Positions 1-36,033 of a DNA stretch of 36,033 nucleotides are shown here, piece by piece. The notes under the pieces are model-generated. The model saw only the letters and a list, made by a program, of their open reading frames with translations. It did not search any database and was not told the DNA's origin. Position numbers and translations under genes: made by a program. The first letter of the stretch is position 1, and every line of letters starts with the position of its first letter. This stretch comes from an uncultured Pelagibacteraceae bacterium (GTDB lineage: Bacteria > Pseudomonadota > Alphaproteobacteria > Pelagibacterales > Pelagibacteraceae): positions 1 through 36,033 of the forward strand of contig CACGMG010000008.1 of the NCBI GenBank assembly GCA_902574045.1, given 5' to 3'.

Positions 1-393
1 AAATTTTCTTTGCTCTTTCTGACTTTTAATTCCAACTTTTCTTATTTCTTCGACAAACTCTACAGCTGATCCATCTAAAATTGGCACTTCAGGTGAGTCA
101 ATTTCGACTAAAGCGTTATCGATTCCCTCTCCAAAAAAAGCAGCCATCAAATGTTCAACAGTAGATACAGTAGCGCCCTGTTTATTTCTTATCTTTGTAC
201 ATAAGATTGGTTCAACTACGTTTTGATAGTTGGCCTCTATTAAATTATTTTCATCTATATCAATTCTACGAAATTTTATACCAAAGTTTTCTTCAGCAGG
301 TTTTATACTTAGATTAACATTTTGACCATTATGCAATCCTATCCCCTTAAAATTAATTTGTTCGTTAATAGTTCTTTGATAATTTTCTGACAT
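1..393 (-). CDS. lpxC: LpxC, UDP-3-O-acyl-N-acetylglucosamine deacetylase (N-terminal part, cut by window edge)
   Basis: This is the first 131 codons of LpxC, the zinc enzyme that removes the acetyl group from UDP-3-O-acyl-GlcNAc in the committed step of lipid A synthesis, in the cytoplasm. The frame is open from ATG (391-393) to base 1. The fragment shows the family's HNGQNV and STVEHLMAAFFGEGIDNAL signatures; H81 matches the first zinc histidine and E80 the adjacent glutamate. It continues with the typical DSPEVPILDGSA segment. The second zinc histidine pair lies outside the window. It follows ftsA by 66 bases in the same direction, the classic end of a proteobacterial dcw cluster except that ftsZ is missing between them. 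The identification is secure; nothing can be said about the C-terminal half. Confidence 0.96.
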   Translation of the reverse strand, partial: MSENYQRTINEQINFKGIGLHNGQNVNLSIKPAEENFGIKFRRIDIDENNLIEANYQNVVEPILCTKIRNKQGATVSTVEHLMAAFFGEGIDNALVEIDSPEVPILDGSAVEFVEEIRKVGIKSQKEQRKF

Positions 394-400
394 TATGAGT

Positions 401-434
401 TATATACAGAATAGAATAACTCAGATTAAGACAA
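401..434 (-). promoter_or_regulatory. Possible lpxC promoter
   Basis: The only sizeable gap at this end of the dcw cluster, between ftsA and lpxC, carries TATATA (complement of 401-406) with TTAATC 17 bases upstream (complement of 424-429). An alternative pair is TTGTCT (429-434) and TATTCT (408-413) with a 15-base spacer. With the first pair, transcription would start almost at the lpxC ATG. An lpxC promoter here is plausible because lpxC is often expressed separately from division genes, but in such AT-rich DNA these matches are weak. Confidence 0.25.
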
Positions 435-459
435 CAAATGTTTCCAAAAAAAACAATTT

Positions 460-1656
460 CTATTCAAAGATAGTCTTAAAAATCTTTGTAATTAATGATT
501 TTTTTGTTTGAAGAATTGGAATAGCTTCTTTTTTCCAGCCAAAAACAGACAATTGAGCTGCTTTAATAAATAAAGGCTCAATTTCAAAATTTTTTAATAA
601 GGTTGACTTGTTTTTTAGGTTTTTAGAAAAATAAAAAATAAAATCTTTCTTAAAATTATCTAAAATAATTTCATCTTCTATTATAACATAAATTTTTATT
701 ATTTCATTTTGGAAAGATTTAGTATTGATATTTTTAAATAATATTACATCAGCTATTTCTTCAATTCTTGCCTGAACTATTTCTTTGATTAGTTTTTTTT
801 TTATCTTTCTGTAATTATTATCAAAAAATTTATTTTCGATTAAATCATCCTCTTTTAAATTTTCTTTATCAAAGATTTTGTCCATCAAAATTTTGTTTAT
901 TATTTCATAGTTTAAAGAACATATTTTTGAAACATCCTGTAATAATAAATTTGTCCCAAAATTAAAATTTTCAAGATATCTTAAAGCTGAACTATCAAAA
1001 AAACTAATACTAGAAGAATCTTTTTTTATTTTGATGCAGTAAAAAGTTTCAAAATTCATATCTTTATCTATTAATTGTGTACACTCGATAAAGTTTTTGT
1101 TTATAATTTTTTTGATATTCAAACTATTTTTATTAAATATTTGTTTGATATTTTTTAAATCATTATTCTTAATTAAAAAAAAAGTTAGTTCATGGTTATA
1201 AAAATCTCCAAATAAGCCTATTGGAAGATTATCAGTAATATTTTTATCTAAAACGCTTTTAGAATTGAAAATATGAAGAATGCTTTTGTTTTTCTCATTA
1301 TCTGTAACAGCTAATTTTAATGAATTCAAAATATATGAAATATTTTCTTTAAGAACTTGAGACTGATTCAATCTCTTATATCCTGAAATACTTACACTCG
1401 TACAATTAAATTTATCTAATATAATTATTACTTCTTTAAATATATAATCTAGTTTACTTTCAATAATTTCAACGTTTTTTTTTATTAGTTCAATTGCATT
1501 ATTCAAAACAAGCAATTCATCCTTAAAAAAATTATCTGTTGATGAAATTGTTTTTTCAAGAATTGAAAATTTTAAATCATTATCATAATTCCCTGCAACA
1601 AAAATTATTTCTGACTCATTAATTTCAACAAAAAGTGTAGGAGTTTTATTTGACAT
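460..1656 (-). CDS. ftsA: Divergent FtsA-like cell division protein with degenerate ATP-binding motifs
   Basis: By position (after ftsQ, before lpxC), length (398 aa; family about 400-420) and layout this is FtsA, the actin-like protein that tethers FtsZ to the membrane. The segment at about 125-195 can be laid over the FtsA 1C (SHM) subdomain, with an L-x-H-x-F stretch and a later PIGL stretch. The C-terminus, residues 385-398 (KKSLITKIFKTIFE), is a basic amphipathic helix like the FtsA membrane-targeting sequence. What is odd is the nucleotide site: the phosphate-1 motif (usually DIGSSK-like) reads VEINESE at 10-16, and the phosphate-2 motif (usually DIGGGT) reads IKIKKDS near 208-214. The glycines and aspartates that hold ATP are therefore not visible. 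The gene starts at ATG 1654-1656, five bases after ftsQ. It may be a non-ATP-binding FtsA or an unrelated protein in its place; FtsA is by far the likelier. Confidence 0.75.
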   Translation of the reverse strand: MSNKTPTLFVEINESEIIFVAGNYDNDLKFSILEKTISSTDNFFKDELLVLNNAIELIKKNVEIIESKLDYIFKEVIIILDKFNCTSVSISGYKRLNQSQVLKENISYILNSLKLAVTDNEKNKSILHIFNSKSVLDKNITDNLPIGLFGDFYNHELTFFLIKNNDLKNIKQIFNKNSLNIKKIINKNFIECTQLIDKDMNFETFYCIKIKKDSSSISFFDSSALRYLENFNFGTNLLLQDVSKICSLNYEIINKILMDKIFDKENLKEDDLIENKFFDNNYRKIKKKLIKEIVQARIEEIADVILFKNINTKSFQNEIIKIYVIIEDEIILDNFKKDFIFYFSKNLKNKSTLLKNFEIEPLFIKAAQLSVFGWKKEAIPILQTKKSLITKIFKTIFE

Positions 1657-1661
1657 AGCTA

Positions 1662-2321
1662 CTAGTTAAGTATCAGTTGATCTTTTACTCTATAATCGTA
1701 AATTTTATAATTATTAAAACTGTTGTCATTTGTAGAAATCAAGTAATTTTTTAAGCTAAACATGTAATTTTTTATTGGGAGTTTAATAACTTTGTTTTCT
1801 GTCATAACTAAATCCCACCTACCTGCTTCAAAATAATAAAAAGACTTTATCTTTTCTATTGGGAACTCTATGCGTCTCAGGTTTTTATACAAAGTGTAGA
1901 ATTCTTTTCTGTTGCCCAAAACTGTGGGTAAATCTTTATAAATCTTAATATCTTTGAATTCTAAGAGATCACCTTTATCTGATATATAAAATTTTTCTCT
2001 TTTTTTTTGAAGTATCGCTATAGGTATTTTTTCTTTAATAGTTAATATTAATGTGTCAGGATAAATTTTCTTAATACTAAAACTATCAATAAATGGTTCA
2101 TTTTTAAGACTGTTTTTAATCTCTTGATAATTAAGAAAAAATAAATTCTCTTGAAGCAAAAATCTTAACCTTTGTATTATTTGTTTATCTTCAATTATAA
2201 AATTGTCTTCAACTTTGATATTTTTAATCGAAAGATTAAAGTTTTTATTAAAGTCAATATTTGGTAGGTAAGTTGTAAATAAAATAAAAAGTAAAAAAAA
2301 TCCTATAACTGACTTTTTCAT
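1662..2321 (-). CDS. ftsQ: FtsQ/DivIB-type division protein
   Basis: FtsQ is a bitopic inner-membrane protein that holds FtsL/FtsB in the divisome. The 219-aa product (E. coli 276) has a very short cytoplasmic tail (MKKS), one membrane helix at about 5-21, then a periplasmic POTRA domain at about 30-95: the NLSIKNIKVEDN strand, an I-x-x-L helix region, and the PFIDSFSIKKIYPDTLILTIKEKIPIAI core typical of FtsQ. The following FYISDKGDLLEF stretch matches the start of the beta domain. The ATG (2319-2321) overlaps the ddl stop as ATGA, indicating translational coupling. The sequence is short for the family, mostly because the cytoplasmic tail is minimal. Confidence 0.92.
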   Translation of the reverse strand: MKKSVIGFFLLFILFTTYLPNIDFNKNFNLSIKNIKVEDNFIIEDKQIIQRLRFLLQENLFFLNYQEIKNSLKNEPFIDSFSIKKIYPDTLILTIKEKIPIAILQKKREKFYISDKGDLLEFKDIKIYKDLPTVLGNRKEFYTLYKNLRRIEFPIEKIKSFYYFEAGRWDLVMTENKVIKLPIKNYMFSLKNYLISTNDNSFNNYKIYDYRVKDQLILN

Positions 2322-3247
2322 CTATTAAGGCCAGCATTAAGTAATATTTTCAAGACTAATTTTTCAAAAGACATACCTTTAAATTTAGCAATCTCTGGGA
2401 CTAGAGATAAGCTTGTCATTCCTGGCTGAGTATTTATTTCTAACAAATAAAATTTATTCTTAAAAAACTTAAAGTCTGATCTGGTTATTCCTTTACAATC
2501 TAAAGCGTTATGTGCTCTGACAGCTATTTTTAAAGCCTCATTATATTTAGATCTTTTTAAATTAGCAGGCATTATATGAATGGTCTTAGCAGATTTAGAA
2601 TACTTAGCCTTATAATCATAAAACTTTCTTTTTGGTTTTAATTCTATAGCTCCTAAAGGTGAGCCGTTAAGCACAGCAACTTGAACTTCTTGTCCACCGA
2701 TAAAAGGTTCAAAAATTAACTCTGAATATCTTTTTAGAAGAGATTTTATACTTTTTTTTAAGGTAACTATATTTTTACAGATTTTTACTCCTAAACTTGA
2801 TCCTTCATTTATTGGCTTAACCACTATAGGGAATTTAATACCTTTTTTTTTGATTAAAGATTTTACTTTATCTTTGTTATAACTTTCTTTTTTAATAACG
2901 AAATATTTTGGTGAAACAATATTTTTTTTCTTAAATATTTCTTTTGAAATAACTTTGTTCATAGCATTAAAAGAACTAATTATTCCAGAGTGTGTGTAGG
3001 GAATTCTTAAGTATTCAAAATAACTCTGAGCTACGCCATCTTCACCTTCTTTGCCATGCAAAGCATTAAAAATTATATCTACTTTTTTTTTATTAATTAA
3101 GTTAAGTGGTTTTAATTTAGGGTCAAAAGCAGATACTTGGTATCCAATTTTTTTTAATGCCTTAATACATGCTTTGCCAGTTTGAATACTAACATTTCTT
3201 TCTCCAGAGTTACCTCCAAGAATTACTAAAACTTTTTTATTTTTCAT
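2318..3247 (-). CDS. ddl: D-alanine--D-alanine ligase
   Basis: Ddl is a cytosolic ATP-grasp enzyme that joins two D-alanines for the UDP-MurNAc-pentapeptide. Visible motifs are the N-terminal GGNSGERNVSIQTG loop, LHGKEGEDGVAQSYFEYLRI, the ATP-binding KPINEGSSLGV loop at about residue 147, and the C-terminal metal and substrate site EINTQPGMTSLSLVPEIA. I place the start at ATG 3245-3247 (309 aa); an in-frame TTG two codons upstream (3253) gives 311 aa, but MKNKKVLVILGG fits the family's N-terminus. The start overlaps the murB end by 11 bases and the end overlaps ftsQ by 4. Length and motifs are normal, so it should be active. Next to ftsQ it matches the usual ddlB position. Confidence 0.96.
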   Translation of the reverse strand: MKNKKVLVILGGNSGERNVSIQTGKACIKALKKIGYQVSAFDPKLKPLNLINKKKVDIIFNALHGKEGEDGVAQSYFEYLRIPYTHSGIISSFNAMNKVISKEIFKKKNIVSPKYFVIKKESYNKDKVKSLIKKKGIKFPIVVKPINEGSSLGVKICKNIVTLKKSIKSLLKRYSELIFEPFIGGQEVQVAVLNGSPLGAIELKPKRKFYDYKAKYSKSAKTIHIMPANLKRSKYNEALKIAVRAHNALDCKGITRSDFKFFKNKFYLLEINTQPGMTSLSLVPEIAKFKGMSFEKLVLKILLNAGLNR

Positions 3248-4145
3248 CTCCAATAATACTAATTTCTAATTCAAGATTAATTCCAGTTTTTTTATAAACT
3301 TCTTTTTTTACTTTATTTATCAATTTTTCTAAGTCTGAAGTTTTTGCGTTTCCATTGTTTATAAAAAAGTTGCTATGTTTTTCTGAAATTTTAGCATCGC
3401 CAATAAAGAATTTATCACATCCTGAGTCCTTGATTAACTCCCACGCCTTTTTTTGTTTATGATTTTTAAATGTACTTCCTCCAGTTTTAATTCTACTCGG
3501 TTGTGATAGTTTTTTTCTATTAATTAATTCTTCTTGTATAATTCCTATTCGCTCTTTAGAGGATTTTGTGCCTTTTAATTTTGCTGATAAAATCAAATAT
3601 TCTTTTGGAAGACTGCAGCCTCTATAAAAAAAATTAATTTCATTCCTCTTAAATTCTTTCTCTTTTCCTTGTGGATCGAGAACCTTTACTGATGACAAAA
3701 TTTCAGAAATTTCAGATCCATAACATCCACTATTCATTGTAATTGCTCCACCTATTGATCCAGGAATACAGGAAAGAAATTCCATATCACCAATATTGTT
3801 TTCTTTAGCAAAATTAGAGACATTTCTATCTAGTGCTGCTGCCCCTACTTCTACTTCATTTTGTGCAATTAATTTTATTTGAGAAAATTTAGATCCTAAT
3901 TTTATGACTGCTCCCTTAATGCCTGAGTCTCTGATAAGTGTATTGGAACCTGCGCCTAAAAAGTATGTTTTAAGGTTAATTGTTTTTATTTTATTTAAAA
4001 ACTCAATTAATTGATCTTTATTTTCTGGCCGAAAAAATATATCTGCTGGTCCACCTAAATTGAACCAGTTATATTTTGACAACTTCTCCTTTATTATTAA
4101 GTTTTTACCAAACTGTTCTTTTAATTGCTCAATCATAATGTTCAT
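3237..4145 (-). CDS. murB: UDP-N-acetylenolpyruvoylglucosamine reductase (MurB)
   Basis: MurB reduces UDP-GlcNAc-enolpyruvate to UDP-MurNAc using FAD and NADPH. The 302-aa protein shows the FAD-binding signatures WFNLGGPADIFFRP, FLGAGSNTLIRD, and CIPGSIGGAITMNSGCYG, then RIKTGGSTFKN holding the catalytic serine (GST), and a C-terminal INNGNAKTSDLEKLI segment. The size is typical of the shorter type of MurB lacking the E. coli extension. The ATG (4143-4145) overlaps the murC stop as ATGA; a second ATG three codons later is possible. Directly after murC, as in many alphaproteobacterial dcw clusters. Confidence 0.96.
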   Translation of the reverse strand: MNIMIEQLKEQFGKNLIIKEKLSKYNWFNLGGPADIFFRPENKDQLIEFLNKIKTINLKTYFLGAGSNTLIRDSGIKGAVIKLGSKFSQIKLIAQNEVEVGAAALDRNVSNFAKENNIGDMEFLSCIPGSIGGAITMNSGCYGSEISEILSSVKVLDPQGKEKEFKRNEINFFYRGCSLPKEYLILSAKLKGTKSSKERIGIIQEELINRKKLSQPSRIKTGGSTFKNHKQKKAWELIKDSGCDKFFIGDAKISEKHSNFFINNGNAKTSDLEKLINKVKKEVYKKTGINLELEISIIGDEK

Positions 4146-5539
4146 AAACTAAATTCTAATTCTCTCATCCATTTTGAGATTGATCCAGCGCCCATTCCAA
4201 TGACTATTTCATCATTTAACAAATGTTTTTTAAAATAATTTGACATTTCATTTTGACTTTTTACAAGTATAACTTGAGTTTCTGAGTTTTGTGATATTAA
4301 TTTAGCAAAATTTAATTTGTTGAAATTCAATTTATTCTTTTCTCCCGCGGGATAGAGGGGGCACATTAAAACTAAATCAGATTTCTTAAAAGATTTTGAA
4401 AAAGCATGTTTTAAAGACATTACTCTTGAATAGCGATGAGGTTCAAATACTGAAATTATTTTCCTATTTTTGTAAACTTTTTTAACTCCATCTAATATTG
4501 AAGAAATTTCTGTTGGGTGGTGGGCATAATCATCAAAGAATTCATTTTTATTCTTGTTAAAAATTTTTGTCATTCTTCTTTGTACACCAGAGAAACTTTT
4601 TAATGACTTTTTAATTATATTAATATTAATACCAAGATTAAGACATATAGCTAATGCCGCAGATGCATTAAGAACATTATGCTCACCCAAGAGTTTTAAA
4701 TTAATATTTTTTATAGTTTTTTTATTCTCTTTTAAGTTTTTGTAATGGAGATCAAAAGTTGAATGAGAAATCTTATATTTTACATTGCTTACTCTATAAT
4801 CGGCATTTTTATTAAAACCATAAGAAAGAACATTTCTATTTTTTGTTTTTTTTAAAACTTTTTTAATATTTTTATTATCGATACATACAAAACATTTTCC
4901 TATAGGAGGAGTTTTATTGATAAATTGAACAAATGCATTTTCAAGATTTTTATAAGTTTTATAATAATCCATATGTTCGATATCAATGTTGGTTACTATT
5001 GAGTAATTAATAGGTAATTTTAAAAAGCTCCCGTCAGACTCGTCTGCTTCTAAAATGGACCATTCACCTTTACCTAATTTTGCATTACTTCTTAATGAGT
5101 TAATTACACCACCATTAATAATTGTTGGGTCTAAATTCTGATCAGATAAAACTTTTGCTACTAAAGAAGTTGTTGTAGTTTTACCGTGAGAGCCAGTAAT
5201 AATAATATTTTTTTTTAACGAAACAACGTCCGCTAAAACTTGCGCCCTAGAATAAATTGGAATTTTTTTATTTCTCGCTTCTTTAATTTCTAAATTATTT
5301 CCCTTAATAGCAGATGATTTTACAATTATAGTGGCATTTTTGATATTTTTCTTAGCATGACCTATAAAAACTTTTATGCCAGATTTCATGCAATTAGATA
5401 TATTTTTACTTTTATTTTGATCACTACCTTGAATTTTAAATCCCATCGTTTTCATAACTTGAGCTAATCCGCTCATCCCGATTCCCCCGATACCGATGAA
5501 ATGAATTATTTCTTTTTGACCCAAATTAATATTTTTCAT
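4142..5539 (-). CDS. murC: UDP-N-acetylmuramate--L-alanine ligase (MurC)
   Basis: MurC adds the first amino acid, L-alanine, to UDP-MurNAc with ATP. The 465-aa protein has the MurC-type N-terminal Rossmann motif FIGIGGIGMSGLAQ, the P-loop ITGSHGKTTTTSL, the LEADESDGSF acid loop, the D-I-E-H-M-D-Y segment after the central domain, and the C-terminal FDDYAHHPTEI motif that distinguishes MurC. The length is normal (family 440-490). The start (ATG 5537-5539) overlaps murG by 14 bases, and the end overlaps murB by 4 (ATGA). No defects are seen. Confidence 0.97.
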   Translation of the reverse strand: MKNINLGQKEIIHFIGIGGIGMSGLAQVMKTMGFKIQGSDQNKSKNISNCMKSGIKVFIGHAKKNIKNATIIVKSSAIKGNNLEIKEARNKKIPIYSRAQVLADVVSLKKNIIITGSHGKTTTTSLVAKVLSDQNLDPTIINGGVINSLRSNAKLGKGEWSILEADESDGSFLKLPINYSIVTNIDIEHMDYYKTYKNLENAFVQFINKTPPIGKCFVCIDNKNIKKVLKKTKNRNVLSYGFNKNADYRVSNVKYKISHSTFDLHYKNLKENKKTIKNINLKLLGEHNVLNASAALAICLNLGININIIKKSLKSFSGVQRRMTKIFNKNKNEFFDDYAHHPTEISSILDGVKKVYKNRKIISVFEPHRYSRVMSLKHAFSKSFKKSDLVLMCPLYPAGEKNKLNFNKLNFAKLISQNSETQVILVKSQNEMSNYFKKHLLNDEIVIGMGAGSISKWMRELEFSL

Positions 5540-6626
5540 TTAATAACTTATTAATTTCTCTATCAATAATCTGATATACTAAATTATCAGAATAAAGATT
5601 TTGTTTTTCTGAAATTTTACTTAACAACGATCTATCCTCATTTATTGACTTAAGTAATTTAAATAATTTTTTGTCCAAATCTTTTTCCTCTATTAAATAG
5701 CTATACCGATTTTTTTCATAATAAATAGCATTTTTTAATTGATGGTCATCTGCAGAGGATGGAAGTGGAACTGAAATAAAGGGTATTTTAACATTTATTA
5801 GTTCGGCCAACATTGATGAGCCCGCACGAGTAATAGCAAGATTAACTTTTGAAAAATATTCAATAATATCATTACTAAAATTAAAAATTTCACAATCCAA
5901 ATTAATTTTATTATAAAAATTTAATAATATTGTATTTTGCTCAGGTAGACATTGTTGGTAAATCTTCAAGGGGACACCGGCTTTGTAACTTTCCTCAAAA
6001 ATTTTTGGTAACTTTTCGGCAAATACTTTTGCTGCCTGGCTACCACCTAAAATTAAAACTTTTATTTTACTGTCAATTTTCGTATTATCAAAATTTCTTT
6101 TAAAACTTAATATTTCTTTTCTAATAATATTGCCAACCTGACAAATTTTTTCTCTATGTTTTTTTTCAATTCCTGCTAATTCCGCATTTGCAACAAATAA
6201 TTTGACTGTGTAAGGCAATAAAAATTTATTTGCTTTTCCGATATGTAGGTTGTTTTCGTAAAGAATAAAAGGAATTTTAAGCAATTTAGCAGCAAAACAT
6301 ACTGGGAAAGAAGAGTAGCCTCCCATGCCAAATACAAGGTTTGGTTTTTTATTAAGTAAAAAAATAAAAGATTTTAAGATTGAATATGTAATTAAAAATA
6401 ATGAAAAAAATTGTTTAATTAAATTTTTATTAAAAATGCTGAATGTATTTATTTGCGTAACCTTTATATCATTAAACTTTTCTAAATACCTTAGCCCACG
6501 CATATCTGAAACAATTTCAACTGTGATTTTTTTTTCAATAAAATGTCTGGCCAAACCGTAAGCAGGAAAAATATGTCCGCCTGTACCACCTGTTGCTATT
6601 AAAACTTTTTTTAACTTGTTATTCAT
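5526..6626 (-). CDS. murG: MurG, UDP-GlcNAc:lipid I N-acetylglucosaminyltransferase
   Basis: MurG is a peripheral inner-membrane GT-B enzyme that converts lipid I to lipid II. Signatures are the first G loop ATGGTGGHIFPAYGLA near the N-terminus, FGMGGYSSFPVCFAAKLLKIP and YENN in the N-domain, the second-domain loop LILGGSQAAKVFAE, and TRAGSSMLAELINVKIP followed by PLPSSADDHQLKNA, where the Q contacts the sugar nucleotide. I choose ATG 6624-6626 (366 aa), which overlaps the ftsW end by 8 bases; a TTG three codons upstream (6635) is the alternative. Length matches the family (about 355-365). Confidence 0.96.
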   Translation of the reverse strand: MNNKLKKVLIATGGTGGHIFPAYGLARHFIEKKITVEIVSDMRGLRYLEKFNDIKVTQINTFSIFNKNLIKQFFSLFLITYSILKSFIFLLNKKPNLVFGMGGYSSFPVCFAAKLLKIPFILYENNLHIGKANKFLLPYTVKLFVANAELAGIEKKHREKICQVGNIIRKEILSFKRNFDNTKIDSKIKVLILGGSQAAKVFAEKLPKIFEESYKAGVPLKIYQQCLPEQNTILLNFYNKINLDCEIFNFSNDIIEYFSKVNLAITRAGSSMLAELINVKIPFISVPLPSSADDHQLKNAIYYEKNRYSYLIEEKDLDKKLFKLLKSINEDRSLLSKISEKQNLYSDNLVYQIIDREINKLLNEKY

Positions 6627-7746
6627 AAATATCAAATTTAATTTTTGTATAATTTAGAATTACTCCTGCTAAAATTGCACTGCCTATGAGAGAAGATCCT
6701 CCATAACTTAAGAAAGGTAAAGTCATACCCGTAGTTGGAAGTAGACTTGTATTTACTCCAATATGAATGAATGTTTGAAAAATAAGTAGTGAGGTAAGTC
6801 CGCATAAAGAAACTTTTAAAAATTCATCATTTTTTAAAACACAAATTTTTATAATTCTAAAAGAAATATATAAAAAAATTGTTATAATTAAGATTGAAGC
6901 TATTGAGCCAAATTCCTCTGCTATAACCGCTATAATATAATCAGTGTGAGCCTCTGGAACACTTTCTTTCAAAATACCCTCTCCCATACCTTGTCCTTTG
7001 AGACCACCCTGTTTGATCGCATCTAAAGCTTTAGTGGATTGAAAATTATCTCCCTTACTAGGGTTTGCAAAAGTTATAAGCCTATTTATGATATATCCAA
7101 ATTTTTCTGGCATGAAAAATAGCAATGCTCCTAAGATAATAGCAAATATCAAAAAGAAACTTAATATAAGTATCAAACTTACTCCTGAAATAAATACTGT
7201 TGCAATCCAAGTTCCTATTAGTAAAATAGTTTGACCAAGATCTGGTTGGTCGATCAACAAAATTATAACAGAAAATAATAAAAAAAAGCTTAATAGATAC
7301 TTAATTTGAGTATCTTTAAATTTTTCAAGAGTCAATATTTGGACAGTAGCCAGAATAAAAAATGGTTTTAAAAGTTCAATTGGTTGTATTCTGAAAAGAT
7401 ATAAGTTTAACCATCTCTGAGCACCTTTTACCTCAACTCCAATAATTGGAACTAATAGTAACAACAAAAAAAATATTATAAAAAGAGGAGTAACTAGTCT
7501 CTTCAACAAGGAAGTTTCAATTGCTGAAATCACAAACATTATAACAAGCGAAGCAACAGTGAAAATCAAATGCTTTGAAAAAAAAAAGTAGTAAGTTTTG
7601 TTTAACCTTTCGCCAGCTAAGGAAGAAGTTGAAGAAAAAGAAAAAAAGAGGCCTAAGAAAAATAATAAAACAAATCCAAAAAAAATATTTTTATCAATAT
7701 TTCTCCAATAATTATCGAATTGAAAATTAAATAAATTTTTTAACAT
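6619..7746 (-). CDS. ftsW: FtsW, septal peptidoglycan polymerase (SEDS family)
   Basis: FtsW is a polytopic inner-membrane SEDS glycosyltransferase that polymerises lipid II at the septum with FtsI. The sequence is almost entirely hydrophobic helices (about ten) and contains family motifs: KGAQRWLNL, QPIELLKP, the catalytic-aspartate loop DQPDLGQTILL, AHTDYIIAVIAEEFG, and near the C-terminus GMTLPFLSYGGSSLIG. The start is uncertain: ATG 7744-7746 (375 aa, used here) overlaps murD by 20 bases; ATG 7771-7773 (384 aa) has an AGAGGAA directly before it, very close to the start; a TTG at 7806 would give 395 aa. The SEDS family also contains RodA, but the position between murD and murG supports FtsW. 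Confidence 0.95.
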   Translation of the reverse strand: MLKNLFNFQFDNYWRNIDKNIFFGFVLLFFLGLFFSFSSTSSLAGERLNKTYYFFFSKHLIFTVASLVIMFVISAIETSLLKRLVTPLFIIFFLLLLLVPIIGVEVKGAQRWLNLYLFRIQPIELLKPFFILATVQILTLEKFKDTQIKYLLSFFLLFSVIILLIDQPDLGQTILLIGTWIATVFISGVSLILILSFFLIFAIILGALLFFMPEKFGYIINRLITFANPSKGDNFQSTKALDAIKQGGLKGQGMGEGILKESVPEAHTDYIIAVIAEEFGSIASILIITIFLYISFRIIKICVLKNDEFLKVSLCGLTSLLIFQTFIHIGVNTSLLPTTGMTLPFLSYGGSSLIGSAILAGVILNYTKIKFDIYE

Positions 7747-9019
7747 AAGTTCTACACAATCTTTTAAATTCATTTCCTCTTTTTTCAAAATTATCAAATT
7801 GATCAAATGAGGCAGCGCTTGGACTAAGTAAAACTAAATTATTTGATCTTTTAAATAGTTTTATATCTTTAGAAATTGCAAATATTGTTTTTTTTAAGTC
7901 TTTAGTTATGGAAAATTTTATATGGTTCTTTAATTGTTTTGAAAAAAAATTAATATTTTTTCCTATTATATAAGATTTAACTATATTTTTTTTTAAATCC
8001 GCTATTTTAAATTTATCTTTAGCTTTTGGTAAACCGCCTAATATCCAATAAATATTTTTATGAGATGATAAGGCGAATTTAGTTGCCTGAAAACTAGTTG
8101 CTTTCGAGTCATTAACAAAAGTTGTATTTTTTACTTTTAAAAAAATTTCATACCTATGAGGTAAGCCTGAAAATGATTGCATTGAATTGATAAAATCTTT
8201 TTTACTTATTCTCAATTTTCTCGATAATGTATAAACAAACCCCATATTTTCATCATTTGCTTTCGATTTTAAGTAAGTATTCTTTATCTTTAATTTGGTT
8301 TTTTGATATTCTTTATTTTTTGGTGATACTAACTTACTTTTAAAATTTTTTATTTTAAAAATTTTTTTCAACTTATTATTAACAAGAGCAAAATTGTCCT
8401 TCTTTTGTAATTTAAATAAATTTAATTTAGAATTTATATAGTCCTGCATCGATCCATGCCAATCAATATGATCATTTGTAATATTTAATAATATTGCATA
8501 ATCAGGAGCTATAAATTTTGAATAAGATAGTTGAAAAGATGATGCTTCAATTACAAAAGTAACATTTTTTTTTATCTTTAAGTCCAGTATTGGTTTGCCA
8601 ATATTACCCCCTAATAAAACTTTAAACTTATTTTTTTTTAAAAGATGCTCAATAATTTTAGAGGTTGTTGATTTTCCGTTCGTTCCTGTAATTACAATTG
8701 ATTTAAATTTATTACTACTTAAATACAGCAGGTCAATATCTGTTATGATTTTTTTTTTATATTTAATTAATTCTTTTCTATTTTTTGTCTTTCTAAGACT
8801 TATTCCTGGGCTTAATACTATAAAGTCTACTTTTTCTAGATCGTTTCTAAGATTAAAAACTTTATTGGTTTTGAAATCTTTTCTTAATTTTGAATTATCA
8901 TCCCAAACTAAATACTTAGATATCTTATTTTTTTTAAAATAACGAATTACAGATTTGCCTGTAAAACCTAATCCGTATACTAAAAAAGAATATTTTTTTA
9001 AGTTTATTTTTCGTGACAT
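7727..9019 (-). CDS. murD: UDP-N-acetylmuramoyl-L-alanine--D-glutamate ligase (MurD)
   Basis: MurD adds D-glutamate to UDP-MurNAc-L-Ala in the cytoplasm. The 430-aa product has the N-terminal nucleotide-binding fold (VYGLGFTGKSVIRYFKK), the P-loop TGTNGKSTTSKIIEHLL, LGGNIGKPIL, the central-domain NITNDHIDWHG motif, LPHRYE, NDSKATS and a C-terminal SPSAASFDQFDNFEKRG, which is the MurD hallmark ending. DSKATS carries a serine where many MurDs have asparagine; this should be tolerated. It starts at ATG 9017-9019, three bases after mraY, and its 3' end is overlapped by ftsW. Length is slightly short but complete. Confidence 0.96.
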   Translation of the reverse strand: MSRKINLKKYSFLVYGLGFTGKSVIRYFKKNKISKYLVWDDNSKLRKDFKTNKVFNLRNDLEKVDFIVLSPGISLRKTKNRKELIKYKKKIITDIDLLYLSSNKFKSIVITGTNGKSTTSKIIEHLLKKNKFKVLLGGNIGKPILDLKIKKNVTFVIEASSFQLSYSKFIAPDYAILLNITNDHIDWHGSMQDYINSKLNLFKLQKKDNFALVNNKLKKIFKIKNFKSKLVSPKNKEYQKTKLKIKNTYLKSKANDENMGFVYTLSRKLRISKKDFINSMQSFSGLPHRYEIFLKVKNTTFVNDSKATSFQATKFALSSHKNIYWILGGLPKAKDKFKIADLKKNIVKSYIIGKNINFFSKQLKNHIKFSITKDLKKTIFAISKDIKLFKRSNNLVLLSPSAASFDQFDNFEKRGNEFKRLCRTYVKKFI

Positions 9020-9022
9020 TCA

Positions 9023-10108
9023 TTATCGAAGTTTAAGAGTTGCTAATCCAACCAAAGCTAAAATTATTGCTATTATCCAAAATCTAATTACAATTGTTGA
9101 CTCTGCCCACCCTTTTTGCTCAAAATGATGATGTATCGGAGCCATTTTGAAAATTCTTTTCCCTGTAAGTTTAAAGGAAATAACTTGAATAATAACTGAT
9201 ACCGTCTCAAGTACAAATAAACCTCCAATAATCGCAAGAACTATCTCATGTTTTGCTATAATGGCCACAGCTGCTAAAGATCCACCTAGTGACAAAGATC
9301 CCGTATCACCCATAAAAATTTTGGCAGGTGGCGCATTATACCAAAGAAAACCTAAGCAAGATCCTACGATTGAACCACAAAATATTGAGAGTTCTCCAAC
9401 GTCAGGAATATATTGTAGCTTAAGATATTCAGAAAAAATTGTATTCCCAACAACATAAGAAATTAAAGTAAAAGATAATGCAACTAGCATCACCGGAACA
9501 GTTGCCAATCCATCCAGCCCATCAGTTAAATTAACAGCATTAGAAGATCCGATTATAACAAATAACGCGAATGGTATAAAAAATAGACCCATTTGCCATA
9601 TTAGATTCTTAAAAAATGGAAAATAAAGGTTATACAAATATTCGTGTTCAGAAAAATTAATTAGTATAAATAAAGTTATTGTACCTATTAATAATTGACC
9701 AAGAAATTTTAATTTTGAATTTAGACCCCTTGAATTTTTCAATTTTATCTTTAACAAATCATCTGTAAATCCCAATATTCCTAAACTTAAAGATACAAAT
9801 ATTAAAGTCCAAATATAAATATTATTTAAATCAGCCCATAGCAATGTGCTCGTGATCATTCCTATTATGATAATTACCCCGCCCATTGTTGGAGTGCCAG
9901 TTTTTTTAATAATATGATCTATCGGTCCGTCTTGCCTTATTGGACCTGTAACCATTTTTTCTGAAAAAATTTTTATTAAGGGTCCACCGATGATAAAAAC
10001 AATTATTAAAGAGGTTACTAATGATAATCCTGTTCGAAAAGTTAGGTATTTAAATACATTAAAAAAAGAATAATGTTCAATTAAGGATGTGAGTAAATTA
10101 AATAACAT
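9023..10108 (-). CDS. mraY: Phospho-N-acetylmuramoyl-pentapeptide transferase (MraY)
   Basis: MraY transfers phospho-MurNAc-pentapeptide from UDP to undecaprenyl phosphate, making lipid I in the inner membrane. The 361-aa protein has about ten membrane helices and all the diagnostic cytoplasmic-loop motifs: GTPTMGGVIII, the DDLLK aspartate pair with NSRGL, NAVNLTDGLDGLA, FMGDTGSLSLGG and the MraY-specific APIHHHFEQKGW histidine cluster. The ATG (10106-10108) overlaps the murEF end by 11 bases. Length and motifs are textbook; E. coli MraY is 360 aa. Confidence 0.98.
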   Translation of the reverse strand: MLFNLLTSLIEHYSFFNVFKYLTFRTGLSLVTSLIIVFIIGGPLIKIFSEKMVTGPIRQDGPIDHIIKKTGTPTMGGVIIIIGMITSTLLWADLNNIYIWTLIFVSLSLGILGFTDDLLKIKLKNSRGLNSKLKFLGQLLIGTITLFILINFSEHEYLYNLYFPFFKNLIWQMGLFFIPFALFVIIGSSNAVNLTDGLDGLATVPVMLVALSFTLISYVVGNTIFSEYLKLQYIPDVGELSIFCGSIVGSCLGFLWYNAPPAKIFMGDTGSLSLGGSLAAVAIIAKHEIVLAIIGGLFVLETVSVIIQVISFKLTGKRIFKMAPIHHHFEQKGWAESTIVIRFWIIAIILALVGLATLKLR

Positions 10109-12869
10109 TTGTTCCTTTTATCATTTCTTTGCTAATAGTGTTTAAACCTGTAGCATTAGATCCTTTTATCATTAAATAATCATTATTAGTGACTATATTT
10201 TTAAAAGTTGCATCTATATCTTGTTTACATTGAAAAATATTTCCTCGTTTATTTTTTTTTAAATATTTGTAAGTAAATAGGCTTTTTTCACCTTTAATAA
10301 AAACTTTATCAATATCCGATCTGTTAATAAGTCTTGATAAATTACTGTGATACTTTTCTGATTTCTCACCAAGCTCTAACATATCGCCTAATAATAAATA
10401 TTTCTTTGAATTGCTCTTATCTATCTTCATAAAGTTTTTAATAGCATTGTGCACTGAAAGTGGATTGGCGTTATAACTTTCATCAATTAAATTAAACGTT
10501 TTTTTATATCTTTTAATTTTATGTATTTGGCCTCTGCCTGCAGATGGTTGAAGTGCTTGAAACAAAGAAAATTTATTCTCTACTTTAATTCCTAATTCTA
10601 ATAATAAAGTTATGGCCGCAAGAATATTATAGATGTTCACATTTCTTATCTTAAATTGAAATTTTTTACTTTTTGCCTTTACAATGATATAATTAAAATC
10701 ATTTTGTTTTTTTACCGATAATAGTTGTACATCTGATTTTTTTGACTTACCAAAAGAAATAACTTTTAATCTTTTTAATTTAGCTTTTTTTGATAGGAGG
10801 TTAAAGAAGTTATCATCACGATTTAAAATCACTGATCCATTTTTTTTTATATTGTCTATTATCTCACCTTTAGCTTTAGCTATACCTTTTATATTTTTAA
10901 AATTTTCAATGTGAGCTTCAGCTATATTAGTAATAATCGCTAAATTTGGTTTAATAATTTTTGAAAGCTTATAAATCTCTCCTGCCTGGCTCATTCCTAC
11001 TTCAAATATTCCTATTTGATGGTCTAGTTCAAGATTTGAAATACTTAGTGGAACTCCGTAATGATTATTGTATGATTTTGGGGAAGCGTATGTTTTTTTA
11101 AAATTTTTAAGCAGGTCATAAATCATGTTTTTTAAAGATGTTTTGCCTGCACTTCCTGTTATTGCTAATATCTTCGCGTTTGACTTTTCTCTTTTAATCT
11201 TAGCAAAACCATTAAGAAAATTATTAACATTTTTTACTTTAATGATTTTTTTGTTTAAATTTTTTTTACTATTACTTGTAATTGCAAAACTAGCGCCCTT
11301 TTGAATTGCTTTTTTAATGAACTGATTTCCATCATTATTTTTTCCCCTGATAGCCAAAAATAAATTATTTTTTTTCACATTTCTTGAGTCTATAGCAATT
11401 CCATTTATCTTATAAAATTTTTTACTTCCTAATAATGAATTTAATATGTTTGAATTAAATTTATAGTTGCTAATTCTTTTGTTAAGTTGTTTTTTTTTAA
11501 TTTTTAATTTTTTTATAATTTGTCTATCGGAAATTAAAATCTTTTTATGTCCATAATCTTGGAAATTTTCATGTCCTTTTCCAGCTACAATTATTGTTTC
11601 GTTTGGTTCAGCTTTAGTCACAGCCTCTTTGATTGCTTTTGAACGATTGCCTATGTCGTAATAGTTGTTTTTTTTAAGATGTCTAATAATTTGAGATCTA
11701 ATTTTTTTTGGATTTTCATTTCTTGGATTATCGTCTGTAACGTAAATCTTTTCACATGATGATTTTGCTATTTTAGCCATTAATGGTCTTTTCTTAAAAT
11801 CTCTTTCACCTCCACATCCAAATACAATTGAAATTTTATTTCTATTTTGTTGTTTTAAAGATCTTATGGCCTCATTTAGAGCCTCTGGGGTGTGAGCATA
11901 ATCTACGTATACTTTTACATTGTTAGGAAGTGTTCTTACTAATTCTAATCTTCCTTCAACATGTTTAATTTTTTTTATAATTTTTTTAATTTTTAGGTTA
12001 TCTAATTTACTTAATTTTGCAGCTATGGTTGCCATAATCAAATTTTTTGTTTGAAAAGTATTAGAGAATATCTTTGGTATATCGGTAGTATTAAATTTTT
12101 CTTTTGAGGAATCAAAAAGTTTCAATTTTCTTTTTTTTGAAATTTTTTTTAAAATTGAAAATTCTTTAGATGATCCGTCAGCTATGATACTACTTTTTTT
12201 AGGTAATAATTTTTTAAATAATATCAATTTTGAATTTAAATAGGCTTTCATTGTTTTATGATAATCAAGGTGGTCCTGGCTAAAATTTGTAAAAATACCT
12301 ACGTTAAAATTTAGTTTATCTAGTCTATTTTGTTTTAAACCATGGCTGGATGCTTCGATAATAACGTTGTCAACCTTTTTCTTTTTTAGTATCTCGAGAT
12401 TTTTATGAAGTGTAATTATGTCTGGAGACGTAAGATTAGTTTTGATTCTCATATTTTTTGACTTAACTCCAAAAGTACCTACTGAAGCTACAGGTATATT
12501 GTAAGAATTCAATATTTGATAATAAAAATCAGCGACAGATGTTTTGCCGTTAGTCCCAGTAACTGCAATTAAATTTTTTGGTTTTAACTTGTAAAAATTT
12601 GAAACAGTTTCACTAAGATAATCTCTTATTTTCTTAGTTTTAATTATACCTATCTTGTTACTTTTAAACTTACATTTATTTGAACAAATGATTAATTTAG
12701 CTCCTTGCTTAATAGCTTGATGAATATAGTTCTCTCCGTTTGTTTTGCTTCCTTTCAATGCAAAAAAGATGAAGCCCTTTTTAATATCTTTGCTGTTTAA
12801 AGATATGCCAGAGATCTTCAAATTTTTGAGATTTTTTGGAGAATTCTTAATTAGATTTTTTAGCAACAT
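10098..12869 (-). CDS. murE-murF: Fused MurE-MurF: UDP-MurNAc-tripeptide ligase plus D-Ala-D-Ala-adding ligase
   Basis: One uninterrupted 923-aa frame holds two Mur ligases. Residues 1 to about 455 are MurE: P-loop TGTNGKT at 104-110, NFSQDHLDYH near 195-204, YVDYAHTPEAL near 321, the DNPR motif at 380-383 that marks meso-diaminopimelate as substrate, and KGHE at 431-434. After a short basic linker (about 456-472), residues 473-923 are MurF: GIAIDSRNVKK, P-loop TGSAGKT at 571-577, SYNNHYGVPL, NIAEAHIENF and DESYNANPLS. MurE adds meso-DAP and MurF adds D-Ala-D-Ala, consecutive cytoplasmic steps. There is no stop or start-like break at the junction (near 11453-11505). MurE-MurF fusions are known elsewhere, for example in Bordetella. 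It overlaps ftsI by 23 bases and mraY by 11. Confidence 0.95.
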   Translation of the reverse strand: MLLKNLIKNSPKNLKNLKISGISLNSKDIKKGFIFFALKGSKTNGENYIHQAIKQGAKLIICSNKCKFKSNKIGIIKTKKIRDYLSETVSNFYKLKPKNLIAVTGTNGKTSVADFYYQILNSYNIPVASVGTFGVKSKNMRIKTNLTSPDIITLHKNLEILKKKKVDNVIIEASSHGLKQNRLDKLNFNVGIFTNFSQDHLDYHKTMKAYLNSKLILFKKLLPKKSSIIADGSSKEFSILKKISKKRKLKLFDSSKEKFNTTDIPKIFSNTFQTKNLIMATIAAKLSKLDNLKIKKIIKKIKHVEGRLELVRTLPNNVKVYVDYAHTPEALNEAIRSLKQQNRNKISIVFGCGGERDFKKRPLMAKIAKSSCEKIYVTDDNPRNENPKKIRSQIIRHLKKNNYYDIGNRSKAIKEAVTKAEPNETIIVAGKGHENFQDYGHKKILISDRQIIKKLKIKKKQLNKRISNYKFNSNILNSLLGSKKFYKINGIAIDSRNVKKNNLFLAIRGKNNDGNQFIKKAIQKGASFAITSNSKKNLNKKIIKVKNVNNFLNGFAKIKREKSNAKILAITGSAGKTSLKNMIYDLLKNFKKTYASPKSYNNHYGVPLSISNLELDHQIGIFEVGMSQAGEIYKLSKIIKPNLAIITNIAEAHIENFKNIKGIAKAKGEIIDNIKKNGSVILNRDDNFFNLLSKKAKLKRLKVISFGKSKKSDVQLLSVKKQNDFNYIIVKAKSKKFQFKIRNVNIYNILAAITLLLELGIKVENKFSLFQALQPSAGRGQIHKIKRYKKTFNLIDESYNANPLSVHNAIKNFMKIDKSNSKKYLLLGDMLELGEKSEKYHSNLSRLINRSDIDKVFIKGEKSLFTYKYLKKNKRGNIFQCKQDIDATFKNIVTNNDYLMIKGSNATGLNTISKEMIKGTNVI

Positions 12870-14577
12870 AATTGATGTAAAACTCTTTGTTTTTTATGGC
12901 TAAAATAGGTCCAATCTTTTTTATAATTTTGCCCGCAACATAGACAGAATTCCACCCTGCCTCATTTCTATTAACCTTTGTTTCTACACCTCTATAATTA
13001 TAGATTAAATTTGGTGCAGGTTCTGGATTTTCAAGCATCACTAAAAAAACATATTTTGGGTCGCTCATAGGAAATGCTGATATAAAGGTATTCATATTAT
13101 TTTTTTTATTTTGATAATTTTCTGACGTACCAGTTTTACCTCCGACATTATATCCATTAATATCTGCTAAACTTGCTGTTCCATTTTTTCCAGAAACTAC
13201 ATTTCTTAAAATAGAGTTAATTTGGTTGCTTGTTTCTTTGGATATGATCTTTTTATTTGTTAAATATTTCTCTTTTTTTACAATTGTAGGCTCAATCAAA
13301 TTTCCTCCATTAGTAAGTGCAGCATAAGTTGCTGTGGCTTGGAGCGGAGTGACCGAAACACCGTGCCCATAGGAAATGGTTTCTAAAGTGCATTTATTAT
13401 TCCATTTTAGTGCAAAAGGTGTGCCTTTTTCCTCTAATTCTAGCTTTGGCACATCAAGTAGACTCGTCTCCCTAAAAAATTCTTTATACCCATCTTTCCC
13501 AATTTTTTTGGCAAGTCTAGTTGAACCAACATTCGAGGATCTGATAAGTATGTCAGCGACTGATAAATTTTTTGGGTGTGTTTTAATATCTGCAATTTCA
13601 TGGATCGAGCATTTAATTGATCTTGGTATATCTTTAATAATTGTATTAGGTGATACTAATTTTTTTTCTAAAGCTAAGGCGACTGTGAATGTTTTAAAGA
13701 TAGAGCCTAGCTCATAAACACCTTTAGTAATTTTGTTAATATAATTTTTATCAACTATAGATTTTCTCATATTTATATTAAAATTTGGAAGAGAAACTAA
13801 AGATAAAACTTCACCATTTCTTGCATCCATTAGTATTGCTGCTCCACCTGAAGCATTAAAAGTAATAAGAGCTTTGTTGAGTTCTTCGTTTATAATATAT
13901 TGTATATTAGTATCTAAAGTTAACTTTAACGGTTCAAATAAAAGTTTTTTATTTTTTAACTCTTTATCAAAATATTTTTCAACTCCAGAAATACCAAAGT
14001 TATCATAATCTATTTGTCCTAAAACATGACTGTACAAGTTTGCATGAGTATAAATTCTTGATTGAAAAGGCTCAAAGATAATCCCTTTTTCACCCAATGA
14101 CCATAATCTTTCTCTCTCATTTTGATTGAGGCCTCTTTTTAAATAAAAATACTTTCCTTTTTTTAAATCTTCTTTTACTTTTTGAATAGGTAAATTTGGA
14201 AAGTTTAATCTTAATTTAAGTAAAAAGTTTTCTTTATTTTTAATTAATTTTGGATTAATTGCTGCATGAAATGACTTGATATTTCTAGATAGTAAAATTC
14301 CATTTCTGTCTATTATGTCTCTCCTTAAAACAACAAATTGAGAAGGTTTATCATTGTAACCTGAAGCTTCAAAACTTTTAAATGATACAATTGTTATTTT
14401 TATTGCAAATATTGAAACTAAACAAAAAAAGAAAAAAAAAAGAATATATATTCTATCTTGAGAGATGCTTGAATTTAAAACTTTCCTATTATTCTGATTA
14501 GTTTCTAAATAATCTTCAAAATAAAAACTTTTTTGATTCTCGTTATAATTTTTATTTTTTTTGCGTTTTCTTTTCAT
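12847..14577 (-). CDS. ftsI: FtsI/PBP3, septal peptidoglycan D,D-transpeptidase
   Basis: FtsI is the class B penicillin-binding protein that crosslinks septal peptidoglycan in complex with FtsW. The 576-aa protein has a basic, Asn-rich cytoplasmic tail (1-41), one membrane helix (about 43-66), a dimerisation-type domain starting FVVLRRDIIDRNG near 81, and the transpeptidase domain with the catalytic SxxK (S292-K295, GSIFKTF), SSN (347-349) and KTGT (481-484). All three penicillin-binding motifs are intact. Length is close to E. coli FtsI (588). The start (ATG 14575-14577) overlaps ftsL by 26 bases. Confidence 0.96.
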   Translation of the reverse strand: MKRKRKKNKNYNENQKSFYFEDYLETNQNNRKVLNSSISQDRIYILFFFFFCLVSIFAIKITIVSFKSFEASGYNDKPSQFVVLRRDIIDRNGILLSRNIKSFHAAINPKLIKNKENFLLKLRLNFPNLPIQKVKEDLKKGKYFYLKRGLNQNERERLWSLGEKGIIFEPFQSRIYTHANLYSHVLGQIDYDNFGISGVEKYFDKELKNKKLLFEPLKLTLDTNIQYIINEELNKALITFNASGGAAILMDARNGEVLSLVSLPNFNINMRKSIVDKNYINKITKGVYELGSIFKTFTVALALEKKLVSPNTIIKDIPRSIKCSIHEIADIKTHPKNLSVADILIRSSNVGSTRLAKKIGKDGYKEFFRETSLLDVPKLELEEKGTPFALKWNNKCTLETISYGHGVSVTPLQATATYAALTNGGNLIEPTIVKKEKYLTNKKIISKETSNQINSILRNVVSGKNGTASLADINGYNVGGKTGTSENYQNKKNNMNTFISAFPMSDPKYVFLVMLENPEPAPNLIYNYRGVETKVNRNEAGWNSVYVAGKIIKKIGPILAIKNKEFYINYVAKKSN

Positions 14578-14890
14578 TTTTAAGGTCTAAAGTTGAAATT
14601 TTATTTTGAAAATTTATAAAATCATTATAGCTAAAATAAATTCTTGAAAAATCCATCGGAGCATAATCTACAAAATCTAAAGCATTAAGCTTTTTGGAGA
14701 GATTATTCGGAGAAGATAAATAATAAAAATCAAGTTGTGTTTCATTTAAATCTTTCTTTAGTGTGACTATCCTTTTTTTTATTTTGTAGGTATTCTTTTC
14801 GATAATTCTAGTTTGGTTTTTAATTGCTGAAGTTATACCTAGTAAAATTGCAAAAATTCCAATCGAGATAATCAATTTAAGATTAGACAT
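14552..14890 (-). CDS. ftsL: FtsL-like division protein
   Basis: This is a 112-aa bitopic protein with a very short cytoplasmic N-terminus (MSNLK), a membrane helix (about 5-22, LIISIGIFAILLGITSA) and a following helix rich in heptad-like hydrophobics and charges (about 28-60), consistent with the FtsL coiled coil that pairs with FtsB and binds FtsQ. FtsL is poorly conserved, so the call rests on topology, size (E. coli 121 aa) and the invariant position between rsmH and ftsI. The SPNNLSKKLNALDF stretch resembles the conserved P-x-x-I/L-x-x-x-A segment of FtsL and DivIC proteins. It overlaps rsmH by 8 bases and ftsI by 26. Confidence 0.85.
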   Translation of the reverse strand: MSNLKLIISIGIFAILLGITSAIKNQTRIIEKNTYKIKKRIVTLKKDLNETQLDFYYLSSPNNLSKKLNALDFVDYAPMDFSRIYFSYNDFINFQNKISTLDLKNEKKTQKK

Positions 14891-15896
14891 ATGAATTCTC
14901 CAAATCTATATATTTTTGAAATTTGTTAATCATTTCTTTGGGGTAAATAAAATTATTTTTACTTCTTATTGCATATCTTAACTTTGCTGAGCGGGAGGAT
15001 GGGTTTTCATTTATCTCTTCAGTAGTAGGTTTAAAAATCTTGTTCTTATACTGGTTAAATAAAAAACTTTTGGTGTTACTGCTATAAGGAACGTACCTGG
15101 ATGGTTTCGATTTATTTGAAGAAAAATTGCTAAAAAAATATTTGATTATTTTATCTTCTATTGAGTGAAAACTAACTACTAACATTTTACCCCCTGGCTT
15201 TAATACTTTGGAGGCGCTTATTATACCCTCAATAAGTTCGGTGATTTCTTTATTTACATAAATTCTTAAAGCCTGGAAAGTTTTTGTACTAACATTTATC
15301 TTTTTGTCATAAGTTTTTCTTTTACTTTTTTTTATTATATCTACCAATTGATTAACTTTAGATATCTTTTTTGATGATCTTGCTTTCACAATATTTTTTG
15401 CGATTAAGTATGCATCTTTTTCTTCTCCTAAAATTTTTATAATAAACTTTAATTTTTGTTCGCTAAACTTATTTATTACTTCTTCAGCTGAAATTGTTGA
15501 TAGACCCATGGACATATCTAATGAGGATTTTGAATTAAAAGAAAAACCCCTGTCTAAATTTTTAAGTTGGATAGTTGATAAGCCCAGATCAAAAATTACC
15601 GCTTCCGCTGACTTATCATCTATTACCGTGCCTATTTGACTAAATTTTTTTTGGTGAAAGAAAAATCTTTTGGGATATTTTTTTTTTAGATTATTACTAA
15701 TTGTTAAGATATATTTGTCTCTATCTAGAGCTATTACTTTCGTATTTTCAAATTTAAGTATATTTTTTGAATAACCTCCTCCACCAAAAGTACAATCAAT
15801 GTAAACCCCTCCTTTTTCTGGAGAACAAAGCTTAGTTACTTCATTCAACATCACCGGATAGTGGAAGGTTTCCGGTGATGAGGTGGGGTTGATCAT
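14883..15896 (-). CDS. rsmH: 16S rRNA (cytosine-1402-N4)-methyltransferase RsmH (MraW)
   Basis: RsmH methylates N4 of C1402 in 16S rRNA using S-adenosylmethionine. The 337-aa protein begins with FHYPVMLNEVTKLC and the SAM-binding DCTFGGGGYSKNIL, followed by VIALDRD, the FDLGLSTIQLKNLDRGFSF motif, DMSMG (often DMRM), FQALRIYVNKE, SFHSIEDKIIKYFF and a C-terminal NPSSRSAKLRYAIR, all hallmarks of the family. ATG 15894-15896 follows ftsZ by 18 bases. The first codons contain a GC-rich inverted repeat (15851-15878). Note that ftsZ rather than mraZ precedes it. Confidence 0.97.
   Translation of the reverse strand: MINPTSSPETFHYPVMLNEVTKLCSPEKGGVYIDCTFGGGGYSKNILKFENTKVIALDRDKYILTISNNLKKKYPKRFFFHQKKFSQIGTVIDDKSAEAVIFDLGLSTIQLKNLDRGFSFNSKSSLDMSMGLSTISAEEVINKFSEQKLKFIIKILGEEKDAYLIAKNIVKARSSKKISKVNQLVDIIKKSKRKTYDKKINVSTKTFQALRIYVNKEITELIEGIISASKVLKPGGKMLVVSFHSIEDKIIKYFFSNFSSNKSKPSRYVPYSSNTKSFLFNQYKNKIFKPTTEEINENPSSRSAKLRYAIRSKNNFIYPKEMINKFQKYIDLENSYV
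15851..15878 (-). repeat. Perfect 8-bp inverted repeat in the rsmH 5' coding region
   Basis: TCACCGGA at 15851-15858 and its exact reverse complement TCCGGTGA at 15871-15878 are separated by 12 bases. In the mRNA this forms a stable stem-loop 19-46 bases inside the rsmH reading frame. It is GC-rich in otherwise AT-rich DNA. The right half encodes part of the conserved HYPVML segment, so the repeat may simply reflect coding constraint. Confidence 0.6.
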
Positions 15897-15914
15897 AGTA
15901 GAATGATTTGATCA

Positions 15915-17417
15915 TTAAAATTTTTGTTTTCTCAAAAAGGCAGGAATTTCAAAATCTTCTTCCTCGCTTGAGTCTTGATCAAAAAGTTTATCATTATGAT
16001 TATCAATTGGATCATCTTGTTGAGCTTCAGCTTGAGTCATTTTTTCTTCCTCAAATAATTGAGGGGTGTGTTCTTCCTCATTAAGTGCGCTGGAGTGAAG
16101 ATCGATTCTGCTGTCATTGTCTATTTTAGTAGTATCAACCGCAGTGGAGTTTTCAATATATGATGCATTTTCCATTGAAACTCCGTTGGGAATATTATCA
16201 ATATTTGTTTCAACAGTAGAATTGTCATTTTTTTCTGGAATAAAATTTGGGTCCAAGTCGTTGACAAAATTTTCATTTATCTTGTTATTAACTTCAAACT
16301 TTTCATCCAATTTTAGGGCTGTAGCCCCTTCAATAGATCCTAGGGTATTGTTATCTACATTCATATTTTGTGAAAATAGTCCCTCAGAATTGTTGCCATT
16401 TCTATTATGAATTCGAGAAACCATATTTAGAACTGTATTAGATGCAGTTGTTTGTCCATCTAAAGCAGTTGCTACTATAGAAACTCTCATTTTTCCCGCC
16501 ATATTTTCATCTTTGATGGCACCAAAAATTAATTCAACTTCAGGGTCAACCTCAGCTCTTACTTTTTGAACTGTTTGATCAACTTCAAACAAAGTTAAAT
16601 CTTTTCCCCCTGTTATATTTATCAGCAATCCTTTTGCACCTTTAAGAGAATATTCATCTATTAATGGATTATTCAAAGCCATTTCAGTTGCTGCAGTAGC
16701 TCTGTTTTCGCCCTCTGCTTCTCCTGTTCCCATCATAGCTTTGCCCATTGAACTCATTACAGTTTCTACATCAGCAAAATCTAAATTAATCATTCCCGGT
16801 CTAACCATTAAATCTGTTACGCTTTGTACTCCATGTCTCAAAACATTATTTGAAAGATGGAACGACTCTTCAAAAGTTGTAGTTTCACTTGCTATCTTAA
16901 AGAGATTTTGATTAGGCACAACTATTGTGGTGTCTAAATGTTTTTTTAATGCCTCTAATCCCTCTTGAGCTCTTCTCATCCTTTTTGAGCCTTCATAATC
17001 AAAAGGCAATGTGGTGACTCCAACAGTTAAGATATTCAATTCTTTTGCAGCTTTAGCAATTACGTGAGAAGCGCCTGTACCAGTTCCTCCACCCATTCCA
17101 GCTGCAATAAAAACCATATTACTTCCCTGAATGTAGTTGGCTATTTCACTTATAGATTCATCTGCTGCTGCTTGACCAATATTATGTTTTGCTCCAGCAC
17201 CAAGACCTTTAGTCAAGTTCATTCCTATTTGAATTTTAGCGTGTGCTTTACTCATTTTTAAATCTTGAGCATCAGTGTTTATTGCAACAAACTCTACCCC
17301 TTCCATACCAGACTCTATCATTGCATTAATTGCATTTCCGCCTGCTCCACCAATTCCTAATACTAAAATCCTTGGTTTTAATTCCCTTAGTTCTCCTCCT
17401 CCAATATTTATACTCAT
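15915..17417 (-). CDS. ftsZ: FtsZ, tubulin-like division GTPase
   Basis: FtsZ polymerises at midcell with GTP to form the division ring. The GTPase core (about 13-325) has GIGGAGGNAINAM, NTDAQDL, the tubulin signature GGGTGTG at 109-115, and the T7 synergy loop NLDFADVETVM that completes GTP hydrolysis. A long acidic, Asn-rich linker (about 335-483) follows, and the C-terminus ends in EIPAFLRKQKF, the conserved peptide that binds FtsA and other partners. At 500 aa it is longer than E. coli FtsZ (383) because of the linker, a common alphaproteobacterial trait. The ATG overlaps the mraZ stop as ATGA, so it is coupled to mraZ. Its location between mraZ and rsmH, not after ftsA, is unusual. Confidence 0.98.
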   Translation of the reverse strand: MSINIGGGELRELKPRILVLGIGGAGGNAINAMIESGMEGVEFVAINTDAQDLKMSKAHAKIQIGMNLTKGLGAGAKHNIGQAAADESISEIANYIQGSNMVFIAAGMGGGTGTGASHVIAKAAKELNILTVGVTTLPFDYEGSKRMRRAQEGLEALKKHLDTTIVVPNQNLFKIASETTTFEESFHLSNNVLRHGVQSVTDLMVRPGMINLDFADVETVMSSMGKAMMGTGEAEGENRATAATEMALNNPLIDEYSLKGAKGLLINITGGKDLTLFEVDQTVQKVRAEVDPEVELIFGAIKDENMAGKMRVSIVATALDGQTTASNTVLNMVSRIHNRNGNNSEGLFSQNMNVDNNTLGSIEGATALKLDEKFEVNNKINENFVNDLDPNFIPEKNDNSTVETNIDNIPNGVSMENASYIENSTAVDTTKIDNDSRIDLHSSALNEEEHTPQLFEEEKMTQAEAQQDDPIDNHNDKLFDQDSSEEEDFEIPAFLRKQKF

Positions 17418-17878
17418 ATTATCTCCCCTTTCTGTTTATTTTCCCACTTGAGACTTGACCTATTGTGATATGCCTTTTTTCTCGCCACCATTTTAAATTT
17501 TTCAAATATTTTTGGTTCCCAAATTTGAAAGGTTTTGCCTAAGCCTACAAATAAAATATTGTTTTTTATTTTCGCGTGATTAAGTAATTTGCTAGTTAAA
17601 GATACTCTTCCCTCAGTATCGAATTGTAAATTTACACTTTCAGATAATATTGAAGTAGCAAAATAATCCCTTTTTTCTTCAAACGGATTAAGAGAATCTA
17701 TTGTATTTGATAATTTTTCTATTCTATCTTGAGAGCATGCTTCTAAAGCTGAATGGTTAAAAGAGGGATAAGTGATAAATCCATTATAACCCATAGAATT
17801 TAAATGTGATCTAAAAGTTGAAGGCACAGACACCCTCCCTTTTTTGTCCAGTTTGTTTTCGAAACTTGATAAAAACAT
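17414..17878 (-). CDS. mraZ: MraZ, AbrB-like transcriptional regulator of the dcw operon
   Basis: MraZ is a ring-forming DNA-binding protein that in E. coli represses its own dcw promoter. The 154-aa product (E. coli 152) has two swapped-hairpin AbrB-like repeats, each with the D-x-x-x-R type motif: LDKKGRVSVPSTFR near residue 11 and FDTEGRVSLTSKLL near residue 87. ATG 17876-17878 is preceded by AAAGGA at short spacing. It is the first protein gene of the cluster; three TGGG boxes and a sigma70-type promoter lie 43-84 bases upstream, as expected for autoregulation. It is translationally coupled to ftsZ, so MraZ level and FtsZ level should be linked here. Confidence 0.95.
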   Translation of the reverse strand: MFLSSFENKLDKKGRVSVPSTFRSHLNSMGYNGFITYPSFNHSALEACSQDRIEKLSNTIDSLNPFEEKRDYFATSILSESVNLQFDTEGRVSLTSKLLNHAKIKNNILFVGLGKTFQIWEPKIFEKFKMVARKKAYHNRSSLKWENKQKGEII

Positions 17879-17920
17879 TGTCCTTTAAAACCTCTAACTT
17901 TTTCAAATCACCCTCCATTA

Positions 17921-17945
17921 TGGGATTATGTGGGATAGTATGGGT
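17921..17945 (+). promoter_or_regulatory. Likely MraZ operator: three TGGG boxes at 10-bp spacing
   Basis: TGGGA (17921), TGGGA (17931) and TGGGT (17941) recur exactly every 10 bases on the plus strand, that is, a five-base box plus a five-base spacer. This is the published arrangement for E. coli MraZ sites (TGGGN repeats with 5-nt spacers upstream of mraZ). The boxes cover the -10 element and the expected start site of the mraZ promoter, so bound MraZ should block RNA polymerase. The boxes read on the strand opposite to mraZ; I cannot recall with certainty the E. coli orientation. Confidence 0.65.
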
Positions 17946-17962
17946 TTTGTTAAAATAGTCAA
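17935..17962 (-). promoter_or_regulatory. Sigma70-type promoter of the mraZ-ftsZ dcw operon
   Basis: On the minus strand TTGACT (complement of 17957-17962) and TACTAT (complement of 17935-17940) are separated by 16 bases, a good match to the -35 and -10 consensus. Transcription would start near 17928, leaving a leader of about 50 bases before the mraZ ATG. It is the best promoter-like sequence in the rnpB-mraZ gap. Its -10 element lies between two TGGG boxes of the likely MraZ operator. Confidence 0.6.
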
Positions 17963-18010
17963 TATATTAGTTTTAACTCTTAGTACAAAAAGGGAACATT
18001 TACAAAAATT

Positions 18011-18370
18011 GCCAGATAATCTATAAGCCGGGTTCTGTCATTGAAGATATCATTTATCTAGGCTTAAATTCACATTTAAGCTCAAGCGGTTAACCCAGAA
18101 GACTAACAAAAGACTGTTTTTTGCATAAATATGCTTTGTCTTCTCTATTTAACCTTGCTCCCAGTGGGGTTTGCCATGCGTTTTTTGTTACCAAAAAACC
18201 GGTGAGCTCTTACCTCGCCGTTTCACCCTTGCCTTGATTAGGCGGTTTATTTTCTGTGGCACTATCCCTGAAGTCACCCTCGCCAGTCATTAACTGGCAC
18301 TGTGTCTTTTCGGAGCCCGGACTTTCCTCTATTAAATATAATCTAATAGCGATAATCCAATTATCTGGCG
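18011..18370 (-). ncRNA. rnpB: RNase P RNA (type A)
   Basis: This is the catalytic RNA that removes 5' leaders from pre-tRNAs. On the minus strand the conserved blocks appear in order: GAGGAAAGTCCGGGCTC near the 5' end, AGGGTGAAACGGCGAGGTAA, AAGAGCTCACCG, GGCAAACCCC, GAGCAAGG, and the 3' ACAGAACCCGGCTTATAG. The ends pair as helix P1 (GCCAGATAAT at the 5' end with ATTATCTGGC at the 3' end), which sets the limits. P18 is present with a GTGA tetraloop (GCTTAAAT/ATTTAAGC), and the P14-like stem has a GGTAAC loop. In the P15-P17 region (AGAAGAC/GTCTTCT stem) I see no GGU to contact tRNA CCA. A T-rich stretch follows P1, but I see no separate terminator before mraZ 132 bases downstream. Confidence 0.95.
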
Positions 18371-18386
18371 ATGAATGTTTAATATC

Positions 18387-18416
18387 TTAGGTGATTAAAA
18401 TCAACCTAATTTTTTT
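18387..18416 (+). terminator. Hairpin plus T-tract, terminator-like on the plus strand
   Basis: TTAGGTGATT and AATCAACCTAA form a stem with a single bulge over 18387-18409, followed directly by seven T (18410-18416). In the plus direction this is a typical intrinsic terminator shape, yet no plus-strand gene precedes it. On the minus strand it lies between the amidase gene stop and rnpB, with an A-tract before rather than a T-tract after the hairpin, so it would be a poor terminator for the amidase gene. It could stop antisense transcription through rnpB. Confidence 0.35.
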
Positions 18417-19131
18417 ATTTATTTGCTAAATAATGGCTTATTTCATAGGTTTTTTGATCTATTTTGCCAGTTATTCTTTTTGGCGAAAAATGTCTTTGAA
18501 AGGCTTTTACTAGCAAAATATTTCTTTTCAACTTTTTTTTTGGATTAAAATAACGATAACCAATTTTAAATAAGTTTTTATAAAACAACTTATTTAAGTT
18601 TTTTTTTTTAATATCTTTTGTATCAAGGCTCTTTTGATTTTTATACCAGACTCCAATTTGATTTTTGCTTAATTTTTTCCAAGGAAATTTTTCTCCTGGA
18701 TCTTGCTTTCTTTTTGGTGAAATATCCGAGTGACCTAATATATCTGAGCCTTTAATTCTAAATTTTTTTTTCAAAAACAGACACAATTTAATTAGTTTAT
18801 TTATTTGGATTTTAGAATAATTCTGATACCCGTGCTCGTGTCCTTTGTTTTCAAGCTCAATACCTATAGAGTTATAATTCAGATTTACAAAATTTTTCCA
18901 TTTTGATTTTCCTGCATGCCAAGCTATCTGGTTATCTTTAACAATTCTCATTATTTTTCCATCACGATCAATCAGATAGTGGCAGCTAACCTTACCTTTT
19001 GAGCTTGTTAATCTTTTAATTGATTCAATCTTAGATTGCATTCCCGTATAGTGTATTATAATAAATTTTATATCTTTCATTTTTCTTGGGTTTTTTGAAA
19101 AATTGGGAGAATATAAATTTTTAAAATTCAT
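18415..19131 (-). CDS. AmpD-type N-acetylmuramoyl-L-alanine amidase (Amidase_2) with C-terminal extension
   Basis: This is a zinc amidase that cleaves the bond between MurNAc (or anhydro-MurNAc) and L-alanine in peptidoglycan fragments or sacculi. The Amidase_2 domain is clear: FIIIHYTGMQ with the first zinc histidine, SCHYLIDRDGKI, AWHAG, NSIGIELENKG, and LGHSDISPKRKQDPGEKFPW carrying the last zinc histidine and the aspartate of the family. A basic C-terminal region of about 80 residues ends in VKAFQRHF and GKIDQKTYE stretches that resemble a PG_binding_1 helix repeat. I use ATG 19129-19131 (238 aa); a TTG at 19164 gives 249 aa. No clear signal peptide is seen, favouring a cytosolic recycling role (AmpD/AmiD-like), though AmiD-type periplasmic enzymes share this architecture. 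It lies upstream of rnpB and the dcw cluster. Confidence 0.88.
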   Translation of the reverse strand: MNFKNLYSPNFSKNPRKMKDIKFIIIHYTGMQSKIESIKRLTSSKGKVSCHYLIDRDGKIMRIVKDNQIAWHAGKSKWKNFVNLNYNSIGIELENKGHEHGYQNYSKIQINKLIKLCLFLKKKFRIKGSDILGHSDISPKRKQDPGEKFPWKKLSKNQIGVWYKNQKSLDTKDIKKKNLNKLFYKNLFKIGYRYFNPKKKLKRNILLVKAFQRHFSPKRITGKIDQKTYEISHYLANK

Positions 19132-19243
19132 TTTATTGGCTATAATATTACAAAATATAGACAAATTTTAAGGCAAAATCTCATAAAATGTCCCATAATT
19201 TTTCTAGCATAAGTAAAAATTTTCTATATATACCTAAGTAATC

Positions 19244-19978
19244 ATGAATTCTAAGAAATTTATAACGTTATTATTTTCTATATCTCTTCTAATTTCCTCT
19301 GAATTAAAAGCATCTGATGAGTGTTTTGAGGGAGCTAGCAGAGCAGTCTTTAAATTTAATATGGGCTTTGATAAAGCCATAATAAAGCCTATTGCAAATG
19401 GTTATAATAAACTTCCTGAGCCAGTTAAGAATGGAACTAGCAATTTTACTTCTAACATTGCAACTTTACTCTCTATTCCAAATCATGTGCTTCAAGGAAA
19501 CTTAAAAGGAGCCGGCGATGCTACAGCGAGTTTTTTAATAAATTCTACTTTTGGTATTATTGGATTAGCAAACCCAGCTGAAAAATTAGGTCTAAAAGCA
19601 CAGAAAGAAGATGTTGGTCAAACACTTGGTGCTTATGGTGTTGGGGCTGGATGTTACTTTGTTTTACCTATATTAGGGCCTACAACCGCCAGAGACACGA
19701 TAGGTATGTTAGCGGACTCTTTCATCGATCCTTTTGCTCACGTTACTTTAAGAGAAAAGGAATTGTTTGGTTCTTCAGGAAATCAATTTGATTACTTAGC
19801 GGTTAAAGGAACCACAGCGGTAGATTTTAGAGCAGATAATGCAACTAATTTTGATAGCTTAGAAAAAAATTCTATAGATTTATACGCTTCATTTAAAAGC
19901 TTGTATTTACAAAATAGGGAAAATAAAATCAAAAATTCTAATGAAGTTGAAGCTGAGTGGGGAAATTTAGATAATTAA
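19244..19978 (+). CDS. mlaA: MlaA/VacJ-family outer-membrane lipid asymmetry protein
   Basis: MlaA removes misplaced phospholipids from the outer leaflet of the outer membrane and passes them to MlaC. The 244-aa protein (E. coli 251) has the family run EGASRAVFKFNMGFDKAIIKP, then LPEPVKNGTSNFTSNI, FLINSTFGIIGLANPA, the hallmark EDVGQTLGAYGVGAGCYFVLPILGP, RDTIGMLADSF and DPFAHV. The N-terminus is a signal peptide (about 1-23) ending LKA before SDE, a signal peptidase I type site. The lipobox cysteine of E. coli MlaA is missing, so this is probably not a lipoprotein. It begins at ATG 19244, on the opposite strand from the amidase gene, and is followed by mlaC after 11 bases. Confidence 0.92.
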   Translation: MNSKKFITLLFSISLLISSELKASDECFEGASRAVFKFNMGFDKAIIKPIANGYNKLPEPVKNGTSNFTSNIATLLSIPNHVLQGNLKGAGDATASFLINSTFGIIGLANPAEKLGLKAQKEDVGQTLGAYGVGAGCYFVLPILGPTTARDTIGMLADSFIDPFAHVTLREKELFGSSGNQFDYLAVKGTTAVDFRADNATNFDSLEKNSIDLYASFKSLYLQNRENKIKNSNEVEAEWGNLDN

Positions 19979-19989
19979 GATTAATTAAA

Positions 19990-20589
19990 ATGAAAAAATT
20001 AAGTCTTATTGTTATCTGCTCATTATTTATTTTTAATCAGGTACTTGCTTTTACATATAGTTCAGATCCAAAAATATTTGTTACCGAGCTTGTTAATGAT
20101 GCAATTAGCAAACTTTCAGACAAGAATATAAGTAAAGAAGAAAAAAAAGAATTTATTGAAAAAATTGCATTAGAAAACGTAGATATTAATGCATTAGGAT
20201 TATATACGCTGGGAGAGGTAAGAAAATCTACAGACAAAGACCTGCTATTAAAATTTCAAAACTCTTTCACAAAATACTTTTTAAAAAGCTTAACTTCAAG
20301 ATTGACAGATTATTCTAATAACAAATTTGAAGTAATTAGTGCAGATAAAAAAAGCGTTAATTATACAATAGTAAAATCGAAAATTCTTGAAAGTGAAAAT
20401 CAACCAGAAATTAAAATTGATTGGAGAATCTACACAAAAAATCCTGATAAACCCCTAATAAGAGATTTAATCGTTGAAGGTCTCAGTTTAGCTAGAACTC
20501 AAAAAGAAGAATTTAGTTCAATCTTGAGCTCTAATAATAATGACATAAATATTTTAATTTCAAAATTAAACGATTTCGTTAACAATTAA
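19990..20589 (+). CDS. mlaC: MlaC-like periplasmic phospholipid carrier (Ttg2D family)
   Basis: MlaC shuttles phospholipids through the periplasm between MlaA and the inner-membrane MlaFEDB complex. The 199-aa product has a signal peptide (about 1-20, ending QVLA), then the Ttg2D-type domain: DPKIFVTELVNDAISKL, VDINALGLYTLGEVRKS (often FDxxxMAxxxLG in the family), LLKFQNSFTKYFLKSLTSRL and a C-terminal IDWRIYTKNPDKPLIRDLIVEGLSLARTQ segment matching the family's W-R-x-x-V-x-D-x-x-x-E-G-x-S core. Length is near the usual 205-215. Pairing with mlaA supports the call; the ABC subunits MlaD, MlaE and MlaF are not in this window. Confidence 0.9.
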   Translation: MKKLSLIVICSLFIFNQVLAFTYSSDPKIFVTELVNDAISKLSDKNISKEEKKEFIEKIALENVDINALGLYTLGEVRKSTDKDLLLKFQNSFTKYFLKSLTSRLTDYSNNKFEVISADKKSVNYTIVKSKILESENQPEIKIDWRIYTKNPDKPLIRDLIVEGLSLARTQKEEFSSILSSNNNDINILISKLNDFVNN

Positions 20590-20593
20590 ATAT

Positions 20594-20670
20594 TGGTGGG
20601 CCCGCCAGGACTCGAACCTGGGACCAATACATTATGAGTGTACTGCTCTAACCAACTGAGCTACAGGCCC
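20594..20670 (-). tRNA. tRNA with CAU anticodon: elongator Met, or Ile2 if lysidine-modified
   Basis: A complete 77-nt cloverleaf reads on the minus strand: acceptor GGGCCTG/CGGGCCC with an encoded ACCA end, D arm GCTC/GAGC, anticodon stem GTACA/TGTAT with loop CTCATAA (anticodon CAT at 20634-20636), and T arm CCAGG-TTCGAGT-CCTGG. The G1-C72 pair and the lack of three G-C pairs in the anticodon stem exclude the initiator tRNA. The acceptor stem looks like that of alphaproteobacterial tRNA-Ile, so it may be a tRNA-Ile2 whose C34 is converted to lysidine by TilS. It lies 26 bases downstream of rpoD and 4 bases from the convergent mlaC stop. Confidence 0.93.
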
Positions 20671-20696
20671 GTAAATATCTTTTACATCAGAAATTA

Positions 20697-22571
20697 TTAT
20701 TTTTCTAGAAAACTTTTTAATTGTTTAGATCTACTTGGGTGTTTTAATTTTCTAAGTGCTTTTGCCTCTATTTGTCTAATTCTTTCCCTTGTTACCGAAA
20801 ATTGAAGACCCACTTCCTCTAATGTATGATCAGTATTCATACCGATACCAAAACGCATTCTCAAAACTCTTTCTTCTCTTGGGGTTAATGATGCTAAAAT
20901 TTTTGTAGTGGACTCACTTAAGTTTGATTGAATGGCTGTATCTAGAGGCTGTAAAGCATTTTTATCTTCTATAAAATCTCCAAGACTACTATCTTCCTCA
21001 TCTCCCACAGGAGTTTCCAATGATACTGGTTCTTTAGCTATTTTTAAAACCTTTCTAACCTTTTCTAGTGGCATTGCTAGTTTTTTAGCAAGCTCCTCAG
21101 GAGTAGGTTCTCTTCCAAATTCACTCATTATTTGTCTTTGAGTTCTTACAATCTTATTAATTGTTTCAATCATGTGAACAGGTATTCTTATTGTTCTTGC
21201 TTGGTCAGCGATTGATCTTGTAATGGCTTGACGTATCCACCAAGTAGCATAAGTTGAAAATTTATAACCTCTTCTATACTCAAATTTATCTACAGCCTTC
21301 ATTAAACCTATGTTCCCTTCTTGAATAAGATCTAAAAATTGAAGACCTCTATTGGTATATTTTTTTGCTATTGAAATTACTAGCCTTAAGTTAGCTTCAA
21401 CCATTTCCTTTTTAGCAATTCTTGATTCTCTTTCTCCTTTTTGTATCCTATTGACAAGTTTTTTAAATTCGCCGACAGATAATCCAATTTTTTTACTAAA
21501 TTCTACAAGTCTCTCTCGTATTTCAGAAAAATCCTTTTTAAATTTTTTGAAAAAAGCTTTCCATGTTGGATTCTCTTTTAAAAAAGTCTCAAATTTTGGA
21601 TTTATTTCATTTCCAATATAATACTTTAAAAATTCTTCTCTAGAAATTTTATTATCCATTGCTAATCTTAAAAGGACACCTTCTAAACCAACTATCTTTT
21701 TATTTTCTTTGTAGTGGGATTGCACTAACTCCTCCACGACATGTGGGGCAAGTTGTAGATTTTTGAAATTATCGACTAGAATAGTTTGTATTTTTTTAAA
21801 ATTTTTATTTTTTGATATAGATAATTCTCTAGACGCTAACAAACATTCTAATTTTTCTTTTTGATATTTTTGAAGCTTTGAGTAGTTTTTATTTAAAGAA
21901 TCTAAAATGTTTATAATTTTAGGTTTAATTTCTTCCTCCATTTTAGCTAATGATACGTTAAATTCATCATCATCCGAAGGTGTGTCTCCTTCTTTTTTAA
22001 TTTCTATATTTTCTTCAGAGTTGTTTTCATCTTCCTTTTTTTCTTTGGTTTTTTTATTTATCTTCAATTCATCATCATCTTCTAGCGCTTCAAAGTCCTC
22101 ATATGTTGAGTCTATATCGATAATATCTCTAACTAAAAGTTGTTGATTTTCTATTTGCTCTTTCCACTCAAATATTTTTTTTCCTACCAATGGGCTTTGA
22201 GTTAAAGCATTAATCATTACGTCTTTGCCTGCCTCAATCCTTTTTGCTATAGCAATCTCTCCTTCTCTTGATAAAAGTTCTACTCCACCCATTTCTCTAA
22301 GGTACATTCTGATAGGATCATCGCTCTTATCAGAAGACTTCTCTTCAGCAGTATTTGTGGACTCTTTCTTTTTATTAGATTGATATTGAGATTTTTTCTC
22401 TACTAAAGTAATTTTTTCATCAACTAAAATTAATAAAGCTTTATCTATATTTTCTACAGAACTGTTTCTTTTGCCTAGCGACTTTCCTAGCTCTTCGTAA
22501 GTTATAAAACCTCTGTGCTTACCTTTGTCTAAAAGTCTTTCAAACGATTTTGTAATTAATTTTTCAGCCAT
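20697..22571 (-). CDS. rpoD: RpoD, primary (housekeeping) sigma factor
   Basis: RpoD directs RNA polymerase to housekeeping promoters. The 624-aa protein (E. coli 613) has a region 1.1-like N-terminus, region 1.2 ([20 protein letters not shown], near residue 83), an acidic low-complexity stretch (about 165-210), region 2 (about 390-460: [49 protein letters not shown]), region 3 ([12 protein letters not shown]) and region 4 (about 560-615: [16 protein letters not shown] and the helix-turn-helix [20 protein letters not shown]). All promoter-contact motifs are intact, consistent with sigma70-type promoters found in this window. ATG 22569-22571. It follows dnaG with a 61-base gap, the conserved dnaG-rpoD arrangement. 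Confidence 0.98.
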
Positions 22572-22632
22572 TTAGTTATTTTTAGAATGGTGCCATATAT
22601 ATAATGACTAAGTCGAAAAAATCTATCTTTTT

Positions 22633-24420
22633 TTATTCCCTATTTAGTTGGCTTTTCAGCTTTATTAGCTCAGAATATGAGTTTTCATCTAAATTATTTA
22701 CTAGATCTTTTTCCAAGGATTCTATTTTTTTTTGGTTTTTTAGTTCTTTAAGCTCTATCAAAAGTTCATCGAGTAATTCAGACACAGAATTATCATTTTT
22801 ATTAGCTAAGATTATTTGTATAGTCGAATTTTCTTGAATTTCTTTCATCAATTTTTCGTGACCACTTAAAATTTTTGTCTTAAATGTATTGTTATCTTCA
22901 TCAGCTTTCAAATATTTTAAAATATCATTCTTTAAATTTTCATTAGATTGAGAAAAAAATTCAATATTAGATAACTCCTCCGCCTTTTGTAAAGCAATTT
23001 TAAGATAATGAAACATAATAAATATAATTGAAAACTCTTTTAGCTGAATTTTTGAAAGATGATCTTTTTTTTTATATAATTTTTTTGTTTCATTTAATAC
23101 ATAATAATTTTTCTTATTATAATTTTTAAAATTAGTATAGATCCTTTTGGAATTTTGAATTGGAGTTAATTTTTTAATTTTATCAAGAAAATCTTCAAGA
23201 ACATATTTTTTTAAAGTCTCATCCTTTATTGAGTAGCAGACTCTTTTAATCTCTTTTTCAAATTTTGAAATTTCAAAAGGATTATTCTTATCAATTTTAT
23301 TTAAAAAATGATTCCAGATAAAAGATTGGATAATACTTTTTTCTTTTAAAAGGTTAATAAATTTTTCTTTACCGTTAATTTTAATAAAATCATCTGGATC
23401 AGAGCCTTCTGGCATAATAGAAAAGTAAATTTTATTATTTTCATTGATAAAAGGTAATAATTTTTCTGCTATTCTTAGTGAAGCATTTTGACCGCTTAAA
23501 TCTCCATCCAAACATATTACTGGGTCTGAAAAAAATTTCCAAATAGTATCTATTTGTCTTTCGGTAAGTGCTGTTCCAGAATTTGATATTACATTTTTTA
23601 TTCCTGAAGAGTAAACACTTACAACATCCATATATCCTTCAACAATAACAACTTCATTGGTTTCAGCTCTACAATCTTTTGCTTTATCTAGATTAAAAAT
23701 GGTATTTCCTTTTTTATAGAATTCAGTTTCAGGTGAATTAATATATTTCGCTAACTTACTCTCTTTTATTATTCTGCCGCCAAAAGCAATTGTATCTCCG
23801 TTTATAGTATTAATTGGAAAAATTATTCTTGAATTAAATCTATCAATATATTTACCACTCTTTTCATTCTTATAATATAGACCAGTTAAACTAATGTCTT
23901 CAGCTGAATACTTTGCTAACAAGTTTTCATAAAAATTATTCTTCCAAGGAACAAATCCTAATCTAAATTCTTTAATAATATTATTATTTATATTTCTTAA
24001 ATTTAAGTAATCTAATGCTTCTTTGTTTTTAAAATTTGTTAATTCTGTATGAAAATTATCTAAATAATCTTTATATATATTTTTATAATTTTGAAATCTT
24101 AATTCTTTTTTTTTATCAAAATTTGAAAATCTATAAGGTTGCATTCCAGCTTCTGCTGCTAAAATTTTTACAGCCTCACCAAAACCAATTGACCTAGTTT
24201 TCATTAAAAAATCAAAAATATTTCCATGCTCGCTACTACTGAAACAATGATAGAATTCTTTTTGATCATTTACTGTGAAAGAGGGACTTTTTTCATTTTT
24301 AAATGGTGATAGCCCTATAAATTCTTTACCTCTTTTTTTTAACTTTACAGTCTTTCCTACTACCTGAGAAACTTTCAACCTTAATTTTATTTCGTCAAGA
24401 TATTCCTTAGGATATTTCAT
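22633..24420 (-). CDS. dnaG: DnaG primase
   Basis: DnaG makes RNA primers at the replication fork. The 595-aa protein has the N-terminal CHC2 region (about 30-75), the RNA polymerase domain with YINSPETEFYKKGNTIFNLDKA, and the TOPRIM catalytic core with VVIVEGYMDVVSVYSSGI, SNSGTALTERQ, and CLDGDLSGQNAS holding the metal-binding acidic residues. The C-terminal helicase-interaction region (about 440-595) is present but poorly conserved. In the CHC2 region three of the four usual zinc ligands are replaced: S38, K41, C59, S62 where E. coli-type primases have C, H, C, C. The gene starts at ATG 24418-24420, immediately after the yqeY stop (TAAATG). Confidence 0.96.
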   Translation of the reverse strand: MKYPKEYLDEIKLRLKVSQVVGKTVKLKKRGKEFIGLSPFKNEKSPSFTVNDQKEFYHCFSSSEHGNIFDFLMKTRSIGFGEAVKILAAEAGMQPYRFSNFDKKKELRFQNYKNIYKDYLDNFHTELTNFKNKEALDYLNLRNINNNIIKEFRLGFVPWKNNFYENLLAKYSAEDISLTGLYYKNEKSGKYIDRFNSRIIFPINTINGDTIAFGGRIIKESKLAKYINSPETEFYKKGNTIFNLDKAKDCRAETNEVVIVEGYMDVVSVYSSGIKNVISNSGTALTERQIDTIWKFFSDPVICLDGDLSGQNASLRIAEKLLPFINENNKIYFSIMPEGSDPDDFIKINGKEKFINLLKEKSIIQSFIWNHFLNKIDKNNPFEISKFEKEIKRVCYSIKDETLKKYVLEDFLDKIKKLTPIQNSKRIYTNFKNYNKKNYYVLNETKKLYKKKDHLSKIQLKEFSIIFIMFHYLKIALQKAEELSNIEFFSQSNENLKNDILKYLKADEDNNTFKTKILSGHEKLMKEIQENSTIQIILANKNDNSVSELLDELLIELKELKNQKKIESLEKDLVNNLDENSYSELIKLKSQLNRE

Positions 24421-24876
24421 TTAATTTAAAAGTCCTTTAATTATTCCGCTTACCTTTGAAAAATCTAAAGTGTCAGCATGTTTGGACTTTAAAATTCCCA
24501 TAACTTTACCCATATCTTTCATTGATGAAGCTCCTACTGACTTGATCGCTTCTTCGCAAATTTTTTTTGTTTCCTCTTCGCTTAGTTGTTTTGGTAAAAA
24601 CGTATTGATAACATTAATTTCTTTCGTCTCACTATCCAGTAGTTCGGATCGTCCAGCTTTTTTGTAAACTTCACAAGACTCATTTCTTTGTTTTATCATT
24701 TTTTTTAGAATACCTACAATATCACTATCTTTAATCTCTGTTTGATCTTTAGAGCGATTAGCTATTTCAGCGTCTTTTATAGCTGAGACTATAAGTCTTA
24801 ATGTAGGGTAGATATTTTTGTCTTTGGCCTTTAAGGCTTCGTTTAGCTTGTCTTCTATTTGTTTTTTTAAAGGCAT
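24421..24876 (-). CDS. yqeY: GatB/YqeY domain protein
   Basis: This is a small helical protein related to the C-terminal tRNA-interacting domain of the amidotransferase subunit GatB. From ATG 24874-24876 it is 151 aa, the typical size: MPLKKQIEDKLNEALKAKD, TLRLIVSAIKDAEI, LKKMIKQRNESCEVYKKAGR, EINVINTFLPKQLSEEE and MGKVMGILKSKHADTLDFSKVSGIIKGLL are all standard family blocks. A GTG at 24900 would add eight residues. The family's exact role is not settled; it may affect tRNA charging or act near the dnaG block. Its position directly upstream of dnaG, ending one base before the dnaG ATG, is common in proteobacteria. Confidence 0.93.
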   Translation of the reverse strand: MPLKKQIEDKLNEALKAKDKNIYPTLRLIVSAIKDAEIANRSKDQTEIKDSDIVGILKKMIKQRNESCEVYKKAGRSELLDSETKEINVINTFLPKQLSEEETKKICEEAIKSVGASSMKDMGKVMGILKSKHADTLDFSKVSGIIKGLLN

Positions 24877-24929
24877 AAATAATAAATTTATTTTAATCAC
24901 AATTCTTAACTAAAATAAAAAGAACTTTC

Positions 24930-24958
24930 TTGACGATTATATTTCTATTTCATATGTT
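24930..24958 (+). promoter_or_regulatory. Sigma70-type promoter for carAB
   Basis: TTGACG (24930-24935) and TATGTT (24953-24958) are separated by 17 bases, a strong match to the sigma70 consensus. The start site should lie near 24965, giving a leader of about 36 bases before the carA TTG at 25001. This also rules out a carA start further upstream. I see no clear arginine or pyrimidine operator. Confidence 0.6.
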
Positions 24959-25000
24959 TCGCAAAATCATGTTTATAAGTTTTTTACTTTAACTCATGAG

Positions 25001-26209
25001 TTGTATTTGAAGAAGACTGATCAAAATATAAACTCAAAAAAAAATCTTAAAAAGATCGATTCCAACGCTATTTTAGTTCTTCAAAATGGTAAGTTCTTTA
25101 AAGGCATAGGTATAGGATATCAGGGAACTGCCACTGGTGAAGTTTGCTTTAACACTTCTATTACTGGATACCAAGAAATTATTTCTGATCCTTCATACGC
25201 AGAACAAATTATCAATTTTACCTTTCCACATGTTGGGAATGTTGGATCAAACAAAGAAGATCATGAGTCAGATAAAATTTGGACCAAAGGAGTAATAATT
25301 AATACTGAAATAACAAGCCCATCCAATTACAGATCTCTGAAACATCTAGATCAATGGCTTAAGCACAATAAAATAGTTGGTATTACTGGTGTGGATACAA
25401 GAAATTTAACAAATTATATCAGAGACAAAGGGGCGCCTAAAGGGACTATATCTTTTTTAAAAAATGGTAAATTTAATATAAAAAAAATTCTTAAAGATAC
25501 TCAAAAATGGAGTGGTTTAAAAAATTTAGATTTGGCAAAACTAGTTACAACCAAAAAAAATTATGTTTGGAAAGATTTAAAGACTTGGAAAAAAGGAAAA
25601 GGATTTGTAAGAAATAAAAAAAAATTATTTCATGTTGTGGCCATAGATTATGGAGTTAAAAAAAATATTCTTAGATACTTTTCAGACTTTAACTGCAAGG
25701 TAACAATAGTCTCTTGTAAAACAAGTGCAGGTGATATTCTGAAGTTGAGACCCAATGGAATCTTCTTATCTAATGGACCTGGAGATCCTGCAGCAACGGG
25801 AAAGTATGCTATTCCGATTATAAAAGACTTTATAAGAAATAATCTTCCTGTGTTTGGAATTTGTTTGGGCCACCAGCTACTTGGTTTAGCTTTAGGAGCC
25901 AAAACCAAAAAAATGGATTTAGGTCATAGGGGTGCTAACCATCCTGTCAAAAATCTTATCAAAGGCAATGTAGAGATAACCAGTCAAAACCATGGATTTG
26001 AAATAGTTAAGAAAAATTTACCAAAAAATATTCAAGTTACACATCAGTCTCTTTTTGATAATAGTATAGAAGGAATTAAACTAAAGTCTAAACCAGTTTT
26101 TTCTGTTCAATATCATCCCGAGTCTAACCCAGGACCACAGGATAGTGTTTATTTATTTGAAGAGTTTATAAAAAATATGAAAAAAAATGCCAAAAAGAAA
26201 AGATATTAA
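25001..26209 (+). CDS. carA: Carbamoyl-phosphate synthase small subunit (glutaminase)
   Basis: CarA hydrolyses glutamine and passes ammonia to CarB for carbamoyl phosphate, used in arginine and pyrimidine synthesis. The 402-aa product has the CarA N-domain ([63 protein letters not shown]) and a class I glutamine amidotransferase domain with LSNGPGDP, the nucleophile loop [15 protein letters not shown], and the histidine-glutamate pair in [10 protein letters not shown]. No in-frame ATG exists between the promoter and the first conserved block, so the start is TTG 25001 or TTG 25007; I keep 25001. The 3' end overlaps carB by 23 bases. Fully intact motifs. Confidence 0.95.
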
Positions 26210-29200
26210 AAAAATTTTAGTTGTTGGTGCTGGCCCAATTATTATTGGTCAAGCGTGCGAATTTGATTATTCAGGAACTCAGGCATGCAAAGCATTAAAA
26301 GATGAGGGTTATAAAGTAGTTTTAATTAATTCCAATCCAGCAACGATAATGACTGATCCGGATGTAGCTGATAAGACTTACATTGAGCCAATCACTATAG
26401 AGGTGCTAGAAAAAATTTTAGTAAAAGAAAAGCCTGACGCTATTCTTCCAACTATGGGGGGTCAAACTGCCTTGAATTTAGCAATGGAGGCTGAAAAAAA
26501 AGGTATTCTTAGAAAATATAAAATCGAACTTATTGGCGCTAATTCAAAAGCAATTTCAAACGCAGAGGATAGAAAAAAATTTAGGAAAAATATGCTAGAA
26601 ATAGGTTTAGATTTACCTAAATCGAAAATTGTAAATAATTTTAGTCAAGCTTCAAAAGTTTTAACACAAATTGGTCTTCCGGCTATAATAAGGCCAGCCT
26701 TTACACTTGGGGGTCTTGGAGGAGGCATAGCAAAAAGTAAAAAAGATTTTTTTAAGATAGTGAAAAATGGTCTTAATGAGTCTCCAGTAAATCAAATATT
26801 AGTCGAAGAATGTTTAGAAGGATGGAAAGAATTTGAGATGGAGGTTGTAAGAGATAAAAAAGATAATTGTATTATAATATGCTCCATTGAAAATGTCGAT
26901 CCTATGGGAATTCACACGGGGGACTCGGTAACAGTTGCACCTGCTTTAACTCTAACTGATAAAGAATATCAGGTGATGAGAAATGCTTCGATTGCTTGTT
27001 TGAGAAAAATTGGAGTAGAAACTGGAGGCTCTAACGTACAATTTGCCATAAATCCGAAAGATGGAAGAATGGTTATAATAGAAATGAACCCTAGGGTTTC
27101 TAGATCTTCAGCTTTAGCTTCAAAAGCTACAGGATTTCCAATTGCTAAGGTCGCCGCTAAACTTGCGGTAGGTTATACTTTAGATGAATTAAAAAATGAG
27201 ATAACAAAAGTTACTCCTGCATCCTTTGAACCAACAATTGACTATATAGTAACCAAGATACCAAGATTTACCTTTGAAAAATTTTCAACATCAGAACCAG
27301 TTTTAGGGACTTCAATGAAATCAGTAGGGGAAGCAATGGCAATAGGTAGAAACTTCAAAGAGTCGTTACAAAAAGCTTTGGTTTCACTTGAGACAGGTTT
27401 CTTGGGAGTCGATCAAATTTTTAATTTAAAAGCTAAACAAATCGAAAAAAAACTAAAAGAAAATATACCTAATAAAATCTTGCTAATTGGAGAAGCTTTT
27501 AGAAAAAATATAAATATTAAAAAGATACATAAATTCTCTAAAATCGATCCTTGGTTCCTAAATCAGATAAAAGATATTGTAGATAATGAAAATAGGATCA
27601 AAAAAAAAGGCCTGCCTAAAACCTATAACGAATTTAACTACATAAAATCAATTGGCTTTACAGATAAAAAACTATCTAGACTAACTAATACTTCTGAAAA
27701 CATTGTTAGAAAAAAAAGATCTGCATTAAAAATTTTCCCTGTTTTTAAAAAAGTAGATACCTGTGCATCTGAATTTAAATCATTTACTCCGTACATGTAT
27801 TCCACATATCAAAGAAATTTTTCTATAGATACTGAATGTGAGGCCAAACCTTCAAGTAGAAAAAAAATTATAATTCTGGGTGGAGGACCTAATAGAATAG
27901 GTCAAGGAATTGAATTCGATTATTGCTGTTGTCAAGCAAGTTTCGCATTAAAAAAAGCTGGATTTGAAACAATCATGGTTAATTGTAATCCAGAGACAGT
28001 TTCGACAGATTATGATACTAGCGATAGATTGTATTTTGAACCATTAATAGAAGAATTTGTATTTAATATTATTAAAAAAGAGCAAACAAAAGGAAACTTA
28101 ATTGGAGTGATAGCTCAATTTGGAGGTCAGACTCCTATAAAGTTAGCGAAATTTTTGCATGAAAATAAACTTCCGATATTAGGTACACAATATTCATCGA
28201 TAGATTTAGCTGAGGACAGGGATAGATTTAGAAATATTCTTAATAAGTTAAAATTAAAACAGGCGGAAAGTGGCATGGCTAAAACTTTTCCTCAAGCATT
28301 AAAAATAGCAGAAAAAATAGGTTTGCCATTAATGGTAAGGCCATCGTATGTTTTGGGCGGAAGAGCAATGGAAATTGTTCATGAAAGAAAACAGCTTAGA
28401 AATTTTGTTCAAGAAGCATTTAAAGTTGCAGAAAAAAATCCTATTTTAATTGATAAATTTATAGACAACGCAATGGAAGTAGATGTTGATGCCTTGTCGG
28501 ATGGAAAAGAAGTTTTTGTTGCTGGTGTTATGCAACACATTGAAGAAGCTGGTATTCATTCGGGTGACTCTGCTTGTAGTTTGCCCCCAGTTTCTATCAA
28601 ACCTTTTTTGATTAAAGAAATTGAAAATCAAACAAAAATGCTAGCTTTGGCCTTAAAAGTAAAAGGTTTTATGAATGTACAATTTGCAATTAAAAAAGAT
28701 GAAATTTTTGTAATTGAAGTTAATCCCAGAGCAAGCAGAACAGTTCCTTTTGTGTCAAAAGCTAAAAATTTACCTTTGGCTAAAATTGCGTCCAGAATTA
28801 TGACTGGTGAAAAATTATCTAAATTTAATTTAAGAAGCAAAACGAAAAAGATGTTTGCAGTTAAAGAAGCTGTTTTTCCTTTTAATAAATTTCCAAATAG
28901 CGATCTTCTTCTGGGTCCTGAAATGAAATCTACAGGTGAAGTGATGGGGTTTGATGAAAATTTTGGAATGGCATTTGCTAAAAGTCAAATTGCTGCTTCT
29001 AACTCTCTTCCAACTGAGGGTTTAGCGTTTATCTCTTTAAAAAACAGTCATAAAGAGGAAGGGGTAGCTTTGGCGAAACAATTATCTAAATTAAATTTTC
29101 AGTTATGTGGTACAGGTGGTACAGCAGATTTTATCAACAGGCACGGTATAAAGTGTAAAAAAATAAATAAAGTCAACCAAGGATCTCCTCATATTGTTGA

Positions 29201-29411
29201 TGTATTAAACGCAAAAAAAATTGCTTTAGTAATAAATACTGGTGGTGGTAATAGTGAAAAACAACTTAACGATGCTTTAGCGTTAAGAAGAGCTACTTTA
29301 GCAAATAAAGTTCCATATTGTACAAATATGTCGACCGCCCAGGTCTGTATTGAAGGTATAAAATCTCTTAAAAATAAAAAAATTAAAGTGATATCTTTAC
29401 AAGATATTTAA
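26187..29411 (+). CDS. carB: Carbamoyl-phosphate synthase large subunit
   Basis: CarB makes carbamoyl phosphate from bicarbonate, ammonia and two ATP. The 1074-aa length equals the family norm (E. coli 1073). It has two homologous ATP-grasp halves: the first opens [19 protein letters not shown] with [12 protein letters not shown] and [18 protein letters not shown], the second opens [19 protein letters not shown] with [11 protein letters not shown] and [17 protein letters not shown] methylglyoxal-synthase-like regulatory domain ends the protein (about 940-1074, [15 protein letters not shown]). The ATG (26187) lies inside the end of carA, so translation is coupled and subunit ratio is likely fixed. 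Four bases separate its stop from the convergent oxygenase gene. Confidence 0.98.
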
Positions 29412-29415
29412 AGTA

Positions 29416-30078
29416 TTATTGTACTTTCCAATCAGTCTCAAATGTTACATAGTTTATTTGTATACATCTTCTTTCTTTTTTAATCTCTTTTTTTTCCATA
29501 CCATGCCAGGAGTTCGGACCACTGGTGAAGAAATAACCATAATTGTGTTTATAAGGAACTGTTTTGACTTTAATTAATTTATTATCATAAAAGTCTGTTC
29601 CTAAATTCTCAGACTCATTATGAGGATTTATAAAGACAATTGATGACATTAGTTTTTCTTTTATATCACAATGCGGTTTGAGCCAAAAACCCTCTCTGTC
29701 GCAAATAATTTCTAATCTCACAAAAGAATTACTTAGATCTTTTTCTATTAAGGTACCTATTTTTTTATAGACACTAGGGGACCTTAGCTCCTCAATAAAA
29801 TTTGTGAGGTGAGGAAATTGAGCTGCATTTTCTTTAGTAACGTAACATCTTAACTTTTTAGCTTTACCGCCATCTTTAATTCCTTCGCGAAAAGTTCCTT
29901 CTCCACCGTCTAATGCTCTAGTGCCGTCATAAATAAGATTTTTTTTTTTAGGATCAACTACATCAGCTTTAGCTATTTCTTCGATAGCATTTTCTGTTAA
30001 AGGTTGATTTATTTCAAAATGCTTAAATGGATTTGTAAACAATTTTGTTCTAGCTTCTAAGGATTTAAATAATTCCAT
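29416..30078 (-). CDS. 2-oxoglutarate/Fe(II)-dependent oxygenase-like protein of unknown substrate
   Basis: The 220-aa protein shows the double-stranded beta-helix metal motif of 2OG-Fe(II) oxygenases: H136-x-D138 in KPHCDIKEK, the distal H192 in NSWHGMEKK, and an arginine (R203 or R204) in KERRCIQINYV at the usual distance for binding 2-oxoglutarate. The stretch SSIVFINP between them fits a core strand. It most resembles prolyl-4-hydroxylase-like small oxygenases, but I cannot name a substrate. There is no signal peptide, so it is likely cytosolic. Its ATG (30076-30078) overlaps the end of the upstream ELM1-family gene by 14 bases, so the two are translated together and may act on a common target. 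The 3' end is 4 bases from the carB stop. Confidence 0.75.
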   Translation of the reverse strand: MELFKSLEARTKLFTNPFKHFEINQPLTENAIEEIAKADVVDPKKKNLIYDGTRALDGGEGTFREGIKDGGKAKKLRCYVTKENAAQFPHLTNFIEELRSPSVYKKIGTLIEKDLSNSFVRLEIICDREGFWLKPHCDIKEKLMSSIVFINPHNESENLGTDFYDNKLIKVKTVPYKHNYGYFFTSGPNSWHGMEKKEIKKERRCIQINYVTFETDWKVQ

Positions 30079-31015
30079 TTTTTTTCATTTGTTCTTTTAT
30101 CAAAGGTGCAATTCTGTTTACTTCATCTAACTTATCATAGCTCCAACTGTCAATACTATCATTAAGTTCTTTTAATATTCCAAGCTTTTTGAACTGAGAG
30201 AAAAAACTATTAAATCTTCTTATACTTTTAGTGGGTTTCATCATGACAGTATAAACTGGCTTTCCAGTAACAGCAGCTTCAGAAATCATTGAAGTGGAGT
30301 CACAAGTTACAATTATATAATCTGCTTGAGCTAATGAGCTTAAATAAGCTTTTTTATCTATTTTTTTTATTACAAGATGATTTATGCTAAAAGTATTAAA
30401 TGCTTTTTTAATCACGTTTTCAGGAGTCCTATATGAAGGTATTACTAAAATTTTATATTTATCTGGAGTAAATAATGTTTTTATTTTGTTAAAAAGAAAA
30501 TGGACTTGTTCATCTGAGTAATTATAGTATTTATTTGGTCCACCTAAAATAAAAGATACAATCTTTTTTTTACCTTTATCTAATTCAAGATATTTGGAGT
30601 TATTAAAAATCTCTTTTTTAGTTAGATAGTGTATCGAGCCTCTAGTCGTTAAAACGTTTTCTCCATTTATTCCATCATGATCAGGACTTATAATAAGATC
30701 AAAATGTTTATATGAGACTTTTGGGTCTTGTATATGAATATTAAATATTTGGTTTTTAAGTCTTTTTTTTAAAGCAATGGATGGAATTACACTTTTTCTT
30801 CCACAAGAAATAACTATTTTACTATCACAAACAAACTTTTCTGTTAATAAGTTTTCAGAGATAGGGGTAAATTTTGGAGGAATAAAATTCCATATAGGTT
30901 TTAACTTAATATTTTGATGCTTGAAGTTTAATTTTAATGCCTTAGCTAAGCCTTCAACTTGGCTTACCATACCATGCATTCCTTGTGTCAAAAGAAGGGC
31001 TTTTAATTCTAACAT
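30065..31015 (-). CDS. ELM1-family (DUF1022) GT-B-like protein
   Basis: This 316-aa protein matches the ELM1/DUF1022 family, named after a plant mitochondrial fission factor and common in Alphaproteobacteria. Visible family features are the N-terminal LLTQGMHGMVSQVEGLAKAL, the ISCGRKSVIPSIAL loop, HIQDPKVSYKHFDLIISPDHD, the central FILGGPNKYY glycine loop that opens the second Rossmann half, and a C-terminal TCDSTSMISEAAVTGKPVYT segment that resembles the donor-site loop of GT-B glycosyltransferases such as MurG. The bacterial function is not established; a glycosyltransferase-like role at the membrane is an inference from the fold. It starts 24 bases from the divergent trxB and overlaps the oxygenase gene by 14 bases. 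Confidence 0.85.
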   Translation of the reverse strand: MLELKALLLTQGMHGMVSQVEGLAKALKLNFKHQNIKLKPIWNFIPPKFTPISENLLTEKFVCDSKIVISCGRKSVIPSIALKKRLKNQIFNIHIQDPKVSYKHFDLIISPDHDGINGENVLTTRGSIHYLTKKEIFNNSKYLELDKGKKKIVSFILGGPNKYYNYSDEQVHFLFNKIKTLFTPDKYKILVIPSYRTPENVIKKAFNTFSINHLVIKKIDKKAYLSSLAQADYIIVTCDSTSMISEAAVTGKPVYTVMMKPTKSIRRFNSFFSQFKKLGILKELNDSIDSWSYDKLDEVNRIAPLIKEQMKKNGII

Positions 31016-31039
31016 TAGTTACTATATAAACAATTCATT

Positions 31040-31987
31040 ATGAATAATAAATCAACTAAACATACAAAAGTGTTGATTATTGGATCAGGACCAGCTGGAT
31101 ATACAGCTGCTATATACGCCGCAAGAGCTTTACTTAAACCAATATTGGTATTTGGATCAGAACCAGGTGGTCAATTAACAACAACTACTGATGTTGAAAA
31201 TTTTCCTGGTTTCGCAAAAGTTGTTCAAGGGCCTTGGTTGATGGAAGAGATGAAAGGACAAGCAGCCGCGGTGGGAACAGAGATGATACAAGATCACATA
31301 AACAAAGTTGATTTATCAAACAAACCATTTGTTGCGACTAGTGATAGCGGACAAATATTTACAGCCGACTCAATAATAGTTTCAACTGGGGCACAAGCTA
31401 GATGGTTAAATCTTGAGTCTGAAAAAAAATTTCGAGGATTTGGTGTTTCTGCATGTGCAACTTGTGACGGTTTTTTCTTTAAAGACAAAGAAGTAGCGGT
31501 AGTTGGTGGTGGAAATGCTGCCGTGGAGGAGGCAATGTTCTTAACAAAGTTTGCATCGAAAGTTCATTTGATACATAGAAGAGACAAGCTAAGAGCAGAA
31601 AAATTACTCCAGGAAAAATTAAAAGCTAATAAAAAAATTTCAATTATTTGGGATAGTGTAGTCGAAGAAGTTTTAGGAGAAGATGAACCTAAATCTGTAA
31701 ATGCTATTAAGTTAAAAAATGTAAAAACAAATAGATCTTCAGAATTAAAGGTAGATGGTTTATTTATAGCGATAGGTCACGATCCAGCTACTTCATTGTT
31801 TAAAGATCAACTAAAGATGGATAATGAAGGATACTTAGTAACAAAACCAGACTCAACTATAACAAACATACCTGGAGTATTCGCGGCTGGTGATGTTAAG
31901 GATAAAATTTTCAGACAAGCAGTAACTGCGGCAGGAATGGGATGCATGGCAGCTCTTGAGGCTGAAAAGCATTTGTCAGAAAAGTAA
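31040..31987 (+). CDS. trxB: Thioredoxin reductase
   Basis: TrxB passes electrons from NADPH through FAD and a redox disulfide to thioredoxin in the cytoplasm. The 315-aa protein (E. coli 321) has the FAD-binding IIGSGPAGYTAAIYAARA, GGQLTTTTDVENFPGF, the active-site disulfide C139-A-T-C142 with DG following, the NADPH-binding VVGGGNAAVEEA and HRRDKLRA, and the C-terminal FAAGDVKD with RQAVTAAGMGCMAALEAE. All are intact. The ATG (31040) sits only 24 bases from the start codon of the divergent ELM1 gene, so its promoter must lie partly in that gene or the transcript has almost no leader. The next gene begins two bases after its stop. Confidence 0.97.
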   Translation: MNNKSTKHTKVLIIGSGPAGYTAAIYAARALLKPILVFGSEPGGQLTTTTDVENFPGFAKVVQGPWLMEEMKGQAAAVGTEMIQDHINKVDLSNKPFVATSDSGQIFTADSIIVSTGAQARWLNLESEKKFRGFGVSACATCDGFFFKDKEVAVVGGGNAAVEEAMFLTKFASKVHLIHRRDKLRAEKLLQEKLKANKKISIIWDSVVEEVLGEDEPKSVNAIKLKNVKTNRSSELKVDGLFIAIGHDPATSLFKDQLKMDNEGYLVTKPDSTITNIPGVFAAGDVKDKIFRQAVTAAGMGCMAALEAEKHLSEK

Positions 31988-31989
31988 TA

Positions 31990-34134
<2,145 letters not shown>

Positions 34135-34162
34135 GTTTTTTTTAAATTATTAATAACACATA

Positions 34163-36033
34163 ATGCAAAATACTTATCAAGAAAAAATACTAGATATAGA
34201 GACTACTAACAACTCAATTAAAAAGAAGTTGGAGGGTGGCATAAAGTTTAAAATTAAAAGTGATTTTCAACCAGCTGGTGATCAACCACAAGCCATTAAG
34301 TCTATAACCCAAAATATTAAAAATAAAAAAAATGAGCAAGTTTTACTTGGTGTTACAGGCTCAGGGAAAACATTCACGATGGCAAAAGTTATAGAGGCGA
34401 CTAATAGGCCTGCTTTAGTCCTGGCTCCAAACAAAACTTTAGCCGCTCAGCTATATGGAGAGTTTAAAAGTTTTTTTCCAAATAATGCTGTTGAATATTT
34501 TGTTTCTTACTATGACTACTATACTCCAGAAGCATATGTTCCGAGATCTGATACTTATATTGAAAAAGAAGCTTCTATAAATGAGCAAATAGATAGAATG
34601 AGGCATTCTGCAACTCGTTCTTTGCTTGAAAGAGACGATGTGATTATCGTTGCTAGTGTTTCATGTATTTACGGGCTTGGCTCTGTAGAGGCTTACAGCA
34701 AAATGACAATAACCTTAAAAAAAAATAATGATTATGAAAGAGATCAATTAATAAGAACTTTTATTACACTCCAGTATAAACGTAATGATCAAAATTTTTT
34801 TAGGGGGACTTTTAGAGTTAGAGGTGAAAATTTAGAGATTTTTCCATCTCACTTAGAGGATAGAGCATGGCGACTAAGTTTTAATTTTAACAAGCTAGAA
34901 AAAATTGAAGAATTTGATCCTTTGACTGGAGACAAAACTAACGATTATTCTATAATAAAAATATATGCAAACAGTCACTACATAACTCCGAAACCAACTA
35001 TGGAGCAAGCAATAAGACAAATTAAATCTGAATTAGCAGAGACATTAAAAAAACATCGTGCTGATAACAAATTACTAGAAGAACAAAGATTAAGAGAGAG
35101 AACTAAGTTTGATTTAGAGATGATTGAAGCTACAGGAACCTGCGCAGGTATTGAAAATTATTCTAGATTTTTATCTGGAAGAAAGGCAGGAGAACCCCCT
35201 CCAACATTGTTTGAATATTTTCCGGATAACACAATTATATTTGTAGACGAAAGTCATGTTACTGTTCCTCAACTAAATGGAATGTATAAAGGAGACCGTA
35301 CTAGAAAAAGCACTTTGGCTGAATACGGTTTTAGACTTCCATCTTGTATGGATAATAGGCCTCTGAAGTTTGAAGAATGGGATATGATGAGAACTCAAAC
35401 TATTTTTGTATCAGCTACCCCGGGTCCGTGGGAATTAAAACAAACTAAAAATAAACATATTGATCAAATCATAAGACCAACTGGTTTAATTGATCCACCT
35501 GTTGAGATAAGACCAGCAAAAACACAAGTTGATGATTTAATGCATGAAGCAGCTAAAGTAATTGGAAAAGGTTACAGAGTTTTAGCAACAACTTTAACAA
35601 AAAAAATGGCTGAGGATTTGACTGAATATCTTCATGAAAACGGTCTTAAAGTTAGGTATATGCATTCAGACATTGACACTTTAGAAAGAATAGAAATTAT
35701 AAGAGATTTAAGATTAGGAGTGTTTGATATTTTAGTAGGAATAAATCTTTTAAGAGAAGGATTAGATATACCGGAGTGTGGCTTAGTAGGAATTCTCGAT
35801 GCTGACAAAGAAGGTTTTTTAAGATCAGAAACATCCTTAATTCAAACCATTGGTAGAGCAGCCAGAAACATAGATGGAAAAGTTATTCTATATGCTGATA
35901 AAGTTACAAAAAGTATAAATAAAGCAATTAAAGAAACCGACCGTAGAAGGTCAAAACAATTAGAATATAATAAAAAAAATAATATAACTGCTGAGTCGAT
36001 AAAAAAAGAAATCGGAGACATCTTAGAGTCTGT
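34163..36033 (+). CDS. uvrB: UvrB, excinuclease ABC subunit B (C-terminus cut by window edge)
   Basis: UvrB verifies DNA damage in nucleotide excision repair and recruits UvrC. From ATG 34163 the frame stays open for 623 codons to the window end (family about 660-720). Visible features: [11 protein letters not shown], Walker [24 protein letters not shown], the beta-hairpin region with [20 protein letters not shown] and [19 protein letters not shown], the Walker [48 protein letters not shown] and the arginine-finger motif QTIGRAARN. About 22 extra residues precede the first conserved block; they start just downstream of the promoter. The C-terminal UvrC-binding helix pair is outside the window. 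Confidence 0.97.

Follow-up and report, generated by a model that had tools for sequence, protein, structure and literature searches.

A conserved FtsA of the Pelagibacteraceae that has lost the residues of its nucleotide pocket

In an uncultured member of the Pelagibacteraceae, the gene that follows ftsQ in the cluster for cell division and the cell wall, where ftsA is expected, encodes a protein in which the ATP-binding loops of FtsA can hardly be recognized. Is this protein an FtsA, and how could it act in cell division if it does not bind ATP? We addressed these questions with a DNA stretch of 36,033 nucleotides, here called the window, that starts with the first base of contig 8 in the source genome (722 kb, 67% complete; GenBank assembly GCA_902574045.1, contig CACGMG010000008.1), and with the genomes of relatives. 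The latter are grouped as g1 (the genus of the window), g5 to g9 (genera of the same family, f1) and f2 (another family of the same order). The gene lies beside ftsQ and likewise beside ddl, and ftsZ belongs to the same cluster without being adjacent (Table 1). The distance between ftsA and ftsZ, about 14-16 kb, recurs in the g1, g5, g6 and f2 genomes for which coordinates were compared. Instead of following ftsA, ftsZ stands at the opposite end of the cluster, where it adjoins an mraZ-like ORF (17414-17878, recognized by eye), and a 923-aa ORF at 10098-12869 appears, also by eye, to be a fusion of MurE-like and MurF-like ligases.

Table 1. Features of the window (positions are those of the window; residue numbers refer to the FtsA-derived protein unless E. 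coli is named)
Feature	Position	Strand	Remarks
ftsA-derived gene	460..1656	(-)	398 aa, ATG start, intact frame; nucleotide pocket lost; TIGR01174, hhalign and E. coli FtsA profile matches
ftsQ	1662..2321	(-)	POTRA domain, E 5e-11; adjoins the ftsA-derived gene
lpxC-like start	1..393	(-)	truncated at the contig end; identified by eye
ftsZ	15915..17417	(-)	500 aa; same gene cluster, far from ftsA
FtsZ C-terminal peptide DFEIPAFLRKQKF	15918..15956	(-)	intact
Former phosphate-1 (VEINESE, residues 10-16)	1609..1629	(-)	E. coli Gly16 and Lys19 lost
Former phosphate-2 (IKIKKDS, residues 208-214)	1015..1035	(-)	E. coli Asp210, Gly212 and Gly214 lost
Former E..K element (residues 253-257)	886..900	(-)	E. 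coli E255/K258; lost
Former adenosine loop (residues 323-332)	661..690	(-)	E. coli Gly336/337 lost in 33/33
Lys187 (near-Mg position)	1096..1098	(-)	E. coli Ala188; Lys in 32/33 g1 and in the single g9 sequence
Asp81 (near-Mg position)	1414..1416	(-)	E. coli Ser84; in g1 Asp 17, Asn 9, Glu 5 of 33
Subdomain 1C region (residues 86-160)	1177..1401	(-)	best conserved region measured in g1; mean pairwise identity 0.61 vs 0.44 overall
2B helix region (residues 283-303)	748..810	(-)	Arg297 and Glu300, the equivalents of E. coli R300/E303, present in 33/33
C-terminal amphipathic helix (residues 385-398)	463..504	(-)	presumed membrane anchor; last 14 residues KKSLITKIFKTIFE

The gene, which codes for 398 aa and is flanked by ftsQ and lpxC, is an ftsA by descent. 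A search with FtsA models, which a preliminary description of this DNA had recommended, gave a match of NCBIfam TIGR01174 to residues 10-324 (E 3.2e-21), though with 75.8 bits it stays below the curated cut-off of 175.85, and Pfam SHS2_FTSA did not match. A single-sequence search with the window protein reached FtsA structures (E 6e-5), and a profile built from 33 full-length g1 proteins matched E. coli FtsA (7q6d) over residues 9-316 with an E-value of 1.7e-16. Alignment of the g1 profile by hhalign with 23 alphaproteobacterial FtsA sequences (23 of the 30 outgroup rows, all 30 being used for the tables) was collinear over 361 columns (E 6e-12) and included the SHS2/1C place, which is strongly conserved in g1. 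Because of this collinearity the pocket loops have not moved elsewhere in the protein, and no intact phosphate loops were found at other places. The preliminary description had also considered that a new protein has taken the place of FtsA. Pfam FtsA (PF14450) indeed finds no match in the genome of the window, and no Pfam family reaches its cut-off with the window protein, but the profile homology, the collinear alignment and the neighbouring ftsQ argue for descent from FtsA, and replacement by an unrelated protein at the ftsQ-lpxC position can hardly be maintained. AlphaFold modelling of the window protein and two relatives gave a mean pLDDT of 38.6, too low for the model to be used. A scan of genome contigs recovered two uncultured Pelagibacteraceae relatives, one with 55% identity to the window protein and one with 59% for a 219-aa fragment, and one doubtful match from Nitrospinota (27% over about 117 residues); the viral contigs scanned held no stretch encoding a relative.

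The motifs of the nucleotide pocket were located by alignment with 30 canonical alphaproteobacterial FtsA proteins and E. coli FtsA. This placed VEINESE (10-16) at phosphate-1 and IKIKKDS (208-214) at phosphate-2, as read before, and showed that the window protein has lost the equivalents of G16, K19, D210, G212, G214, G236, E255, K258, G336 and G337 (E. coli numbering); the losses in the adenosine loop, the E..K pair (E255/K258) and G236 go beyond the two loops named earlier. The proposed loss of the ATP-binding motifs thus holds for the pocket as a whole but not for the acidic residue of phosphate-1, which is Glu in 28 of 33 g1 sequences and is no loss by itself, since E. coli has Glu at this place as well (E14). 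The g1 sample consists of 33 full-length sequences, the window protein and 32 others that are 35-54% identical to it; a 69-aa fragment (L030) and four loci cut by contig ends (L032, L062, L111, L112) were left out of the 107-row alignment. Across these 33 sequences the outgroup residue survives only sporadically at G16, K19 and D210 (1/33 each), G212 (5/33) and E255 (4/33), and nowhere at G214, G236, K258, G336 and G337 (0/33 each).

To scale these losses, 90 columns that are at least 90% conserved in the 30 outgroup alphaproteobacteria were compared, 11 of which were assigned to the nucleotide site on the basis of its motifs (E. coli E14, G16, K19, D210, G212, G214, G236, E255, K258, G336 and G337). 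The g1 proteins keep the outgroup residue in 3.6% of cases at the 11 pocket columns versus 25% at the 79 other conserved columns, and 601 of 20,000 random draws of columns came out as low, so the pocket was lost preferentially. By these alignments the nucleotide pocket is gone across the genus, and from this we infer that ATP binding is absent. Composition bias was rejected as the cause: MreB of one congener (G021) retains DLGTAN, DIGGGTTE and LTGGG, and these canonical motifs speak against AT bias behind the loss in FtsA. Nor is loss of the pocket common to divergent FtsA proteins of alphaproteobacteria at large; in seven divergent outgroup proteins the adenosine glycines are kept in 7/7, while some of them vary in phosphate-1 or phosphate-2.

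Regional conservation within g1 points in the same direction. Phosphate-1 (mean pairwise identity 0.36), phosphate-2 (0.35), the E..K element (0.27) and the adenosine loop (0.27) are the least conserved regions measured, against 0.59 for 2B, 0.55 for the tail and 0.44 for the whole protein, whereas in the outgroup the pocket regions reach 0.66-0.75 with 0.51 for the whole protein. This bears on the possibility that the protein still has non-canonical nucleotide binding, based on residues newly acquired in the cleft. Two fairly conserved positions in phosphate-1 (Glu in 28/33, Asn in 24/33) and a fixed lysine that could bind phosphate would suit such binding, but pocket regions at 0.27-0.36 in a protein at 0.44 are the opposite of what a ligand pocket would look like, and we regard it as improbable.

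The gene is under purifying selection and is not decaying. The earlier suggestion to examine selection on the ftsQ-lpxC gene in related genomes was followed, and Nei-Gojobori dN/dS ratios were 0.14-0.23 in seven g1 pairs, which were chosen among close sequences and not at random; four of the seven ratios are rough since dS exceeds 1. An AT-rich, divergent sequence that no Pfam family claims above its cut-off could also reflect gene decay or faulty assembly. Against this, all 33 full-length g1 frames measure 395-400 aa (rows cut by contig ends were set aside), the matches examined contain zero internal stops, the dN/dS ratios are low, and the same pocket-less state occurs in many separate assemblies, which makes decay or artefact a very remote explanation.

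Outside the pocket several parts of FtsA have been retained. The C-terminal amphipathic helix (385-398) is present, as had been described; its hydrophobic moment of 0.70 is reached by only 2 of the 388 11-mers of the protein, the tail itself included, and compares with 0.59-0.90 in g1 and 0.78 in E. coli FtsA. The equivalents of E. coli R300, E303, E69, H129 and D242 are each present in 33/33 g1 sequences. We take the 2B helix with E. coli R300/E303 to be the contact site for the FtsZ peptide; a literature search for this role of the helix found none. The limits of 1C in the window protein (residues 86-160) are approximate. The C-terminal peptide of FtsZ is the usual ligand of FtsA, and it reads FEIPAFLR[KR]QKF in 13/13 g1 genomes and in the one g9 genome, and LEIPAFLRRQTN in g5, g7 and g8 (7/7). 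In f2, 14 of 21 FtsZ frames end in LEIP[SA]FLRRQSK and the other 7 stop earlier. The terminal Phe of the FtsZ tail was seen only in g1 and g9 among the groups read (loci L085-L093 and L163-L167), and Phe before EIP occurs also in three g6 genomes (G074, G112, G141) of the half-FtsA type described below. In g1 and g9 this ending of FtsZ is possibly coupled to the altered FtsA.

The window protein therefore resembles the FtsA of E. coli, Thermotoga and alphaproteobacteria (TIGR01174) in descent, position after ftsQ, collinear alignment, the Arg/Glu pair of 2B, the C-terminal amphipathic helix and the presence of the FtsZ peptide in the cell, but differs by its lost nucleotide-contact motifs, its TIGR01174 score below cut-off and the missing Pfam FtsA match. 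Since the phosphate-1, phosphate-2 and adenosine motifs could not be recognized in it, we list it as an FtsA by descent and not as an actin-like ATPase.

The loss of the pocket generates a problem for FtsA function. PMC10213515 reports that E. coli FtsA residues E14, S84, A188, D210 and Y375 lie 2-8 Å from the Mg ion, that the E14R and S84L variants bind phospholipid robustly without ATP, that A188V retains 19% of the ATPase activity and that E14R, S84L, A188V and D210A do not complement. If these mutants fail, pocket loss in g1 would have to be compensated. Candidates are found at the near-Mg positions (Table 1), where position 11 (E. coli E14) is Glu or Asp in 29/33 g1 sequences; the sole g1 sequence lacking Lys at 188, L098, has Glu there and Asn at both 14 and 84. 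Lys187 may be salt-bridged in the old Mg site and replace Mg-ATP, although g1 FtsA is rich in lysine and has other conserved lysines. The window protein is like the E14R and S84L variants of PMC10213515 in that near-Mg residues are altered; membrane binding without ATP, reported there for the mutants, would be predicted for it. Those variants, as that source presents them, are laboratory products that do not complement, whereas the window protein is natural and conserved.

The history of the pocket can be followed across the Pelagibacterales. The single g9 sequence, which comes from one genome, lacks the motifs that are missing in g1 but keeps a Lys at K19. The full-length FtsA of g6 (13 rows), in contrast, keeps 79% at the pocket columns and 27% elsewhere, with none of 20,000 draws higher. 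In g8 (58% vs 39% elsewhere) and f2 (42% vs 47% elsewhere) the values are unremarkable against random draws, and as the f2 pocket is no better kept than other conserved columns, it is g6 and, to a lesser degree, g8 that carry the contrast with g1. The draws suggest that the pocket is held by selection in full-length g6 FtsA and was lost in g1. The orthologues from g5, g7, g8, full-length g6 and f2 share with the window protein the absence of the last two phosphate-2 glycines, which are already lost in the aligned FtsA of Pelagibacterales, but they differ from it in keeping the phosphate-1 Asp and Gly (in most f2 sequences without the Gly) and the first adenosine Gly. Within f2 the FtsA loci L037-L060 (without L040) show an apparently separate and partial pocket decay, in which Gly16 is changed to Arg in 20/23 and the phosphate-2 glycines are lost, while adenosine Gly336 is kept in 23/23. 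The missing phosphate-2 glycines across the aligned Pelagibacterales and the Arg at Gly16 in f2 suggest that decay of the pocket began early. On an FtsZ tree, for which the program gave a long-branch warning, g9 and g1 form a clade (support 100/99), as do g9, g1 and g6 (100/99), and g6 itself has 86/80. The simplest history would be one pocket loss in the common ancestor of g1 and g9.

In genus g6 a different change was found. Of the 48 g6 genomes sampled from the order, at least 30 encode a half-FtsA of about 234 aa from which domain 2 is absent. Fourteen of the 48 had a TIGR01174 match in the FtsA frame, one of them (L112) a fragment, and a g6 profile matched 33 of the remaining 34; in G083, without match, a contig end intervenes, and G075 and G149 gave matches to the tail only. 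The 30 half-FtsA loci (L176-L205, L203 being truncated by a contig end and L204 split in two frames) have lengths of 222-245 aa in 28/30 frames. The frames match the g6 profile as far as about position 181-205, and the match resumes at about 343-367 and reaches the end, the part between being unmatched. In an alignment of these frames with E. coli FtsA, from which the two of the 30 that fall below 200 aa were omitted, residues 208 to 330 are missing in 28/28; domain 2, with phosphate-2, the adenosine loop and 2B, is deleted. Among the matches listed for the 34 profile-searched g6 genomes (E <=0.01) there was no separate domain-2 match.

The half-FtsA genes have dN/dS ratios of 0.14-0.30 in nine chosen pairs. 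Pfam SHS2_FTSA (PF02491) matches the SHS2/1C part in L176 (E 1.7e-6), and L192 and L198 have no Pfam match; the tail is amphipathic (hydrophobic moment 0.53-0.62), Glu and His stand at E. coli E69 and H129 in 28/28 as in g1, and in the single-contig genome G062 the gene lies between ftsQ and a Pfam-confirmed lpxC. The half-FtsA is thus like the window FtsA in its SHS2/1C part, the invariant Glu and His, the amphipathic tail, the lack of an ATP cleft and its ftsQ-lpxC position (G062), but unlike it has 2A and 2B deleted and hence no FtsZ site in 2B. The half state requires five changes on a second, quick FtsZ tree, at least three of them forced by well-supported branches, and repeated deletion, or deletion together with exchange, is therefore likely. 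Taken with g1 and g9, this makes it somewhat more plausible than not that FtsA of the Pelagibacteraceae ceased to be an ATPase by two routes: point erosion with a lysine in place of Mg-ATP in g1 and g9, and apparently repeated deletion of domain 2 in g6. All 25 half-FtsA g6 genomes on the quick FtsZ tree keep the FtsZ peptide [LF]EIPAFLRRQ. Because it persists there without 2B, conservation of the peptide alone is no proof of FtsA binding, and in these genomes it must be used by some other partner or by another face of FtsA.

Other proteins that could share or take over the work of FtsA were searched for. SepF (PF04472) was found in 0/23 genomes, 8 of them from g1 and the window's own genome not among them, while the control matched 7/14, and SepF was therefore dismissed as a replacement membrane tether. 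SPOR, taken as stand-in for FtsN, gave weak and uninformative matches in 5/19 genomes, so that FtsN is a putative partner in g1. Seven g1 genomes with 94-98% completeness (G021, G034, G036, G077, G079, G106 and G130) have three TIGR01174 matches each; among the matches listed are the FtsA-like gene and, in 6/7, one match over about profile positions 170-346, which in G021 and G036 is MreB according to a Pfam scan, and no second canonical FtsA. The g1 congeners without an FtsA match (G003, G005, G012, G023, G027, G029 and G031) are all at most 86% complete, and in G012, G023, G027 and G029 ftsA would be expected, about 16 kb from ftsZ, beyond the end of the contig. As the source genome is 67% complete, other tethers are possible in the organism of the window.

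Based on the retained parts, the window protein is probably an ATP-free FtsA, a nucleotide-free adaptor with its tail in the membrane that would bind FtsZ by its 2B region and other partners by 1C. The C-terminal helix would sit in the membrane independently of ATP, the 2B region would hold the C-terminal peptide of FtsZ and 1C would dock partner proteins, perhaps further copies of FtsA. Lacking Mg-ATP, the protein would be fixed in one conformation, with Lys187 beside the old Mg site and near the acidic position 11 standing in for Mg-ATP. The combination of pocket loss with a kept tail, the 2B Arg/Glu pair and the FtsZ peptide fits an FtsZ-membrane adaptor without nucleotide-driven assembly, as the preliminary description had suggested for this lineage; its word 'simple' may, however, understate the protein, as 1C is the best conserved region measured.

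The main rival reading moves the weight to 1C: the protein would be a docking platform at the membrane for FtsQ, FtsN and others, tethering of FtsZ would be a side activity or the task of a different protein, and domain 2 would be a vanishing remnant. The high conservation of 1C (0.61), together with the g6 genomes (at least 30/48) in which 1A/1C and the tail are all that remains, makes docking by 1C look at least as important as tethering. According to PMC7613929, 1C is the binding site of the FtsN tail, forms the lateral contact in the filament and may be positioned to meet FtsQ, and PMC5508204 says that late divisome proteins are recruited by 1C; the role in FtsN binding and lateral contact given by PMC7613929 fits the retention of 1C in g1 and in half-FtsA. 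Arg297 and Glu300, present in 33/33, and a 2B identity of 0.59 nevertheless indicate continued selection on domain 2 in g1, and with the weak SPOR matches FtsN is no more than a putative partner, for which reason we consider a platform of this kind rather unlikely and propose to regard the window protein as an ATP-free adaptor between FtsZ, the membrane and the partners of 1C.

In titles and abstract openings of the open-access literature there was no description of a SAR11 or Pelagibacter FtsA, nor of degenerate, ATP-independent or truncated FtsA like these, and none in those of papers on SAR11 cell-cycle genes. For FtsA, ATP may serve polymer formation, a timing switch or control of the membrane. 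A conserved pocket-less FtsA beside relatives that keep the pocket and relatives without domain 2 offers a direct comparative test of which functions of FtsA are indispensable, and the comparison points to 1C and the membrane tail as the irreducible core. If FtsA has indeed ceased to be an ATPase by the two routes given above, some of the most abundant marine bacteria would divide without the nucleotide cycle of FtsA, and the half-FtsA lineages without its FtsZ-binding domain. A division step that was thought to need ATP may thus run without ATP in these bacteria.
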